Source: Weissella koreensis KCTC 3621 (lineage in GTDB: Bacteria; Bacillota; Bacilli; Lactobacillales; Lactobacillaceae). Taken from it: a DNA stretch of 64,000 nt. How positions within the stretch are numbered: the stretch's first letter is position 1; every line of letters starts with the position of its first letter. Made by a program: the position numbers and the translations under genes. The stretch is from contig NZ_AKGG01000005.1 in the NCBI RefSeq assembly GCF_000277645.1, forward strand, positions 124,001 through 188,000, written 5' to 3'. The notes under the pieces are model-generated. The model saw nothing but the letters and a program-made list of their open reading frames with translations, did not search any database and was not told the origin of the DNA. Of the stretch, positions 1 through 64,000 are shown one piece after another.

Positions 1-167
1 ACAAGGGATTTGGATTTATCGAACGCGAAAATGGTGGAGATGTATTCGTACATTTCTCAGCTATTCAAACTGACGGTTTCAAGTCATTAGACGAAGGACA
101 AAAAGTTAACTTTGACGTTGAAGAAGGAGCTCGCGGATTGCAAGCTGTTAACGTTACTAAGGGTTAA
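1..167 (+). CDS. csp: cold-shock protein, 3' part
   Basis: The window opens inside this gene. Reading from base 3, the frame gives 54 residues containing KGFGFIER and DVFVHFSAI, which are the RNP1 and RNP2 nucleic-acid-binding motifs of the CspA/CspB fold, and ends in NVTKG. These roughly 66-residue single-domain proteins bind single-stranded RNA and DNA and act as RNA chaperones. About 12 N-terminal codons, the promoter and the 5' UTR lie outside the window. An intrinsic terminator follows closely, so the gene is probably the last or only one of its transcript. Which Csp paralogue it is cannot be told. Confidence 0.95.
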
Positions 168-187
168 TTCTTTAGTGCTTAAATAAA

Positions 188-218
188 AAAGCAGTGCATT
201 TATGTACTGCTTTTTTTT
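188..218 (+). terminator. intrinsic terminator after csp
   Basis: AAAGCAGT pairs with ACTGCTTT around a 10-base loop and is followed by a run of eight T. It lies 20 bases after the csp stop. Confidence 0.85.
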
Positions 219-410
219 GTATGAATTTTTTGAATTTAGGGCTATTGATGTTCTTGCCCTAGGATGGTTTAAGGGGACGCCCTTCTTAGATGCAAATTGG
301 AATTAATTTAGATCTATAATTTTATATTAGTTAAATATCAAGAATAACTAATTACCAATTTGTTCACATTCTATGATAAAATAAAGATGTTAAATTAATT
401 ATAAAATCAT

Positions 411-530
411 GAGGGAGTAACGGCAGACTTAAGTTTGCGGTCCCACCGTCAGCAAGAGCAGCTTGACTGCTCCGGTGGTCCTTAAATTGTGAGACTCGTG
501 GTGACTTTCTAAATGTCACCATAGGTCTCT
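411..530 (+). promoter_or_regulatory. yybP-ykoY (Mn2+) riboswitch with terminator
   Basis: The leader of the following P-type ATPase carries the hallmarks of the yybP-ykoY class: a GGGAGTAAC segment near base 413, a CCGTCA segment near 446, and hairpins between them. It ends in a GAGAC..GGTGAC / GTCACC..GGTCTC hairpin with a T tract (491-533), which is an intrinsic terminator. The class senses Mn2+ and commonly controls Mn exporters and P-type ATPases, including a Lactococcus example. Recognition is by motif and gene context; no covariance search was run. An ON switch that antiterminates when Mn2+ is bound is the likely mode. Confidence 0.75.
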
Positions 531-577
531 TTTTATTTAATGATTAAATGTAATTATCATATCTAGGAGGATTATTT

Positions 578-3262
578 ATGCTTGAGGGAGATCAAAAACC
601 TTTATATCAACGAACGGCCCAAGAAGTTGAAACAGCTTTAAAAGCTGATTCAGTCAATGGATTATCTGGTACGGATGCTAAACAGCGCTTAGCAGAAGTG
701 GGACCGAATCAATTAAAAGCTACGAAAAAGACTACTTTGATGCAAAAATTCTTTAATCAATTTAAAGACTTTATGATTGTAGTTTTGTTGGTTGCCGCTT
801 TAATTGCTGGTTTGACTGGTGAAGTGGCTGATGCGCTTATTATCTTAGCTGTTGTAATCTTGAATGCTATTTTTGGGGTCTATCAAGAAGCAAAAGCCGA
901 TGAAGCAATTGAAGCTTTGCAAAAGATGTCAGCGCCTAATGCCAATGTTCGTCGTGATGGGGTTATTATGACCTTGCCAGCTAGTGAATTGGTACCAGGT
1001 GATATTGTTGCGTTAGAAGCTGGAGATGTAATTCCTGCAGATATGCGCTTGTTGGAATCAGCATCATTAAAAATTGAAGAAGCTGCTTTGACGGGTGAAT
1101 CGGTACCTGTTGAAAAGCAAACTGCCGCTTTAGCAGGTGAAGAGTTACCTCTTGGTGATCGGACTAACTTGGCCTTTATGAATTCGAATGTGACCTATGG
1201 TCGTGGTGTTGGAATTGTAACTGGGACAGGGATGTCAACTGAAGTTGGACATATCGCTGGAATGTTGGAATCAACTGAAACTACTAAAACACCGTTGCAA
1301 GTTAATTTATCAAAATTAGGTAAATCATTAACTTATTTAATTTTGATTATCGCGGTGATTGTATTTATTGTAGGAATGTTTAGAACTCCAGAAGTTGGAA
1401 GTGGGAACCGTGTTGTAGATATGTTGTTGACGGCTATTTCTTTAGCCGTTGCAGCAATTCCAGAAGGATTACCTGCGATCGTTACGATTACCCTTGCTTT
1501 GGGAACCAATCAATTAGCAAAAAAGCACGCTTTAATGCGAAAATTGCCAGCTGTTGAAACTTTGGGTTCGACTCAAATTATTGGATCAGACAAAACGGGA
1601 ACCTTAACGCAAAATAAAATGACGGTTGAAAAATACTATGTTGACCAGAATTTAATTGATGCTAAGACGCCGGTTACAGGATCAGCTGAACAATTGGTTG
1701 ATTTATTAGCTTTGAATAATGATACAAAAATTAATTCAGATGGTGATAAATTAGGTGATCCAACTGAAACGACTTTGATTACTTTTAATGAAACTCAAAA
1801 TCGTAATTTAGAACAATTATTTGCTGAAAATCCTCGAGTGTCAGAAATTCCGTTTGATTCAGAACGTAAATTGATGACCACGATTCATCCCCACGGTGAT
1901 CAATTTATGATTACGGTTAAGGGAGCACCTGATGAATTATTACGTCGAACTACAAAACGCTTGGAGCAAAATCAAGCGGTAGAAATGCAACCAGCTGATA
2001 AAGATAATATTAGTGCAGTTAACGTTGCTATGGCGCAGGATGCCTTGCGTGTATTGGGATTTGCCTACAAATTAGTTGATGAAATTCCAGAAAAATTGGA
2101 ATCAGAATTGGTTGAAAATGATCTTATTTTTGTTGGATTAATTGGAATGATCGATCCTGAACGCCCTGAAGTGGCCGGTGCGGTTGCTGAAGCGAAAAAG
2201 GCGGGAATCAGAACTTTGATGATTACTGGTGATCATAAAATTACTGCCGAAGCTATCTCACGTCGTTTGGGGATCTTAAGTCCTGAGCAAGGCAGTGATG
2301 CAGTAATTACTGGTCGTGAATTAGATCAATTGGACGATGAAACATTTAAAGCTCAAGTTAGTCAATATAGTGTCTATGCTCGGGTTGCACCTGAACACAA
2401 GGTTCGGATTGTACAAGCTTGGCAATCACAAGGTCAAGTGGTAGCAATGACAGGGGATGGAGTCAATGATGCCCCTGCTTTGAAGACGGCTGATATTGGA
2501 ATTGCTATGGGAATTACTGGAACGGAAGTTTCTAAAGGGGCCGCTGATATGGTCCTTGCGGATGATAACTTTGCCACAATTGTTAATGCTGTTGAGGAAG
2601 GGCGAAAAGTCTTTTCAAATATTCAAAAATCAATTCAATACCTATTATCTGCCAATTTGGGTGAAGTTTTGACCCTCTTTGTGATGACGATCATGGGATG
2701 GAATATTTTGGCACCTGTGCATATTCTTTGGATTAATTTAGTGACTGATACCTTACCAGCAATTGCATTGGGAATGGAACCAGTCGAACCAGGAATTATG
2801 GAGCGTAAGCCTCGCGGTCGTAATAGTGACTTTTTGGCTGATGGATTAGGTAGCACTATTATTTATCAAGGATTGATCGAAGGATTGATTACTTTGGGTG
2901 TTTATTGGTATGCTATTAATTTCCCTGTTCATGCTAGTTCAGCAGCGGCGCATGCCGATGCTTTAACAATGGCTTTTGCTACCTTGGGATTGATTCAATT
3001 ATTCCATGCGTTTAATACCAAATCAATTTATCAATCAATTTTCAAGGTGGGTATTTTCAAAAATAAGACCTTTAATTGGGCGATTTTGATTGCGGCCTTA
3101 GCTTTGGCGATTACTATTGTAATGCCAGGATTGAATGATATTTTCCATGTCACACATTTGGATTGGCATCAATGGTTGTTAGTGTTGGGTGCTTCGTTTG
3201 CGATTATTCCAGTTGTGGAAATTATTAAATTCGTGCAACGTCACACCATGCACAAGCAATAA
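578..3262 (+). CDS. P2-type cation-transporting ATPase (Ca2+/Mn2+ type)
   Basis: An 894-residue membrane pump of the SERCA/PMR1-like family that drives divalent cation efflux with ATP. Visible in order: N-terminal cation-ATPase domain, TM1-2 near 65-105, actuator motif LTGES near 171, the TM4 ion-site motif PEGLP near 297, the phosphorylation site DKTGTLT near 338, TGDH near 550, GDGVNDAP near 627, and six C-terminal TM segments. Length and motif set are complete. AGGAGG sits 8 bases before the ATG. The Mn2+ riboswitch upstream argues for manganese export or Mn/Ca homeostasis, while sequence alone would suggest Ca2+. A hairpin terminator follows, so it is probably monocistronic. Confidence 0.93.
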   Translation: MLEGDQKPLYQRTAQEVETALKADSVNGLSGTDAKQRLAEVGPNQLKATKKTTLMQKFFNQFKDFMIVVLLVAALIAGLTGEVADALIILAVVILNAIFGVYQEAKADEAIEALQKMSAPNANVRRDGVIMTLPASELVPGDIVALEAGDVIPADMRLLESASLKIEEAALTGESVPVEKQTAALAGEELPLGDRTNLAFMNSNVTYGRGVGIVTGTGMSTEVGHIAGMLESTETTKTPLQVNLSKLGKSLTYLILIIAVIVFIVGMFRTPEVGSGNRVVDMLLTAISLAVAAIPEGLPAIVTITLALGTNQLAKKHALMRKLPAVETLGSTQIIGSDKTGTLTQNKMTVEKYYVDQNLIDAKTPVTGSAEQLVDLLALNNDTKINSDGDKLGDPTETTLITFNETQNRNLEQLFAENPRVSEIPFDSERKLMTTIHPHGDQFMITVKGAPDELLRRTTKRLEQNQAVEMQPADKDNISAVNVAMAQDALRVLGFAYKLVDEIPEKLESELVENDLIFVGLIGMIDPERPEVAGAVAEAKKAGIRTLMITGDHKITAEAISRRLGILSPEQGSDAVITGRELDQLDDETFKAQVSQYSVYARVAPEHKVRIVQAWQSQGQVVAMTGDGVNDAPALKTADIGIAMGITGTEVSKGAADMVLADDNFATIVNAVEEGRKVFSNIQKSIQYLLSANLGEVLTLFVMTIMGWNILAPVHILWINLVTDTLPAIALGMEPVEPGIMERKPRGRNSDFLADGLGSTIIYQGLIEGLITLGVYWYAINFPVHASSAAAHADALTMAFATLGLIQLFHAFNTKSIYQSIFKVGIFKNKTFNWAILIAALALAITIVMPGLNDIFHVTHLDWHQWLLVLGASFAIIPVVEIIKFVQRHTMHKQ

Positions 3263-3318
3263 TAATGTATAATAGAGAAGCTGTATTATCATTTCGGCTT
3301 TGATTCATAGCTTGAATT

Positions 3319-3360
3319 ACAGCGGTTGGTCCTTCTAGGATTGATCGCTGTATTCTTTTA
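3319..3360 (+). terminator. probable terminator after the cation ATPase
   Basis: ACAGCG pairs with CGCTGT, with an inner TCC/GGA pairing, followed by a T-rich stretch. Confidence 0.6.
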
Positions 3361-3422
3361 TTATTAATCAATAGTATGGATGATAAAAATAATTAAAGTA
3401 TATCAACGAATGGGGAATTAAA

Positions 3423-3866
3423 ATGGCTAAAAAAATGTTTGCAAATCCGCGTGACTACGCAATGAAGTTATCACAATTAGTACAAACAACTGAAGAAAGT
3501 GGTTCAAATGTTGCGGAATACTTCGAAAAAATCCGAACAGCTATTGATGAAGATCAAGTTGCGGAGATGCCCAAAGCAGAATTTGCTGAAATTTCAGTTG
3601 AATTTGATGACGTGGTAGAAGTGTACAAAAAAGCTGCCGATGATCTAGATCAAATGAAAGCACCAGTTCGTTTAATTGGTGTTCATGGAAGTTTAAAGAA
3701 GACCTTCCGAGATTACTATGATGCTACAGTGGCTATGGCTAATGCATTGGATGTCAATAAACAACAAGTTGACGTAACTGCCTTTGACCAATCCGAACAA
3801 GATCAAGATCAATTGATGGAAGAGTTCATGAAGCAAGTTCGCCGAGCCTTCCAAATGGTAATGTAA
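3423..3866 (+). CDS. unknown 147-residue protein upstream of tex
   Basis: I do not recognise a named family. The product is soluble, acidic and predicted largely helical, with charged heptad-like stretches; it has no signal peptide, TM segment or obvious catalytic motif. It starts MAKKMF after a weak GGGGA-type site. Its TAA ends two bases before the tex ATG, so the two genes are almost certainly co-transcribed and translationally coupled. That suggests a role near RNA metabolism or transcription, but this is inference from context only. Codon use matches the neighbours, so recent transfer is unlikely. Confidence 0.85.
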   Translation: MAKKMFANPRDYAMKLSQLVQTTEESGSNVAEYFEKIRTAIDEDQVAEMPKAEFAEISVEFDDVVEVYKKAADDLDQMKAPVRLIGVHGSLKKTFRDYYDATVAMANALDVNKQQVDVTAFDQSEQDQDQLMEEFMKQVRRAFQMVM

Positions 3867-3868
3867 GT

Positions 3869-6055
3869 ATGGAGAATGTATCAATTCCAGAATTAGATCT
3901 AATCGCCGGAATTGCGAATGAGCTAGAGCTACCTAAGACAAAAATTAAAGCAACATCAGACTTATTACAAGATGGTAATACTGTTCCTTTTATTGCTCGT
4001 TATCGAAAAGAAGCTACGGGTAATTTAGATGAAGTCCAAATTCGTGACATTCAAGCCAGTAGTAAGCGATTAGAAGATTTGCAAGCCCGAAAATTAACGG
4101 TACAAAAGGCATTGATAGACCAATCCGTATGGAATTCGGCGTTGGCGGAACGTTTAATTGCGGCTGATAGTCTTCAAAAAGTGGAAGACTTTTATCTACC
4201 TTATAAACAAAAACGGCGAACCAAGGCGACGATCGCCAAGGAAGCTGGTTTGATGCCATTAGCTCAAAAAATTCAAAGTTTTCCAACCGATGATTTAAAT
4301 CAAATAGCCTTAGACTATGTTGACCCTGCGCAAGATTTACCGGATGTGAAGGCTGTCATGAATGGGGTCCATGAAATCTTTGCCGAAGTGATTGGGGAAA
4401 ATGCGGGATTACGTGAATGGATTCGTAATTATACGCAACAAAATGGAACTGTTGATGCCAAAATTAAACGTGGAGCGCAAGAACAGGATCCTAAATCTAT
4501 TTATGCTTTGTATTATGATTTTAGTCAAAAAATTAAGCAGATTCAAAATCATCAAATTTTGGCTGTGAATCGTGGTGAAAAAGCAGGCATATTATCAGTT
4601 GGGATAGAAGTGGATCAATTGGCAATTGAACGTTATTTAAAGTTTCGACTAGTTGGTAGCAAACAAGGCGCTGCAGCAGAAGTGTTAGTTAATGCCGCTA
4701 AGGATGCTTATAAACGCTTCATAGGACCAGCAATTGAACGTGAAATTCGTAAACAATTGACAGCCCAAGCCAGTGCGGATGCTATTAAAGTCTTTGGTAA
4801 AAATCTGTATCATTTGTTGATGGGTGCTCCCTTAAGGGGACAAGTTGTTTTAGGATTTGATCCTGGAATTCGGACTGGTTCTAAGTTAGCCGTTGTGGAT
4901 GAAAATGGAAAGTTTTTAGAAAAAGCAGTTATTTATCCACATCGAGCTGCTAAATATGATCCTGCAGGAGCGAAAAAAATTATTATTAATTTGGTTCATA
5001 AATATCAAGTAACTTTGGTAGCGATTGGAAATGGAACGGCTTCTCGTGAGTCTCAGCAGTTTATTGCTGATTTGATTAAGTCAGACTTGCCAGATTTGAA
5101 GTATGTGGTAGTTAATGAGGCCGGCGCTTCAGTTTATTCAGCCTCTGATATTGCTCGGACGGAGTTTCCAGAACTACAAGTTGAGCAACGATCAGCAATT
5201 TCGATTGCACGCCGATTACAAGATCCTATGGCTGAGTTAATTAAGATCGATCCACAGGCGGTAGGTGTTGGACAATATCAACATGATTTACCAACTAAAG
5301 AACTATCTGAACAATTAGATCAAGTTTTGGAGACGGCGGTTAATCAAGTTGGTGTTAATTTGAACACGGCATCAGCACAATTATTATTGCATATCGCTGG
5401 TTTAACTAAGACGACAGCTCAAAATATTGTGGACTATCGTGATCATAATGGAGCGTTTAAGACGCGAAATGAATTAAAGAAAGTTGCAAAACTAGGTCCT
5501 AAAGCTTTCGAACAGGCGGCTGGATTTTTGAGAATTCCAAATGGAACGAATAGTTTGGATAATACTGAAATTCACCCAGAGTCATATAAAGTCGCAAAAG
5601 AACTTCTCAAACGTATTGATGCGACAGATGTAGAATCACGTCAGCAGCAATTACAAGCTTTGGCAACTGATGATGTTGCTAAAGAATTACAAATTGGATT
5701 GCCGACTTTATATGATATTATAGATGCCCTTAAACATCCGGGACGAGATCTAAGAGATCAAGCCATCAGCGCAGTTTTACGTTCAGATGTTTTGACTTTA
5801 AAAGATTTAAAACCGGGTATGGAACTACAAGGGACAGTGCGAAATGTGGTTGATTTTGGAGCATTCGTTGATATTGGAGTTCATGAAGATGGATTAGTTC
5901 ATATTAACGAAATGGTCAAAAATAAAAACCAACACCATAAACTAAATCCACATGATCATGTTGCAGTTGGTGATATTATTACAGTTTGGGTTAAAGAAGT
6001 GGATTTGAAGCGTGAACGGATTGGATTAACGTTATTTTCTGAAAATATCAGTTAA
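3869..6055 (+). CDS. tex: Tex-family S1 RNA-binding transcription accessory protein
   Basis: A 728-residue protein of the Tex/Spt6-like family, cytoplasmic, implicated in transcription and RNA quality control. The order is typical: N-terminal helical region with the motif VPFIARYRKEATG near 35-47, YqgF/RNase H-like domain near 330-450 (GFDPGIRTG), helix-hairpin-helix region near 495-560 (VGVNLNTAS, LTKTTAQNIVDYR), and a C-terminal S1 domain near 650-722. Length is normal. The ATG overlaps no clear Shine-Dalgarno site, which fits coupling to the gene just upstream. A tRNA-Leu follows from its own promoter. Confidence 0.95.
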   Translation: MENVSIPELDLIAGIANELELPKTKIKATSDLLQDGNTVPFIARYRKEATGNLDEVQIRDIQASSKRLEDLQARKLTVQKALIDQSVWNSALAERLIAADSLQKVEDFYLPYKQKRRTKATIAKEAGLMPLAQKIQSFPTDDLNQIALDYVDPAQDLPDVKAVMNGVHEIFAEVIGENAGLREWIRNYTQQNGTVDAKIKRGAQEQDPKSIYALYYDFSQKIKQIQNHQILAVNRGEKAGILSVGIEVDQLAIERYLKFRLVGSKQGAAAEVLVNAAKDAYKRFIGPAIEREIRKQLTAQASADAIKVFGKNLYHLLMGAPLRGQVVLGFDPGIRTGSKLAVVDENGKFLEKAVIYPHRAAKYDPAGAKKIIINLVHKYQVTLVAIGNGTASRESQQFIADLIKSDLPDLKYVVVNEAGASVYSASDIARTEFPELQVEQRSAISIARRLQDPMAELIKIDPQAVGVGQYQHDLPTKELSEQLDQVLETAVNQVGVNLNTASAQLLLHIAGLTKTTAQNIVDYRDHNGAFKTRNELKKVAKLGPKAFEQAAGFLRIPNGTNSLDNTEIHPESYKVAKELLKRIDATDVESRQQQLQALATDDVAKELQIGLPTLYDIIDALKHPGRDLRDQAISAVLRSDVLTLKDLKPGMELQGTVRNVVDFGAFVDIGVHEDGLVHINEMVKNKNQHHKLNPHDHVAVGDIITVWVKEVDLKRERIGLTLFSENIS

Positions 6056-6064
6056 AAATAACGC

Positions 6065-6120
6065 TTGAAACTGGAAGTTCAATTTGGTATGATAAGCTGT
6101 GTTAGTTACTAACACAGCTT
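6065..6120 (+). promoter_or_regulatory. tRNA-Leu promoter with palindrome at the start site
   Basis: TTGAAA (6065-6070) and TATGAT (6088-6093) are 17 bases apart, a near-consensus sigma-A promoter. A 12-bp perfect inverted repeat with a 3-base centre (AAGCTGTGTTAG / CTAACACAGCTT, 6094-6120) follows at once. The expected transcription start, near 6100, falls inside its left arm. Confidence 0.7.
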
Positions 6121-6122
6121 AT

Positions 6123-6206
6123 GCGGACGTGGCGGAATTGGCAGACGCGCAGGACTAAGGATCCTGTGATAGAAATATCGTGCGGGTTCGACCCCCGCCG
6201 CCCGCA
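6123..6206 (+). tRNA. tRNA-Leu (anticodon AAG)
   Basis: An 84-base class II tRNA with a long variable arm. The anticodon loop CTAAGGA places AAG at 34-36, reading CUU and, through A34 modification, other CUN codons. The T arm GCGGG-TTCGACC-CCCGC is perfect. The acceptor stem GCGGACG / CGCCCGC has an A5-C68 mismatch. The CCA end is not encoded. It has its own promoter, and a terminator follows. Confidence 0.93.
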
Positions 6207-6220
6207 TCTAAGTAAATTAA

Positions 6221-6263
6221 AAACCCCGTTGAATCAGCGAAAACGTTGATATGACGGGGCTTT
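6221..6263 (+). terminator. terminator after tRNA-Leu
   Basis: AACCCCGT pairs with ACGGGGCTT, with an inner ATCAGCG/CGTTGAT stem and an AAAA loop, followed by TTTAATTTTG. Confidence 0.8.
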
Positions 6264-6392
6264 AATTTTGTTTTCTATATTTTTAAACTAGTTCAGTTTA
6301 GATTGGTTGTCTTGGCATAGTTTTATGACTTTTAAAATCAACTAAAAAGTATTGTTTTACTATATAATTATATAGAATAAAGGAGGGACGCT

Positions 6393-7727
6393 ATGAATAA
6401 ACGTAATTCAGATAACTGGTTCAGTAAAGTCTCTAATATTAGGCATCTGAGCCAAGATATTCCAAGGTCAGATAAACTAACTGATGTAACAAATGAAACA
6501 CATCAAGGCCAGGTTAACTTATCATTATCTGAGCTGAAAAAACATAGCCTACGCCTTTTGATTTTGTTAGGAGGAATTTGGTTTTTGTGGGGATTGATGA
6601 TGTGGACGTTTTATTCATTTCAAAATACTACAAGTAATCGAGAATCGGTAAGTGGCTGGATTGGGCTTGTCTTATGCAGTATCATTTCGTTTGTGGCTAT
6701 TTATTATATTAATTTGAAGTTAATACAATATAAGACTATTATAATTGGTTCTCAACTTAAAATTATTTTTAATAATCAAAAAGTGATTGGACGCTTCTTC
6801 AAATTAGATTATGCGATTTTAGATAAAACAGGAACTTTAACTGAGCCTGCAGCACAAGTTAAAAATATTGTTGTTCCGAATTCGGTGGAACGTGCGAAAA
6901 TTTTTTCGATTTTAGAATTATTAGAACAAGAGTCTAAACATCCTGTTGCACGTGGGATAATGATGTATTTAAATAATCAAATATTTGAGCGCAAAGTAGT
7001 TCAATTAAAGCAACGGCAAAAAGTTGATTCTGGGGTTTGGGGCCGCTTTGAGGATGCTGATTATGCATTGCTGAGTCGGGCCGGTGTCCGACAATTAGGA
7101 ATCGAACCTAAAATAAAAGCTGATGGCATGATGATGTGTTATTTGATCGAAAATCAGAAAAAAGTTATAGCCTCAATTGTTTTGCAAGATAAAGTTCGAA
7201 GTTCAGCTACGAGTTTGATTAAACAAATTAAAAACCAACGGATTGTTACAGTCATGGCGACTGGTGATAATGATAGTAACGCTAATCAAATTGGTCAATT
7301 ATTGGGCATTGATGTGATTGCTGCTGATTTAACCAGTCAGTCTAAAGGGGAGTTAGTTAAAGCCTATCAGCAAAATGGACGGGTCCTTTTTGTTGGGGAT
7401 GGTATGAATGACTATCAAGCTTTAAAAAATGCTGATTTTTCCATTGGAATTATGCATAATAAGTATTCATTGGGATTAATAGCGGATGTCCAGATTCAAG
7501 CTGATCATTTAACTTTGGTTCAAACAAGTTTAAAATTATTACAACAAGCGATTATCAAAAAATGGTTAAGTATGACTTATTGGGGATTTTACTGGGTAAC
7601 TATTGTATATTGCATTCAAGAATTAAATCTCAATAGTATGTATTTGATAAGTGTTTATATATTATTAGGATTAGTAGTAGCAATCTTGCAGATTCTTAAT
7701 TTTAAAATTTGGAAAACTAATATATAG
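6393..7727 (+). CDS. cut-down P1B-ATPase-like membrane HAD protein
   Basis: A 444-residue protein that resembles the second half of a heavy-metal (P1B) ATPase. It has two TM segments near 53-71 and 86-106, then the phosphorylation motif DKTGTLT with its aspartate at 144. A SKHP motif near 181 matches the nucleotide-domain HP motif of metal pumps. ATGDND near 289 and GDGMND near 334 follow, then two C-terminal TM segments near 391-411 and 418-438. It lacks the metal-binding domain, TM1-4, the actuator TGES and the CPC metal site, so it should not transport by the normal cycle. The first 50 residues are polar and not P-ATPase-like. AGGAGGG precedes the ATG. A similar but more degenerate protein lies 400 bases downstream. 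Function unknown; a HAD phosphatase or regulatory subunit is possible. Confidence 0.8.
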   Translation: MNKRNSDNWFSKVSNIRHLSQDIPRSDKLTDVTNETHQGQVNLSLSELKKHSLRLLILLGGIWFLWGLMMWTFYSFQNTTSNRESVSGWIGLVLCSIISFVAIYYINLKLIQYKTIIIGSQLKIIFNNQKVIGRFFKLDYAILDKTGTLTEPAAQVKNIVVPNSVERAKIFSILELLEQESKHPVARGIMMYLNNQIFERKVVQLKQRQKVDSGVWGRFEDADYALLSRAGVRQLGIEPKIKADGMMMCYLIENQKKVIASIVLQDKVRSSATSLIKQIKNQRIVTVMATGDNDSNANQIGQLLGIDVIAADLTSQSKGELVKAYQQNGRVLFVGDGMNDYQALKNADFSIGIMHNKYSLGLIADVQIQADHLTLVQTSLKLLQQAIIKKWLSMTYWGFYWVTIVYCIQELNLNSMYLISVYILLGLVVAILQILNFKIWKTNI

Positions 7728-7805
7728 TGATTTTTAGAAATTTATTTGACAAAAATATAGAGGCCTGTTAATATTAAATATGTTGATTAATCAACTTATT
7801 CATTT

Positions 7806-7895
7806 GGAGAATTACCCAAGTCTGGCTGAAGGGAACGGTCTTGAAAACCGTCAGGTCGGGAAACCGGCGCGTGGGTTCGAATCCCACATTCTCCT
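7806..7895 (+). tRNA. tRNA-Ser (anticodon TGA)
   Basis: A class II tRNA with a long variable arm. GGAGAAT pairs fully with ATTCTCC. The anticodon loop CTTGAAA gives TGA, and the T loop TTCGAAT is canonical. The base after the acceptor stem is T and the CCA end is not encoded. The initiator tRNA follows nine bases later, so they form one transcript. Confidence 0.93.
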
Positions 7896-7904
7896 TAATA
7901 TTAT

Positions 7905-7978
7905 CGCGGGATGGAGCAGTCTGGTAGCTCGTCGGGCCCATAACCCGAAGGTCGTAGGTTCAAATCCTACTCCCGCAA
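7905..7978 (+). tRNA. initiator tRNA-fMet (anticodon CAT)
   Basis: The anticodon loop is CCATAAC. Two initiator hallmarks are present: a C1-A72 mismatch in the acceptor stem (CGCGGGA / TCCCGCA) and three consecutive G-C pairs next to the anticodon loop (GGG / CCC). The discriminator is A and CCA is not encoded. Confidence 0.93.
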
Positions 7979-7985
7979 TCATTTA

Positions 7986-8016
7986 AAACTAAGTTTCTTG
8001 TAAACTTGGTTTTTTT
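7986..8016 (+). terminator. terminator after the tRNA pair
   Basis: AAACTAAGTTT pairs with AAACTTGGTTT (one G-T) around a CTTGT loop, followed by seven T. Confidence 0.85.
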
Positions 8017-8132
8017 ATTTATTTTTAAGAATATTATGATTTGGTAAGGTTTGTTGAAGCCGAGGTTTCGGTGCACTGACCTTTGCTATACTTTAGTTAT
8101 CATTTATGAAATTTATGTTGGGAGTATTGCAG

Positions 8133-9686
8133 ATGAATTTTAAATATTTGCGATATATAATTATCGCCATTATATTAGCACTATTAACTGGTATTGCCTC
8201 GCCAATTTTGATTAATAACGCACAAACTATGAACATCGATCCAAGCTATATTTATGGGACTGTCATGGGGGTGGGGATGCTCTTTTGGGTCCTTTTAGGA
8301 ACTAGTATGGTTCGTTATATCCGCCAAGCTAATAAGAATATTGTTAATTCATGGCGTTGGGCGTTGGGCGCTTTAGTGAGCTTGGGTGTGTCGTGCTTAG
8401 TGGCGATGGCCATGTACAAAGGATCGGCGCAAACTTGGCTTGTTTTACCACTTGCTTTAGTGGGAGTATCACTTTTGCTAGGATCGTTGTTAATCTTTCA
8501 ACCTATTAATTTGGATCAAGAAAATCAAAAAGATCAAAAAAATAATCACAAAATGAATCTAATGATGACCTTAGTGGCTACTATTGGATTTGCTTTGGGA
8601 ACAATGACGTCAGGATTAATGGTCGGATTAATGATCTTGACAACGATTTTACTGATTGCTGATCCACAATGGCCAGTTATTTTGGTCCGCTATCAAAGAC
8701 AACTATTACAAGATCGTTTACGCGAAAATGGTATTACAGTTAATGATTGGACTATCTTAAACCGGTTGCCAAAGATTAAAAGTATTTTATTAGAAAAGTC
8801 CGGCGTTTTAACAGAATCAGTCGCTATTGTTTATTCGGTTAAAAGTGTTGATGATCGTTATAGTGATAATGATGTGATTGGAATTGCAGCTGGCTTATTA
8901 CAAAATTTTGCTAGTCCGTTATCAAGTGGTTTTGCACAATACACTGCTGGTAAAGGAATCGAAGCCAGTGAAGTTTCAGAACCAGAAAAAATTGCATTAA
9001 TTGGAGTTTCTGGAGTGATTCATCAAGAACTTTTTGCGGTTATTTCAGCAAGAGAAGCCTTAAAAAACTATGCTGTGAGTCCAGAAGTCTTTGCAAATTA
9101 TCAATCAATAGGTAATTCTGTTTCATATATTGTTGATGGGATTCAGGTTATCGGAATTATTAATTATGGTACACCATTAAAGCATTCACTATTAGAAATA
9201 GATCGGATGTTAGTTAAACGTGGAATTCGAACGCAAGTTATTTCTGCTGATGCATTAGGATCAGTGCATGGCTTAAAAGAATTATTCAAAAGTGCTAGTT
9301 ATGTCAAAGCTGGTTTAAGCCCTAAAGATAAGCATGATATGCAAATTGCGGCTTTAAAAGATGAAAATTCAATGTTTATTACTAATCAACAAATTCCCAA
9401 TGGGTTACCAAAAAGAATTTTGATGGAAGTTGGAGATAGTCTTCCAATTGCAGATGCGCAATTGAAAGACCTAGAGCAATTGGGACCACTTTTCCGTTCT
9501 ACTGATCAATTGGATCATATTAATAAGAATCATTTACGTTGGATGAATATTATTATATTGGTCCTAATTTTAATAGGATTATTATTAGGATTAGCTTTAG
9601 GTAACTGGATTATTTTGGCACCACTAATTGCAGCTGTTATTCGCTTGGTGGCAATGTTTACTCTAATGTATCAAATGAGAAACTAA
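8133..9686 (+). CDS. degenerate P-type-ATPase-like membrane protein
   Basis: A 517-residue protein. I chose the ATG at 8133 because GGGAG lies 8 bases upstream; an in-frame ATG at 8106 has no such site. The N-terminal half has about six hydrophobic segments. The soluble part (about 195-470) follows the P-domain plan, but where DKTGTLT is expected there is EKSGVLT near residue 221. The phosphorylatable aspartate is therefore glutamate, and the TGD and GDGxND motifs have decayed to unrecognisable forms (MEVGDSLPIADAQL). Two TM segments close the protein. It is probably catalytically dead and a distant paralogue of the gene before the tRNA pair. Intact reading over 500 codons argues against a pseudogene. 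Function unknown. Confidence 0.8.
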   Translation: MNFKYLRYIIIAIILALLTGIASPILINNAQTMNIDPSYIYGTVMGVGMLFWVLLGTSMVRYIRQANKNIVNSWRWALGALVSLGVSCLVAMAMYKGSAQTWLVLPLALVGVSLLLGSLLIFQPINLDQENQKDQKNNHKMNLMMTLVATIGFALGTMTSGLMVGLMILTTILLIADPQWPVILVRYQRQLLQDRLRENGITVNDWTILNRLPKIKSILLEKSGVLTESVAIVYSVKSVDDRYSDNDVIGIAAGLLQNFASPLSSGFAQYTAGKGIEASEVSEPEKIALIGVSGVIHQELFAVISAREALKNYAVSPEVFANYQSIGNSVSYIVDGIQVIGIINYGTPLKHSLLEIDRMLVKRGIRTQVISADALGSVHGLKELFKSASYVKAGLSPKDKHDMQIAALKDENSMFITNQQIPNGLPKRILMEVGDSLPIADAQLKDLEQLGPLFRSTDQLDHINKNHLRWMNIIILVLILIGLLLGLALGNWIILAPLIAAVIRLVAMFTLMYQMRN

Positions 9687-9701
9687 TTTAAATAAGAAGA
9701 T

Positions 9702-9739
9702 ATAAAGTTGGTCTGATTAAAGATCAACTTTATTTTTTT
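9702..9739 (+). terminator. terminator upstream of rny
   Basis: ATAAAGTTG pairs with CAACTTTAT around a 14-base loop, then seven T. Confidence 0.8.
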
Positions 9740-9873
9740 ATATCGTTTAATAATTATTACAATTCATTGACACACATTAATAAAACAGATAAAATTAAAA
9801 GGTGTTAAAAAGCGCAAATTTAATAATTTATAAATAAGTTGAAACCATTTAACTTACTAGACAGGAGTCAATG

Positions 9874-11436
9874 ATGAACATCACTATGATCATCCTGACA
9901 GCGCTTGTCGCAATCGTAATTGGGTATGCTTTTGGACATGTTTTCACTCGAACTAAGATTGAAAACAGTTTGAAGCAAACCCGACAAACTGCAGAAGATA
10001 TCACGAATCAAGCACAAGTTGAAGCAAAGGCCTTAAAACAAAGTGCCATTGTTGAAGCACGTGATGAAAGCCAACAATACCAAGCTAAAATCGAGGGAGA
10101 ATTACAGGAACGACGTCAAGCCGTTTTGGCCCAAGAGGAACGTTTGGTAAGTCGTGAATCTGTCTTAGATCGGAAAGATGCTTCTCTTCAAAAAAGAGAA
10201 GAATCAATTTCTGAGAAAGAGAATAAACTTGATCAACAACGCCAAAGTGTGAAGGATAAGCAAAATTATGCGGAACAATTGGTGGAAGATCGTGAAGCAA
10301 AGCTAGTAGAAGTGGCCGAAATGGATCGCACGGATGCTAAAGGTTTGATTTTAACAGAAACAAAGGAAGCTTTGGTTTCTGAACGAGCTAAGTTGATTAA
10401 GGAAAGTGAACAGGAAGCCGTAATTGAAGCTGATAAAAAGGCTAAAAGTTTGGTTGTTCAAGCTATTCAACGTTCAGCGGCTGATATGGTTGCTGAATCA
10501 ACAGTCTCAGTTGTTGCACTTCCAAATGATGATATGAAAGGTCGTATCATTGGACGAGAAGGCCGTAATATTAGAGCAATTGAAACCCTAACTGGAATTG
10601 ATTTGATTATTGATGATACTCCAGAAGCGGTTGTGTTGAGTGGTTATGATCCTGTTCGTCGTGAAATTGCTAAGAGAGCTTTGGAAGCTTTGATTTCTGA
10701 TGGTCGGATTCATCCGGCTCGGATTGAAGAGATGGTTGAAAAGGCTCGAAAAGAAATGGACGAACATATTCGGGAAGTTGGAGAACAAACGGTCTTTGAC
10801 CTAGGTCTTCATAATATTCATCCTGATCTAATTAAAATAATTGGACGAATGAATTACCGAACAAGTTACGGACAAAATGTCTTAGTACATTCGATTGAAG
10901 TTGCAAAACTAACTGGCTTGTTGGCAGCTGAGTTAGGTGAAGATATTACGCTTGCTAAGCGCGCAGGATTATTACACGATATTGGTAAGGCGATTGATCA
11001 TGAGGTGGATGGATCACACGTGGAGTTAGGGGTTGAATTAACAACTAAGTATCACGAACGTCCGACTGTTGTGAATGCAATTGCATCACATCATGGGGAT
11101 GTTGAACCGGAGTCAATTATTGCAGTCTTAGTAGCTGCATCAGATTCGATTTCGGCGGCACGTCCAGGTGCTCGTTCCGAGTCATTAGAAAATTACGTTC
11201 AACGTTTGCAACAACTTGAAGGAATTGCAAATGGATTTAATGGGGTTCAAAAGACCTTTGCAATCCAAGCTGGACGTGAGATTCGAGTGATGGTGGAACC
11301 AGCAGCAATTTCAGACGTGGAAGCGACTGTCCTTGCGCGTGACATTAAGAACCAAATTGAGCATGATCTTGATTATCCGGGACACATTAAGGTTACGGTT
11401 ATTCGAGAATCTCGTGCGATTGAATATGCCAAGTAA
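9874..11436 (+). CDS. rny: ribonuclease Y
   Basis: RNase Y is the membrane-anchored endoribonuclease that starts bulk mRNA decay in Firmicutes. The 520 residues show an N-terminal TM segment (1-22), a long charged coiled coil (about 30-185), a KH domain with [15 protein letters not shown] near 222, and an HD domain with [10 protein letters not shown] near 365. Length matches the family. I prefer the second of two adjacent ATGs (9874), which puts AGGAG six bases upstream. The gene stands alone between two terminators. Confidence 0.97.
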
Positions 11437-11442
11437 AAAAAT

Positions 11443-11570
11443 GAGAGAGTGAGACAAACTCGTTCAATGTTTTGATTTAACGTTGTTTTCACTTTAGCCT
11501 TAAAAGGGTTGAAGTGAAAAGTTGAATAATTAACTTTGAACTTTGTCCACTCTCTTTTATTTATGATAAA
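11443..11570 (+). terminator. long near-palindromic terminator after rny
   Basis: About 115 bases form one imperfect hairpin. Left-arm blocks GAGAGTG, GACAAA, GTTCAA and TTTTCACTT are matched in reverse order by AAGTGAAAA, TTGAAC, TTTGTC and CACTCTC, and CTCTTTTATTTAT follows. It is far longer than needed for termination. The rest of the gap up to 11738 holds the PBP promoter region, where GTAAAATCAATTT occurs twice (11623 and 11671). Confidence 0.7.
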
Positions 11571-11738
11571 TATAGTATATAATCGTGCAACATATAAATG
11601 TTGATTGGATAAATTAACCATAGTAAAATCAATTTAAATTTTGTCGTAGAGATTAATAATAATTTTTATGGTAAAATCAATTTGTTATTAATTAAATACT
11701 TGATTGTGTATTAATTAGGTAAAGGAAGAGGTTGGACT

Positions 11739-13772
11739 GTGGATGATGATTTGAATAGCAAAAAGCAGAGTATTGGCGCCAAAATGAAAAACAAAAAAAG
11801 TTGGCTGATAGGTATTAGCATTGCATTAATAGTACTGATCGCAGGATCAGGAGCATTCTATTATTATAATCAGACCCAATCCAGCCAAGCTAGACAGTTC
11901 GCACGTGAATATACTAAAAATTTTGCGCAGAAAAAGTATAGCCAGTTATTGAAAAATACTGATAAAAATAGTTTGAAAGCATATGGTCTAACAGATAAAG
12001 ATCCGTCAGCCAAAATAGAAAAAAGTTTTGATTATTTAGGTATTGAAAATATTAAAGTCAGTGATGTTAAGACAAATTATAAGGGTGGAAATCGTTTCCA
12101 AATGACTTATAATGCTGATTTGAAGACGCCAGCTGGAATGATTAAGAATAAGCGTTATGTTGTCAATTTTAAAATTAATAAAAAGCAAGCTACTGTGATT
12201 TATAATAGTAATTTGATTTTGCCAGGTTTGGCGAAAGATGATCATCTAAATATTGCCAAAGATGGTGGGCAACGTGGCCAAATTTTGGATCGAAATGGTA
12301 AAGTTTTGGCGGGTACTAAAATTACCAAAGAATTAAAAATTGTACCACAATACTTTTTGAATAAAGATGGTTCAATTAATCAAGATCAAGTTGACGAAGT
12401 TGCTAAGAAATACAATGCCACTTCAGATGAAATTACTAAAGGTATTAATGCTTATAGTAATCATCCAGATTGGGCCTATACAGTTAAAAGCCTTGGTGAC
12501 GATGATTATCAAAAAGATGACGATGGTGATGGTGCATCAGTTCAATCAAGTTATGAACGAGAGTATCCTTTGGGCGCTGCAGCTAGTCTCTTGATTGGAT
12601 ACACAAGCACGGCTACGTCCGATGATGTTGCAAAGGATGCTACTTTAAGTGGCAATGATATTGTAGGACGTGCTGGTTTAGAAAAAGCTTATGACAAACA
12701 ATTGCGCGGAAAAGAAACTATTAAATATCAAATTTTGAATCAAAAAGGTGAAGCAAAAAAGACTTTACTTTATCAAAAGTTTGAAAAAGGGCAAGATATT
12801 AAGTTAACAATTGATTCAGATGTTCAAAAGGCAACTTATGATGGATTTAATGATGTACCTGGTTCAGCAGTGATTCAGGCACCGAAAACTGGAGATTTAC
12901 TAGCAGTTGTTTCAACTCCGTCATATGATCCAACAACTTTAACTTCTAATAATAATGCTGATTATCCATTTATGGCCCGTTTTGCCAAGGGTTACGCACC
13001 AGCATCAACCTTTAAACAGGTGTCGGCAGCCATTGGACTAAGCAAGGGAACTTTGAATCCTGATGAAGTTATTAAAATTGAGGGGACTAAGTGGACGCCA
13101 TATAATGTTACCCGGGTGAATAGTGATACTGAGGTTAACTTGAAAACTGCTTTGCAACATTCTGATAATGTTTATTTTGCACAACAAATGTTGAAGGTTG
13201 GTCGAGATACATTCCAATCAGAATTGACGGATAAATTCACTTTTGGTCGAGATTATAAGTTACCAATTACGATGAAGGCAGCTTCCTTTAGTAATACTGG
13301 TAAGTTAGAAGATAATAAACAATTAGCCGATAGTGCTTATGGTCAGGCGCAAATGTCAGTTAATCCAATTGAGATGGTCACCATGTTTAATTTCTTAGAT
13401 AATGATGGTAACATCGTAATGCCAAAATTAATTAAGGATGATAAAAAGCCGGTCGTAATTAAAGATGCAGTTAAATCTGATGATGTAAAAACAATTCTTG
13501 ATGACGAAGTCGGAATTGTTTCTGATGAAGATGGTTATGCTCATAATCTTTATAATGAAGGTTATAATTTAGCTGCCAAAACTGGAACTGCAGAAACAGG
13601 TAATAATAACCAAAACGCATTAGTTTCAATTCATGACCTGCAAAATAATAAATTTACGGGAATATTTGTAGTTGAAAATTCAGTGGTAAATGGTGAAAAT
13701 AAGAACCCACAAGCAGATGATGTTGCTAAGAATGCGGTAGATTATTTAGAAAATACCTTTGTTAATCAGTAA
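11739..13772 (+). CDS. class B penicillin-binding protein with MecA-like N-terminal domain
   Basis: A 677-residue D,D-transpeptidase that crosslinks peptidoglycan outside the membrane. A single TM anchor lies at about 20-45. An NTF2-like MecA_N region (about 50-165) follows, then a dimerisation domain (about 170-340) and a transpeptidase domain. The active-site serine is in STFK (Ser423), with SDN near 475 and KTGT near 614, all intact. The architecture is that of B. subtilis PBP3 and enterococcal PBP5, a group often of low beta-lactam affinity; that property is family knowledge and not visible here. The start is GTG, seven bases after AGAGG. Monocistronic, with a terminator downstream. Confidence 0.93.
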   Translation: MDDDLNSKKQSIGAKMKNKKSWLIGISIALIVLIAGSGAFYYYNQTQSSQARQFAREYTKNFAQKKYSQLLKNTDKNSLKAYGLTDKDPSAKIEKSFDYLGIENIKVSDVKTNYKGGNRFQMTYNADLKTPAGMIKNKRYVVNFKINKKQATVIYNSNLILPGLAKDDHLNIAKDGGQRGQILDRNGKVLAGTKITKELKIVPQYFLNKDGSINQDQVDEVAKKYNATSDEITKGINAYSNHPDWAYTVKSLGDDDYQKDDDGDGASVQSSYEREYPLGAAASLLIGYTSTATSDDVAKDATLSGNDIVGRAGLEKAYDKQLRGKETIKYQILNQKGEAKKTLLYQKFEKGQDIKLTIDSDVQKATYDGFNDVPGSAVIQAPKTGDLLAVVSTPSYDPTTLTSNNNADYPFMARFAKGYAPASTFKQVSAAIGLSKGTLNPDEVIKIEGTKWTPYNVTRVNSDTEVNLKTALQHSDNVYFAQQMLKVGRDTFQSELTDKFTFGRDYKLPITMKAASFSNTGKLEDNKQLADSAYGQAQMSVNPIEMVTMFNFLDNDGNIVMPKLIKDDKKPVVIKDAVKSDDVKTILDDEVGIVSDEDGYAHNLYNEGYNLAAKTGTAETGNNNQNALVSIHDLQNNKFTGIFVVENSVVNGENKNPQADDVAKNAVDYLENTFVNQ

Positions 13773-13780
13773 TATTAAAA

Positions 13781-13817
13781 CAACGCGGACAATTTAATTA
13801 GTTCGGGTTGTTTTTTT
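13781..13817 (+). terminator. terminator after the PBP gene
   Basis: CAACGCGGAC pairs imperfectly with GTTCGGGTTG, followed by seven T. The T tract overlaps the -35 region of the tmRNA promoter. Confidence 0.7.
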
Positions 13818-13837
13818 GTGTTTAAATCGGCTATAAT
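13808..13837 (+). promoter_or_regulatory. tmRNA promoter
   Basis: TTGTTT (13808-13813) and TATAAT (13832-13837) are 18 bases apart. The mature 5' end lies 11 bases past the -10. Confidence 0.65.
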
Positions 13838-13847
13838 GAAGTAGTAC

Positions 13848-14205
13848 GGGGTCGTTCCGGAATCGACTGGTGCTGTTTGAGCTAATGCTGCGTTTAGGGG
13901 TTGTGGCCCTATAATCCACTCAGACGAATTAACTGCAAAAAATTCAAACAACTTGGCTTTCGCTGCTTAAAAACCAGTGAACCAAACTAACACGATTGGT
14001 GGCCATCCAGTTTAGTTAGTCATAATAATTATGGCCTGCGCATAACGCTCCCATCTGAAGCTGTTATGAAGAGGATAATCAGATTAGCCTAAAGGATCGC
14101 CGGGTTAATTGGCGTGCCAAGGGCGAATTTTAAATTAATTAACTATGAACGTAGATGTATTAGTATCAAGGTATTAGGACAGGGGTTCAACTCCCCTCGG
14201 CTCCA
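13848..14205 (+). ncRNA. ssrA: transfer-messenger RNA (tmRNA)
   Basis: A one-piece tmRNA of 358 bases that rescues stalled ribosomes. The ends form a tRNA-like acceptor stem (GGGGTCG / CGGCTCC) with a GGGG-TTCAACT-CCCC T arm, and the CCA is not encoded. The tag frame starts at GCA (13935) and ends at TAA (13968-13970), encoding AKNSNNLAFAA with the hydrophobic C-terminus recognised by ClpXP. The pseudoknot-rich region follows the tag. Confidence 0.97.
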
Positions 14206-14219
14206 TAATATAAAAAGGT

Positions 14220-14268
14220 AAACCTCATTGTATCAACATATTCGTTGGTGTGGTGGGGTTTGTTTTTG
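14220..14268 (+). terminator. terminator after tmRNA
   Basis: AAACCTCA pairs with TGGGGTTT across a 26-base loop that contains further pairing, followed by TGTTTTTG. Confidence 0.75.
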
Positions 14269-14391
14269 TTATTTATCCTAAATTAATCTAATATAGATAA
14301 GTTTATATTTTTAAAAGGTTCATTATAATAAGTATTAACAGGTTTATGGTCTTATCTCTAAATTTAATTTTTTGAAATGAGGATTTGAAAT

Positions 14392-14823
14392 ATGTCAGTT
14401 AAAATTGGTAGTGATGAGCATATAACAGGAATATTTAGATTGATTACAGAATTAGAACAGAATGAATTTAATTTTAATCAATTTAAAAATGAAATAAAAA
14501 AACAATATAATAATGATAATTATTGTTGTCTGATTTATGAATTTGAAAATAAGGTAGTAGGTATGATCAATCTTAGATTGGAATATCAATTACATCATGG
14601 AAATAAAATAGCAGAAATATTGGAATTTATCATATCAGATAAATATAGAAATATGGGATTTGGTACAGAGTTATTCAATGAAGCTTGTGAATATGCTCTA
14701 AATAACAATTGTGTTGAAATAGAAGTGGCTAGTAATGTAGTAAGAGTTAAAGCTCACCAATTTTATGAAAATAAGGGAATGAGTAGAACTCACTTTAGGT
14801 TTAATAAAAAAATATCTTTATAA
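14392..14823 (+). CDS. GNAT-family N-acetyltransferase, A+T-rich
   Basis: A 143-residue protein with the GNAT acetyl-CoA fold. Strands around VVGMINLRL lead to the motif A region (SDKYRNMGFGTELFNEA, about 83-99), and a typical C-terminal FYENKGM segment sits near 125-131. The plan resembles PhnO-like aminoalkyl acetyltransferases, but the substrate is unknown. The gene is clearly more A+T-rich than its neighbours, with long AAT/ATA/AAA runs, and sits just after tmRNA, a common integration region. That makes recent acquisition plausible. It is flanked by terminators, so it is its own unit. Confidence 0.88.
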   Translation: MSVKIGSDEHITGIFRLITELEQNEFNFNQFKNEIKKQYNNDNYCCLIYEFENKVVGMINLRLEYQLHHGNKIAEILEFIISDKYRNMGFGTELFNEACEYALNNNCVEIEVASNVVRVKAHQFYENKGMSRTHFRFNKKISL

Positions 14824-14830
14824 AATAATA

Positions 14831-14863
14831 AAAAACGTCCTATATTTTTAGGACGTTTTTTTT
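14831..14863 (+). terminator. terminator after the A+T-rich GNAT gene
   Basis: AAAAACGTCCTA pairs with TAGGACGTTTTT, followed by further T. Confidence 0.9.
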
Positions 14864-15202
14864 ATTTAATTACTTATTCTTGAATTGCTTGATCGTAATT
14901 TTTAAATGTCATACTGAAAAATTATGTATTCCTTCTTTATTATTCAATGTAGTCTAAGAAGGTTAAACATCAGAAATTAAAACTGTCATTTTTTAAATAT
15001 AGAAAAGGTCGATGATATTCTTTTAGTATAATTTGGATGACTTACTTTAATTTATAAAAATATCTTTGTTTGAGTATATAATTTTATAAGATATAGTTCA
15101 GTTTTATTAAAGATCATATGTTATATTTTATCTATTAATAAATACCTGTTTAATCAATTATCTACTATGGAATAATTAAAAAACACGACAGGAGCTGCAT
15201 AT
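14864..15202. other. gene-free A+T-rich stretch
   Basis: About 340 bases with no credible ORF and no structured element that I can see. It presumably holds the promoter of the Nudix gene. The low GC continues from the acetyltransferase, so it may belong to the same acquired block. Confidence 0.5.
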
Positions 15203-15823
15203 ATGGTGAATTTCGATGAATTGAAGCGAGTCAGACGCATTTTAACAATTGCTCGAACTGGGTTAGCTTATACAAAAGACACATTTGATCGGGAACGATT
15301 GCGTGAAATTGAGAAAATTTCTATCAGTCTTTTAGCACAAATAAGTCATTATACAATTGATGAAATTAAACAACAGATCATTCTAGAACCGGGATATATT
15401 ACGCCAAAGATTGATGTGCGTGTCTTTATTCAAAACGATCAACAAAAAGTTTTATTAGTTCAAGACATCAAGACTAAGCAGTGGTCCTTGCCAGGAGGCT
15501 TTGCTGAGGTTGGTATGTCACCCATTGAAAATGCGCAACGTGAAGTACTAGAAGAAACGGGGGTTAATGCTGAAATTATTAATTTAAAAGGTGTTTTTGA
15601 TACTGATCAGTCCAAATTAGGTAAACAATTGACACAATATTATAAATTAATTTTTGAAGGTAAAATTATTGATGAGGGGACTTTTAAATCTAATTATGAA
15701 ACATCTGATGTTTGTTATTTTTCCTTGGATCAATTACCTGAATTGTCTCTACCAAGAACTACTGCAGAACAAATATTTAAAATTAGTGAAATGATTAAGA
15801 GAAATCGTGTTTATATTGAATAA
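15203..15823 (+). CDS. Nudix hydrolase with N-terminal helical domain
   Basis: A 206-residue protein of the Nudix family, which hydrolyses nucleoside diphosphates linked to another moiety. Residues 1-62 form the helical Hydrolase_N-type domain found in ADP-ribose/NDP-sugar type enzymes of lactobacilli. The Nudix box starts at GGFAEVG (about 99) and continues through the REVLEETGV signature, with the metal-binding glutamates present. AGGAG is eight bases before the ATG. Substrate is not predictable; ADP-ribose or a related sugar nucleotide is a reasonable guess. Confidence 0.92.
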   Translation: MVNFDELKRVRRILTIARTGLAYTKDTFDRERLREIEKISISLLAQISHYTIDEIKQQIILEPGYITPKIDVRVFIQNDQQKVLLVQDIKTKQWSLPGGFAEVGMSPIENAQREVLEETGVNAEIINLKGVFDTDQSKLGKQLTQYYKLIFEGKIIDEGTFKSNYETSDVCYFSLDQLPELSLPRTTAEQIFKISEMIKRNRVYIE

Positions 15824-15938
15824 TTAAAATTTTATTATTTTAGGAAATAGCTGGATTAAAATAATTCTAAAAATAAATATAAAGTAAGAACTACGTTAAT
15901 ATGTCTTCTTTGAAATTATTTGGATGGAGAAAGATAAA

Positions 15939-16487
15939 ATGGCAATGATTTATTTAAGAAAAGCCACTTTAGCTGATTTAGATCAAATTGATTATCTAAT
16001 TAAAGATGCTAAAAAATTACTGGCTGCGGATGGAATCCCTCAATGGCAAGGGGATTATCCACAAAAAACGGATATATTGGCTGACTTAGAACAAGGAATG
16101 ACCTATTTATTGATTGTTGACCAACAAATTTTGGGAACAGCCACGCTTATGACGATACCGGAACCTAATTATCAAAATATTTATCACGGTGGTTGGCGAA
16201 CATCTGACCAACATTATGCTACAATTCATCGGATTGCTATTAAAAGTGACCAAACTGGACAACATCTAAGTGATTTCATATTTAGTAATTTACTTAGTGA
16301 GGCAATACAATTAGGATTTAAAGAAATTAGAATTGATACGCATCGTCAGAATTTAAGAATGCAACATGTTCTAGAAAAAATAGGTTTTGAATATAGAGGT
16401 ATTGTATATATGGATTCGAATCCTGCGGATAGAAGAAATGCATATCAATTATTTTTAGATAAAAAAATTGATTATTTAAGTAAATAA
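15939..16487 (+). CDS. GNAT-family N-acetyltransferase
   Basis: A 182-residue acetyltransferase. The ATG at 15939 is chosen because GGAG lies nine bases upstream; the upstream in-frame ATG at 15924 would place that site inside the gene. The N-terminus YLRKATLADLDQI, the strand YATIHRIAI and the RQNLRMQHVLEKIGFEYRG block (about 137-155) fit the GNAT fold of putative amino-group acetyltransferases with an aromatic N-terminal half (GIPQWQGDYP). Substrate unknown. It lies before the SMR exporter but is separated from it by a leader with its own terminator. Confidence 0.88.
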   Translation: MAMIYLRKATLADLDQIDYLIKDAKKLLAADGIPQWQGDYPQKTDILADLEQGMTYLLIVDQQILGTATLMTIPEPNYQNIYHGGWRTSDQHYATIHRIAIKSDQTGQHLSDFIFSNLLSEAIQLGFKEIRIDTHRQNLRMQHVLEKIGFEYRGIVYMDSNPADRRNAYQLFLDKKIDYLSK

Positions 16488-16521
16488 ATGGATATTAATA
16501 TGTTATTATATTATTAATTAA

Positions 16522-16592
16522 TCGACACCACCGGGTGTTTAGGGACTGAGTAAACTCATTAGGTCATAGAAGAGTTTACCGGCCCTTTTTTT
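16522..16592 (+). promoter_or_regulatory. candidate guanidine riboswitch with terminator
   Basis: Hairpin ACACC-ACCG-GGTGT (16525-16538) is followed by a terminator hairpin, GTAAACTC (16550-16557) with GAGTTTAC (16572-16579), extended by GGG/CCC and a run of seven T. The first loop contains CCGG, and CCGG recurs in the 3' flank of the terminator (near 16579-16582). Those can pair and would prevent the terminator from closing. Together with the guanidinium-exporter gene this suggests a guanidine-type ON riboswitch, perhaps class IV. The class is my inference. Confidence 0.55.
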
Positions 16593-16616
16593 GTAATTTT
16601 AAAGGAGGATGTAAAT

Positions 16617-16937
16617 ATGACGTGGGTATATTTAATTTTAGGCGGATTATTTGAAGTGGTATGGGCGACCACAATGAAATTAAGCCAAGGCTTTTCAAAC
16701 TTGGGGTATAGTTTACTGACTATAATGGGGATGATTTTTAGTTTTGGTTTTCTAGCTCTTGCAGTGAAGCATCTTCCTCTCAGTATTGGATATCCTGTTT
16801 GGACTGGAATTGGGGCAGTTGGATCAATTTTGGTAGGATTATTTTTATTTAAAGATCAGATTAATCCGTTAACCTGGTTTTTTATCGCATTACTGATTAT
16901 TGGAATAATTGGAATTAAAGTCACAAGTGGGCATTAA
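16617..16937 (+). CDS. gdx: SMR-family guanidinium exporter (Gdx/SugE type)
   Basis: A 106-residue, four-TM small multidrug resistance protein that works as an antiparallel dimer and exchanges protons for substrate. The central glutamate of GGLFEVVWATTMK (Glu13) and the Gdx-type motif LPLSIGYPVWTGIGAVG (about 57-73) place it in the guanidinium exporter subtype rather than the EmrE polyaromatic-cation type. AGGAGG lies upstream of the ATG. A riboswitch-like leader with an attenuator controls it, which supports guanidinium as the natural substrate. A MarR-type gene follows 70 bases downstream. Confidence 0.9.
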   Translation: MTWVYLILGGLFEVVWATTMKLSQGFSNLGYSLLTIMGMIFSFGFLALAVKHLPLSIGYPVWTGIGAVGSILVGLFLFKDQINPLTWFFIALLIIGIIGIKVTSGH

Positions 16938-17006
16938 TGTTTTTGGTTGTATTTGCAACTAAAATCAAGTAAAATTAAATTAAGCATGAGTAGGAGGTGG
17001 TTACAT

Positions 17007-17462
17007 TTGGATCAAACATTTTTAAGACGGATTGGTACAATTGCTCGGGCGCTAGATTCAATCAGTAATATTGAATTTAAAGAAATTGACTTAGCCCGAG
17101 GACAATATCTATATTTGAGCCGAATTACGGAAAATCCTGGGATTACCCAGATGCAGTTGTCAGAATTGCTGTGTGTAGATAAAACAACCACTAATCGTGC
17201 AATTAATCGTTTAGTAGAACGAGAAATTATTGTGAAACAGACCGATCCAATCAATCGTAAAAACCAACGGCTTTATAGTTCAAAAAAAGGGCAGATATTG
17301 TATGAAACGTTGAGTCGTGAGAGCGATTATTCAACTCAAGTGGCCCTTCAAGGCTTAAAACCAGATGAGGTTGAGCAAATAAATGTTTTATTGGATAAAG
17401 TCACACAAAATGTGGTGCAGGATTGGAAAAGTGTAAAAAAAGGAAAAGTAAGATTGTATTGA
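17007..17462 (+). CDS. MarR-family transcriptional regulator
   Basis: A 151-residue winged-helix regulator. I place the start at TTG 17007, nine bases after a perfect AGGAGG; the upstream reading frame from 16947 has no such site. The DNA-binding part reads MQLSELLCVDKTTTNRAINRLVERE (helix-turn-helix, about 52-76), followed by the wing (NRKNQRLYSSKKG). It ends ten bases before the acetyltransferase gene with a GGGGG site between, so the two form an operon. It probably represses its own operon in response to a small ligand or oxidation; the ligand is unknown. Confidence 0.9.
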   Translation: MDQTFLRRIGTIARALDSISNIEFKEIDLARGQYLYLSRITENPGITQMQLSELLCVDKTTTNRAINRLVEREIIVKQTDPINRKNQRLYSSKKGQILYETLSRESDYSTQVALQGLKPDEVEQINVLLDKVTQNVVQDWKSVKKGKVRLY

Positions 17463-17471
17463 GGGGGCTCA

Positions 17472-17999
17472 ATGGAACGAAAAATTAAACCAGTTTATTT
17501 AACAGATGTTAAATCTTTACAACAGCTTAGTCGAGAAACATTTGCTGAAACGTTTGGCCCATATAATTCTGCTGAAAACATGGAACGTTATCTAGCGACG
17601 GCATATCAGTTAGATCAGTTGCGGTATGAAATTGAAGATGGACAAAGTCAGTTTTTCTTTATTTATTTAGATGAGCACTTAGCAGGCTATTTAAAATTGA
17701 ATTTTGGCGATGCTCAGTCGGAGATTAGTGATGAAGATAGCATGGAAATTGAACGAATTTACGTAAAACAAAATTTTCATAAACTTGCTTTGGGTAAAAA
17801 TTTAATGCAACATGCTTTGAATATTGCACGTCAAGCTGGTAAAAAATATGTATGGCTAGGAGTTTGGGAAAATAATCAACGAGCGTTAAAGTTTTATGAA
17901 GGACAAGGCTTTGTCCCGTTTAGTGAACATGTCTTTGATTTAGGTAGCAGTTCGCAACGCGATCTTCTACTAAAATATAATTTAAAAGGAGTTAAATAA
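17472..17999 (+). CDS. PaiA-like polyamine N-acetyltransferase
   Basis: A 175-residue GNAT enzyme resembling B. subtilis PaiA (spermidine/spermine acetyltransferase). Matching elements are the RETFAETFGPYNS stretch near 22-34, the motif A strand IERIYVKQNFHKLALGKNLMQ (about 93-113) and WLGVWENNQRALKFYEGQGF near 133-152. It follows a MarR regulator with a ten-base gap and precedes a B3/4-domain gene by one base. PaiA-type enzymes acetylate polyamines and related amines; the potABCD importer elsewhere in the window would supply such substrates, but no direct link is visible. Confidence 0.85.
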   Translation: MERKIKPVYLTDVKSLQQLSRETFAETFGPYNSAENMERYLATAYQLDQLRYEIEDGQSQFFFIYLDEHLAGYLKLNFGDAQSEISDEDSMEIERIYVKQNFHKLALGKNLMQHALNIARQAGKKYVWLGVWENNQRALKFYEGQGFVPFSEHVFDLGSSSQRDLLLKYNLKGVK

Positions 18000-18000
18000 T

Positions 18001-18696
18001 ATGCAACCATTAGTTATTGATAATGAATTTTTTGATATTTTCCCCGAGGCAAATATTTTTGCTTTAGTAGTAAAGGGAATCGACAATCACGCATCTGACG
18101 AACGTGAGGAACATAACCAACAATTATTAGATGAAGCGATGAAGATGTCAAAATCTTTTTTAACTGAAGAAGACTTTAAAGATAATCAAGTGATTCAAGA
18201 ATGGCGACAAGCATTTACTAGCTTTAAAAAGAAGAAGGGGGCACGTTCGTCCATTGAAGCTTTATTAAAACGTGTAAATCAAGGGAAACAATTGACTCCA
18301 ATTAATCCATTAGTTGATATTTATAATAGTGTTTCATTAGAATATGGGGTGCCATGTGGTGGCGAAGATTTGCACGCAGTTCAAGTTCCTATGCATCTTG
18401 GATTAGCTAAAGGTGGCGAAGATTTTATTCCTGTTGGAGCGGATGAATCAGAACCAGCATTACCTGAAGAATTGATTTATTATGATTCTGAAGGAGCAAT
18501 TTGTCGTTCGTTAAACTGGCGTGATGCACAACGGACCATGTTAACTGAAGATACTCAAGATGCTATTTTAATTATTGAAGGTATTACGGAGCAACAAAAA
18601 GAACGTGGAGCAAAAGCAATTCTAGAATTACAAAATCGAATTGAAAATGAATTAGGTGTTAAGGGTGAAACATTTACGATTACGGCTAATCAATAA
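18001..18696 (+). CDS. B3/4 (tRNA-binding-type) domain protein
   Basis: A 231-residue stand-alone B3/B4 domain, the editing-type fold of the phenylalanyl-tRNA synthetase beta subunit. The recognisable block is KKGARSSIEALLKRV (about 79-93), NPLVDIYNSVSLEYGVPCGGEDL (about 102-124) and the later DSEGAICRSLNWRD. Stand-alone members are thought to act on aminoacyl-tRNA or free substrates, but no role is settled. It begins one base after the acetyltransferase stop with AGGAG inside that gene, so it is the third gene of a marR-paiA-B3/4 operon. Confidence 0.85.
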   Translation: MQPLVIDNEFFDIFPEANIFALVVKGIDNHASDEREEHNQQLLDEAMKMSKSFLTEEDFKDNQVIQEWRQAFTSFKKKKGARSSIEALLKRVNQGKQLTPINPLVDIYNSVSLEYGVPCGGEDLHAVQVPMHLGLAKGGEDFIPVGADESEPALPEELIYYDSEGAICRSLNWRDAQRTMLTEDTQDAILIIEGITEQQKERGAKAILELQNRIENELGVKGETFTITANQ

Positions 18697-18786
18697 TGAT
18701 TAACAAGATTTAAACTAAATGATGGAAAAGCCTTGCTAATAATAAATTCATCTTTTATAATGAGAGCAATTGAATAATACCGAATG

Positions 18787-18896
18787 TTTAGTATAATCGT
18801 TGGAGAATGGCCAACGAGTTCCTACCTGCACCGAAACGCAGACTACTAGATGAAGCTTTTTGGCGCGCCCATTCATTTTTGTTTGGGTGCGTTTTT
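18787..18896 (+). promoter_or_regulatory. purine (guanine/xanthine-type) riboswitch and terminator
   Basis: P1 pairs TTTAGTA (18787-18793) with TACTAGA (18844-18850). P2 is GTTGG/CCAAC with loop AGAATGG. The J2/3 segment reads GTTCCTACC, and P3 is a very short TGC/GCA stem with loop ACCGAAAC. The J3/1 segment GACTAC keeps the cytosine that selects guanine-like ligands. A terminator follows: CGCGCCCA (18864-18871) with TGGGTGCG (18884-18891) and TTTTT. J2/3 has C where most family members have the third U of GUUUCUACC. The gene downstream is a xanthine-type permease. Confidence 0.8.
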
Positions 18897-18970
18897 GTAT
18901 TCGCTTTTTAAGCTGTTAATTCATAATTTGGCATAACTTATGTTGTATTGAATTGATAGGAGTGTTTGCA

Positions 18971-19036
18971 ATGGACGGCGATTGTACGAACATTCAAGCA
19001 CTCATCAGAGGAGATTTAAAGAGATGGATCAGGTAA
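18971..19036 (+). CDS. putative 21-codon upstream ORF overlapping the pbuX start
   Basis: ATG at 18971 follows a strong AGGAG by eight bases and opens a 21-codon frame, M-D-G-D-C-T-N-I-Q-A then L-I-R-G-D-L-K-R-W-I-R, ending in TAA at 19034-19036. It overlaps the first codons of pbuX by 13 bases in another frame. Its last codons cover the pbuX ribosome binding site (AGAGGAGA). It lies between the riboswitch terminator and the permease. A translational-coupling or attenuation role is inferred; translation is unproven. Confidence 0.5.
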   Translation: MDGDCTNIQALIRGDLKRWIR

Positions 19037-20316
19037 GTAAGCCGAATTTTTTACAATCAACTATTCTTGGGCTTCAGCATGTTTTAGCCATGTATGCTGG
19101 CGGTATTTTAGTCCCATTATTAATTGGGGCCGCGCTGCATTTTACCCCACAGCAGATGACCTATTTGATTTCAGTTGATATTTTTATGACAGGGATTGGA
19201 ACGTTGTTACAACTTAAATCGACGCGCTTGACTGGAATTGCGATGCCTGTGGTTTTAGGGTCAGCCATTCAATCAGTTTCACCATTGATTAGCATTGGCG
19301 GTACTTTGGGGATTGGGGCCATGTATGGAGCAACTATTTCAGCGGGAATTTTCGTATTCTTAATTGCAGGATTATTTGCAAAATTAAGAGAATTTTTCCC
19401 ACCTGTGGTCACGGGATCTTTAATTACGGTAATTGGTTTGTCATTGATTCCAGTGGCGGTTACTAAAATTGGTGGTGGTGATATTGCGGCGAAAAGTTTT
19501 GGAAACATGACTGATCTATCAATCGCTGCAGTCACAATTATTGTGACCATTATTCTAAATATCTTTACTCGTGGATTTTTGAAATCGATCGCGATCTTAT
19601 TAGGAATTATCGGTGGAACGATTTATGCGGGATTAATTGGCCAAGTATCGATTCAAGCTGTATCCGATGCATCTTGGGTTCACTTACCCATGCCATTCTT
19701 TATGGGAGTTCCAACTTTTGATGCTTCAGCGATTATTACGATGATTATTATTGCATTAACATCAATGATTGAATCAACGGGGGTGTATTTTGCAATTGCT
19801 GACATTACGGGAACGAAGTTAACTGAAAAACGTATGGCACGTGGTTATCGGGCAGAAGGGTTAGCAGTTATTTTGTCAGGAATATTTAATACTTTTCCAT
19901 ATTCAACATTTTCGCAAAATGTTGGAGTTGTACGCCTTTCAGGAGTGCGTTCAAAAAAGCCAATTTATTCAGCCGCTGTTATTTTAATTATTATTGGAAT
20001 GTTACCCAAATTTGGTGCACTAGCTACCATTATTCCAGATCCTGTTTTAGGCGGAGCGATGTTGATTCTCTTTGGAACTATTGGAGTGCAAGGAACAACG
20101 ATCATGCGTGCAGTGGATTTCGGAATTGAACGTAATTTGATGATTGCTGCTTTGTCTATTGCATCTGGGATTGGAATTTCTGCTTATCCACAATTGTTTC
20201 AACATATGCCTACAATGATTAATATTTTGATTCAAAATGCAGTTGTGGTGACAGCAATCTTAGCTGTCGGGTTGAATATTATTTTACCTGGACGAGAGAA
20301 AAAATTTTTAGAATAA
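19024..20316 (+). CDS. pbuX: NCS2-family xanthine permease
   Basis: A 430-residue nucleobase:H+ symporter with about 12-14 hydrophobic segments. The start at 19024 is chosen for AGAGGAGA about eight bases upstream and MDQVSKPNF at the N-terminus. Family signatures include LGLQHVLAMYAGGILVPL near 14-31, the ESTGVYFAIADITG block near 250-263 and FPYSTFSQNVGVV near 291-303. The last is typical of PbuX/uric-acid-xanthine members rather than uracil permeases. Control is expected from the purine riboswitch (premature termination when guanine or xanthine is high) and perhaps from the upstream ORF. Confidence 0.92.
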   Translation: MDQVSKPNFLQSTILGLQHVLAMYAGGILVPLLIGAALHFTPQQMTYLISVDIFMTGIGTLLQLKSTRLTGIAMPVVLGSAIQSVSPLISIGGTLGIGAMYGATISAGIFVFLIAGLFAKLREFFPPVVTGSLITVIGLSLIPVAVTKIGGGDIAAKSFGNMTDLSIAAVTIIVTIILNIFTRGFLKSIAILLGIIGGTIYAGLIGQVSIQAVSDASWVHLPMPFFMGVPTFDASAIITMIIIALTSMIESTGVYFAIADITGTKLTEKRMARGYRAEGLAVILSGIFNTFPYSTFSQNVGVVRLSGVRSKKPIYSAAVILIIIGMLPKFGALATIIPDPVLGGAMLILFGTIGVQGTTIMRAVDFGIERNLMIAALSIASGIGISAYPQLFQHMPTMINILIQNAVVVTAILAVGLNIILPGREKKFLE

Positions 20317-20459
20317 AAGTAAGCAGATAGTTAATGTTATGGGATGCTTGTATACTTGATAAATGGGGTTTATTGAAACTTGCATCTGTTGAAACGTTCT
20401 GTTAGAATTTCATCTTAATATAGAGTATATAAATAAGAATGAACAAAGGGGGGATAAAA

Positions 20460-20981
20460 ATGCGGATTGTACCGATTGAAGAAAAAGATTGGCCAGTATG
20501 GCAAACGATTTATGAAGAGGCATTCCCACTTTCAGAACGCATCGATTTTGATGAATTAGTGCAATTATCAAAAGATAATCCGAAGATTAATTTATCAAAA
20601 TTAATGGAATTGGATCAAATAGTTGGCCTATTGTGCCACGTTGATTTACCTGATCAAAAAGGATTTATTCTATATTTTGCAACTCATGCAAAACAAAGAG
20701 GAATGGGTCTTGGCAGTAAAGCATTGGTTGCGATGAAAGAATTATATCCAAATGGGTTTATTTTGGAGAGTGAACAGATAGGGACGCAGGCTGGTAATGA
20801 GGAACAACGTCAATCTCGTTTCAAATTCTATGAGCGTAATGGGGTGAAAGCTTCTGATATGCTTTCTCATAATATGTCTGGCGATTTTCACTTGATGCGC
20901 TCAACTGAAACAATCACTAGTCAGGATTACTTGAAAGCAATTAATATGTTTGGGATTCCGGCTGAAATAAGCAAAATTTAG
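20460..20981 (+). CDS. GNAT-family N-acetyltransferase
   Basis: A 173-residue GNAT protein; the ATG at 20460 has AAGGGGGG about six bases before it. The N-terminus MRIVPIEEKDWPVWQTIYEEAFPLSERI, the motif A KQRGMGLGSKAL (about 81-92) and the segment FKFYERNGVKASD (about 122-134) fit the fold. It is of the type that acetylates small amines or protein N-termini, with no specific prediction. Single gene; a terminator follows about 55 bases after the stop. Confidence 0.87.
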   Translation: MRIVPIEEKDWPVWQTIYEEAFPLSERIDFDELVQLSKDNPKINLSKLMELDQIVGLLCHVDLPDQKGFILYFATHAKQRGMGLGSKALVAMKELYPNGFILESEQIGTQAGNEEQRQSRFKFYERNGVKASDMLSHNMSGDFHLMRSTETITSQDYLKAINMFGIPAEISKI

Positions 20982-21036
20982 GAATACCGATAAAAGTTAG
21001 ATTAAAGAATAATATTTAGTTTTGAAACATGTTGAT

Positions 21037-21078
21037 AGAGAGGGCTGAAACTACTTTGTTTTAGACCTCTCTTTTTTT
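21037..21078 (+). terminator. terminator after the GNAT gene; rest of gap empty
   Basis: AGAGAGG and AAAC pair with GTTT and CCTCTCT, followed by seven T. The remaining A+T-rich sequence to 21294 shows no gene and must carry the next promoter. Confidence 0.85.
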
Positions 21079-21294
21079 GTTATAGTTAAGGTGCTTATAA
21101 AGTTATTTAAAAATTAAATAATTTGAAAACTAAAATTAATATTGGTAAAGTTAGATAAAAAGGTTGATAATACTAATTTATTAAGTTAAATTTAAAAAGT
21201 TAAAATGAGACTAATCATAATAAATGTTCAGGTTGAATGTATTGTATAAAAATAAGATTTAAAAGTATCGTCGATAATAAGGGGAGTTAAATAG

Positions 21295-22326
21295 ATGGAA
21301 GATATTAAAAGGTGGTGGTTAAATGACCGCACACAAATGTACTTAACGTTGATATTTATGATCGGAGTAATTTACCTATTTCGGTCATTCATGCCAACTA
21401 TATTATTAATAATCATTTTTGCATCAATTGGAATTTCCGGAGGCCAATGGGTTAAAAAATGGACGAAATTACCTTATATTTTTGGAGTTACAATTTTTTA
21501 TATTTTAATTCTGTTCGGGCTCTTTTTAATTATTTCGTTTGTGGCCCCAATGTTTTATAAAGAAGGTGTGAGTTTGGTTCATTCGATTATTCACGCTTAT
21601 GAGCATTCACCTAAGATTGCAAATCAAATTAATGAGTATTTGGCTAAGACCAATTTAGATGACAAAATAACTAGTGGATTAACGTCGGTATTACACGTGA
21701 GTTTGCAAACTATACAAGGGCTTTGGAAAGGCATTACCGAGACTGTTTTGGCTGTCTTACTTAGTTTTGTTTATGCGGTAAGTTTAAATCCGCTCAAAAA
21801 ATTTGGTCGTCGCTTCCAAACATCTGATTTTCCACGCTTTTTTACGAATATCTATGAATTAGCCAATAAATTTGTTTATATTTTGGGACAAATTATTAGG
21901 GTACAAATTGTGATTGATCTTGTTAATACTTCATTGTCAGTCATAGGGTTTATTGTTCTGGGGATGCCGTCTGCAATGGTCTTGGGAAGTATGGTTTTGG
22001 TCTTAGGCCTAATCCCAGTCGCAGGTGTTTTGATTTCCATGATTCCTTTGACGATTGTTGCCTTCTCTGCTGGTGGTTGGGTTTTAGCCAGTGAAATTTT
22101 AATCTTCATTTTAATCATTCATGCCTTTGAAGCTTATGTCTTACATCCAAAACTAATGGCAACACGTTCGGAACTGCCAGTCTTTGTAACCTTTATTTCT
22201 TTGATTGTGATGGAACGGATTTTGGGACCTTGGGGATTGATTTTGGGGGTTCCTATTGTTGCGTTTTTCCTTGATGTAATCAAGGTACATGCTTTTTCTA
22301 AAAATGTCGGGGATAAAAACGTATAA
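21295..22326 (+). CDS. AI-2E/PerM family membrane transporter
   Basis: A 343-residue integral membrane protein of the AI-2E exporter superfamily (TqsA/YdbI/PerM), with paired N-terminal TMs (about 13-45), a central soluble amphipathic region (about 90-140) and a cluster of C-terminal TMs. The conserved block around LGLIPVAGVLISMIP (about 237-251) and WGLILGVPIV near 313 are signatures. Some members export autoinducer-2, others transport ions; the substrate here is not predictable. GGGGAG precedes the ATG. The gap to codA is short but carries no clear terminator. Confidence 0.9.
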   Translation: MEDIKRWWLNDRTQMYLTLIFMIGVIYLFRSFMPTILLIIIFASIGISGGQWVKKWTKLPYIFGVTIFYILILFGLFLIISFVAPMFYKEGVSLVHSIIHAYEHSPKIANQINEYLAKTNLDDKITSGLTSVLHVSLQTIQGLWKGITETVLAVLLSFVYAVSLNPLKKFGRRFQTSDFPRFFTNIYELANKFVYILGQIIRVQIVIDLVNTSLSVIGFIVLGMPSAMVLGSMVLVLGLIPVAGVLISMIPLTIVAFSAGGWVLASEILIFILIIHAFEAYVLHPKLMATRSELPVFVTFISLIVMERILGPWGLILGVPIVAFFLDVIKVHAFSKNVGDKNV

Positions 22327-22404
22327 ATTAGTAGTTTTATTACTGGATTTATTGTACAATTGTCCGAATGAAAACGATTTCCGTTGGTGAAAGCAGGGGT
22401 AAAA

Positions 22405-23640
22405 ATGTTAATTAAGCAAATTTCTATTGAAAATAGTTCGGAATTAAAAGATATTCAAATTGAAGATAATTTGATCGTTGCTATAGATAAAAATATCACA
22501 CCAAAAACTGGTGAGAAGGTGTTAAATGTAGCGGGTAAAGTTGCGATTCCACCATTTGTTGATCCTCATGTCCATCTTGATTCAACGCAAACAGCGGGTG
22601 ATCCAGAGTGGAATGAAGAGGGAACTTTATTTGATGGTATTCGAATTTGGTCTGAACGAAAGAAAACTTTAAGTTATGAGGATGTTAGAGCGCGTGCTCT
22701 TAAAACACTAAGATTACAAGCTGCGCATGGTTTGCAATTTGTGCGTTCTCATGTTGATGTGACTGATCCAAATTTAACAGCTTTACGCGCTTTATTGGAT
22801 GTGCGAGATGAAGTTAAACCATGGATGGAGTTACAATTAGTGGCTTTCCCTCAAGAAGGAATTTTATCATTTCCGCATGGAAAAGAGTTGATGGAAAAAG
22901 CAGCTCAAATGGGTGTGGATGCATTAGGTGCTATTCCACATTTTGAATTTAATCGAGAATATTCGGTTGAATCTATACGTTTTGTTTTTGAATTAGCGCA
23001 AAAATATAATTTGTTGATTGATGCACACACTGACGAAATTGATGATCCTGATTCTAAGAGTTTGGAAACAATGGCGACCTTAGCATTAGAAACGGGTTTG
23101 AAAGCTCGAGTAACTGCATCTCATACAACTGCGATGGGCTCTTATAATGACGCTTATATGTATAAATTGATGCGGTTGTTAAAAATGGCGGATTTGAATT
23201 TTGTTTCAAATCCCCTTATTAACATGTATCTGGGTGGTCGTTTTGACACTTATCCGAAACGACGTGGTTTAACACGTGTTAAGGAATTAGATAAGGAAAA
23301 TATTAATGTAGCTTTCGGCGAGGATGATATTAAAGATCCGTGGTATCCAATGGGAAATGGTAATATGATGGATGTTTTGCATTTGGGACTCCATGCTACT
23401 CAAATTATGGGTCATCAAGAAATTATGGATTCATATCGCTTTATTACTAAAAATGGGGCTAGAACGTTACAAGTGGAAGATCACTATGGTATTGAAGTGG
23501 GAAAACCTGCATCATTTTTGATTTTAAATGCTTCGAACTTTTATGAGGCTCTTAATCAACGAGCAGAAATTTTGTATTCAATTCATAATGGGGACATTTT
23601 AGTTCAGACGAAACCTGCCGAAATTGAACTTGATTTTTAA
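22405..23640 (+). CDS. codA: cytosine deaminase
   Basis: A 411-residue amidohydrolase that converts cytosine to uracil plus ammonia in pyrimidine salvage. Metal and active-site motifs are present: HVHLD near 54-58, HVDV near 118, HTDEIDD near 210-216, ASHTTAM near 238-244 and FGEDDI near 307-312. The whole chain parallels E. coli CodA (HFEFNREY, FDTYPKRRG, DPWYPMG). The ATG at 22405 follows AGGGG; in-frame TTG/GTG codons 18-21 bases earlier are weaker choices. No codB permease is adjacent, so cytosine uptake must be encoded elsewhere or be indirect. Confidence 0.93.
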   Translation: MLIKQISIENSSELKDIQIEDNLIVAIDKNITPKTGEKVLNVAGKVAIPPFVDPHVHLDSTQTAGDPEWNEEGTLFDGIRIWSERKKTLSYEDVRARALKTLRLQAAHGLQFVRSHVDVTDPNLTALRALLDVRDEVKPWMELQLVAFPQEGILSFPHGKELMEKAAQMGVDALGAIPHFEFNREYSVESIRFVFELAQKYNLLIDAHTDEIDDPDSKSLETMATLALETGLKARVTASHTTAMGSYNDAYMYKLMRLLKMADLNFVSNPLINMYLGGRFDTYPKRRGLTRVKELDKENINVAFGEDDIKDPWYPMGNGNMMDVLHLGLHATQIMGHQEIMDSYRFITKNGARTLQVEDHYGIEVGKPASFLILNASNFYEALNQRAEILYSIHNGDILVQTKPAEIELDF

Positions 23641-23663
23641 TCTAGAATAAAAAGCATGAAGAG

Positions 23664-23691
23664 ATCGGGATAATTTTATCTCGATTTTTTT
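23664..23691 (+). terminator. terminator after codA
   Basis: ATCGGGAT pairs with ATCTCGAT (one G-T), followed by seven T. Confidence 0.8.
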
Positions 23692-23867
23692 AATATTGAT
23701 ATTCAATCAATTTATGTGTGAAATAATTTTAATTATTTTTAATACCATATTTAATAGAATAGGTTGATTAATTTAATAATTAAATCAATTTTGATTAGTG
23801 AATTTTGGAAAACTCATTTAAATATGAAGAAACTCTTTCTTAAAACTAATGTGTTTATATAAAATAC

Positions 23868-23896
23868 TTTGTTTTTAAAAACAAATCCGTTATATT
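23868..23896 (+). promoter_or_regulatory. promoter with 18-bp palindromic operator candidate
   Basis: TTGTTT (23869-23874) and TATATT (23891-23896) are 16 bases apart. The perfect palindrome TTTGTTTTTAAAAACAAA (23868-23885) overlaps the -35 and spacer. It precedes an OmpR-type regulator gene, so autoregulation is plausible. Confidence 0.5.
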
Positions 23897-23929
23897 AGTT
23901 TTATTAATTAAGTAACGGAGGATGTTTAT

Positions 23930-24598
23930 TTGAAAATTTTAATAATTTCCAAAGAATTAGAGTTACTGGGACAAATTCAGACTTTGTTGAATAGAACATC
24001 GTGGAATTTAGAATTTATAAGTGATTTAACATTAGCAAAGACATTAATCCAACAAAATCCAAATCAATTTGCTTCAATTATGTTGGATGATACATTGATT
24101 CAATCTAAAAATGAGCTAGAACAATTCAAAAATAAGATGGACGTTCAAAGTTGTTTTATTCTATTCCATTCAGAAAAATTGAAGAAAGGGTGGGATGATT
24201 ATGAAGCTATTCCAGCAGAACAGTCAATGGAAACAAATACAGCACAACAATTAATGGATAAGCTTGAATGTCTTCGATCAATCTTGCATAAAAACAAGTT
24301 AATTAAGGATGAGGAACAAGTAACTCCGATGTTACATATAGATGAATTAACTCAAGAAGTAATAGTAAGTGGAGAAAAATTAGGCCATTTGACACCTAAG
24401 GAATTTGATTTGTTATTAATTTTGGTACAACATCCACGACAAGTTTTGACCCGAGAAAGACTTTTACAACATGTGTGGCATGAGGAAGTTTATGTTGATA
24501 CTCGAACAGTGGATACACATATTAAAATGATTCGGAAAAAATTACCTGTTAATTTAATTAAAACGGTTTGGGGTCGAGGCTATAAGTTTGAAGAATAA
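23930..24598 (+). CDS. orphan OmpR-family regulator with degenerate receiver
   Basis: A 222-residue regulator starting at TTG after GGAGG. The C-terminal winged helix (about 125-220) is intact: LTPKEFDLLLILVQHP, LTRERLLQHVW and VDTHIKMIRKKL. The N-terminal receiver keeps a possible acceptor aspartate in IMLDD (about 52-53). It lacks the acidic pair after strand 1 (ISKE instead of a DD/DDE type) and has no clear Thr/Lys switch residues (FILFHSEKLKK). It is probably an atypical response regulator working without phosphorylation. No histidine kinase lies nearby. Target genes are unknown; the palindrome over its promoter is a candidate site. Confidence 0.87.
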   Translation: MKILIISKELELLGQIQTLLNRTSWNLEFISDLTLAKTLIQQNPNQFASIMLDDTLIQSKNELEQFKNKMDVQSCFILFHSEKLKKGWDDYEAIPAEQSMETNTAQQLMDKLECLRSILHKNKLIKDEEQVTPMLHIDELTQEVIVSGEKLGHLTPKEFDLLLILVQHPRQVLTRERLLQHVWHEEVYVDTRTVDTHIKMIRKKLPVNLIKTVWGRGYKFEE

Positions 24599-24668
24599 AA
24601 ATAGGTATGGCCCATAAAGTAAAAATATGGAAAATTGGTATATGAATTGGTATAATATATTTTGTACT

Positions 24669-24682
24669 TGAAAACGCTTAAT
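24669..24682. promoter_or_regulatory. possible cre site before galM
   Basis: TGAAAACGCTTAAT fits 12 of 14 positions of the CcpA consensus TGWNANCGNTNWCA. It lies 50 bases before the galM start. Confidence 0.45.
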
Positions 24683-24731
24683 CGTGATAAAATAGAGCTG
24701 TGAAGTAAATAAGTTAAAGGTGGATATTGAA

Positions 24732-25766
24732 ATGGCGATTAATTTAACTAGTTTAGGAACAACTCCAAGTGGAGAAGAACTTCAACACGTGATAATTCAA
24801 AATAAAAATGGTCATAAATTAGGTCTAGTATCTTGGGGAGCATCATGGCAATCATTTAAGACAGCCGCCGGTCAAGATTTAGTTTTAGGCTTTCATGACG
24901 TCGACAGCTATTTAAATAATAATTATTATATTGGAAATGCTGTGGGACGTGTAGCGGGGCGTATTGATGGTGCTAATTTTGATTTAGAAGGTCATAATTA
25001 TCAATTGGACCAAAACGAGGGGAATAATACTTTACATGGTGGGGAAAAAAGTTTTTCACACCGCAATTGGGAAATTAAAGAACTCGATGAAATTAATAAT
25101 CGGGTAGTCTTTGGAACATCTTTGGATGAAAATGAGGATCATTTTCCAGGAACAATGCAAGTAACTGTTACTTATGCGTTGAGCGATACTGATGAAGTGA
25201 CACTTGAATTCAGTGCGTTATCAGATAAAACTACGTTATTTAATCCTACATCACATGTATACTTTAATATGGGTGGTTTGGAAACTGATGCCAATAAAAT
25301 GCAATTACAAATCAAAGCAGATCGTTATATGGAATTACGCAAAACTGATAAAATCCCTACCGGTAAGCTGTTGCCAGTTGAAGGAACTGCATATGATTTC
25401 AATACAGTAACCACAATTGGTGAGGCAATTGCTGAGATTCCTTCTGATGATTTTGATAAGAAGTTTGATGATGTCTTTGCGTTGGATTCAAAATATCAAA
25501 CAAATGTAGTGTTGTCGGATCCTGTTTCTAAGCGTGCAGTTGAAATGACGACTGATCGGAATGCTGTTGTTTTCTTTATTACTAATCCAGAAGTTGATAA
25601 TTATTCTGATCAGGCTGCATTCCTAGCAGAACATCCTTATAACGGGGTGGCTTTGGAAGCGCAAACTTTGTCTGATTCAATTCATCATCCTGAATTTGGG
25701 GATATTGTTTTGCCAGCTAACCAGCAGAAAACCTACACCACAAAATATGCTTTTAAGAATCTATAA
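24732..25766 (+). CDS. galM: aldose 1-epimerase (mutarotase)
   Basis: A 344-residue enzyme that interconverts alpha and beta anomers of galactose or glucose for sugar catabolism. Family motifs are GRVAGRI near 76, the NEGNNTLHGG block near 98-107, FNPTSHVYFN near 169-178 with a catalytic histidine, and the EAQTLSDS block with the catalytic glutamate near 315. The ATG at 24732 has AAGGTGG nine bases before it; a GTG overlaps that site. The gap to pgi is 36 bases, suggesting co-transcription, and a cre-like box upstream suggests catabolite control. Confidence 0.94.
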   Translation: MAINLTSLGTTPSGEELQHVIIQNKNGHKLGLVSWGASWQSFKTAAGQDLVLGFHDVDSYLNNNYYIGNAVGRVAGRIDGANFDLEGHNYQLDQNEGNNTLHGGEKSFSHRNWEIKELDEINNRVVFGTSLDENEDHFPGTMQVTVTYALSDTDEVTLEFSALSDKTTLFNPTSHVYFNMGGLETDANKMQLQIKADRYMELRKTDKIPTGKLLPVEGTAYDFNTVTTIGEAIAEIPSDDFDKKFDDVFALDSKYQTNVVLSDPVSKRAVEMTTDRNAVVFFITNPEVDNYSDQAAFLAEHPYNGVALEAQTLSDSIHHPEFGDIVLPANQQKTYTTKYAFKNL

Positions 25767-25802
25767 TTTCACTACTAGTTTTAAGATGGGAGTAATACTA
25801 AT

Positions 25803-27146
25803 ATGACGACGTTGTCTTTCGATAAGAGTAAATTATCAACATTTGTTGATGAAGAAGAGTTAGCGATGATCCAACCAATGGTGAATGTAGCAGATGAAAT
25901 GTTACGTCAAAGAACAGGGGCTGGAGCGGCTTATACCGATTGGATTAAGTTACCAACTGAATATGATAAAGAGGAGTTTGCACGGATTCAAAGTGCGGCT
26001 GAAAAAATCAAGAATAATTCAAAAGTTTTGGTAGTGATCGGAATTGGAGGATCTTATTTAGGTGCTCGGGCCGCTGTTGATTTTTTAAATGAATATTTCA
26101 ATTCATCATATGATGATAGTGAACGTGAATTCCCACAAATTATTTTTACTGGGAATAATATTTCAGGACAATACCTGAATTCAGTAATTAAGTTAATTGG
26201 AGATCGTGATTTTTCAGTTAACATCATCTCTAAATCTGGTACTACAACCGAACCAGCTATTGCCTTTCGTGTTTTCAAACAAATGTTGGAAGATAAGTAT
26301 GGTGTGAATGAAGCAAAGGAGCGTATCTTTGCTACAACTGATGCTAAGCGTGGTTCTTTGAAGACTTTGGCTGATGATCAAGGTTATGAAGAATTCGTTG
26401 TGCCAGATGGTGTAGGTGGTCGTTTCTCAGTTTTGACTGCAGTAGGACTTTTGCCAATTGCAGCTGCTGGTGGTGATATTGAACAATTGATGGCTGGGGC
26501 AGCCGCAGCGCAAAAAGATTATGCTGATGCTGATTTGCAAAAGAATGAGGCTTATCAATATGCTGCTTATCGTAATATTCTTTATCGTAAGGGCTATACA
26601 ACTGAGTTACTAATTAATTACGAACCAACGCTAGTACAATTTGGTGAATGGTGGAAGCAACTACAGGGTGAATCAGAAGGTAAAGATGGAAAAGGAATTT
26701 TCCCAGCATCTGGTAACTTTTCAACTGACTTACATTCATTTGGCCAATATATACAAGAAGGTCGTCGAAACTTATTTGAGACACTTGTACGGGTTACTAA
26801 CCCAACTTCAGATGTTGTGATTCCTGAAATGGAAGCCGATGATGGTTTGGAATACTTACAAGGTAAGACAATGAGCTATGTTAACCGAATGGCTTCAGAT
26901 GGGACATTATTAGCTCACGTTGATGGTGGTGTACCTAACATGGTTGTTGAAATTGAACAACAAGATGCTTATCATTTGGGATACATGATTTACTTCTTTG
27001 AAATTGCAGTTGGAATTTCTGGATACTTGAATGGAGTTAATCCATTTAATCAACCAGGGGTAGAAGCTTATAAAAAGAATATGTTTGGTCTTTTGGGAAA
27101 GCCTGGTTACGAAGAATTGACTGCTGCCTTGCGTGAACGTCTATAA
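25803..27146 (+). CDS. pgi: glucose-6-phosphate isomerase
   Basis: A 447-residue enzyme interconverting glucose-6-phosphate and fructose-6-phosphate. Length is that of the short bacterial type. Signatures: [16 protein letters not shown] near 78-93, [10 protein letters not shown] near 142, [14 protein letters not shown] near 204-217, the catalytic glutamate in QGESEGKDG near 290, and LGYMIYFFE near 393-401. It follows galM closely and is closed by a strong terminator, so galM-pgi form a two-gene sugar operon. In heterofermentative species this enzyme mainly supplies the fructose-6-phosphate pool; that fermentation type is assumed, not shown. Confidence 0.97.
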
Positions 27147-27151
27147 AGCAT

Positions 27152-27186
27152 AAGAGGACTGGGAAAATTTTCCTTCTCCTCTTTTT
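27152..27186 (+). terminator. terminator after pgi
   Basis: AAGAGGA pairs with TCCTCTT, with an inner GAAAA/TTTTC stem, followed by TTTTT. Confidence 0.85.
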
Positions 27187-27289
27187 AGTTAATATCAAAA
27201 TATATTTAAGATTAATTAAGTTTAATTTAGTAAGATGATAAAAACAATATTACTCATTCGGATTAATTTGAAACGACAGGAGCGGATAA

Positions 27290-28129
27290 TTGATTAAAAC
27301 GAGCAACATAACAAACTGGCTTAGTCGGTTAATAAAAGGTATGATTTTAGCCCTTGGATTTATTTTACCAGGTGTATCTGGCGGAGTTTTAGCTGCCATC
27401 TTAGGAATATATGAACGTCTCTTGCAATTTATGGGGAATGTCAGACAACGGTTTAAATTGGATTTTTGGTATTTTGTTCCAGTTGGCTTAGGTGGTCTTT
27501 TGGGTATAGTTTTATTGAGTGCTCCACTAGAGTATTTACTAGAAAAACATCAGATTTTAGTACTCTGGGCATTCTCTGGTGCAATTATTGGAACTTTACC
27601 ATCATTGTTTAAAACGGCAGGTGTACAAGGTCGTAAGACTAGTGACTGGATGGTCTTGATATTAACGACGGTGCTAGGGGGATGGTTTTTATATAATTTA
27701 AGTACAATTTTTGGTACTTTAAAACCTAATTTTGCTAGTTGGATTTTGGCAGGTGGATTAATTGCATTAGGAATTATTCTGCCAGGATTAAGCCCTTCAA
27801 ATTTATTGCTTTATCTTGGATTATTTGAGCCTATGCTAAAAGGATTTAAGTCGGGTGACTTAAGTGTGTTAATTCCAATGATTATTGGTGCCGGAATTAC
27901 TTTATTGGCTCTATCAAAAGTAATGTTGATTTTATTGAAAAAATTTTATGCAAAGGTTTATCATTTTATTTTGGGAATCGTGATTGCCTCAATTGGACTG
28001 ATTTTGGTTCCGCCAGTAGCTAATTATGAAGGAATAAATATAGGTACGATGGTTTTTGCTTTAATTTTAATGCTAGCCGGAATGGCGTTGGGATGGTGGA
28101 TGTCCCAACTAGAGAATAAGTATAAGTAA
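27290..28129 (+). CDS. popT: DUF368 undecaprenyl-phosphate flippase (PopT type)
   Basis: A 279-residue polytopic membrane protein of the DUF368 family, reported with DedA proteins to recycle undecaprenyl phosphate across the membrane for wall synthesis. It has 8-9 hydrophobic segments and two internally similar pore motifs, GFILPGVSGGVLAAILGIYE (about 23-42) and GIILPGLSPSNLLLYLGLFE (about 162-181), as expected for the inverted-repeat fold. The start is TTG, seven bases after AGGAG. It stands alone between pgi and efp. The gene symbol follows the family, not a direct match. Confidence 0.85.
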   Translation: MIKTSNITNWLSRLIKGMILALGFILPGVSGGVLAAILGIYERLLQFMGNVRQRFKLDFWYFVPVGLGGLLGIVLLSAPLEYLLEKHQILVLWAFSGAIIGTLPSLFKTAGVQGRKTSDWMVLILTTVLGGWFLYNLSTIFGTLKPNFASWILAGGLIALGIILPGLSPSNLLLYLGLFEPMLKGFKSGDLSVLIPMIIGAGITLLALSKVMLILLKKFYAKVYHFILGIVIASIGLILVPPVANYEGINIGTMVFALILMLAGMALGWWMSQLENKYK

Positions 28130-28218
28130 TTTATAGTTATATTGAATAAAGCTGGTTTTTTGATAACTAATCTGTTAATATTTATAAGTATAAAAGTTAA
28201 TTTTAGGAGATTTTAATC

Positions 28219-28782
28219 ATGGCCATTGGAATGAATGATTTGAAGACGGGTTTGACAATTGAATACTCAAACTCAATTTGGCGGGTGTTGGAATTTCAAC
28301 ACGTTAAGCCTGGTAAAGGGGCAGCCTTTGTCCGTTCAAAGTTAAAGAATTTGCGTTCAGGATCAGTAAATGAAGTTACTTTCCGACCTGGAGATAAGTT
28401 TGAAATTGCTAATATCGAAACTTCACCAATGCAATATTCATATGCTGATGGTGACAATCGTGTATTCATGAATATGGATACATATGATCAAATCGCTATT
28501 CCGGTTGACCGTATTGAAAACGAGATGAAGTATCTATTAGAAGGAACTGACGTTAAGGTAACTTATTATGAAAGCGAATTATTGGGAATTGAAGTTCCTA
28601 AGACCGTTGAATTAACTGTTACAGAAACACAACCTGGAATTAAAGGTGCTACTGCCAATGGTGGTGGTAAGCCTGCTACAATGGAAACAGGCTTAGTAAT
28701 TACAGTTCCTGATTTCATTAACGCTGGTGAAAAATTAATTGTTAATACAGATAATGGTGGATCATACTCTTCACGTGCATAA
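28219..28782 (+). CDS. efp: elongation factor P
   Basis: A 187-residue EF-P that relieves ribosome stalling at polyproline stretches. The KOW-like N-terminal domain reads [12 protein letters not shown], with the modification loop [13 protein letters not shown] near 30-42 (Lys34 at the tip). OB domains II and III follow, ending in the typical [22 protein letters not shown] precedes the ATG. It heads the efp-yqhY-nusB arrangement common in Firmicutes, although a hairpin lies between efp and yqhY. Which modification is used cannot be seen. Confidence 0.97.
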
Positions 28783-28802
28783 TTTGTGAATGAATCCATT
28801 TC

Positions 28803-28840
28803 GAAGCGTCTACCAGACTAACTTGATTGGTGGGCGCTTC
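28803..28840 (+). other. strong hairpin between efp and yqhY without a T tract
   Basis: GAAGCGTCTACCA pairs with TGGTGGGCGCTTC over 13 bases (two G-T pairs), but AATTGTCTAA follows rather than a T run. It may be a processing or partial attenuation element that sets yqhY-nusB levels. Confidence 0.55.
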
Positions 28841-28882
28841 AATTGTCTAAATGAAATTTTACGTAATAAGGAGGACAATCAG

Positions 28883-29320
28883 ATGGCAGCAGAAGAAACG
28901 ATTTTATTAACACAAACCGAAAATGGTTCAACGCGGGTTAATATTCGGGTACTTGATATTATTGCCGGCTTGGCAACACGTGAAGTGGAAGGGGTTGCAC
29001 GTTTACGTGGAACCTTTGGTGAACGTGCTAAAGAGGTCTTAGGTTATAAAGACCAACATGGAACGGGGATTAGCACTAACCAAGACGAAGAAGGCAACCT
29101 TCAAATTGAAGTTTATGTTGATTTAAACTATGGGGTCGCTGTACCAAAGGTCGCTCATACAATTCAAACTCAAATTAAAACGCAAATGAATGCAATGCTC
29201 GGAATTGATGTTGAAACAATTGATGTTCACGTTGTTGGAGTTTTGTCCGAAAAACTTGAATCTGAAATTGATCCTAATAATCTTTTTGGAGATGATCAAA
29301 AGGAAGAGGACCATAAGTAA
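28883..29320 (+). CDS. yqhY: Asp23/Gls24 family protein YqhY
   Basis: A 145-residue member of the Asp23/Gls24 (DUF322) family. The ATG at 28883 has AGGAGG upstream; the longer frame from 28790 crosses the hairpin and is rejected. Typical features are VNIRVLDIIAGLATREVEGVARL (about 19-41) and the strand IEVYVDLNYGVAVPKVA (about 73-89). In B. subtilis YqhY influences acetyl-CoA carboxylase activity; a similar role is family knowledge only. Its TAA overlaps the nusB ATG (TAATG), so the two are translationally coupled. Confidence 0.93.
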   Translation: MAAEETILLTQTENGSTRVNIRVLDIIAGLATREVEGVARLRGTFGERAKEVLGYKDQHGTGISTNQDEEGNLQIEVYVDLNYGVAVPKVAHTIQTQIKTQMNAMLGIDVETIDVHVVGVLSEKLESEIDPNNLFGDDQKEEDHK

Positions 29321-29736
29321 TGGTGACACTAACACGACATGTAATTCGCCAAGTAACTTTGCAAACTTTGTTTGGCCTTTCAGCTAATTTAGACGCTCAA
29401 CCAGAAGCAGTTATTATGCAAGCTTTAGCTGGTGATCCTGAATTAGAGAATGTGACGGAAGTTCCGGCAGAAGTCCTAGACTTAGTTCAAAAGGTTCAAG
29501 CTTATACTGATGACGCAGACTTAATGATTTCAAAATACTTGATTGAAGGTTGGACTTTGGATCGACTAAACTTGATTGATTTAGAAATTATGCGGATTGC
29601 TATTTATGAAGCTAACCAAGGTGATGTACCAACCAAAGTTGCAGTAAATGAGGCGCTTAATTTAGCAAAAGAATTTACTGATGATTCTTCAGCTAAATTC
29701 ATTAATGGAATTTTATCAAAAGTATTGACATTTTAG
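29320..29736 (+). CDS. nusB: transcription antitermination protein NusB
   Basis: A 138-residue all-helical protein that binds boxA RNA with NusE/S10 and promotes rRNA antitermination. Recognisable blocks are RHVIRQVTLQTLFGL near 6-20, LIEGWTLDRLNLIDLEIMRIAIYE near 74-97 and PTKVAVNEALNLAKEFTDDSSAKFINGIL near 103-131. Length is standard. It overlaps the yqhY stop codon and has AGGAAGAGG inside that gene. The infC leader begins about 35 bases later. Confidence 0.96.
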   Translation: MVTLTRHVIRQVTLQTLFGLSANLDAQPEAVIMQALAGDPELENVTEVPAEVLDLVQKVQAYTDDADLMISKYLIEGWTLDRLNLIDLEIMRIAIYEANQGDVPTKVAVNEALNLAKEFTDDSSAKFINGILSKVLTF

Positions 29737-29767
29737 ATAAAATTACGTAGTATTAGGTAACGTTAGA

Positions 29768-29900
29768 AAACAAAGTAATGGCTACCCGCTATTCACCTAG
29801 AAGAATTTTGTTTCTTCGGGTCTATCGATTTCATTAATTATTGAATGAATAGCGGGTTGTCGTTGTATGCGACAATTCGCTTTTACTTTGTCTGGACAAA
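29768..29900 (+). promoter_or_regulatory. L20-type autoregulatory leader of infC-rpmI-rplT
   Basis: Nested long-range stems frame the leader. ACAAAGTAA (29770-29778) pairs with TTACTTTGT (29883-29891), and inside it ACCCGCTATTCA (29784-29795) pairs perfectly with TGAATAGCGGGT (29846-29857). A further TTGTCG/CGACAA hairpin follows (29857-29875). The operon and this architecture match the Firmicutes L20 leader, in which ribosomal protein L20 binds its own mRNA and reduces expression. No covariance search was run. Confidence 0.75.
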
Positions 29901-29917
29901 AATAGGAGGTAAGTACC

Positions 29918-30454
29918 ATAGCAGCTAATGTACGCCAACCACAGCAGAAGAACGATTTGGTTAATGAAAATATCCGTGCGCATGAAGTCCGTTTGATCAC
30001 CGATGATGGTGATAAAGGGGTTATTCTAAAGGATGAGGCTCAAAAGATTGCTGACGAAGCTGAACTTGATTTAGTTTTGGTTCAAGCAAACGCAAAGCCT
30101 CCCGTTGCAAAAATCATGGATTATGGAAAATTCAAGTTCGAGAGCCAAAAGAAAGTTCGCGAACAACGAAAAAATCAAAAAACGGTCACTGTGAAGGAAA
30201 TTCGTTTAAGTCCTACTATTGATTCTGGTGATTTTAATACCAAGAAAATAAATGCCAATAAATTCCTTAGTAAGGGAAATAAGATTAAGGTTTCCATTCG
30301 TTTCCGGGGTCGTGCAATTACCCACAAGGAAATTGGACGTGAAGTCATGAATCGATTTGCTGCTGAGTTAGAAGATACCGCTAAGGTTGAAGCTCGAGCA
30401 AAAATGGAGGGACGTAGCATGTTTATGGTGCTAGCCCCTAAGGACGCCAAGTAA
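29918..30454 (+). CDS. infC: translation initiation factor IF-3 with AUA start
   Basis: IF-3 binds the 30S subunit and discriminates against wrong start codons. A perfect AGGAGG (29904-29909) lies eight bases before ATA at 29918, which is in frame and begins ATA-GCA-GCT-AAT. This yields 178 residues with an N-terminus of normal length before [13 protein letters not shown]. The next candidate, TTG at 29957, has no ribosome binding site. A near-cognate start fits known autoregulation of infC. The N-domain is about 15-85, linker about 85-95, and the C-domain has [10 protein letters not shown] and [13 protein letters not shown]. Confidence 0.93.
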
Positions 30455-30483
30455 CCGCATATTATATTTGGAGGAGAAAACTC

Positions 30484-30681
30484 ATGCCTAAGTTTAAGAC
30501 ACACCGCGCTTCTGCAAAGCGTTTTAAGAAGACTGCCAATGGTGGTTTGAAGTCAGCTAATGCCTACACGTCACACCGTTTCCATGGTAAGACTAAGAAG
30601 CAACGTCGCCAATTGCGTGGAACTTCAATGATGAATCACACTACGTTGAAGACATACCGTCACATGTTGAGCCGTATCTAA
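30484..30681 (+). CDS. rpmI: ribosomal protein L35
   Basis: A 65-residue basic protein of the large subunit. [20 protein letters not shown] at the N-terminus and the [17 protein letters not shown] block near the end are diagnostic. GGAGGA lies eight bases upstream of the ATG. It is the second gene of infC-rpmI-rplT, which is under L20 feedback. Confidence 0.98.
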
Positions 30682-30739
30682 TTTAATTAATTAGATCAGG
30701 TTTGTTAGATTTTTGTAAAGAATATTGGAGGATTAAACC

Positions 30740-31297
30740 ATGCGAGTAAAAGGTGGAACAGTTACACGTGCGCGTCGTAAAAAGATGATCAAATTGGCCA
30801 AGGGTTACCGTGGTCAACGTCACATCAACTATAAGGTTGCTAAGCAACAAGTTTGGAAGGGTTGGGTTTATGCTTTCCGTGATCGTAAGACCACTAAGCG
30901 TAACTTCCGTAAGCTTTGGATTACACGTATCAACGCTGCTGCCCGGATGAATGGATTGTCATATTCACGTTTCATGAACGGTTTGAACTTGATGGGATCA
31001 AAGTTGAACCGTAAGATGTTAGCTGATTTGGCTATCACAGATGCAACTGCATTTTCAGCTTTGGCAGATGCAGCAAAGAAAGCTTTGACTGATAACAACC
31101 AAACTTTCCACGCTATCACACCTGCAACAACTGAAAAGGTTATTGAAATCCATACTGCCGAAGCAAAGCCTGCTAAGACAGCGGAATCAAAGCCATCTGA
31201 AAAGAATACTGTTGCTGAAATTAAAGCATATTTGGACGCCCAAGGGACTGAATACGCTTCTTCAGCAAAGAAGGCTGACTTGTTAGCTTTGGTATAA
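30740..31297 (+). CDS. rplT: ribosomal protein L20 with HeH-like C-terminal extension
   Basis: Residues 1-117 are an ordinary L20 ([37 protein letters not shown]), which binds 23S rRNA early in assembly and represses its own operon. Usual length is about 118. Here the frame continues to 185. Residues 118-155 are a Thr/Ala/Lys/Glu-rich linker, and 156-185 ([14 protein letters not shown], then KKADLLALV) resemble the helix-extension-helix (HeH/SAP-like) nucleic-acid-binding motif more often seen in phage proteins. Codon use stays highly expressed-like through the tail, so it is part of the gene and not a read-through artefact. The role of the tail is unknown. Confidence 0.95.
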
Positions 31298-31343
31298 GTT
31301 TTAAAGGCATGAATTGAATTTTTTAAATTCTGCATAAAAATCA

Positions 31344-31372
31344 GCTGAGACATTTATGTCTTGGCTTTTTTT
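31344..31372 (+). terminator. terminator after rplT
   Basis: GCTGAGAC pairs with GTCTTGGC around ATTTAT, then seven T. The tail touches the 3' end of the convergent peptidase gene. Confidence 0.85.
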
Positions 31373-31748
31373 ATAGCCAATTAAAAAAAATTATTAAGCC
31401 AAAGCTGGCAGTGATACAAGGAATGAGCGGAATTTTTTTGGATTTTAAAAATAATGATAGAAGGATGCCAAAAAAACAGCTCAATTGAATACATGCTAGC
31501 CATTGCTCAAAAGTTAGATATAAAAATTGAATAAAAAATATATCTATATCTCCATTTCCGATATATTTTTCGCAACGATTTAAATAAAGTAAACTAAAAT
31601 AGATAGGCAGAGCAAGCAATAATTTATTCAAATCATAATTTAATCCATACATCCAAATAATTGGCATCCCAAACCAACTCGAAATAGCATAATATCTTAT
31701 ATCTTGGTAAGTAAATAAAATAAGCAAACAAAAAATAACTATTAACAT
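31371..31748 (-). CDS. minimal A24 prepilin peptidase-like membrane protein
   Basis: About 125 residues, strongly hydrophobic with roughly five TM segments. The start is the second ATG, five bases after GGAGG. It keeps two aspartates in A24-type settings, YQDIRYYAIS near 15-24 and GNGDIDIF near 68-75, matching the catalytic D and GxGD of type IV prepilin peptidases. The N-terminal cysteine-rich methyltransferase half of ComC/PilD is absent, so only the protease half is present, as in TadV/CpaA-like enzymes. Substrate could be competence pseudopilins encoded elsewhere. It is convergent with rplT and unusually A+T-rich beside the ribosomal genes. Confidence 0.72.
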   Translation of the reverse strand: MLIVIFCLLILFTYQDIRYYAISSWFGMPIIWMYGLNYDLNKLLLALPIYFSLLYLNRCEKYIGNGDIDIFFIQFLYLTFEQWLACIQLSCFFGILLSLFLKSKKIPLIPCITASFGLIIFFNWL

Positions 31749-31866
31749 AATAACCTCCATATATGTTCAGAAAGAATCGATAATTAAGGTAAACGTAACA
31801 AAAAGACACGCCCGGAAATGTTTACCATCAAAATCCCGTTATTATTGGTTTATTTTAGATAAAGTA

Positions 31867-32055
31867 TTGCAAAAAAAAACGAGAGATGCTATTATATTCT
31901 TTGTGCTTGTAGTAAGTTGGTGTCCGCGTTAGTTCGCGCGACGTGCTGAACTAATTTTGCCGGTACCGAAAAAGTTTGGAATTTCGGATTTATTTATAAA
32001 CGATACGCCCGGAATTGTGGACTAAAATAAAAAATATGGAAGGAGCCTCTTAGAC
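31867..32055 (+). promoter_or_regulatory. rpsL-rpsG promoter and structured leader
   Basis: TTGCAA (31867-31872) and TATTAT (31890-31895) are exactly 17 bases apart. The 150-base leader carries hairpins TTAGTTC/GAACTAA (about 31929-31955) and CCGAAA/TTTCGG (about 31966-31990). The 10-mer ACGCCCGGAA occurs at about 31810 upstream of the promoter and again at about 32005 in the leader. A ribosomal-protein autoregulatory role is plausible, but I recognise no specific family. The stretch 31749-31866 shows nothing else. Confidence 0.65.
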
Positions 32056-32472
32056 ATGCCTACAATTAATCAATTGGTTCGTAAGCCTCGTAAGTCAAAG
32101 AGCACGAAGTCAAAGTCACCAGCTTTGAACTTCGGTTATAACTCACAATCAAAGAAAACCATCCTTGCCCCAGCCCCACAAAAACGTGGTGTTGCAACTC
32201 GTGTTGGTACAATGACTCCTAAGAAGCCTAACTCAGCTTTGCGTAAGTACGCCCGTGTGCGTCTTTCAAACTTGATTGAAGTTACGGCATATATTCCTGG
32301 AATCGGTCACAACCTTCAAGAACACTCAGTTGTCTTGATCCGTGGTGGACGTGTAAAGGACTTGCCTGGAGTACGTTATCACATTATTCGTGGTGCTTTG
32401 GATACTGCCGGTGTTGATGGACGGATGCAATCACGTTCTAAGTACGGTGCAAAGCGCCCTAAGAAGAAGTAA
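32056..32472 (+). CDS. rpsL: ribosomal protein S12
   Basis: A 138-residue decoding-centre protein of the 30S subunit. [30 protein letters not shown] and the [29 protein letters not shown] region are diagnostic. The lysines of TPKKPNS, where streptomycin resistance substitutions usually occur, are the wild-type form. AAGGAGCC precedes the ATG. rpsG follows 19 bases later. Confidence 0.98.
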
Positions 32473-32491
32473 TTAAGGGAGGACATTAATT

Positions 32492-32962
32492 ATGCCACGT
32501 AAGGCTTATACTAAGCAGGCAGAAGTTCTGCCTGATCCAATTTATAACTCAAAGCTTGTTTCACGTTTGATCAACCGTTTGATGCTTGATGGTAAACGTG
32601 GAACTGCTTCAACAATCTTATACGAAGCTTTTGATCGTATTAAGGAAACAACTGGTAATGAACCATTAGCAGTCTTTGAAGAAGCCATGAATAACATCAT
32701 GCCTGTCTTGGAAGTCCGCGCACGTCGTGTTGGTGGATCAAATTACCAAGTTCCAGTTGAAGTTCGCCCAGAACGTCGTGTTACGTTAGGACTTCGTTGG
32801 TTGGTTTCATACGCACGTTTGCGTGGGGAACACACAATGGACGAACGTTTAGCTAAAGAAATTATGGATGCTGCTAACAATTCTGGTGCATCTGTTAAAA
32901 AGCGCGAAGATACACACAAGATGGCAGAAGCCAACCGTGCCTTTGCACACTATCGTTGGTAA
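32492..32962 (+). CDS. rpsG: ribosomal protein S7
   Basis: A 156-residue primary assembly protein of the 30S head. [28 protein letters not shown], the [17 protein letters not shown] block (about 79-95) and the C-terminal [14 protein letters not shown] are typical. GGGAGGA precedes the ATG. A terminator follows, which separates rpsL-rpsG from fusA here. Confidence 0.98.
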
Positions 32963-32988
32963 GATTTGCGATAGTTTAAATCGAATTG

Positions 32989-33032
32989 CTAGACTAATAC
33001 TTCGTTTTTAAAGTGTTAGTCTGGCTTTTTTT
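32989..33032 (+). terminator. terminator after rpsG
   Basis: AGACTAATACTT pairs with AAGTGTTAGTCT over 12 bases around CGTTTTTA, followed by seven T after GGC. Confidence 0.9.
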
Positions 33033-33130
33033 GATAAAAATTGGTAAGTCTATAATTAGATATTTAATTATAGATTTTAATAACAAAAACTTGCTTGTTG
33101 CTTAAACATAAATTGTTGCTTTAATTAAGG

Positions 33131-33177
33131 GTAATCAGCCGGGAAGGGTGGTTACTTTTAAGATTTTGCGGTATAAT
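33131..33177 (+). promoter_or_regulatory. hairpin and -10 element before fusA
   Basis: GTAATCA pairs with TGGTTAC around a GCC/GGG inner stem (33131-33155). TATAAT at 33172-33177 lies 50 bases before the fusA start. fusA thus has its own promoter, and the hairpin just upstream may be a regulatory element. Confidence 0.5.
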
Positions 33178-33227
33178 TCATGGTAAGCAGCTAACATGCT
33201 GAATTAAATAACAGGAGATTTTTCACA

Positions 33228-35351
33228 ATGGCTAACACGCGTGAATACCCATTAAGCCGGACCCGTAATATCGGGATCATGGCCCACATTGACGCCGGTA
33301 AGACAACAACTACTGAGCGTATTTTGTACTATACAGGAAAGATCCACAAGATTGGTGAAACTCATGATGGAGCTTCACAAATGGACTTTATGGATCAAGA
33401 AAAAGAACGTGGAATCACGATTCAATCAGCTGCTACAACAGCTGTTTGGCATGGTTTCCATGATCAATTCAAAACAGAACCATACCGTGTCAACATCATT
33501 GACACACCAGGACACGTGGACTTCACTATCGAAGTTGAACGTTCATTGCGTGTGCTTGATGGAGCCGTAGCCGTATTGGATGGGGCTGCTGGAGTTGAAC
33601 CACAAACTGAAACGGTTTGGCGTCAAGCTGAAACTTATCAAGTACCTCGTATTGTTTTCGTTAACAAGATGGATAAGTTGGGGGCTGATTTCCAAATGTC
33701 AGTTGACTCAATCAAGTCTCGTTTGGGAGCAAATGCTAAAGCTATTCAATGGCCTATTGGAACTGAAGATGACTTCGCTGGGATCATTGACTTGATCACA
33801 ATGGAAGCTTTATTCCCAGTTGATGATTTGGGTGAAAAGTGGGAACCACGTGAAATTCCTGCTGATTACAAAGAATTAGCTGAAGAAAAGTATAATGAAT
33901 TGGTTGAAGCTATTGCTGATGTCGATGATGTTATCATGGATAAGTACTTGAATGGTGAAACTATTGCTCAAGACGAATTGAAGGCAGCTATCCGTCGTGC
34001 AGTCTTGGCTTTGGAATTCTACCCAGTACTTGCTGGATCAGCTTATAAAGACAAGGGTGTTCAAATGGTTTTGGACGCGGTTGTTGATTACTTGCCATCA
34101 CCTTTGGATGTTAAGCCATATATTGCTACAGATCCAGATACTGATGAAGAAATTGACTTGATCGCTAACGATGAAGACCCATTCGCAGCCTTGGCCTTTA
34201 AGGTTATGACTGACCCATATGTTGGACGTTTGACTTTCGTTCGTGTTTATACCGGAACTTTGGAATCAGGTTCATATGTACAAAACACTTCAAAGGGAAA
34301 GCGTGAACGTGTTGGACGTTTGCTTCAAATGCACGCCACTGACCGGACTGAAATTGAAGAAGTCTTCTCAGGTGATATCGCGGCTGCTATTGGTTTGAAG
34401 GATACGACAACTGGAGATTCATTGACAGCTATGGATCGTCCTTTGATTTTGGAATCAATGGAATTCCCTGATCCTGTTATCCAATTGGCTATCGAGCCTA
34501 AGACTAAGGCTGACCAAACTAAGATGGGTGAAGCCCTTCAAAAGTTGGCGGAAGAAGATCCTTCATTCCGTGCCGAAACTAACCCTGAAACTGGAGATAC
34601 TTTGATCTCTGGTATGGGTGAATTGCACTTGGACATCATCGTTGATCGTATGCGTCGTGAATTTAACGTTGATGCAACTGTTGGTGCACCTCAAGTTGCT
34701 TATCGTGAAGCCTTTACTAAAACCGTTGAAGCGCGTGGATACTTCAAGCGTCAATCTGGTGGTAAGGGACAATATGGAGATGTTTGGATCGAATTTAGCC
34801 CTAACGAAGAGGGAGCTGGATTTGAATTCGAAGATGCCATTGTTGGAGGAGTTGTTCCACGTGAATATATTCCTTCAGTTGAAGCTGGATTGCGTGATTC
34901 ATTGAATAATGGACCACTTGCCGGATTCCCATTGGTTGACTTGAAGGCCAAGTTGTATGATGGATCATATCACGATGTCGACTCATCTGAAGCTGCCTTT
35001 AAGGTTGCCGCTTCATTAGCATTGCGTGAAGCAGCTAAGACCGCTGGAGCCGTTATCTTGGAACCAATCATGAAGGTCGATATTGTTGTACCTGAAGATA
35101 ATCTTGGTGACGTTATGGGACATATCTCAGCACGTCGTGGAATGATCGAAGGACAAGAACAACGTGGAAATTCATTGATGGTTCACGGTAAGGTTCCGTT
35201 GTCAGAAATGTTTGGATATGCAACAACTTTGCGTTCATCAACACAAGGTCGTGGTACATTCCAAATGGTCTTTGATCACTATGAAGCTGTACCTAAGAGT
35301 GTTCAAGAAGATATCGTTAAGAAGTATGGTCGTGGAAGTGTTGAAGATTAA
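33228..35351 (+). CDS. fusA: elongation factor G
   Basis: A 707-residue translocation GTPase. G motifs are intact: [15 protein letters not shown] near 19-33 (P loop), the RGITI switch near 62, DTPGHVDF near 87-94 and NKMDKLG near 146. Domains II-V follow, including GMGELHLDI near 464-472 and the domain V block [16 protein letters not shown] near 637-652. The chain is slightly longer than the usual 690-700 because of acidic insertions. Codon use is strongly biased, as expected for high expression. AGGAGA is upstream. Confidence 0.98.
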
Positions 35352-35396
35352 TCTGATTTCAGGTTATTATTTTTAAAGCTACGATTAATGATAAAA

Positions 35397-35428
35397 AAGG
35401 CTGGGATATTATGTCCTGGTCTTTTTTT
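35397..35428 (+). terminator. terminator after fusA; rest of gap empty
   Basis: AAGGCTGGGA pairs with TCCTGGTCTT, followed by a T tract. The A+T-rich sequence to 35653 has no gene; a TATAAT-type -10 near 35614 probably drives potA. Confidence 0.85.
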
Positions 35429-35653
35429 ATTTCTTTTATTAAAAAATGATTTAAATCATAATAAGCATTAGCTAATGCTATTAAAAAACAGCATAGATAT
35501 AATGTTGGTCAAATTAAGCGTATATTTGAAGATGTTGTATGATTAAAATGATAGAAATATGTAAAAATAGATGTTTTAAATTGGGAATAACATAACTAGT
35601 TTTTAAAGCAATATAGTATAATTTAAGCTAGGATTTGAAAGGTGGACAGCTAA

Positions 35654-36742
35654 GTGGCACAACCAATTATTGAATTTAAAAATGTTTTAAAACAATATGA
35701 TGATAAAGTTATTTTAAATGGCGTTAATTTAGAAATTGAAACAGGCAAATTTTATACGTTATTGGGACCATCAGGTTCTGGTAAGACAACTATTTTACGT
35801 TTGATTTCGGGCTTTTTAGAAGCAACGAGTGGCGATATTTTATTTGATGGGCAACGAATTAATGATGTTCCAGCAGAAAAACGGCCGGTTAATACTGTAT
35901 TTCAAAATTATGCGTTATTTCCAAACATGAATGTCTTTGAAAATGTTGCTTTCGGCATGAGAATAAAAGGTTTGCCCGATAATACGATCAAAGAAAAAGT
36001 GGCCGAAATGTTGGATTTAGTGAAATTATCGGGATATCAAGATCGTGAAATTAATGAGCTGTCAGGTGGTCAACAGCAACGAGTCGCAATCGCACGGGCG
36101 TTAGCAAATGAGCCTAAAGTTCTTTTATTAGATGAGCCACTTTCAGCACTGGATTATAAATTGCGAAAAGAGATGCAATATGAATTACGTGATATTCAAC
36201 AAAGGTTGGGGATTACATTTATTTTTGTAACACATGATCAAGAAGAAGCTTTGGCAATGTCAGATTGGATTTTTGTTATCAATGATGGTGATATAGTTCA
36301 AAATGGTGATCCAGTTGATATTTATGACGAACCCATTAATCATTTCGTTGCTGATTTTATCGGCGAAGCAAATATTATTCCAGGTGTAATGGTTGCTGAT
36401 AATTTAGTTCACTTTAATGGGCAAAATTTTGAAAATGTTGATGGAGGAATGCGCTTAAATGAATCGGTTGAGGTTGTAATCCGGCCCGAAGATGTTGATA
36501 TTGTCACAGAAGAAGTTGGTAAAGTTATTGTTACCATTGATGCAACTTCATTTCGGGGCGATTATTTTGAAATTACGGCTTATGACGATGACCATCATGA
36601 ATGGCAGATCCAATCTACCAATGGGGTTCCTATTGGTAAACGAGTGGGATTGACCTTCGAACCAAAAGATATTCATATTATGCGTCTTAACGAAACCGAA
36701 GAGGACTTTGATGCTCGTTTGGAGGCTTATGATGAAGAGTAA
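35654..36742 (+). CDS. potA: spermidine/putrescine ABC transporter ATPase
   Basis: A 362-residue ATP-binding subunit of the polyamine importer. Walker [10 protein letters not shown] near 38-46, Q-loop [11 protein letters not shown] near 86, [15 protein letters not shown] near 137-151, Walker [12 protein letters not shown] near 158-168 and the switch THDQEEAL near 197 are all present. A C-terminal TOBE-type regulatory domain (about 240-345) follows. The start is GTG after AAAGGTGG. The 3' end overlaps potB by 11 bases. It heads potABCD. Confidence 0.97.
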
Positions 36743-37547
36743 TCGTCAAACGATTAGCTTTATGCTGCCTTACATTTTATGGGTTGGTTTATTTGTTTTA
36801 CTACCATTAGCTTTGATGGTTACCCAATCAGTTCAAAATATACATCATCAATGGACTTGGGAAAATTATACTAATTTTTTTAGTTCAGGAACCTATCTCA
36901 AAATGACTTTTAATTCTATTTTTTACGCGTTATTAGTAACAGTGCTTACGCTTTTAATTAGTTATCCTATGGCGTATATATTAAGCCGGATCAAGCACAG
37001 TCAATTTTGGTTATTATTGGTGATCTTACCAACTTGGGTTAATTTATTGTTGAAAGCTTACGCATTTATCGGTTTATTAGCACGTGAGGGAACAGTTAAT
37101 CAATTTTTGGGATTTATGGGAATTGCTCCGCAGCAATTACTTTTTACGGATGCTAGTTTTATTTTAGTAGCGACATATATTGAAATCCCCTTTATGATTT
37201 TACCGATTTATAATAGCTTGGTTGAAATTAATCCAAGTTTAACGAATGCTGCACATGATCTAGGTGCAACTGCCTGGCAAACATTAAAAAAGGTTATTTT
37301 TCCTTTAACTTTGAATGGGGTTAAAACTGGTATACAAGCGGTCTTTATTCCAACGTTATCACTATTTATGCTAACTCGATTGATCGGCGGTAATCGTGTT
37401 ATTACCCTTGGAACGGCGATTGAGGAACACTTTATGGTGACACAAAATTGGGGAATGGGATCGACGATTGGAATTGTTTTGGTCTTAGCGATGGCATTAA
37501 CAATGTATCTTACTCGCGAACGCACAAAGAAACGGGGGCGTCGATAA
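36732..37547 (+). CDS. potB: spermidine/putrescine ABC transporter permease PotB
   Basis: A 271-residue inner-membrane permease with six TM segments. The start at 36732 is the second of two adjacent ATGs, six bases after GGAGG within potA. The EAA motif region reads [27 protein letters not shown] (about 165-191), which contacts PotA. Its TAA overlaps the potC ATG (TAATG). Works as a heterodimer with PotC. Confidence 0.95.
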
Positions 37548-38380
37548 TGAAAAAAATAAAAATTGGTCGAATCTATTTAATTTTAGTTTTCATTTTAATG
37601 TATGCCCCTATTTTATACTTGATTGTTTTTGCCTTTAATCAAGGAGACCAGATGTCACGATTCACTGGTTTTTCCTTGCGGCATTTCCAAGATATGTTCG
37701 CAGATCATCATTTGGTCAGCATTTTAATTAATACTTTTATTTTGGCTTTTTTATCATCAATTTTAGCAACATTAATTGGGACCTTTGGTGCTTTGGGGAT
37801 TTATCAAATTAGAAAACCAAGTCTTAAAAATTTAGTTTTGTCTCTCAATAATATTTTAATGGTGTCCCCAGATGTTATTATTGGAGCATCCTTCTTGATT
37901 TTATTTACTTTGGGTGGAATTACTTTAGGCTTCGGATCTGTTTTATTGGCTCATATTGCATTTTCGATTCCGATTGTTGTTTTATTAGTATTACCAAAAC
38001 TAAACGAAATGGATACTGCTTTAATTCGAGCTGCCCAAGATTTGGGAGCGAACTCATATCAAGTTTTAAGTCGTGTCGTTTTACCATATAGTTGGCCAGG
38101 AATTATTGCTGGTTTCTTTATGGCAATCACTTATTCATTAGATGATTTTGCGGTTACCTTCTTTGTAACCGGAAATGGATTTTCGACTTTATCAGTAGAA
38201 ATTTATGCCCGAGCACGTCATGGGATTGATCTGTCAATTAATGCCTTATCAGCGGTGATGTTTTTGTTTTCATTAGTATTAGTAGTGATTTATTATTTCA
38301 TCACAAATCCCAAAAAGCATAAGGGCGGATTAAAAATTCGTCGTCGTTCAACAATTAAGCAGCACGGGGGAATCCAATGA
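37547..38380 (+). CDS. potC: spermidine/putrescine ABC transporter permease PotC
   Basis: A 277-residue permease starting [15 protein letters not shown] with six TM segments. The EAA loop is MDTALIRAAQDLGANSYQVLSRVVLP (about 156-181) and the SLDDFAVTFFVTGNG block near 199-213 is typical of PotC. Start and stop overlap potB and potD respectively (TAATG and ATGA), so stoichiometry is set by coupling. The ORF extends further upstream in frame, but that part lies within potB and has no ribosome binding site. Confidence 0.95.
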   Translation: MKKIKIGRIYLILVFILMYAPILYLIVFAFNQGDQMSRFTGFSLRHFQDMFADHHLVSILINTFILAFLSSILATLIGTFGALGIYQIRKPSLKNLVLSLNNILMVSPDVIIGASFLILFTLGGITLGFGSVLLAHIAFSIPIVVLLVLPKLNEMDTALIRAAQDLGANSYQVLSRVVLPYSWPGIIAGFFMAITYSLDDFAVTFFVTGNGFSTLSVEIYARARHGIDLSINALSAVMFLFSLVLVVIYYFITNPKKHKGGLKIRRRSTIKQHGGIQ

Positions 38381-39474
38381 AAAAATTAATTACATTCACC
38401 CTGGTAATTTTAGGTGCAGTAGGTGTGTTGTTTTTGGTGAATTATGGATGGCAAGTTTCCGATCAAAGGGAACAGTCAGTAAATGCTAATAAAAAACAAC
38501 AAGTACTGACTATTTTTAATTGGGGAGATTATATTGATCCAGTATTGATTAAAAAATTTGAAAAAGAAACAGGATATAAAATTGATTATGAAACATTTGA
38601 CTCAAATGAAGCCATGTTTACTAAAATTAAGCAAGGTGGTACTCATTATGATTTAGCCATTCCATCAGATTATATGATTCAAAAGATGAAGGCTGCTAAT
38701 TTATTAGAACCGTTGGATCATCAAAAATTAACGGGCTTAAATAATTATAATTCAGCACTAATGAATCAGGAATTTGATCCTCATAATAAGTATTCATTAC
38801 CGTATTTTTGGGGAACCTTAGGTGTCGTTTATAATGATAAGTATGTTGATCCAATGGAAATCCAGAATTGGGATGATTTGTGGAACGATAAGTGGAAAAA
38901 TTCAATTATGCTATATGATTCAGCACGTGATGTAATGGCAGTTGGTTTAGCATCTAATAACAATGATATTAATACTAAGGATAATGGTGAATTAATGGCT
39001 GCTAAGGGCCGTTTAGATGCTTTGATGCCAAATGTTAAAGCTATTGTTGGTGATGAAATTAAGATGTATATGGTTCAAGATGAAGCGAAAATTGCTTTAG
39101 ACTTTTCAGGAGATGCCCGGCAAATGATGTCTGAAAATTCTCATTTACATTATTTGATTCCAAATGGTCGAGGAAATGTATGGTTTGATAACATGGTGAT
39201 CCCAAAAACCGTTCAAAATAAGGAGGGGGCTTATGCTTTTATGAACTTTATGTCGGAGCCAGAAAATGCAGCTAAAAATGCTGAATATAATGGCTATGCT
39301 ACACCTAATGCTAAGGCTAAGAAATTATTGCCAGCTAAGATTAGAGATAACGAGGCATTTTATCCGACTTCAAAAACGTTAAAGCAGTTAACGACATATC
39401 GAGATTTAGGTCTCGACTGGACTGAAAAATATAATGACTTATTTCTCGAATTTAAAATGAGTACAAATCGTTAA
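38377..39474 (+). CDS. potD: polyamine-binding protein PotD
   Basis: A 365-residue extracellular substrate-binding protein for spermidine/putrescine. The mature region starts with LTIFNWGDYIDP near 46-57; SDYMIQKM near 98 and the WDDLW region near 168 are family features. The N-terminus has one hydrophobic segment (about 5-23) but no cysteine, so there is no lipobox and the protein is probably held by an uncleaved signal anchor. It is the last gene of potABCD. Confidence 0.95.
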   Translation: MKKLITFTLVILGAVGVLFLVNYGWQVSDQREQSVNANKKQQVLTIFNWGDYIDPVLIKKFEKETGYKIDYETFDSNEAMFTKIKQGGTHYDLAIPSDYMIQKMKAANLLEPLDHQKLTGLNNYNSALMNQEFDPHNKYSLPYFWGTLGVVYNDKYVDPMEIQNWDDLWNDKWKNSIMLYDSARDVMAVGLASNNNDINTKDNGELMAAKGRLDALMPNVKAIVGDEIKMYMVQDEAKIALDFSGDARQMMSENSHLHYLIPNGRGNVWFDNMVIPKTVQNKEGAYAFMNFMSEPENAAKNAEYNGYATPNAKAKKLLPAKIRDNEAFYPTSKTLKQLTTYRDLGLDWTEKYNDLFLEFKMSTNR

Positions 39475-39498
39475 AACCAATCAAAGGCGGCTGATGAA

Positions 39499-39591
39499 AT
39501 GAAAAAAAGAAAAATAATTTTTGGTCTTGAAATGATATTTTTAATATTATTTATAGTAGCTGTTATTTTGGGGATCATAGCTGGCAAATAA
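39499..39591 (+). CDS. 30-residue single-TM peptide
   Basis: A short frame: a basic start (M-K-K-R-K) and one continuous hydrophobic helix ending A-G-K. AAAGGCGG lies eight bases upstream. It sits 25 bases after potD and 60 before the cyclophilin gene, on the same strand, so it could belong to the pot transcript. Function unknown; a small accessory subunit of the transporter is one possibility. Too short for a confident call without conservation data. Confidence 0.55.
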   Translation: MKKRKIIFGLEMIFLILFIVAVILGIIAGK

Positions 39592-39652
39592 TATTTAGGT
39601 AGCTTTAAGATTATTTGCATATGATAAATTAAATAATATTTGGAGAGTGAAA

Positions 39653-40498
39653 ATGAAAAAGTCAAATAAAATGACGACGATTTTAGGAATTGTGATTGTA
39701 ATTTTGTTGGCTTTGCTGATCATGGCGGGGTTAATGGTAGGTAATAAGCAAAAAAACACTGATCAAACGAAACAAGAAAGTTCAGTTGAAACTACTAAAC
39801 GGCCTAGTGAAAGTAAGGCTAAATTAAACAAAGAGGTTTTGCCACAATTAACTACGACGGTATCAGACAATGAATCATTAGTGGCTTTACATACAACACA
39901 AGGTGATATTAAGATTAAATTATTCAATAAGTATGCACCATTAGCAGTTGAAAATTTTTTAACTCATGCGCAAGAAAATTATTATAATAATACGACTTTT
40001 CATCGTGTGATTAAAGATTTTATGATTCAAGGTGGTGATCCTAAATCAGCTGAGGACGCTAAGGCTGCTGATTTAGGTCGTGGTGGTAAATCGATTTGGG
40101 CGGAAGGTGCTCATAAGGATAGTAAGATTGATTCTGGTAATGGATTCAAAAACGAAATTACAAATAATTTGTATAATATTCGAGGGTCATTGGCAATGGC
40201 TAATGCCGGAGCTGATACCAATGGATCACAATTTTTTATCAATCAAGGAAATAAAGACGTGACCAAGCAAATAAGTGTAAAAAAATATCCTGATAAAATT
40301 ATTAAAGCTTATCAAAATGGTGGAAATCCTAGTTTAGATGGGAATTACACTGTTTTTGGACAAGTTGTTGAAGGCTTAGACGTCGTCGATAAAATTGCCT
40401 CATCAGCTGTTAAGACAGATGATAATGGAGAAAATTCTAAGCCCGAAAATCCGGTTAAAATTGAATCGATTGAAGTGCTTCAAACAGCTACGAAATAG
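39653..40498 (+). CDS. membrane-anchored cyclophilin peptidyl-prolyl isomerase
   Basis: A 281-residue extracytoplasmic foldase. An N-terminal TM anchor (about 10-28) has no lipobox cysteine. A Lys/Ser/Thr-rich linker runs to about 65, then the cyclophilin domain: TTFHRVIKDFMIQGGDP (about 120-136) carries the catalytic arginine, and GSLAMANAGADTNGSQFFI (about 177-195) completes the site. The ATG at 39653 has GGAGAG upstream. It probably assists folding of secreted proteins. A bidirectional terminator separates it from the convergent usp gene. Confidence 0.93.
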   Translation: MKKSNKMTTILGIVIVILLALLIMAGLMVGNKQKNTDQTKQESSVETTKRPSESKAKLNKEVLPQLTTTVSDNESLVALHTTQGDIKIKLFNKYAPLAVENFLTHAQENYYNNTTFHRVIKDFMIQGGDPKSAEDAKAADLGRGGKSIWAEGAHKDSKIDSGNGFKNEITNNLYNIRGSLAMANAGADTNGSQFFINQGNKDVTKQISVKKYPDKIIKAYQNGGNPSLDGNYTVFGQVVEGLDVVDKIASSAVKTDDNGENSKPENPVKIESIEVLQTATK

Positions 40499-40518
40499 AA
40501 AATTTAAAGTATAGATGC

Positions 40519-40568
40519 TGTAACATAAAAAAGATCGGGGAATAAGTCCTCGATCTTTTTTTGTTACA
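40519..40568. terminator. bidirectional terminator between cyclophilin and usp
   Basis: AAAAGATCGGGG pairs with CCTCGATCTTTT, with GTAACA/TGTTAC outside it and T runs on both strands. Confidence 0.85.
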
Positions 40569-40582
40569 AAATTTATCAGTAA

Positions 40583-41032
40583 TTAACCTTGAACAATCAT
40601 AACATCAGTCTTAGCATTTTGAACAACGAATGATGCAACGGATCCAACAATTAGACGCTCAATCTTGCTTAAACCAGATTTTCCAATAATTGTCAGATCA
40701 TTATTATGATCGGCAGGGAATTCTGTAGCAATTACCTTTTTAGGTGAACCAAAGCGCATATGCAATGACACATCGAGGTCAGGGAATTTTTCGATAATTA
40801 AGTTCTGATAAGCTTCAAGTTTGTCTTGTGAATCTTGAACCAAGTGGTAAACAACATCACCAGTTACAGACATCCCAGCGACTCCAGACAATGAGTTGGT
40901 ATCAATTACGTATAACAAATCAAGGTGAGCGTGGTCTCGATTTGCTACAGCCGCAGCCTTTAACGCTACAGAATTGGAAATATCTGAGCCATCCAATGGG
41001 GCCAAAATTTTGTCATAAGTTCCATTTTTCAT
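40583..41032 (-). CDS. universal stress protein (UspA family)
   Basis: A 149-residue UspA-fold protein. The N-terminal strand YDKILAPLDGSD (about 5-16) and the ATP-binding signature GKSGLSKIERLIVGSVASFVV (G-2x-G-9x-G-S, about 116-136) point to the nucleotide-binding subclass. The start is the ATG about nine bases after GAGAGGG; another ATG three codons earlier overlaps that site. It is the only gene on this strand here, convergent with the cyclophilin and divergent from the drug pump. Role in stress survival is family knowledge. Confidence 0.92.
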   Translation of the reverse strand: MKNGTYDKILAPLDGSDISNSVALKAAAVANRDHAHLDLLYVIDTNSLSGVAGMSVTGDVVYHLVQDSQDKLEAYQNLIIEKFPDLDVSLHMRFGSPKKVIATEFPADHNNDLTIIGKSGLSKIERLIVGSVASFVVQNAKTDVMIVQG

Positions 41033-41198
41033 AATATACATCCCTCTCTAATTCATATCATATTTATATTATACCCTAAATTATCTGATATGTAAGGGTT
41101 TACAGTTATAAAAAGTTGAACCTATTCAGTAGGAAGGTGTTAAACTAAGTGAGGCAATTATTCATTCGTTTTGAAAAAATTAAAAGGAAGTAAATCAT

Positions 41199-42629
41199 AT
41201 GGAAGAGAATACACAATTATCACCACGAAGGGTTAATTTAATCTTGGTTGCATTAGGTATGTTTACCTTTATGTCCACTTTGGATGCATCAATTGTTAAT
41301 ATTGCATTGCCCGTGATGGCAAATGATTTATCTATCCCGATGAATCAGGCTACTTGGTCAGTTTCAATATATTTAATTACCATATCAGGACTTTTAACCT
41401 TGTTTGGTAATTTAGGGGATCAACTTGGTAAAATTCGCGTCTTTAAGTGGGGGACTTATATTTTTACATTAGGTTCGCTCTTAGCGGGAATTAATTTAGG
41501 ATTAGGCTTTTTGTTATTGGCCCGAGTGGTTCAAGCAGTGGGAGCTTCTATGACAATGAGCAACTCTTTTGGGATCTCAACATCGGTCGCACCAGCTAAC
41601 ATGCGGGCACGAGCGATGGCAACCATTGCTATGTTTGTATCATTAGGATCAATCGCAGGACCAGCTGTGGGAGGCTTGATTTTATCAATTTTGAAGTGGC
41701 CTTTTATTTTTTGGATTAATGTACCATTAGGTTTAATCACAATTGTTTTAGGTGAATTTATTTTTCCAAAAACTAATCGGACCAAAGAGCTTTTAACGAT
41801 TGATTGGATTGGGACAATTATTTTTTTCATGATGATCGCAATTTTCTTTGGTGGAATTAATGTGGCACAAGAGCAAGGATTCACAGCAATATTACCGATT
41901 GTTAGTTATATTTTGAGTATAATTTTGTTGATTTCATTTATTAAATGGGAACAACGAACTTCAAAACCATTAATTGATCTATCAATTTTTAAAGAAAAAA
42001 TGTTTACTCTGTCAGTCATTACATCGTTTTTGGTCTTTGCTTCAGGTTTCTTTATTAATGTACTTTTGCCCTTTTACTTGGAAAACTTGCGGCAAATTAA
42101 GCCAGGCGTAGCAGGAATGTATATGATGTCATATCCTTTAGCTATGCTAATTGGGACACCCATTGCAGGGGTGATTGCCGATCGATTTGATCGTGAATAT
42201 GTTACATTCTTTGCTTTAACGGGGATTACCTTAGGGATGTCAGGTTGGTTGTTTATGACTGATCAAAGCCCACTTTATTTTGTGGCGATGTTAAGTGCTT
42301 GGACTGGATTCTCAACATCCTTCTTTAATTCTCCTAATAACGCAATTACGATGTCAAATGCACCTAAATCACAATTAGGAGTTGCGGGAGCCATTAATGC
42401 TTTGGCTCGTAATGTGGGAATGATTTCTGGAACCACAATTGTAACAACAACACTTTACATCTCAATGTCTAAGCAAATGGGACATCAAGTCACCACGTAT
42501 CCAGTGGGCCATCCGACAGTCTTCGTGAATGGATTACATTTCGCGATGTTCTTTGGAATGTTTTTAGTATTAATTGCTTGGTCTTTGACAGGTTACCGTT
42601 TGATTTTAAGATTGCACAATAAGAATTAG
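41199..42629 (+). CDS. DHA2-type MFS multidrug exporter (EmrB/QacA-like)
   Basis: A 476-residue proton antiporter with 14 predicted TM segments. Subfamily motifs are FMSTLDASIVNIALPVM near 24-40 (TM1), the LGDQLGKIRVFKWG loop near 71-84 (motif A) and the motif C-like GPAVGG region near 153-158. It probably exports lipophilic or cationic compounds; substrate unknown. AAGGAAG precedes the ATG. The promoter of a separate RNA gene lies within its last codons. No adjacent TetR or MarR regulator is visible. Confidence 0.92.
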   Translation: MEENTQLSPRRVNLILVALGMFTFMSTLDASIVNIALPVMANDLSIPMNQATWSVSIYLITISGLLTLFGNLGDQLGKIRVFKWGTYIFTLGSLLAGINLGLGFLLLARVVQAVGASMTMSNSFGISTSVAPANMRARAMATIAMFVSLGSIAGPAVGGLILSILKWPFIFWINVPLGLITIVLGEFIFPKTNRTKELLTIDWIGTIIFFMMIAIFFGGINVAQEQGFTAILPIVSYILSIILLISFIKWEQRTSKPLIDLSIFKEKMFTLSVITSFLVFASGFFINVLLPFYLENLRQIKPGVAGMYMMSYPLAMLIGTPIAGVIADRFDREYVTFFALTGITLGMSGWLFMTDQSPLYFVAMLSAWTGFSTSFFNSPNNAITMSNAPKSQLGVAGAINALARNVGMISGTTIVTTTLYISMSKQMGHQVTTYPVGHPTVFVNGLHFAMFFGMFLVLIAWSLTGYRLILRLHNKN

Positions 42630-42640
42630 TTTGCTATAAT
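42612..42640 (+). promoter_or_regulatory. near-consensus promoter of the unknown RNA
   Basis: TTGCAC (42612-42617), a 17-base spacer and TATAAT (42635-42640) with a TG extension one base before it (extended -10). It overlaps the last codons and stop of the MFS gene. Confidence 0.85.
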
Positions 42641-42646
42641 ATATTT

Positions 42647-42881
42647 TATGCGATGAGTCGAGAAAGATTATTACGATAATCTTTTACAGACGGCCAACGT
42701 TAACACCCGAATGGTGGTTGGTGCAAGGGAAGTTGTGGAACTAAACTTGCTGCACAGACTACAACTTAGCAATAAGTTGGTGTACGTCGACAGTTAGGTA
42801 AAACTAACTCCTGAGTTGATGCAGGTCTTACATCAACAACGCCAAACATGAAACCCCGTAACTTCGAGTTGCGGGGTTTTT
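42647..42881 (+). ncRNA. structured noncoding RNA of unrecognised family
   Basis: About 235 bases follow the strong promoter and end in an intrinsic terminator, AACCCCG (42852-42858) with CGGGGTT (42872-42878) and five T. No ORF explains it. Several perfect or near-perfect hairpins follow one another: AAAGATTAT/ATAATCTTT with a TACG loop (42663-42684), CCAAC..CACC/GGTG..GTTGG (42694-42721), GTGCAAG/CTTG..GCAC (about 42721-42755), TAC-AACTT/AAGTT..GTA (about 42750-42785), AGTTAG/CTAACT (42792-42809) and GTTGATG/CATCAAC (42814-42836). It lacks the T-box antiterminator motif, SRP and RNase P cores and a rod-like 6S shape. The gap continues to 43025 and holds the yvlD promoter. Confidence 0.75.
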
Positions 42882-43025
42882 GTTAGGTTTTTTTATTTGA
42901 TGAAAAATTAGCGGAAGTTAATTATTTTTTATTATGATATATTATAAAATAGCATAGGAATAATGGCATAGGACTATTCTTTTGGTATAATGAAAGACAA
43001 TAAGGAAGAAAAAGAGGATTTATGC

Positions 43026-43385
43026 ATGGGACTAAAGCGTTTTTCATTTTTACAGCGAGTGATAATTAATATGATTATTCTGTTAGCTTTAGCAGGATTA
43101 TTTCAGCAAGGCCTCTATGTACAAAGCTTGTGGAGTGCTTTCATGGCTGCCGTAATTTTGGGTGTTTTAAATGTCTTTGTGCGTCCAGTCTTGCAAATTT
43201 TAAGTTTACCATTGACCTTTTTTACGTTTGGTTTATTTTCATTCGTGGTTAATGCGTTTGTTTTATGGATGACTAGTTGGTTTGTCGGACCTGGTTTTCA
43301 ATTTACTAGTTTTGGATGGGCCTTCTTTATTTCTTTGATTATGTCGCTAGTTAATGCGATTTTATCAGATTTTTTTAGTCGCTAA
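43026..43385 (+). CDS. yvlD: YvlD/phage-holin-like small membrane protein
   Basis: A 119-residue protein of the DUF360 (YvlD) family with four TM segments. Conserved features are GVLNVFVRPVLQILSLPLTFFTFGL (about 45-69) and the end NAILSDFF. The ATG at 43026 has GAGG nine bases upstream. In Firmicutes this family often lies in front of hprK, as here with a 14-base gap, which implies an operon. Function unsettled; in B. subtilis the relatives are linked to cell-envelope stress. Confidence 0.88.
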   Translation: MGLKRFSFLQRVIINMIILLALAGLFQQGLYVQSLWSAFMAAVILGVLNVFVRPVLQILSLPLTFFTFGLFSFVVNAFVLWMTSWFVGPGFQFTSFGWAFFISLIMSLVNAILSDFFSR

Positions 43386-43399
43386 AATTAGGAGCTATT

Positions 43400-44332
43400 A
43401 TGGCAAAAACAATTCAAGTGAAAGATCTATTAGCAAATACCCGTTTAGAGGTTGTGCAAGGTGAAGAGTGGTTGAATCGTAAAATTGTAACCGCCGATAT
43501 TTCACGACCTGGTCTGGAGATGACAGGCTATTTTGATTATTATGCACCAGAGCGTGTACAGTTGATGGGGATTACGGAAACCTCATTTGCTGAACGAATG
43601 AATCATGATGAATTATTAATGATTGCGCGTAAAATGATGGGCGAAAAAACTCCAGTATTTGTGATTTCAACAGGTCGCAAATTACCAGCTGAGTTCTTAA
43701 AAGCTGCCAATGAATCTGAAATTCCGGTCTTGGCGACTGAATTAACATCGTCTCAAATTTTAGCAAATATGACATACTATTTATCTGGGGAGTTAGCAGA
43801 ACGTCAATCAATGCATGGTGTTTTGGTGGATCTTTATGGATTAGGAATTTTAATTACCGGTGATTCTGGTGTTGGAAAATCAGAAACAGCTTTGGAATTG
43901 GTTCAACGTGGACACCGATTAATTGCGGATGATCGAGTTGATATTTATCAACGTGATGAAAAGCATTTAGTTGGTGAAGCGCCAGCTATTTTAAGAAATT
44001 TAATGGAGTTACGAGGCGTCGGTATTATTGACGTATTGAACTTATTTGGTGCAGGGGCTGTTCGTGATCATTCTAATATTTCATTTAATCTTCACCTTGC
44101 TAAGTGGGATAAAGATACAAAATTTGACCGTTTAGGAAATGGTGAAGATCATATTTCAATCCAAGGTGTAAGTTTGCCAAGAATGGTTTTGCCAGTTCAA
44201 ACTGGAAGAAATCTAGCTGTTTTGATTGAAACTGCAGCCAAAAACTTTCGAGCTAAGAAGATGGGATTTGATGCAACTGAAACGTTTAATCAAAATTTGA
44301 ATAAATTAATCGAAGAAAATTCAAAAGACTAA
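43400..44332 (+). CDS. hprK: HPr kinase/phosphorylase
   Basis: A 310-residue bifunctional enzyme that phosphorylates HPr on Ser46 when glycolytic intermediates are high and removes the phosphate when they fall, thereby controlling CcpA. The P loop GDSGVGKSETAL (about 154-165) and the signature LMELRGVGIIDVLNLFGAGAVRD (about 202-224) are intact; the N-terminal domain (1-125) is present. TAGGAG precedes the ATG. Its substrate HPr is encoded at 47.9 kb. In many lactobacilli lgt follows hprK directly; here gpsA follows instead. Confidence 0.97.
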   Translation: MAKTIQVKDLLANTRLEVVQGEEWLNRKIVTADISRPGLEMTGYFDYYAPERVQLMGITETSFAERMNHDELLMIARKMMGEKTPVFVISTGRKLPAEFLKAANESEIPVLATELTSSQILANMTYYLSGELAERQSMHGVLVDLYGLGILITGDSGVGKSETALELVQRGHRLIADDRVDIYQRDEKHLVGEAPAILRNLMELRGVGIIDVLNLFGAGAVRDHSNISFNLHLAKWDKDTKFDRLGNGEDHISIQGVSLPRMVLPVQTGRNLAVLIETAAKNFRAKKMGFDATETFNQNLNKLIEENSKD

Positions 44333-44344
44333 CAAAATCATTAT

Positions 44345-44358
44345 TGAAAGCGCTTAAA
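44345..44358. promoter_or_regulatory. cre site before gpsA
   Basis: TGAAAGCGCTTAAA fits 13 of 14 positions of TGWNANCGNTNWCA. It lies just upstream of, or overlapping, the -35 region of a promoter whose -10 is TAAAAT (44378-44383). Confidence 0.6.
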
Positions 44359-44432
44359 TATAGATTTTAAAAGATGATAAAATATGATAACCTATAAGAG
44401 TGATTTAATTAAAACCATTGGGGAGAAATGAC

Positions 44433-45452
44433 ATGGATCAAATAAAGGTGGCAGTATTAGGGGCTGGTTCATGGGGAACGGCTTTAGCTAATGTTGTGGC
44501 AGAAAATGGACATGCAGTCAAAATTTGGGGCCATCGTGCGGTCACAGTTGACGAAATTAATATACAACATACAAATAAAGAATATTTAGGAGACCGTGTT
44601 TTACAAGCGAGCATTAGTGCGACGACTGATTTGTTAACTGCGGTTGATGGAGCAGAGATTATTTTGAGTGTTGTTCCTACTAAGGCGACCCGTGAAGTGG
44701 CTAACTTGTTGAATCAAGCACTGGAACAATTACAGCAAAAATCGATTGTGGTGGCCGCAACCAAGGGGCTGGAACCATCAACATATAAGTTTGCGAGTCA
44801 AATGATTACCGAAGAAATTGAGGCTAAATATTTGGCAGGTATCGCAGTTATCGCAGGCCCTTCACACGCTGAGGGTGTTATTAAACATGATCCGACAACT
44901 GTTACAGCGGTTAGCGAAGATTTGGCCGTGGCAGAACGAGTTCAACGTGTGATGAGTAATTCAACATTTCGGGTTTATACCAATGATGATATTGTTGGGG
45001 CCGAGTTGGGTGGCGCTTTGAAAAACGTAATTGCCATTGCGGCAGGAGCTTTGCAAAGTTTAAATTATGATGCCAATGCGAAAGCGGCCTTGTTTACTCG
45101 AGGCTTAAATGAAATGGCACAGCTAGGAAAAGCTTATGGCGCTAGTCCAATGACCTTTATGGGCTTAGCAGGAGTTGGTGATTTATTTGCTACTGCTACA
45201 TCTACACATTCACGTAATTTTCGTGCGGGAATGCAATTAGGTGAGGGACTAAGTAAAGAAGAAGTGATTGAACATATGGGAATGGTGATTGAAGGAATTT
45301 CAACAACTAAGGTGGTGCATGATTTAGCACAAACTAAGCAAGTTGAAATGCCAATATCAGAAGCAGTCTATCAGGTTATTTATGAAGATCGCGACCCCAA
45401 AATTGTAATTAGAGAATTAATGGATCGTCCATTGCACCACGAAGGGAAGTAA
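44433..45452 (+). CDS. gpsA: glycerol-3-phosphate dehydrogenase [NAD(P)+]
   Basis: A 339-residue enzyme reducing dihydroxyacetone phosphate to sn-glycerol-3-phosphate for phospholipid and teichoic-acid synthesis. The Rossmann motif GAGSWGTALANV (about 9-20), the VIAGPSHAEGV block near 142-152, the catalytic lysine region GGALKNVIAIAAGAL near 192-206 and GLAGVGDLFATATSTHSRN near 250-268 are present. The ATG at 44433 has GGGGAGA seven bases upstream. It is followed six bases later by galU. Confidence 0.97.
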   Translation: MDQIKVAVLGAGSWGTALANVVAENGHAVKIWGHRAVTVDEINIQHTNKEYLGDRVLQASISATTDLLTAVDGAEIILSVVPTKATREVANLLNQALEQLQQKSIVVAATKGLEPSTYKFASQMITEEIEAKYLAGIAVIAGPSHAEGVIKHDPTTVTAVSEDLAVAERVQRVMSNSTFRVYTNDDIVGAELGGALKNVIAIAAGALQSLNYDANAKAALFTRGLNEMAQLGKAYGASPMTFMGLAGVGDLFATATSTHSRNFRAGMQLGEGLSKEEVIEHMGMVIEGISTTKVVHDLAQTKQVEMPISEAVYQVIYEDRDPKIVIRELMDRPLHHEGK

Positions 45453-45458
45453 AATATA

Positions 45459-46334
45459 ATGAAACCAGTACGTAAAGCAGTTATTCCAGCAGCCGGATTG
45501 GGAACACGTTTTTTGCCTGCAACAAAGGCTTTAGCAAAAGAAATGTTACCCATTGTTGACAAGCCTACAATTCAATTTATCATCGAAGAAGCTTTGGCTT
45601 CAGGAATTGAAGATATCGTCATTGTTGATGGAAAATCAAAACGTTCAATTGAAGATCATTTTGACTCAAATCCTGAATTGGAAAACAATTTGAAAGAAAA
45701 AGGTAAGGATGAATTATTGAAGTTGGTTCAAGAAACAACTGATATTAATCTTTACTTTATCCGTCAATCACATCCACGGGGATTAGGGGATGCAGTTTTG
45801 ACAGCTAAAGCATTTATTGGTGATGAACCATTCGTTGTAATGCTTGGGGATGACTTAATGACTGATGAAAAGCCATTAACTAAGCAATTAATTGAACGCT
45901 ATGAACAAACTGGTGATTCAACCTTAGCGGTTATGAAGGTGCCACATGATCAAGTTTCTGAATATGGAGTGATTGCACCAGATACTGAAGTAACACCTGG
46001 ATTGCATAAAGTTTCAACATTCGTGGAAAAGCCTAAGCCAGAAGATGCACCTTCTGATTTGGCTATTATCGGACGGTATCTATTAACACCAGAAATTTTT
46101 GAAGAACTAGAAAAGACTAAGCCAGGTAAGGGAAACGAAGTTCAGTTGACTGATGCTATTGATTCTTTGAACCAACGTCAACATGTCTATGCTCATGAAT
46201 TTAAGGGACATCGTTATGACATTGGATCAAAGATCGGTTTCTTAACAACAAATATTGAATTTGGTTTGGAACACCCACAAACAGGTGCAGCTTTGAAGCA
46301 ATACATTAAAGATTTAGCTAAAACCTTAGACTAA
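45459..46334 (+). CDS. galU: UTP-glucose-1-phosphate uridylyltransferase
   Basis: A 291-residue enzyme making UDP-glucose for wall polymers, glycolipids and the Leloir pathway. [26 protein letters not shown] (about 11-36) is the nucleotide-binding signature, followed by [14 protein letters not shown] near 104-117, MLGDDLM near 128 and [20 protein letters not shown] near 189-208. Length is typical. It lies directly after gpsA and ends in a terminator. Confidence 0.97.
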
Positions 46335-46351
46335 ATCATTATAATTTTAAG

Positions 46352-46386
46352 AAGAGGTAAGAATAAGATATTCGGACCTCTTTTTT
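46352..46386 (+). terminator. terminator after galU
   Basis: AAGAGGT pairs with ACCTCTT around a 17-base loop, followed by six T. Confidence 0.85.
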
Positions 46387-46425
46387 AATTAATGGTAATT
46401 ATTTGATAACTTCATGTTAATTTAA

Positions 46426-46449
46426 ATTGATGTACTACACTACATCAAT
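46426..46449. promoter_or_regulatory. perfect 9-bp inverted repeat upstream of trxB
   Basis: ATTGATGTA (46426-46434) and TACATCAAT (46441-46449) flank CTACAC. A TATAAT (-10) lies at about 46493, so the repeat sits upstream of the trxB promoter as an activator or repressor site would. No T tract follows, so it is not a terminator. The regulator is not identifiable. Confidence 0.55.
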
Positions 46450-46554
46450 ATAGTTGATTCGGGTATATACTGAAATTGCATAGTAAATGCGTTATAATTT
46501 TGGAATAAACTTGATTCAAGATGTAGAAGTTATCTTTAAACAGGAGGGCATCAA

Positions 46555-47484
46555 ATGAGTGAACATTTTGCAGTAACCGTGATTGGAGCCGGCCCCGGTG
46601 GAATGACAGCAGCAATTTATACTGCCCGTGCTAATTTAAAAACGTTGATGTTAGATCGTGGAATTTATGGTGGTCAAATGAACAATACCGCTGAAATTGA
46701 AAATTATCCAGGCTACGTGTCAATTCAAGGACCTGAATTATCTGAAAAAATGTATGCGGCTACGGAAAAATTAGGAGTTGAATATACGTTTGGCAATGTA
46801 GAACAGGTTTTGCCACAATCGGATAAAACTTTTAAAATTGTAACTGATATGGATGAATACACCACTGATTCTGTGATTGTTGCTACCGGTTCACAATATA
46901 AAAAGTTAGGTGTTCCAGGAGAAGATACCTATAACGGTCGAGGTATTTCCTATTGTGCAGTTTGTGATGGTGCCTTTTTTAAAGGTAAAAATGTTATTGT
47001 AGTTGGTGGCGGTGATTCTGCGATTGAAGAAGCTAATTACTTAGCAAGAATTGTTGACCATGTCACCGTTATTCATCGACGTGGTGAACTTCGTGCTCAA
47101 AAGATCCTACAAGATCGGGCTTTTTCTAATGATAAAATTGATTTTATGTGGAATACTGAAGTTGAAGAAGTGATTGGAACTGATCAAAAGGTAACAGGAG
47201 TAAAACTGATTAATAATCAAACGCAAGAACGTTCAACGTTTGAAACCGCTGGAGTCTTTATTTATGTTGGACTTTTGCCAGTAACTGAACCGTTTATGAA
47301 TTTAGACATTACTGATGAAGAAAATTGGATTGTAACGAATGAACGGATGGAAACAAAACAACCTGGTATTTTTGCACTAGGAGATGTTCGATCTAAAGAG
47401 TTAAGGCAAATTGCAACAGCCGTTGGGGATGCAGCAATTGCAGGTCAGAATGCCTATGCATATATTGAAAGTCTAAAAGATTAG
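46555..47484 (+). CDS. trxB: thioredoxin reductase
   Basis: A 309-residue FAD flavoenzyme reducing thioredoxin with NADPH. The FAD motif GAGPGGMTAAIYTAR (about 11-25), the redox CAVC within SYCAVCDGAFF (about 132-142), the NADPH motif VVGGGDSAIEEA near 150-161 and the C-terminal FALGDVRSKELRQIATAVGDAAIA (about 275-298) are complete. AGGAGG precedes the ATG. It has its own promoter after the galU terminator and probably responds to oxidative conditions. Confidence 0.97.
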   Translation: MSEHFAVTVIGAGPGGMTAAIYTARANLKTLMLDRGIYGGQMNNTAEIENYPGYVSIQGPELSEKMYAATEKLGVEYTFGNVEQVLPQSDKTFKIVTDMDEYTTDSVIVATGSQYKKLGVPGEDTYNGRGISYCAVCDGAFFKGKNVIVVGGGDSAIEEANYLARIVDHVTVIHRRGELRAQKILQDRAFSNDKIDFMWNTEVEEVIGTDQKVTGVKLINNQTQERSTFETAGVFIYVGLLPVTEPFMNLDITDEENWIVTNERMETKQPGIFALGDVRSKELRQIATAVGDAAIAGQNAYAYIESLKD

Positions 47485-47534
47485 TAAAAATCAATCAGTT
47501 AATTTATTAAAAAAACATATCGAGGAATTCATAG

Positions 47535-47729
47535 ATGGATTATAATAAATTATTAGAACAATTAAGGATGGATGAAATTAAAGAATTTAAATTGGAGCCT
47601 AGTCAATTTCCGGATTTTTATGAAGTTTGGCGAAGTTATCCATATCAAAATGCTATTCGAGGAATCGCAGGCCGGAATGGTTTGATCACTTATCGCCGGG
47701 CTAATTTTTCAGAGAATAATGATAACTAA
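47535..47729 (+). CDS. small conserved-looking protein of unknown function
   Basis: A 64-residue soluble protein after GAGGAATTC, on the same strand 50 bases past trxB. It is rich in aromatic and charged residues (DFYEVWRSYPYQNAIRGIAGR, split by no obvious motif) and has no TM segment or signal. The residue pattern and position look like a real gene. I recognise no family. It may be carried on the trxB transcript; no terminator is evident before the ptsH promoter. Confidence 0.7.
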   Translation: MDYNKLLEQLRMDEIKEFKLEPSQFPDFYEVWRSYPYQNAIRGIAGRNGLITYRRANFSENNDN

Positions 47730-47808
47730 TTCATATAATTTATTGATCAAAATTGTTCTGTTTAATAAGACCTTTATTGTTTTTGATAGGTGTTGTTAAA
47801 ATGCGGAC

Positions 47809-47846
47809 TGTAACCGTTTGCAAAAAAAAGAAAATATCGTTATAAT
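47809..47846 (+). promoter_or_regulatory. ptsHI promoter with overlapping cre
   Basis: TTGCAA (47818-47823), a 17-base spacer and TATAAT (47841-47846) form a near-consensus promoter. TGTAACCGTTTGCA (47809-47822) fits 13 of 14 cre positions and overlaps the -35, so CcpA binding should compete with RNA polymerase. Confidence 0.75.
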
Positions 47847-47918
47847 AGATAAGGTAAGAAGGACTATATCCGGATTATCATAAATAATTAAATATAAATA
47901 AAAGGGAGTACATTTATC

Positions 47919-48182
47919 ATGGAATCACGCGAATTTCACATTACAGCCGAAACAGGTATCCACGCTCGCCCAGCTACTTTGTTGGTTCAAACAGCATCAA
48001 AGTTCTCATCAAATATCACTTTATCATACGATGGTAAGGACGTTAATTTAAAGTCAATCATGGGTGTAATGTCTTTGGGTGTTGGACAACATGCTGATGT
48101 TAAAATTTCAGCTGATGGTGACGATGCTGCTGAAGCAATCGAAGCCATTGGACAAACAATGACAAATGAAGGATTAGCATAA
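47919..48182 (+). CDS. ptsH: phosphocarrier protein HPr
   Basis: An 87-residue PTS phosphocarrier. The active-site histidine is in [11 protein letters not shown] (His15), and the regulatory serine is in [12 protein letters not shown] (Ser46), the site used by HPr kinase to make the CcpA corepressor. Both pathways are therefore intact. GGGAG precedes the ATG, and ptsI follows 47 bases after the stop. Confidence 0.97.
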
Positions 48183-48229
48183 TTTTTACTTGTAATAAAA
48201 TTGTTGCATAAATGAGGGGGAGCCAAATT

Positions 48230-49957
48230 ATGGCACAAGTGATCAAAGGAATTGCTGCGTCAAATGGCGTTGCAATTGCGAAAGCCTATAAGTTAGTGGA
48301 TCCTGATTTGTCTTTTGAGCAAGTTACAATTGATGACGTGCAATCAGAAAAGGGCCGCTTAGAAGCGGCCTTTTCTGTTTCAAAGACAGATTTGGAACAA
48401 ATCAGAGATAAAGCTAGTCAAAATATGGGAGCGGAAGAAGCAGAAGTGTTTACCGCTCATATTATGGTTCTAGAAGATCCTGAATTAATTGGTGGAATTA
48501 ATAATGTAATTGAAACAGAACATGTTAATGCTGAAAGTGCACTGAAAAGTGTAACTGACATGTATATTGATATGTTTGAAGGAATGGCTGATGACAATCC
48601 TTATATGGCAGAACGAGCTGCAGACATTCGAGATGTTACTAAGCGGGCTTTGGCTCATTTATTAGGTAAAAAATTACCAAATCCAGCTTTGATTCAAGAT
48701 GAGGTTGTAATTGTTGCTAAGGATATGACACCGTCGGATACTGCGCAACTTGATCGAAAATTTGTTAAGGGATTTATTACCGATTTGGGTGGTAGAACTG
48801 CTCATGCGGCTATTATGGCACGAACATTGGAGATACCAGCAGTTGTTGGTTCAGCAACATCAACACAGGATATTAACGATGGGGATATTTTGATTCTTAA
48901 TGGGTTAGATGGAACCGCTGTAGTTAATCCGGAAGAGACTGAAATCAAAGAGGCACAAAAAGAGTCAGATGATTATAATGCTAAAAAGCTCGAATGGTCG
49001 AAACTTAAAAATGAAGCTTCAGTTTCAGCTGATGGTAAAAAATTAATTGTTGGTTCTAATATTGGGACGCCTAAGGATTTGGCTGGCGTTCTTGAAAGTG
49101 GATCTGAAGGTATAGGACTTTATCGGACTGAATTCTTATATATGGATTCGGCTGAATTACCATCAGAAGATGCTCAATTTGAAGCCTATAAAACGATTTT
49201 AGATGGAATGGGTGACAAACCAGTCACAGTTCGAACTATGGATATTGGTGGGGACAAGTATTTGCCTTACTTACCATTACCAAAAGAAGAAAATCCCTTT
49301 ATGGGTTATCGGGCTATTCGAATTTCATTGGATCGGACAGATATCTTCCGGACACAGTTACGTGCCTTATTGCGGGCTTCAGTTTATGGAGAACTATGGA
49401 TTATGTTCCCAATGATTGCGACACTCTCTGAATTTAGAGCCGCACGTGATATTTTTGATGATGAAAAGCAAAAATTAGTTCAAGCTGGTGTAGCTGTTTC
49501 AGATGATATTAAGCTAGGAATCATGATTGAAATTCCTGCTGCTGCCATGCTTGCTGACCGATTTGCTCAGGAAGTTGACTTCTTTTCAATTGGAACTAAT
49601 GATCTAATAGCCTATACAATGGCTGCCGATCGTGGTAATGAACACGTTTCTTATTTATATCAACCATATAATCCTTCAATTTTGCGTTTGATTAAAAATG
49701 TAATTGACGCTGCACATAAATACAATAAATTTGTTGCAATGTGTGGAGAAATGGCTGGAGATCAAATTGCGGCTCCACTTTTGTTAGGAATGGGATTAGA
49801 CGAATTTTCAATGTCATCAACTTCTGTCCTTCAAACGCGAGCACTTCTAAAATCTCTAGATTCTAAAGAAATGGCTAAATTAGCTGAAAAAGCTTTGAAT
49901 ATGGATAGCAACGAAGAAGTTAAAAAATTGGTTGAGGATACTTTGAACTTAAAGTAA
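48230..49957 (+). CDS. ptsI: PTS enzyme I
   Basis: A 575-residue phosphoenolpyruvate-protein phosphotransferase that phosphorylates HPr on histidine. The ATG at 48230 is preceded by GAGGGGG. The catalytic histidine is in [21 protein letters not shown] (about 184-204), and the PEP-binding domain shows RTEFLYMD near 296 and the [19 protein letters not shown] block near 449-467. Length is normal. Specific enzyme II genes are not in this window. Terminator downstream. Confidence 0.97.
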
Positions 49958-49962
49958 CTAAA

Positions 49963-50010
49963 AAATCGTATAGCCTTACATGAGATGAGGATATGCGATT
50001 TATTTTTATT
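49963..50010 (+). terminator. terminator after ptsI
   Basis: AAATCGTATA pairs with TATGCGATTT (one G-T), followed by TATTTTTATTT. Confidence 0.75.
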
Positions 50011-50128
50011 TAAATGTAATTGGTATAGTTTAACGAAACCTTGTGAATGGCTTAATAAACTTATTTATATTGTTAAATTATTATTTTTGGTATAATGTGT
50101 TTATGCTATTGGTGAAGGGAGCAGCATG

Positions 50129-50935
50129 ATGGAAATGATGAATCGACGCCCACTGGTTATTGCGAATTGGAAGATGAACAAGTTACCAAGTGAATCGTCA
50201 GCTTATATTCAAAAAATTGCAAATCCGCTGAGACGCTATCCTGATGTGATTCCCGTTTTAGCAGGTCAGGATGTTTTATTGCCTGCAATGGTTGAAGCGG
50301 CCAAACAGACGGATATCTCAATTGGTGCTGAAAATATGTATTGGCAAGATCGTGGTGCTTTTACTGGTGAAACTTCCCCTGCAGCTTTAGAAGATTTGGG
50401 TGTTACATATGTGATTATTGGTCATTCTGAACGACGAAATTATTTTCGTGAAACAGATGAAAAAGTTAATTTAAAGGCACAGGCTGCTTTACAACATAAT
50501 TTAATTCCTATTATTGCAATTGATGAAGCAATTAAACCTAAAGATGATAATGATCGATCTCACTGGGTGGTAAATGAAGTTATTGAATCTTTAGAAGGTA
50601 TTTCTGCGGAAGTAGCCAAATCCGTTATTATTGCCTATGAACCGACTGCATCAATTGGGAGTGGTCAAGCCATGACCCCGGCATTAGCACAATTTAGCTT
50701 GCGACGAATTCGTCTAACTTTAGCTGATATGTATGATTGGGATGTTGCAAATGCCGTGCGCATTATGTATGGTGGTTCAGTGAAACCAGAAAATGCGTAT
50801 GAATTAATGATTCAAGATGATATTGATGGGGTCTTAGTTGGTGATTCAGCACTGGACCCAGACAATTTTATTGAATTATGCCAAGTAGCAAATCGAGCAC
50901 TTCTTACAAAAATTAGACGACTTGATGAGTTTTAA
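50129..50935 (+). CDS. tpiA: triosephosphate isomerase, divergent
   Basis: About 268 residues, longer than the usual 250. It interconverts glyceraldehyde-3-phosphate and dihydroxyacetone phosphate. Catalytic residues are intact: NWKMNK (lysine), IGHSERR (histidine) and AYEP (glutamate), and the phosphate motif MYGGSVKPEN is present. Loop 6 reads PTASIGSGQ instead of PVWAIGTGK, losing the conserved tryptophan, and CVGE is replaced by AIDE. Two adjacent ATGs (50126, 50129) follow GGGAG; the second has better spacing. With gpsA this enzyme can supply glycerol-3-phosphate. eno follows, from its own -10 element. Confidence 0.93.
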   Translation: MEMMNRRPLVIANWKMNKLPSESSAYIQKIANPLRRYPDVIPVLAGQDVLLPAMVEAAKQTDISIGAENMYWQDRGAFTGETSPAALEDLGVTYVIIGHSERRNYFRETDEKVNLKAQAALQHNLIPIIAIDEAIKPKDDNDRSHWVVNEVIESLEGISAEVAKSVIIAYEPTASIGSGQAMTPALAQFSLRRIRLTLADMYDWDVANAVRIMYGGSVKPENAYELMIQDDIDGVLVGDSALDPDNFIELCQVANRALLTKIRRLDEF

Positions 50936-50997
50936 TGTAAAAATATGGTATAATTCTCTTTGTGATGGGTATTACAACCCAACTACTAATTATATAA

Positions 50998-52347
<1,350 letters not shown>

Positions 52348-52376
52348 TAAAAATTAAGCAATTAATGTTAATTTAG

Positions 52377-52412
52377 AGAGGCCGTGACAATTTTTGTCCA
52401 GCCTCTTTTTTT
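52377..52412 (+). terminator. terminator after eno; rest of gap empty
   Basis: AGAGGC-(G)TGAC pairs with GTC-GCCTCT, followed by seven T. From about 52415 to 52703 the sequence is very A+T-rich, with no gene visible apart from the nuclease promoter and its AGGAG site. Confidence 0.85.
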
Positions 52413-52703
52413 GTTTCATTTTTAAATTACAATATAAAAATAATTATCCAAATGAATGAAGCAGACGGTTACCAATTACTAAAAACTATACAAATATGCT
52501 ACTAATTGGTGAAATTTAATTGAAATGGTAAATAATTGTAAAACTGTATGATTATAAAAAATAATTAAAAATATTAGTTTAGCCATGGAATATCAAATTT
52601 AAATTAAGCTGGTCTTGAGTATATATTTTTTTATAAATATAATTTTATGAATTGTTGATATATGAGGTGAGATACCAAGATCATGAAGAAGGAGTTTGAG
52701 TAG

Positions 52704-53558
52704 ATGAGTCGTAAAAAAAGGATAAATTATAAAAAGTGGTATGGCTTATTAGCAGCTGTCGTAGTGGCTACTGGAGGATATTTAGAAAATCAACATCAGA
52801 AGGACTCTTCAATAAATGATAACTATGCGACTGAAACGGTCAAAACTGATGAAAAAGTTGAATATGGTTCAGTAAATGATCAAAAGCCGACTGAAAGCTT
52901 GGCTACTTCAGTTTTGACGGATGATGTAAAAAATCAAGTCCGGGCTCAAACCATTAAATATAATGGAACCGGTGCGTTTGTTGTTGATCAAAATAAAACT
53001 AATTTAAATGCAAATGTTTCATCAGCTCCATATGTTCAATTGGCGCGTCAAGATCAACAAGGACGGCCAGGTGCAGCGAATGCATGGTTATCAAGATCAA
53101 GTCGCCAATATCGTAATCGTCAAGAAACCGGTAATAATCGTACGATTAATCCGGTCGGTTGGCAACAACTAAGAATTAATGGTAAAAGTCAGGTCCTGTA
53201 TAATCGTGGACATTCTATTGGATATGCATTAGCTGGGAATATTAATGGATTTGATGCCAGTGAGGCTAATCCGCAAAATATTACTACGCAGACTGCTTGG
53301 GCTAATCAATCTTCTAATGGAAATGATCAAAACACTGGACAAAATTATTATGAAAGTTTAGTTCGTAAAGCACTAGATTCAAATAAGAAGGTTCGTTATC
53401 GAGTAACGCCCCTTTATACTGGTAATAATTTAGTGCCATCGGTGAATCACATTGAAGCTAAGTCTTCAGATGGAACACTTCAAATTAATGTTTTAATTCC
53501 AAATGTACAACCAGGGGTAACGATTAATTATCAAACTGGTGCAGGTAAAATTAACTAG
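52704..53558 (+). CDS. membrane-anchored DNA/RNA non-specific nuclease (EndA-like)
   Basis: A 284-residue protein with a basic N-terminus, one TM anchor (about 12-26) and a beta-beta-alpha-metal nuclease domain (about 100-280). The active-site region is YNRGHSIGYALAG near 171-183, where the histidine general base is kept, although the first position of the usual DRGH is N. The metal asparagine is expected in the NPQNITTQTAWANQ block near 195-208. Such enzymes degrade extracellular DNA or process it in competence uptake. AGGAG precedes the ATG. No competence genes are adjacent. Confidence 0.88.
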   Translation: MSRKKRINYKKWYGLLAAVVVATGGYLENQHQKDSSINDNYATETVKTDEKVEYGSVNDQKPTESLATSVLTDDVKNQVRAQTIKYNGTGAFVVDQNKTNLNANVSSAPYVQLARQDQQGRPGAANAWLSRSSRQYRNRQETGNNRTINPVGWQQLRINGKSQVLYNRGHSIGYALAGNINGFDASEANPQNITTQTAWANQSSNGNDQNTGQNYYESLVRKALDSNKKVRYRVTPLYTGNNLVPSVNHIEAKSSDGTLQINVLIPNVQPGVTINYQTGAGKIN

Positions 53559-53568
53559 AAAATAAAAA

Positions 53569-53623
53569 ATAAGACTACTTTATTCACTAGGGGTTCCCCA
53601 AAAATCAAATAAAGTAGTCCTAT
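53569..53623. terminator. strong bidirectional stem-loop terminator
   Basis: GACTACTTTATT (53573-53584) pairs perfectly with AATAAAGTAGTC (53608-53619), with an inner GGGG/CCCC. It lies between convergent genes. Confidence 0.75.
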
Positions 53624-53642
53624 TTATATATAAATAATAAGG

Positions 53643-53843
53643 TTAATGATGCATTGCATAGTGCATAGCATCTGATTCTGGTTCACCATGCAGTCGCTTG
53701 TATAAATATCGGGACATACGATAAAAACCGCGCCAATAGCGTTTAAAGAAATGAATGATGAAGTTGGTTAAGGTATATAAACCAACTAGAATTAAGATGA
53801 AGAAGAAGACGGTAATTAATGAAATGAAAAAGTTTGAATACAT
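53643..53843 (-). CDS. small membrane protein divergent from the XRE regulator
   Basis: A 66-residue protein with one long hydrophobic segment (about 4-33) and a basic, Tyr/Arg-rich tail (KRYWRGFYRMSRYLYKR) ending in a His/Met-rich stretch. GGAGG lies five bases before the ATG. I recognise no family. It is transcribed from a promoter (TTGAAA-17-TACAAT on this strand) that interlocks with that of the XRE gene, so it is the likely regulated partner. The basic amphipathic tail could sit on the membrane surface. Function unknown; holin-, toxin- or stress-peptide-like roles are possible. Confidence 0.8.
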   Translation of the reverse strand: MYSNFFISLITVFFFILILVGLYTLTNFIIHFFKRYWRGFYRMSRYLYKRLHGEPESDAMHYAMHH

Positions 53844-53893
53844 GAATGCCTCCAGAATAATAGCAAATAACTTAGCTTTTAATGAATAATCTT

Positions 53894-53970
53894 ATTGTAT
53901 ATTAGGTTTAACTTTATTTCAAGAGCTAATTAGGTTTAACCTTGAAATAAATTAAGTTTCAGTTTATAAT
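53894..53970. promoter_or_regulatory. divergent promoter pair with repeated operator
   Basis: Plus strand: TTGAAA (53942-53947), 17 bases, TATAAT (53965-53970). Minus strand: TTGAAA (complement of 53917-53922), 17 bases, TACAAT (complement of 53894-53899). The two -35 regions form an inverted repeat, TTTATTTCAAG (53913-53923) and CTTGAAATAAA (53941-53951). The 12-mer ATTAGGTTTAAC is repeated directly at 53901-53912 and 53929-53940, once in the minus-promoter spacer and once between the -35 boxes. Confidence 0.75.
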
Positions 53971-54001
53971 AATGTAAAATAAATTACACTAGGAGTTTAA
54001 T

Positions 54002-54373
54002 ATGGCAAGTTCAGAAGGTCGAATCATCATGGGACGTAACATTAAACGGTTATTGAAAGAAAACCGAATAACAGCAGTTAAATTTGCTGAAGCAATTGGT
54101 GTGTCAACGGCTACTGTTTCTGATTGGTCAAATGGTAAAACGTATCCGCGGATTGATAAACTTGAATTAATGGCTAACTTCTTTGGAGTCGGAAAATATG
54201 AATTAGTTGAAGATCAAGAAAATAAGGATCAAAATAACGAAGAACCAACGCTCGTTGCTGCGCATTGGGGAATTGATTTATCACGTTTACCAGCTTATGA
54301 TCGACAAAGAATTATTGATCGGGCTAAGTCGTATGTTGAAGGATTAGTTGCAGATTATGAGGATCGTCAATGA
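54002..54373 (+). CDS. XRE-family (CI/ImmR-like) transcriptional regulator
   Basis: A 123-residue repressor-type protein. The helix-turn-helix is TAVKFAEAIGVSTATVSDWSNGK (about 24-46), followed by YPRIDKLELMANFFGV. The C-terminal part (about 75-123) is acidic and may mediate dimerisation or interaction with the next gene product. AGGAG lies six bases before the ATG. The next gene starts four bases before this stop (ATGA overlap). The pair mirrors the repressor/antirepressor-protease modules of prophages and ICEs, but no other phage genes are nearby. It probably binds the ATTAGGTTTAAC repeats upstream. Confidence 0.9.
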   Translation: MASSEGRIIMGRNIKRLLKENRITAVKFAEAIGVSTATVSDWSNGKTYPRIDKLELMANFFGVGKYELVEDQENKDQNNEEPTLVAAHWGIDLSRLPAYDRQRIIDRAKSYVEGLVADYEDRQ

Positions 54374-54825
54374 ATAGTAACGAATACGATGAATTATTGA
54401 TTCGAGTAGAAGAAGATTTAAGACAATATAAATTAACGCCGATTATTTCAGATACGGTACCTTTATATAAAGAAACTCAATTAGAAGGGGTTACTTTTTT
54501 AAAAGGAAATAATGCTTTTATATTTGTGGATAAAGATTTAAGTATTTTTGATAAGGCAAAAACGTTAGTTGAAGAGTACTTTCATGCTATTTCTGATCTA
54601 GGCAATCACTTGGATTATGATGAATTGCATGCCAATAATGATGAAGTTGATGCACGTGAATCTATTATTGAATACATGACTAACGAAAAAACTATTTTAA
54701 AACTAGTCCAGAAATATCCCGATCAATCTTTTGAACCATGGATGATCATGGACGAATTGGGATATGATCGCGAATTTGCGGAAGAGACAGTTGCTTATTA
54801 TGAACGGCAAGGATTAATTAATTAA
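54370..54825 (+). CDS. ImmA/IrrE-like (DUF955) protein with EExxH motif
   Basis: A 151-residue protein co-translated with the XRE gene. The core is LVEEYFHAISDLGNHL (about 65-80), where the zinc-protease HExxH appears as EEYFH, a variant also seen in phage-type members. A later acidic residue (ESIIEYM near 98) may complete a metal site. The C-terminus (QSFEPWMIMDELGYDREF) has a helical DNA- or protein-binding look. In ICEBs1, ImmA cleaves the repressor ImmR; the same logic is inferred here. Whether it is an active peptidase is uncertain because of the missing first histidine. Confidence 0.8.
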   Translation: MNSNEYDELLIRVEEDLRQYKLTPIISDTVPLYKETQLEGVTFLKGNNAFIFVDKDLSIFDKAKTLVEEYFHAISDLGNHLDYDELHANNDEVDARESIIEYMTNEKTILKLVQKYPDQSFEPWMIMDELGYDREFAEETVAYYERQGLIN

Positions 54826-54936
54826 TTCCTGAAAAGTTTTTAGTAAATGTGGTTTAGGGTTATGGGTTAACATAATCTTTTCTGTAAAATAGATACATAA
54901 TAATGATTTAAATATCTTTGTTAAAAATACTATTTT

Positions 54937-54966
54937 AGGCACTCTTTTATTTGGGTGCCTTTTTTG
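54937..54966 (+). terminator. terminator after the XRE/ImmA-like pair
   Basis: AGGCAC pairs with GTGCCT around a 12-base loop, followed by six T. Confidence 0.8.
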
Positions 54967-54982
54967 GTAATTTAAGATATAA

Positions 54983-55026
54983 AAAATCCCAAATTACCAA
55001 AGATAACGGTGATAATTTGGGATTTT
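54983..55026 (-). terminator. terminator of tRNA-Arg (minus strand)
   Basis: AAAATCCCAAATTA pairs with TAATTTGGGATTTT over 14 bases. The A run at 54981-54986 gives a T tract on the minus strand. Confidence 0.85.
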
Positions 55027-55038
55027 AAATATTAGCTA

Positions 55039-55110
55039 TGCGCACCGGGGGAATCGAACCCTCATCTCAAGAACCGGAATCTCACGTGATATCCATTACA
55101 CTAGGCGCGC
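55039..55110 (-). tRNA. tRNA-Arg (anticodon CCG)
   Basis: On the minus strand the acceptor stem is GCGCGCC/GGTGCGC (one G-T). The T arm GAGGG-TTCGATT-CCCCC has a mismatch-tolerant stem. The anticodon loop TTCCGGT gives CCG, reading the rare CGG codon. Discriminator A, no encoded CCA. A minus-strand promoter TTGTAC-18-TATAAT lies just upstream. Confidence 0.88.
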
Positions 55111-55600
55111 TTAACAACTCGATAATTATATCATAAATTATTGAACAAGTACAAGTTAATGATTAATTAACAAGACCTGAATAGAAGGATGTTATCAACC
55201 TTTTTTAAATGTTGATATTTAAATTTAGTTTGTCTTTAAACCTTGTAAAGGTGATTTACAATGATTAAAAATTAAATAAATGGACTATTACATAACGAGC
55301 AGTAATAATAAAGCTACTAAGGGCTTGGAGTCATGTTAAATGTGAAGCCTTCACAAAGTTTGATTGAAATTAATAAGGACAAGTTCTCCGTAAATTGAAA
55401 AAGCAGACAGAATCAGCTAATGATGAACAATACAAATATGGTTAAATAGCCATTGGAAACGCTTGCATACAATACTGTTATATAAAAATTTCACAATCTC
55501 AAGAAATGATGCCTGATTTGATTTGCGAATTGATCGAAAATAGCGTAAAATAATAGTTGTAAAAAACGTTAACAAAAATATACTTGGAGGCTTCTTACAC
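55111..55600 (+). promoter_or_regulatory. gap upstream region with cre-like box and promoter
   Basis: This 490-base gene-free stretch holds the minus-strand tRNA-Arg promoter at its left end. A GGCTT/AAGCC hairpin lies near 55322-55350. A cre-like box TGGAAACGCTTGCA (55454-55467) fits 12 of 14 positions. A promoter TTGCGA (near 55525) with TAAAAT 17 bases on lies about 50 bases before the gap start. A 21-codon frame at 55333 has poor initiation signals and is not called. Confidence 0.55.
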
Positions 55601-56611
55601 ATGACTGTTAAAATTGGTATCAACGGTTTCGGCCGTATTGGACGTTTGGCATTCCGCCGTATCTTAGAATTAAAAGGTACAGCAGATGATATTGAAGTTG
55701 TTGCAATTAACGACTTGACTAACCCTGCAATGTTGGCTTACTTATTGAAGTATGACTCAACTCACGGAACTTTGAATGCTGAAGTTTCAGCAGACGAAAC
55801 TGGTATCATCGTTGATGGACGCCACATCACAGTTTACGCAGAACGTAATGCTGCAGACTTGAAGTGGGTTGCAAATGACGGTGTTGAAATCGTTTTGGAA
55901 TCAACTGGATTCTACACTTCAGCAGAAAAGTCACAAGCTCACTTGGATGCAGGTGCTAAGAAGGTTCTTATCTCAGCCCCAGCCGGTGATGTTCCTACTG
56001 TTGTTTATGGTGTTAACCAAGATGTTTTGAAAGCAGATGACACAATCGTTTCTGCAGGTTCATGTACTACACAATCTTTGGCACCATTGGCAAACGCTTT
56101 GAATGCTGAATTTGGAATCGAACTTGGTTTGATGACAACTGTTCACGCCTTTACTTCTACTCAAATGATTTTGGATGGACCTAAGGGTAAGAAGGCTCGT
56201 TCAAACCGTACAGCTTCAGTTAACACTATCCCTCACTCAACTGGTGCAGCCAAGGCTATCGGACTTGTTGTTCCTGAATTGAAGGGTAAGTTGGATGGAC
56301 ATGCACAACGTGTTGGTGTTGTTGACGGTTCTATCACTGAATTGACTACTGTTTTGTCAAAGACTGTTACTGTTGAAGAGATTAACGATGCTGTTAAGAA
56401 GTACGAGACTCCTTCATTCGGTTATAACGGAGACGAAATTGTTTCTTCAGACATCATTGGAGATACTCACGGTGCTGTCTTTGACCCAACTTTGACTAAG
56501 ATTATCACTGTTGGTGACAAGCAATTGGTTCAAACTGCTGCTTGGTATGACAATGAATACGGATTTACTTCAAACATGGTTCGTACTTTATTGCACTTGG
56601 CACAATTGTAA
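55601..56611 (+). CDS. gap: glyceraldehyde-3-phosphate dehydrogenase
   Basis: A 336-residue NAD-dependent enzyme of lower glycolysis. The Rossmann start [21 protein letters not shown], the active-site cysteine in [16 protein letters not shown] (about 150-165), the THAF-type loop [10 protein letters not shown] near 179-188 and the C-terminal [19 protein letters not shown] are present. The canonical SCTTNCLAP reads SCTTQSLAP; the N-to-Q change is unusual. Codon bias indicates strong expression. GGAGG precedes the ATG. A terminator at 56634-56671 separates it from pgk, which has its own -10. Confidence 0.97.
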
Positions 56612-56633
56612 AATTAGGCTAATTTAAGCAAGA

Positions 56634-56671
56634 AAACAGGCGGTTGGAGGAATCTAAACGTCTGTTTTTTT
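56634..56671 (+). terminator. terminator between gap and pgk
   Basis: AAACAGGCG pairs with CGTCTGTTT around a 16-base loop, followed by a T run. Confidence 0.85.
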
Positions 56672-56756
56672 ATTGAAAATAGTGCATATTAATATTGGAA
56701 TTACGGTATAATAAACTAGTAATACTAAATTATAGAAAAAAGAGGATTTTTTGAAA

Positions 56757-57980
56757 ATGGCTAAATTAACAGTCGAAGATTTAGAATTAAAAGGTAAAAA
56801 AGTTTTGATGCGAGTTGACTTCAATGTTCCATTGAAGGAAGAAGACGGAGAAGTGGTTGTTTCTAATGACAACCGAATCGTTGCAGCTTTGCCAACTATT
56901 AAATATGTTTTGGAACAAGGCGGACGTGCCATTTTGTTCTCTCACTTGGCTCGAGTAAAGAGTGAAGAAGATAAAAAAGGTTTGTCAATGAAGCCAGTTG
57001 CACAAAAGTTGGCTGATTTATTGGGACAACCCGTTACTTTTGTACCTGCTACTGAAGGTGTTGAACTTGAAGAAGCAATTAACAATCTTGAAGATGGCCA
57101 AGTTTTGGTCTTTGAAAATACTCGTTTCGAAGATGTTGTTGATGGCGTTGAAGTTAAGCGCGAATCAAAGAATGATCCCGAATTGGGAAAGTACTGGGCT
57201 TCATTAGGTGACGTATTTGTTAACGACGCCTTTGGAACTGCCCATCGTTCACACGCTTCAAATGCTGGTATCGCAGCTAACATTGAACAAACTGCTGCTG
57301 GTTTCCTAATGGAAAAGGAAATTAAGTTCTTAGGTGGAGCTGTTGAAGAACCAGAACGTCCATTCGTTGCTATTATCGGAGGAGCTAAAGTTTCTGATAA
57401 AATTACAATTATCCAAAATCTTTTGAAGAAGGCTGATAAAGTTATTGTTGGTGGTGGAATGGCTTATACCTTTGACGCTGCTAATGGTAAGGCAATTGGG
57501 AATTCTTTGTTTGAAGAAGACAAGGTTGAATTAGCTAAGCAATTGATCGCTGAAGCTGGAGATAAGTTGGTATTGCCTGTGGATGCCATTGCGGCTGATG
57601 CATTTAATAATGATGCTGACACTTATACTGCTGGTGAAGAAGGTATTAAAGATGGCTACATGGGACTTGATATTGGTCCTAAGTCAATTGAACTTTTCAA
57701 GTCTGTCTTAGCTGATGCGAAGACTGTTGTATGGAATGGCCCAATGGGTGTCTTTGAAATGACTAACTTCGCTAGAGGAACTCTTGCAATCGGTGAAGAG
57801 TTGGTTGAAGTAACTGAAAATGGAGCTACAACTATTGTTGGTGGTGGAGATTCAACGGCTGCTGTTCAACAACTTGGGGTGGCTGATCGTTTGAGCCACA
57901 TCTCTACTGGTGGTGGTGCTTCATTGGAATACCTTGAAGGAAAGACATTACCTGGAATTGCTGCTATTTCAGAAAAGTAA
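56757..57980 (+). CDS. pgk: phosphoglycerate kinase
   Basis: A 407-residue enzyme producing ATP from 1,3-bisphosphoglycerate. [25 protein letters not shown], the SHLARVK segment near 61, the [10 protein letters not shown] loop near 158-167, GGAKVSDKI near 206-214, WNGPMGVFE near 324-332 and [11 protein letters not shown] near 361-371 are complete. I prefer the ATG at 56757 over a TTG six bases earlier because MAKLTVEDL is the family start. It is transcribed separately from gap in spite of adjacency. Confidence 0.97.
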
Positions 57981-58006
57981 TCTTTTAATAAACATTAATA
58001 ATGATT

Positions 58007-58052
58007 AATCTGTGATGATTCAATTTTTTATTGAATTTTCATGGATTTTTTT
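58007..58052 (+). terminator. probable terminator after pgk
   Basis: AATC..TTCAAT pairs imperfectly with ATTGAA..GATT and is followed by seven T. Confidence 0.5.
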
Positions 58053-58080
58053 ATTTTGATGAATTTAAATTTATTGAAAT

Positions 58081-58120
58081 AAAAAAACTATATAAAAATC
58101 CCCAGCGCATGGATAGTTTT
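58081..58120 (-). terminator. terminator of the LysM gene (minus strand)
   Basis: AAAACTAT (58084-58091) pairs with ATAGTTTT (58113-58120); the flanking A run gives a T tract on the minus strand. Confidence 0.65.
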
Positions 58121-58156
58121 ACATAGTAGTTTGGTAGATTTAATTTCAATGAAATC

Positions 58157-58717
58157 TTATTGGACACGAATTGCTTCACCAGTTTTTAAACTGGTAACAT
58201 TAGGATTTAGATTCTGTAACTCACTAACACTTAGATTATTATTAACAGCGACTCGATACCATGTATCACCTTGGGTAACCACATAAGACTGTGAATCATC
58301 AGATGCAACTGTAGTTGTATCTAGTTCAGTGGTGCTGGTAGTATTATTAGGAACTTCAATAATTTGATCAATTTGGAGAGTTGCCCAATCGATGTTAGGA
58401 TTTAATTTTTTAAGTTTTTTAGAAGAAGTATTAAACTTAGTGGCAATTGTATCAATCGTCTCGCCAGCTTCAACGGTGTAAACTTTAGTTGTTGCTATTT
58501 TTGTAGATTTTTTTGTACTAGTTTTGTGACTTGAGGAACTTGAACTTGTTTTTTTAACCTTTTGGGTGATCTTGCTTGATGTCGCTGTTGCAGTTGGTTC
58601 ATGATGAAACAACTTATGTAGTCCTCGTGTAATGGTAAATGCTAGGAAAAAAGTAACAAGGAATATTACAATAGAAATGGCGATTCGCTTAAGTACTAGT
58701 TTAGTTTTTTTTGACAT
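58157..58717 (-). CDS. membrane-anchored protein with two LysM domains
   Basis: A 186-residue surface protein: basic N-terminus, one TM segment (about 11-32), a Ser/Thr/Lys-rich linker (about 40-77), then two LysM peptidoglycan-binding modules. The first is YTVEAGETIDTIATKFNTS onward (about 79-121), the second is YVVTQGDTWYRVAVNNNLS onward (about 143-186). There is no catalytic domain, so it may localise at the wall or act as a regulator or scaffold. The start is the ATG at 58717, about nine bases after AGTAGGG. It is the only gene on this strand here. Confidence 0.9.
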   Translation of the reverse strand: MSKKTKLVLKRIAISIVIFLVTFFLAFTITRGLHKLFHHEPTATATSSKITQKVKKTSSSSSSHKTSTKKSTKIATTKVYTVEAGETIDTIATKFNTSSKKLKKLNPNIDWATLQIDQIIEVPNNTTSTTELDTTTVASDDSQSYVVTQGDTWYRVAVNNNLSVSELQNLNPNVTSLKTGEAIRVQ

Positions 58718-58907
58718 AATCAATACCCTACTTAAATTATTTTAGATTTAATAGTATTAGTTTATCATTGAATGAAAGTAGATAGCATTAAATTATAAAG
58801 TCTTAAATCGAATTTAAAAACTTAGTTTATTTTATCGCTTTATTGACATTAGAAACTAGCGTATAATTAAAAAATAACAGACTAAAAAAGAAAATGAGGG
58901 AATCTCG

Positions 58908-59438
58908 ATGGCTGGTTCATTTACACCAACTTGGATGGTTGAAGCAATTTATCATTTAACACCAGTTGAATTAGAAGCGCATGGTATCAAAGCTATTTTG
59001 ACTGATTTAGATAATACTCTGATTGCTTGGAACAACCCAGATGGCACAGAACAACTTCATCAATGGCTGCAATTAATGGATCAGGCGGGTATTCCAGTTA
59101 TTATTGTATCTAACAATTCTGATGATCGAGTTGAACGAGTGGCTAAACCACTTGATCTCCTATTTGTTGGGAGGGCTTTAAAACCACTAACTAAAGGATT
59201 GAAGATGGCAATTAAAAAGCTTGATCTTACAACAAATGAGGTTGTGATGGTTGGCGATCAACTTTTGACGGATGTTTGGGCGGCTAATAATATGGGAATG
59301 CGCAGTATATTAGTTCAACCGCTGATTGAAACAGACCAATGGAACACTAAAATTAATCGTTTTTTGGAAAAAGGGGTTAAAAAGAAGATGTTAAAGCAAA
59401 ATCCAGATCTAAAATGGAGGAAAAATCTTGATAAGTGA
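58908..59438 (+). CDS. yqeG: YqeG-type HAD phosphatase
   Basis: A 176-residue HAD IIIA phosphatase (YqeG/PGP-like). Motif I is LTDLDNTLIAW (about 31-41) with both aspartates, motif II is IIVSNNS near 65, and motif III is MVGDQLLTDVWAANNMG (about 115-131). The physiological substrate is not established. GAGGG is upstream of the ATG. It heads the conserved yqeG-yqeH-yhbY-nadD-yqeK-rsfS-yqeM cluster, and its end overlaps the yqeH start. Confidence 0.93.
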   Translation: MAGSFTPTWMVEAIYHLTPVELEAHGIKAILTDLDNTLIAWNNPDGTEQLHQWLQLMDQAGIPVIIVSNNSDDRVERVAKPLDLLFVGRALKPLTKGLKMAIKKLDLTTNEVVMVGDQLLTDVWAANNMGMRSILVQPLIETDQWNTKINRFLEKGVKKKMLKQNPDLKWRKNLDK

Positions 59439-60570
59439 AACTGAAGTACAAAATTATTTAAGCGAAGGCCTTAGGTGTATTGGTTGTGGGGCTGAAATTC
59501 AAACCGATAGGCCAGGGGAAGTTGGATATACTCCCATGTCTGCGCTAAAAAAAGGGTTTGAAAACGGGGAAGTGCTATGCCAGCGTTGTTTCCGGTTAAG
59601 ACATTATAATGAAATTCAACCGGTTGATTTAACGGATGATGATTTCCGTCGTCTTTTGGATCAAATTTCAACGACAGATTCCTTGGTCGTTTATGTGATG
59701 GATGTCTTTGATTTTAGTGGATCACTTATTCCTGGTCTACATCGTTTCGTTGGAAGCAATCCTGTTTTGCTTGTGGGAAATAAAGTTGATATCTTACCCC
59801 ATGCCTTAAGACGAGCAAAAATCAAAGAATGGATGCGTCAACAAGCTAACCGAGCTGGTTTGCGCCCCATTGATATTGCTTTAACTTCTGGTAAAAATGG
59901 TGATGATGTACCTGCATTATTAGATATGATCGAAAAATATCGAGCTGGACGTTCAGTCTATGTAGTAGGGGTCACTAATGTTGGTAAGTCAACTTTGATT
60001 AATCAAATCATTAAGGATGTTACTGGTGAAAAGAATGATGTTATCACTACATCACGTTTCCCAGGAACTACATTAGATCGAATTGAGATTTCATTGGATG
60101 ATCAATCAAATATTATTGATACTCCTGGAATTATTCATCCAGATCAAATGGCTCATTATCTTACACCTCAAGATTTAAAATATGTTTCACCCCAAAAGGA
60201 ATTAAAACCAAGAACATATCAATTGAATGCCGAACAAACACTCTTTATGGGAGCAATGGCCCGATTTGATTTTATTCAGGGACCCAAATCTGGAATTACG
60301 GCATATTTTGAAAATAATTTACCGATTCATCGGACCAAATTAGATAATGCAGATCAATTTTATGTTAAGCACGCGGGTGTATTATTGACACCACCTGAAA
60401 AAGTGAATTTAGAAGATCTACCACCATTGAAAAGACATGAATTTAAAACAACTGAAAAGACTGATATTGTGATTGATGGATTGGGCTGGGTTACAGTACC
60501 GGGTCAAGTTGTTGTTGCAGCTTGGGCACCAAAAGGAGTTTCAGTTTTGACACGAAAGGCTATGATATAA
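59428..60570 (+). CDS. yqeH: ribosome biogenesis GTPase YqeH
   Basis: A 380-residue circularly permuted GTPase needed for 30S assembly. The N-terminal zinc finger has CIGCG near 17-21 and CQRCFRLRHYNE near 51-62. G motifs occur in permuted order: NKVDILP near 112 (G4), SGKNGDD near 150 (G5), GVTNVGKSTLIN near 182-193 (G1) and DTPGI near 230 (G3). A C-terminal RNA-binding region follows. The TTG start has GGAGG seven bases upstream and overlaps yqeG by 11 bases. Confidence 0.95.
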   Translation: MISETEVQNYLSEGLRCIGCGAEIQTDRPGEVGYTPMSALKKGFENGEVLCQRCFRLRHYNEIQPVDLTDDDFRRLLDQISTTDSLVVYVMDVFDFSGSLIPGLHRFVGSNPVLLVGNKVDILPHALRRAKIKEWMRQQANRAGLRPIDIALTSGKNGDDVPALLDMIEKYRAGRSVYVVGVTNVGKSTLINQIIKDVTGEKNDVITTSRFPGTTLDRIEISLDDQSNIIDTPGIIHPDQMAHYLTPQDLKYVSPQKELKPRTYQLNAEQTLFMGAMARFDFIQGPKSGITAYFENNLPIHRTKLDNADQFYVKHAGVLLTPPEKVNLEDLPPLKRHEFKTTEKTDIVIDGLGWVTVPGQVVVAAWAPKGVSVLTRKAMI

Positions 60571-60572
60571 AA

Positions 60573-60887
60573 ATGATTGAATTACGCGGAAAGCAAAAAC
60601 GTTATTTAAGAGCTTCAGCTCATTCTATGAATCCCCTCTTTAGTGTTGGGAAACAAGGATTAACGGAAAATTGGTTGGAACAATTAGGTTCAGCCATGGA
60701 AAAACGCGAATTATTTAAAGTTAATATTTTGAATAATTCTGATGTAACAGTTGATGAAGTTAAGGAATTTATTGAATCAAATTCTTCAATTCAAGTTGTC
60801 CAAACCATTGGGCACACTTTAGTTTTGTTTGATCAAGCACGTGATCCAAAGTATCGTAACTACTCAATTGCAGTACAAAAGATATAA
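60573..60887 (+). CDS. yhbY: YhbY-type CRM RNA-binding protein
   Basis: A 104-residue single CRM-domain protein associated with pre-50S particles. MIELRGKQKRYLRASAHSM, the GKQGLTENW loop (about 27-35) and the C-terminal strand VQTIGHTLVLFDQA (about 80-93) are typical. The ATG at 60573 lies two bases past the yqeH stop; an upstream in-frame extension would overlap yqeH and is not family-like. Translation is probably coupled. Confidence 0.94.
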   Translation: MIELRGKQKRYLRASAHSMNPLFSVGKQGLTENWLEQLGSAMEKRELFKVNILNNSDVTVDEVKEFIESNSSIQVVQTIGHTLVLFDQARDPKYRNYSIAVQKI

Positions 60888-60914
60888 GCTATAGTAAATC
60901 AAAAGGGGGATCTT

Positions 60915-61553
60915 ATGATTAAAACAGTGAATACTTTAGCTCCAAAAACACAAGTAGCTACTGAATTAGATCAAGAGCGACACCGTGTTGGTATTATCGG
61001 TGGTACGTTTAATCCTCCACACCTGGGGCATCTTATTATTGCTGAACAGGTAGCCTCTGATTTACAGCTTGAGCAAGTTTATTTTATGCCAAATTCAACA
61101 CCGCCACATGTGGATCCCAAAATGGCCATCGATGCATCTGATCGTGCCCAAATGGTCAAAGCAGCAATTTATGGTAATCAACATTTTAAGTTGGAACAGG
61201 CAGAGGTTAACCGTGGTGGAATTAGCTATTCTTATGACACTATGCGTTATTTAAATGAAATTCATCCAAATTATGATTATTACTTTATAATTGGTGGCGA
61301 TGAGGTTGCTTACCTTAAAACTTGGTATAGAATTGAAGAATTAAGCCAAATGGTGCAATTTGTTGGGGTTAATCGTCCAGGACAAGAACATCCAGTGACT
61401 GATTATCCAGTTGAATTTGTAACTGTTTCTAATCTTGATATTAGCTCTACTAAAATTCGGCAAAGAATTAAAGAAAAACAAAGTGTTCGTTATTTAGTAC
61501 CAGATTTAGTGGCGGCTTATATTGTAGAGAAGGGGCTGTATCAAAATGAATAA
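60915..61553 (+). CDS. nadD: nicotinate-nucleotide adenylyltransferase
   Basis: A 212-residue enzyme that makes nicotinic-acid adenine dinucleotide in NAD synthesis. After about 25 extra N-terminal residues, the nucleotidyl-transferase signature [21 protein letters not shown] (about 26-46) starts. [14 protein letters not shown] near 172-185 carries the second ATP-binding motif (SSTxIR). AAGGGGGA precedes the ATG. The end overlaps the yqeK start by eight bases. Confidence 0.95.
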
Positions 61554-62139
61554 CTTAGAGTATCAAAAACGTTATTATCCTGGGACTCGTTTAGAATTAC
61601 TATCAACCGTACGAGCTGCTTTATCAGATTATCGATATCAACATGTATTACGAGTTGAAACGATGGCCTTGAAGTTAGCGGAAAAATGGCAAGTCGAAGC
61701 TGAAATTGTTTCGATAGCTGCATTGATACATGATTATACAAAAGAACGTTCCGATGAAGATTTTATCGAAGCTATAAAAGAATATCATCTATCCACTAGC
61801 TTATTACCTTGGGGAAATAATATTTGGCATGGAGTTGTTGGAGCAGAAATGATTCGAAGTGAATTAGGAATTAATGATTCGATTATTTTAGATGCAGTCC
61901 GCCAACATACTACGGGGGCTGAAGAAATGACGCTCGTGTCACAAATTATTTTTATGGCTGATTATATTGAAAGTGCCAGAGACTTCCCCGGGGTTGATGA
62001 AGTAAGAGCTTTAGCATTTGAAGACTTAGCTGCTAGTGTTGGTTGGCAAGCCCAACATACATTAGAATATTTAATTAAAAATAAACAGAGGGTCTTCCCT
62101 TTGTCACTATTGACCTATAATACATGGTCAACCAAATAA
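61546..62139 (+). CDS. yqeK: YqeK HD-domain Ap4A hydrolase
   Basis: A 197-residue HD-superfamily protein; characterised members symmetrically hydrolyse diadenosine tetraphosphate. The metal motifs are [11 protein letters not shown] near 32-42, [10 protein letters not shown] near 57-66 and [10 protein letters not shown] near 88-97, with a later [10 protein letters not shown] near 134-143. It overlaps nadD and precedes rsfS by 19 bases, the usual cluster order. Confidence 0.94.
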
Positions 62140-62158
62140 GAATGGAAAATAAATAATT

Positions 62159-62536
62159 ATGATTGAAACCACAATGATGAAAATGTTAGAAGTAGCTGTA
62201 AAAGCTGGAGACCAAAAGCGGGCTGAAGATTTAGTGGCCTTGGACATACATGAAACTTCAATCTTTACTGATGTAATGTTGATTATGGATGCTCCATCAA
62301 ATCGTCAAGTCTTGGCGATTGCTCAAGAAATTATGGATCAAATGAAAGAAGCTGGATTTGAAGTTCATCAACATGAAGGTCGTGATTCTGGGGAATGGGT
62401 TGTTCTTGATTTCGGTGATTTAACCGTTCATGTTTTCAAACAAGAAATACGTCATTTTTATGGATTGGAACAACTTTGGTCTGAACAAGGTGAAGAGATT
62501 GATATCACAGACTGGATCATTGAGGAAGACTTTTAA
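62159..62536 (+). CDS. rsfS: ribosomal silencing factor RsfS
   Basis: A 125-residue factor that binds L14 on the 50S subunit and blocks 70S formation under starvation. DIHETSIFTDVMLIMDAPSNRQV (about 28-50), the EGRDSGEWVVLDFGDLTVHVF block (about 73-93) and YGLEQLW near 101 are diagnostic. It overlaps the yqeM start codon by one base (TAATG). Confidence 0.96.
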   Translation: MIETTMMKMLEVAVKAGDQKRAEDLVALDIHETSIFTDVMLIMDAPSNRQVLAIAQEIMDQMKEAGFEVHQHEGRDSGEWVVLDFGDLTVHVFKQEIRHFYGLEQLWSEQGEEIDITDWIIEEDF

Positions 62537-63288
62537 TGGAAAATTATCAAACCTTTGCAAAGTTATATGATGAATTATTTGATGATGAAGCTTATGATGA
62601 CTGGTTTCAGTATGCACAAAAAAATATTCAAAATCCGCAAGGTAAGATTTTAGAACTAGCTGGTGGTGCTGGGCGCTTAGCAATTCGCTTAATAAAAGCT
62701 GGCCATGATGTGACGGTTTTTGATTTATCCACTGAAATGTTATCTTTAGCTCAGGAAAATGCGCAAGCGGCTGAAGTGGATTTACCCTTGATTCAAGGGG
62801 ATATGCGAGAATGGTCTGATTATCCAAATCATTTTCAAACGATTACTTCATTTGCTGACTCATTTAATTATCTTGGTAGTTTAGCAGAAACTAAAATGGC
62901 ATTTGAACAAGTAGCTAACCATTTAGAAAACGGTGGACAGTTCTTATTTGATGTCATTTCACCATATCAAACCGATGAATATTATCCAGGATATATGTAT
63001 AATTTTCATGATGATGAAACGGCTTTTCTTTGGAATTCATATGGTGTTGAAGGTGAAGAACATACGGTGGAGCACGAATTAATTTTCTTTGTATATGATG
63101 AGAAAATTGACGGATATAAGCAATTAACAGAAATTCATACGGAAAAAACTTATGAATTGAAAAAATATATTCAAGCCCTGGAACAAGCGGGATTTGAAAA
63201 TATTAAAGTTACTGGTGATTTTGGTCGTCAAACAAAGCCTGATGAAAAAACACCACGTTGGTTTTTTAGTGCAAATAAGAAAGGATAG
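62536..63288 (+). CDS. yqeM: class I SAM-dependent methyltransferase YqeM
   Basis: A 250-residue methyltransferase of unknown substrate that accompanies this cluster in Firmicutes. Motif I is ILELAGGAGRLAIRL (about 39-53), the acidic end of strand 2 is VTVFDLSTEML near 60-70, and the post-I region IQGDMREW is near 87-94. It has the YDELFDDEAYDDW N-terminal block typical of the family. TmcAL follows three bases later. Confidence 0.92.
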   Translation: MENYQTFAKLYDELFDDEAYDDWFQYAQKNIQNPQGKILELAGGAGRLAIRLIKAGHDVTVFDLSTEMLSLAQENAQAAEVDLPLIQGDMREWSDYPNHFQTITSFADSFNYLGSLAETKMAFEQVANHLENGGQFLFDVISPYQTDEYYPGYMYNFHDDETAFLWNSYGVEGEEHTVEHELIFFVYDEKIDGYKQLTEIHTEKTYELKKYIQALEQAGFENIKVTGDFGRQTKPDEKTPRWFFSANKKG

Positions 63289-63291
63289 CCG

Positions 63292-64000
63292 ATGCGAGCA
63301 GTTGGATTAATTACCGAATATAATCCTTTTCATGCTGGTCATGAATACCACCTCGAACAAGCAAAGGCGATGAGTGGGGCTGAAACAGCAATTGCTGTAA
63401 TGAGTGGAAATTTTGTACAGCGCGGGGTTCCTGCGATGTATGATAAATGGAAACGAGCGCAGGCGGCGGTTCAAAATGGAGTGGATTTGGTTATTGAATT
63501 GCCGGTGGCTTTTTCAATTCAACCAGGTCCTTTTTTTGCTAAAGGTGCAGTTCAAATCTTGTTAGCTGCAGGAGTTGACACAATTGTTTTTGGAGCAGAG
63601 CACGCTCAATGGGATTTTATGAAATTAGCGCGAACAGTTCGGGATGTAACTACTCATTCTGATGAATTTCACAATTATCAGACAACTTATGCAAGTAATT
63701 TTAATACAGTTTTAATGGATAAGTTAGGCGTCACGATCAATGAACCTAATGATTTATTGGGATTAAGTTATGCATTAGCAGTGCTTGAATTGGACGCGCA
63801 AGATCAGGTTGCCTTGATGCCATTACAGCGTCAGGGGAGTGGATATCATGCTACACAAATTTCTGACGAAGACTTTGCGAGTGCCTCAGGAATTCGACAT
63901 GTTTTAAAGAATGGGTTACCCAAAGAAAAATTAAGCCAACAATTGCCGACGGGCACGCAACAATTACTAATGGAGGCACCATTTTTAGATTATGAACCAA
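63292..64000 (+). CDS. tmcAL: tRNA(Met) cytidine acetate ligase, 5' part
   Basis: Cut by the window end; 236 codons are visible. MRAVGLITEYNPFHAGHEYHL matches the nucleotidyltransferase-like start of TmcAL (YlbM), which uses acetate and ATP to make N4-acetylcytidine at the wobble base of elongator tRNA-Met. MSGNFVQRGVPAMYDKW (about 41-57), IELPVAFSIQP near 70 and the GSGYHA region near 183 continue the family pattern. The start lies three bases past yqeM, with AAAGGA inside that gene, so it belongs to the same operon. Confidence 0.94.
   Translation, partial: MRAVGLITEYNPFHAGHEYHLEQAKAMSGAETAIAVMSGNFVQRGVPAMYDKWKRAQAAVQNGVDLVIELPVAFSIQPGPFFAKGAVQILLAAGVDTIVFGAEHAQWDFMKLARTVRDVTTHSDEFHNYQTTYASNFNTVLMDKLGVTINEPNDLLGLSYALAVLELDAQDQVALMPLQRQGSGYHATQISDEDFASASGIRHVLKNGLPKEKLSQQLPTGTQQLLMEAPFLDYEP

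Follow-up and report, generated by a model that had tools for sequence, protein, structure and literature searches.

What is encoded in the ORF-free DNA between a transporter gene and yvlD in Weissella koreensis KCTC 3621, and does it act by itself or as the leader of the genes that follow it? We analysed this locus within a stretch of 64,000 nt from contig NZ_AKGG01000005.1, here called the window. The gene in question, of about 235 nt, lies between an MFS transporter ORF (41199–42629, + strand) and the ORFs of yvlD and hprK, which are listed from 42990 and 43400 on the same strand (+); the listed yvlD start is the first ATG, and translation may in fact begin further downstream. The names MFS, yvlD and hprK are putative and come in part from a first-pass annotation made by eye. 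Between the MFS stop at 42629 and the listed ORF at 42990 there was no + strand ORF of at least 40 aa, in agreement with the ORF-free interval of about 235 bases that the first-pass annotation had described. That annotation had also called the promoter (42612–42640, +) near-perfect and extended. The -10 box, TATAAT at 42635–42640, is indeed perfect and is extended by a TG one base 5′ of it, but the wording was too strong for the weak -35 box, TTGCAC at 42612–42617, which has three of six letters as in TTGACA and lies 17 nt from the -10; a promoter scan scored TGCACA-16-TATAAT at 10/12. This -35 falls inside the MFS ORF, at its 3′ end. An A was found at the place of A42648 in 85% of 71 related loci, which makes A42648 the likely RNA start and gives a likely length of about 235 nt (42648–42882, +), with a putative 3′ end. 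The RNA closes with an intrinsic terminator (42852–42882, +), with its stem at 42852–42863/42867–42878 and then a T-run, as previously proposed.

The first-pass annotation held the RNA to be of no recognised family, and the Rfam check that it had itself suggested overturned this view. Using cmscan at gathering thresholds, RF02840 (Ref68/Lacto-3, Enterococcus sRNA 68) matched 42649–42743 over the full model length, at 50.3 bits against a gathering score of 44. By sequence, the window RNA is almost certainly a member of RF02840; our confidence in this membership, and in the homology to MarS discussed below, was lowered because of tests on tail-less sequences. Like the window RNA, RF02840 comprises a 5′ tail, P1, P2 and P3 and has a single place per matched genome, but its 124-position model stops in P3 when aligned to the window and is without the P0 closing helix, P4, the terminator and the 3′ extension of the window RNA. 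At E ≤1e-3 it matched 147 of 295 Lactobacillales genomes, 75 of them over the cut-off, at one place each, and among 299 genomes drawn from the whole class 18 matched at E ≤0.01, with 17 in the window's order and one outside (E 0.0099). In genus g2, which belongs to the window's own family, 0/13 genomes matched RF02840 or RF01732 (asd/MarS), which may reflect a lineage loss.

Within 42300–43300, at E values up to 10, no match to T-box, tmRNA, RNase P, SRP, lysine, glmS, M-box or Lacto-usp models was seen, and only RF02840 reached its cut-off. The exclusion by eye of T-box, tmRNA, RNase P, SRP, glmS, lysine, M-box and 6S thus held up, as none has an Rfam match here. 6S RNA (RF00013) is stand-alone and of similar size to the window RNA, and was rejected as a candidate, with no RF00013 match in the window or across the whole of the nearest genome (G001); the same search found the control 6S of L. 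lactis. Weak, non-canonical 6S candidates are reported for Weissella in the part of the source available (PMC8414754). The 3′ extension described below does not simply track 6S weakness, as Leuconostoc carries the extension too. Elsewhere in the window, a purine riboswitch aptamer over its Rfam cut-off was found at 18769–18865, and a tmRNA with the tag peptide AKNSNNLAFAA at 13848–14205.

The window RNA folds around a closed junction. Its conserved 5′ tail, AUGCGAUGAGUCGA (42648–42661, +), is unpaired in the consensus and partly paired in the free-energy minimum, and is followed by the P1 hairpin seen in the window fold (42663–42684, +). The P0-closed junction (42689–42788, +) is formed by GACG at 42689–42692 pairing with CGUC at 42785–42788. 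Inside it lie P2 (42693–42722, +) with its inner hairpin P2b (42704–42716), drawn from single-sequence parsing and compensatory changes, then the P3 hairpin (42723–42750, +), and P4 (42752–42783, +), which has an inner hairpin and a bulged GACUA (42757–42761) that accompanies extended forms. P3 carries the conserved UUGUGGA at 42733–42739, the proposed mRNA-pairing site, which in the window is partly within a 4-bp inner helix and has GUGG free. Beyond the junction, a 3′ extension consists of P5 (42792–42809, +; window fold and covariation alignment), an H-type pseudoknot (42810–42837, +; CCUG at 42810–42813 with CAGG at 42822–42825, GUUGAUG at 42815–42821 with CAUCAAC at 42831–42837) and, by sequence comparison, a conserved GCCAAAC (42841–42847, +). 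The earlier count of at least six hairpins therefore stands, as there are seven (P1, P2b in P2, P3, P4, P5, the pseudoknot hairpin and the terminator), but their description as a tandem array does not, since P0 encloses P2, P3 and P4 and one hairpin supplies half of a pseudoknot. None of 200 dinucleotide shuffles folded as well as the window RNA (z -4.68), and the same was true without the terminator (z -2.86, 0/200). With the compensatory changes across relatives, this establishes that the fold is not due to chance. The free-energy minimum, in which tail pairs take the place of P0, is 12.9 kcal/mol more stable than the nested consensus fold.

RNAalifold returned no pairs and no structure on a 41-sequence alignment, and structures were therefore parsed sequence by sequence. 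The plan was taken from 71 loci, each read and parsed alone; 70/71 were parsed, and seven misparsed loci were given P0 ends set by hand. The common plan is a tail UGCGAYGAGYYGA, P1, and P0 enclosing P2, P3 and P4, followed by the terminator. Because RF02840 or a tail-containing pattern was used to find the loci, tail conservation is partly an effect of how they were chosen. The tail reads GAUGA or GACGA by group, and in many loci, those of the GACGA group excepted, as in the window (42648–42656), the RNA probably starts AUGCGAUGA, a possible leaderless AUG-CGA-UGA. Changes in P0 were matched on both sides (ACAG/CUGU, GCGG/CCGC, GUGG/CCAC, AUGG/CCAU and GGUAG/CUACC, and the window's GACG/CGUC against AACG/CGUU in L062–L065). 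When the per-sequence structures were voted onto a 23-sequence MAFFT alignment, 80.0% of cells paired (68.0% in shuffled controls) and 46/54 pairs had changes on both sides (29.3 shuffled). The compensatory score was 0.391, compared with 0.210 in shuffles (0/500) and 0.106–0.159 in slid controls, where the structure, drawn from the same sequences, has an advantage over the slid controls and the shuffles ignore kinship. The covariation that the first-pass annotation had proposed to look for in relatives is thus present above both kinds of control. The MAFFT alignments are partly misregistered (in alignment A2, P0 is out of step from one group to another). In streptococci both P0 and P4 are short and uncertainly parsed.

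The extended forms carry, ahead of the terminator, the bulged P4, P5, the pseudoknot and a GCCAA-type tail. The pseudoknot has a 4-bp S1, a 1-nt L1, a 7-bp S2, no L2 and a 5-nt L3, the geometry of a classical H-type pseudoknot. It could be formed in 23/23 sequences, chosen by eye, with S1 as CCUG/CAGG, CCGG/CCGG, ACGUG/CGCGU, CGC/GCG, CGU/ACG or GACGU/ACGUU. S1 complementarity was 11.5 compared with 7.1 for permuted loops, and the observed value was never reached (0/10,000), in related sequences whose hairpins had been preselected by a score rewarding S1. In the extension alignment every cell of S2 was paired (100%) and 4/5 of its pairs had changed on both sides; S1 was paired in just 68.5% of cells, in what is a partly misregistered MAFFT alignment. 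The covariation score of the extension was 0.415 (0.166 shuffled), on a structure drawn from the sequences on which it was counted, which favours it over slid controls; further pair types were not above shuffles (47 compared with 44.7; 133/500). When all 111 loci were searched by one fixed rule, requiring the pseudoknot and GCC(A/G)A, 25 had the extension and 86 lacked it; letter shuffles gave 5/2,220. Weissella contributed four of the 25, Leuconostoc six, Fructobacillus two and Convivina one; the others were a Leuconostocaceae isolate, three Lactobacillaceae MAGs, seven other loci and the window.

A covariance model of the extension (R2), with the window among its training sequences, found one confident place in G001 (next E 0.12). 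On 76 other loci (74 of the 86 extension-less ones plus L001 and L120) it gave E <0.1 in L001 and L120 only. No Rfam family reached its cut-off over the extension. The extension, with its covarying H-type pseudoknot, marks the Leuconostoc/Weissella group; to date, it has turned up in no lineage other than Weissella, Leuconostoc and their close kin. It is a clade-specific structural gain on an existing sRNA, and a useful case of sRNA growth. It might add 3′ stability or a docking platform, although we consider such a role doubtful.

RF02840 and RF01732 (asd/MarS) are probably one Lactobacillales family, and the window RNA is a probable homologue of MarS. RF01732, searched at E up to 1e-3, matched 66 of the 295 Lactobacillales genomes (44 over the cut-off), bringing the union of the two models to 181/295. 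Both models matched in 32 genomes, at a common place and strand in 32/32 and with 5′ ends 1 nt apart in all. The weak RF02840 matches in genus g20, presumably Streptococcus, sit on RF01732 loci (L047, 122.5 bits; L048, 124.4 bits; cmscan). Families f5, f7 and f1 were matched by both Rfam models, and RF01732 matched other families at up to 57 bits. Beyond the tail, TGTGGA or TGTGAAC was present 55–150 nt into 66 of the 71 loci (all except L009, L022, L028, L038 and L061), compared with 91 of 3,562 background stretches (2.6%); TGTGAAC was found in 4/4 MarS (g20) loci and in 10/10 f5/f7 loci, with a background of 14/3,562 (0.4%). The link to MarS stands on the single place and start in 32/32 genomes, the tail exactly at that start, the families matched by both models (f5, f7 and f1) and the P3 motif.

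RF01732 therefore resembles the window's family in its 5′ end (with the 1-nt offset), tail, position of the P3 motif, terminator and loci in the common genomes, and differs from the window RNA in being shorter, in having UGUGAAC in place of UUGUGGA and in lacking the extension. With RF01732 the window scored 14.1 bits, far under the gathering score of 84, and we do not file it as a member of that family. Rfam shows no clan for either family. No relevant paper came up for Ref68 or Lacto-3 in the open-licence literature, where we also found none joining Ref68 with asd/MarS, none on a link to Lacto-3 and none on the extension. To our knowledge, few Gram-positive trans-acting sRNAs have been traced over a whole order with a covarying fold. 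If the two families are one, what has been learnt of the binding site, stability, target and phenotype of MarS could be put to the test in many lactic acid bacteria, harmless food strains among them.

For the locus as a whole we favour, as a reasonably probable explanation, a stand-alone sRNA gene acting in trans on mRNAs through the apical part of P3. Its own promoter would give the RNA of about 235 nt, the P0 junction would present P3, and the RNA would base pair with mRNAs through UUGUGGA here, as through UGUGAAC in MarS. By analogy, action in trans is likely, while pairing through P3 is a possibility that we rate a little short of even; P3 is proposed because the published mga-binding residues of MarS map to P3 of a homologue. 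In L060, which RF01732 matched at 141.8 bits, the CC of GUGUGAACC in apical P3 is at 87–88 counted from the T of TGCG. With a start one base further 5′, where RF01732 begins, it would be at 88–89. L060 is not known to be S. pyogenes. We also take SR914400 to be the asd/MarS RNA. In the portions of the sources available, the streptococcal asd/MarS RNAs are reported as sRNAs (PMC5613026, PMC4448216, PMC6212727), with Northern and growth-phase data for the S. agalactiae homologue (PMC4448216) and an sRNA annotation for the pneumococcal one (PMC6212727). The first-pass annotation's suggestion of a trans-acting RNA is backed by context and by published work on streptococcal MarS, a probable homologue.

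An alternative that we regard as unlikely is that the RNA has a structural or protein-binding function, of the housekeeping or sponge type, with the tail and P3 motif binding a protein or the transcription or translation machinery in place of mRNAs. The conserved loop could equally be bound by a protein or act as an mRNA seed, and the RNA has one place in each matched genome. The perfect complement of 11 nt of the tail occurred once per genome in five genomes of the window's genus, on the gene's own expected strand, with no second copy. Target prediction over 570 ortholog pairs of two genomes (G001 whole, and 955,853 of 1,355,853 bases of G033, with crude gene calls) was null, being no better than chance for either element: the best rank product was 74 for P3 (3–189 in 12 shuffles) and 42 for the tail (2–98). 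MarS is described as stable in the available text of PMC5613026, and SR914400 as highly stable in S. pyogenes in that of PMC2765633. Against a protein-binding role, the same text of PMC5613026 reports gel-shift evidence that MarS of S. pyogenes binds the mga 5′ UTR, loss of this binding when 88-CC-89 is changed, and a marS deletion that grows normally in THY yet has a regulatory phenotype. Action on mRNAs through P3 is the reading that we retain. A more elaborate version of it, which we think fairly improbable, would make the extension a separate functional module on an order-wide sRNA, a compact pseudoknot between the conserved AUGACUA and AUGCCAA that binds a protein or small molecule as a second input, with Ref68, Lacto-3, asd and MarS as one ancient core Lactobacillales regulator whose P3 motif switches targets between lineages.

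It is improbable, in our judgement, that RF02840 and RF01732 are not homologous and that the start-site motif, loop motif and terminator are alike by convergence or by recombination of the 5′ end. A hold-out model (R1) was trained on 23 sequences, none from g20 (the MarS genus) and none extended. It matched 40/40 held-out sources: the window, plus 39 of the remaining 48 loci after nine near-duplicates had been set aside. The loci had come from RF02840 matches; the window scored 36.2 bits (E 9.8e-10). Four g20 loci scored 21.9–29.6 bits (E 3.5e-5 to 1.2e-7), the extended form L026 85.7 bits and the f5 form L052, which RF01732 matches too, 52.9 bits. L026, carrying the extension, is a bridge for the window. 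The hold-out test leans on the tail. In a pattern scan of named genomes at least 80 loci were found; among the matches listed, 39 matched R1 at E <1e-6, all Lactobacillales by title, E was 1.4e-4 to 0.092, with at most 21.7 bits, for 12 that were non-Lactobacillales by title, and 29 were unmatched. All pattern-scan loci hold the tail by construction, so the tail by itself may suffice for a score of about 20 bits, and with the tail included the best non-Lactobacillales chance locus (21.7 bits) about equals the weakest MarS locus (21.9 bits).

With the tail cut, R1 still gave 8.5 bits for the window (E 0.0027 in 739 bases) and 24.8 bits for L052 (E 1.7e-8); the MarS loci L060 and L048 and the chance locus L140 were no longer matched, and with filters off tail-less L060 gave low scores only, none following the RNA. 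Tail-less L052 kept 13.5 bits with RF02840, which no longer listed the window or L060, and was no longer listed by RF01732. Cross-recognition of the families thus rests largely on the 13-nt 5′ tail. The blindness of both R1 and RF02840 to tail-less MarS, the window's low RF01732 score and the short, uncertainly parsed streptococcal P0 and P4 all suit separate origins. Set against these are the 32/32 common places with their constant 1-nt offset, the reach of RF01732 into other families, among them L052 with its tail-less R1 score, and the P3 motif common to both; a single family remains our reading. Whole-genome searching with R1 was insensitive, missing the nearest genome although the RNA is present, and absences were not used; G001, the nearest genome, has one confident match each for R1 and R2.

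Around the 111 loci, 398 neighbour proteins were compared. Neighbours vary by lineage, belong to several unrelated families and lie on both strands. One upstream family occurred in 27 loci, some with the plain form of the RNA and some with the extended one; other families occurred in 12 and 15 loci, and an MFS family in eight. Because neighbours differ between lineages, the RNA is an independent gene whose surroundings vary. The possibility that it is a 5′ leader or attenuator of yvlD-hprK, terminating or reading through on a signal, is very improbable. The RNA does lie on the same strand as yvlD and end in a terminator, a yvlD-like gene follows it in 10 loci belonging to the window's group, and the available part of PMC2864571 lists the asd motif with an open cis-regulatory question. 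However, the genes downstream differ by lineage, some being on the opposite strand; a promoter-like site, TATAAT with TG, lies ahead of yvlD at 42963–42991; and MarS is reported, in the text available, to be transcribed independently of its neighbours (PMC5613026). A leader of yvlD was rejected on that promoter-like site and on the inconstancy of the downstream gene across the 111 loci, and the first-pass description of the RNA as stand-alone was borne out by the same site and by the different adjoining genes in relatives. A scan of viral contigs with the yvlD protein confirmed 0/20 candidates. A dual-function RNA encoding a short peptide, for which one could cite the A before UGCG in 85% of the 71 loci, giving many loci a possible leaderless two-codon frame at their start, and the SD-like AAGG upstream of a 20-aa frame in the window RNA, was rejected as a peptide gene and is most improbable, as the two group-specific tail forms leave no conserved peptide in the tail. 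The + strand frames of at least 12 codons inside the RNA are 28, 27, 20 and 16 aa, with one common stop. At L061:1244–1574 (− strand) the gene itself looks split, with about 145 nt containing a terminator-like hairpin, perhaps an insertion, between the tail and P1 on one side and the P0–P4 module on the other.
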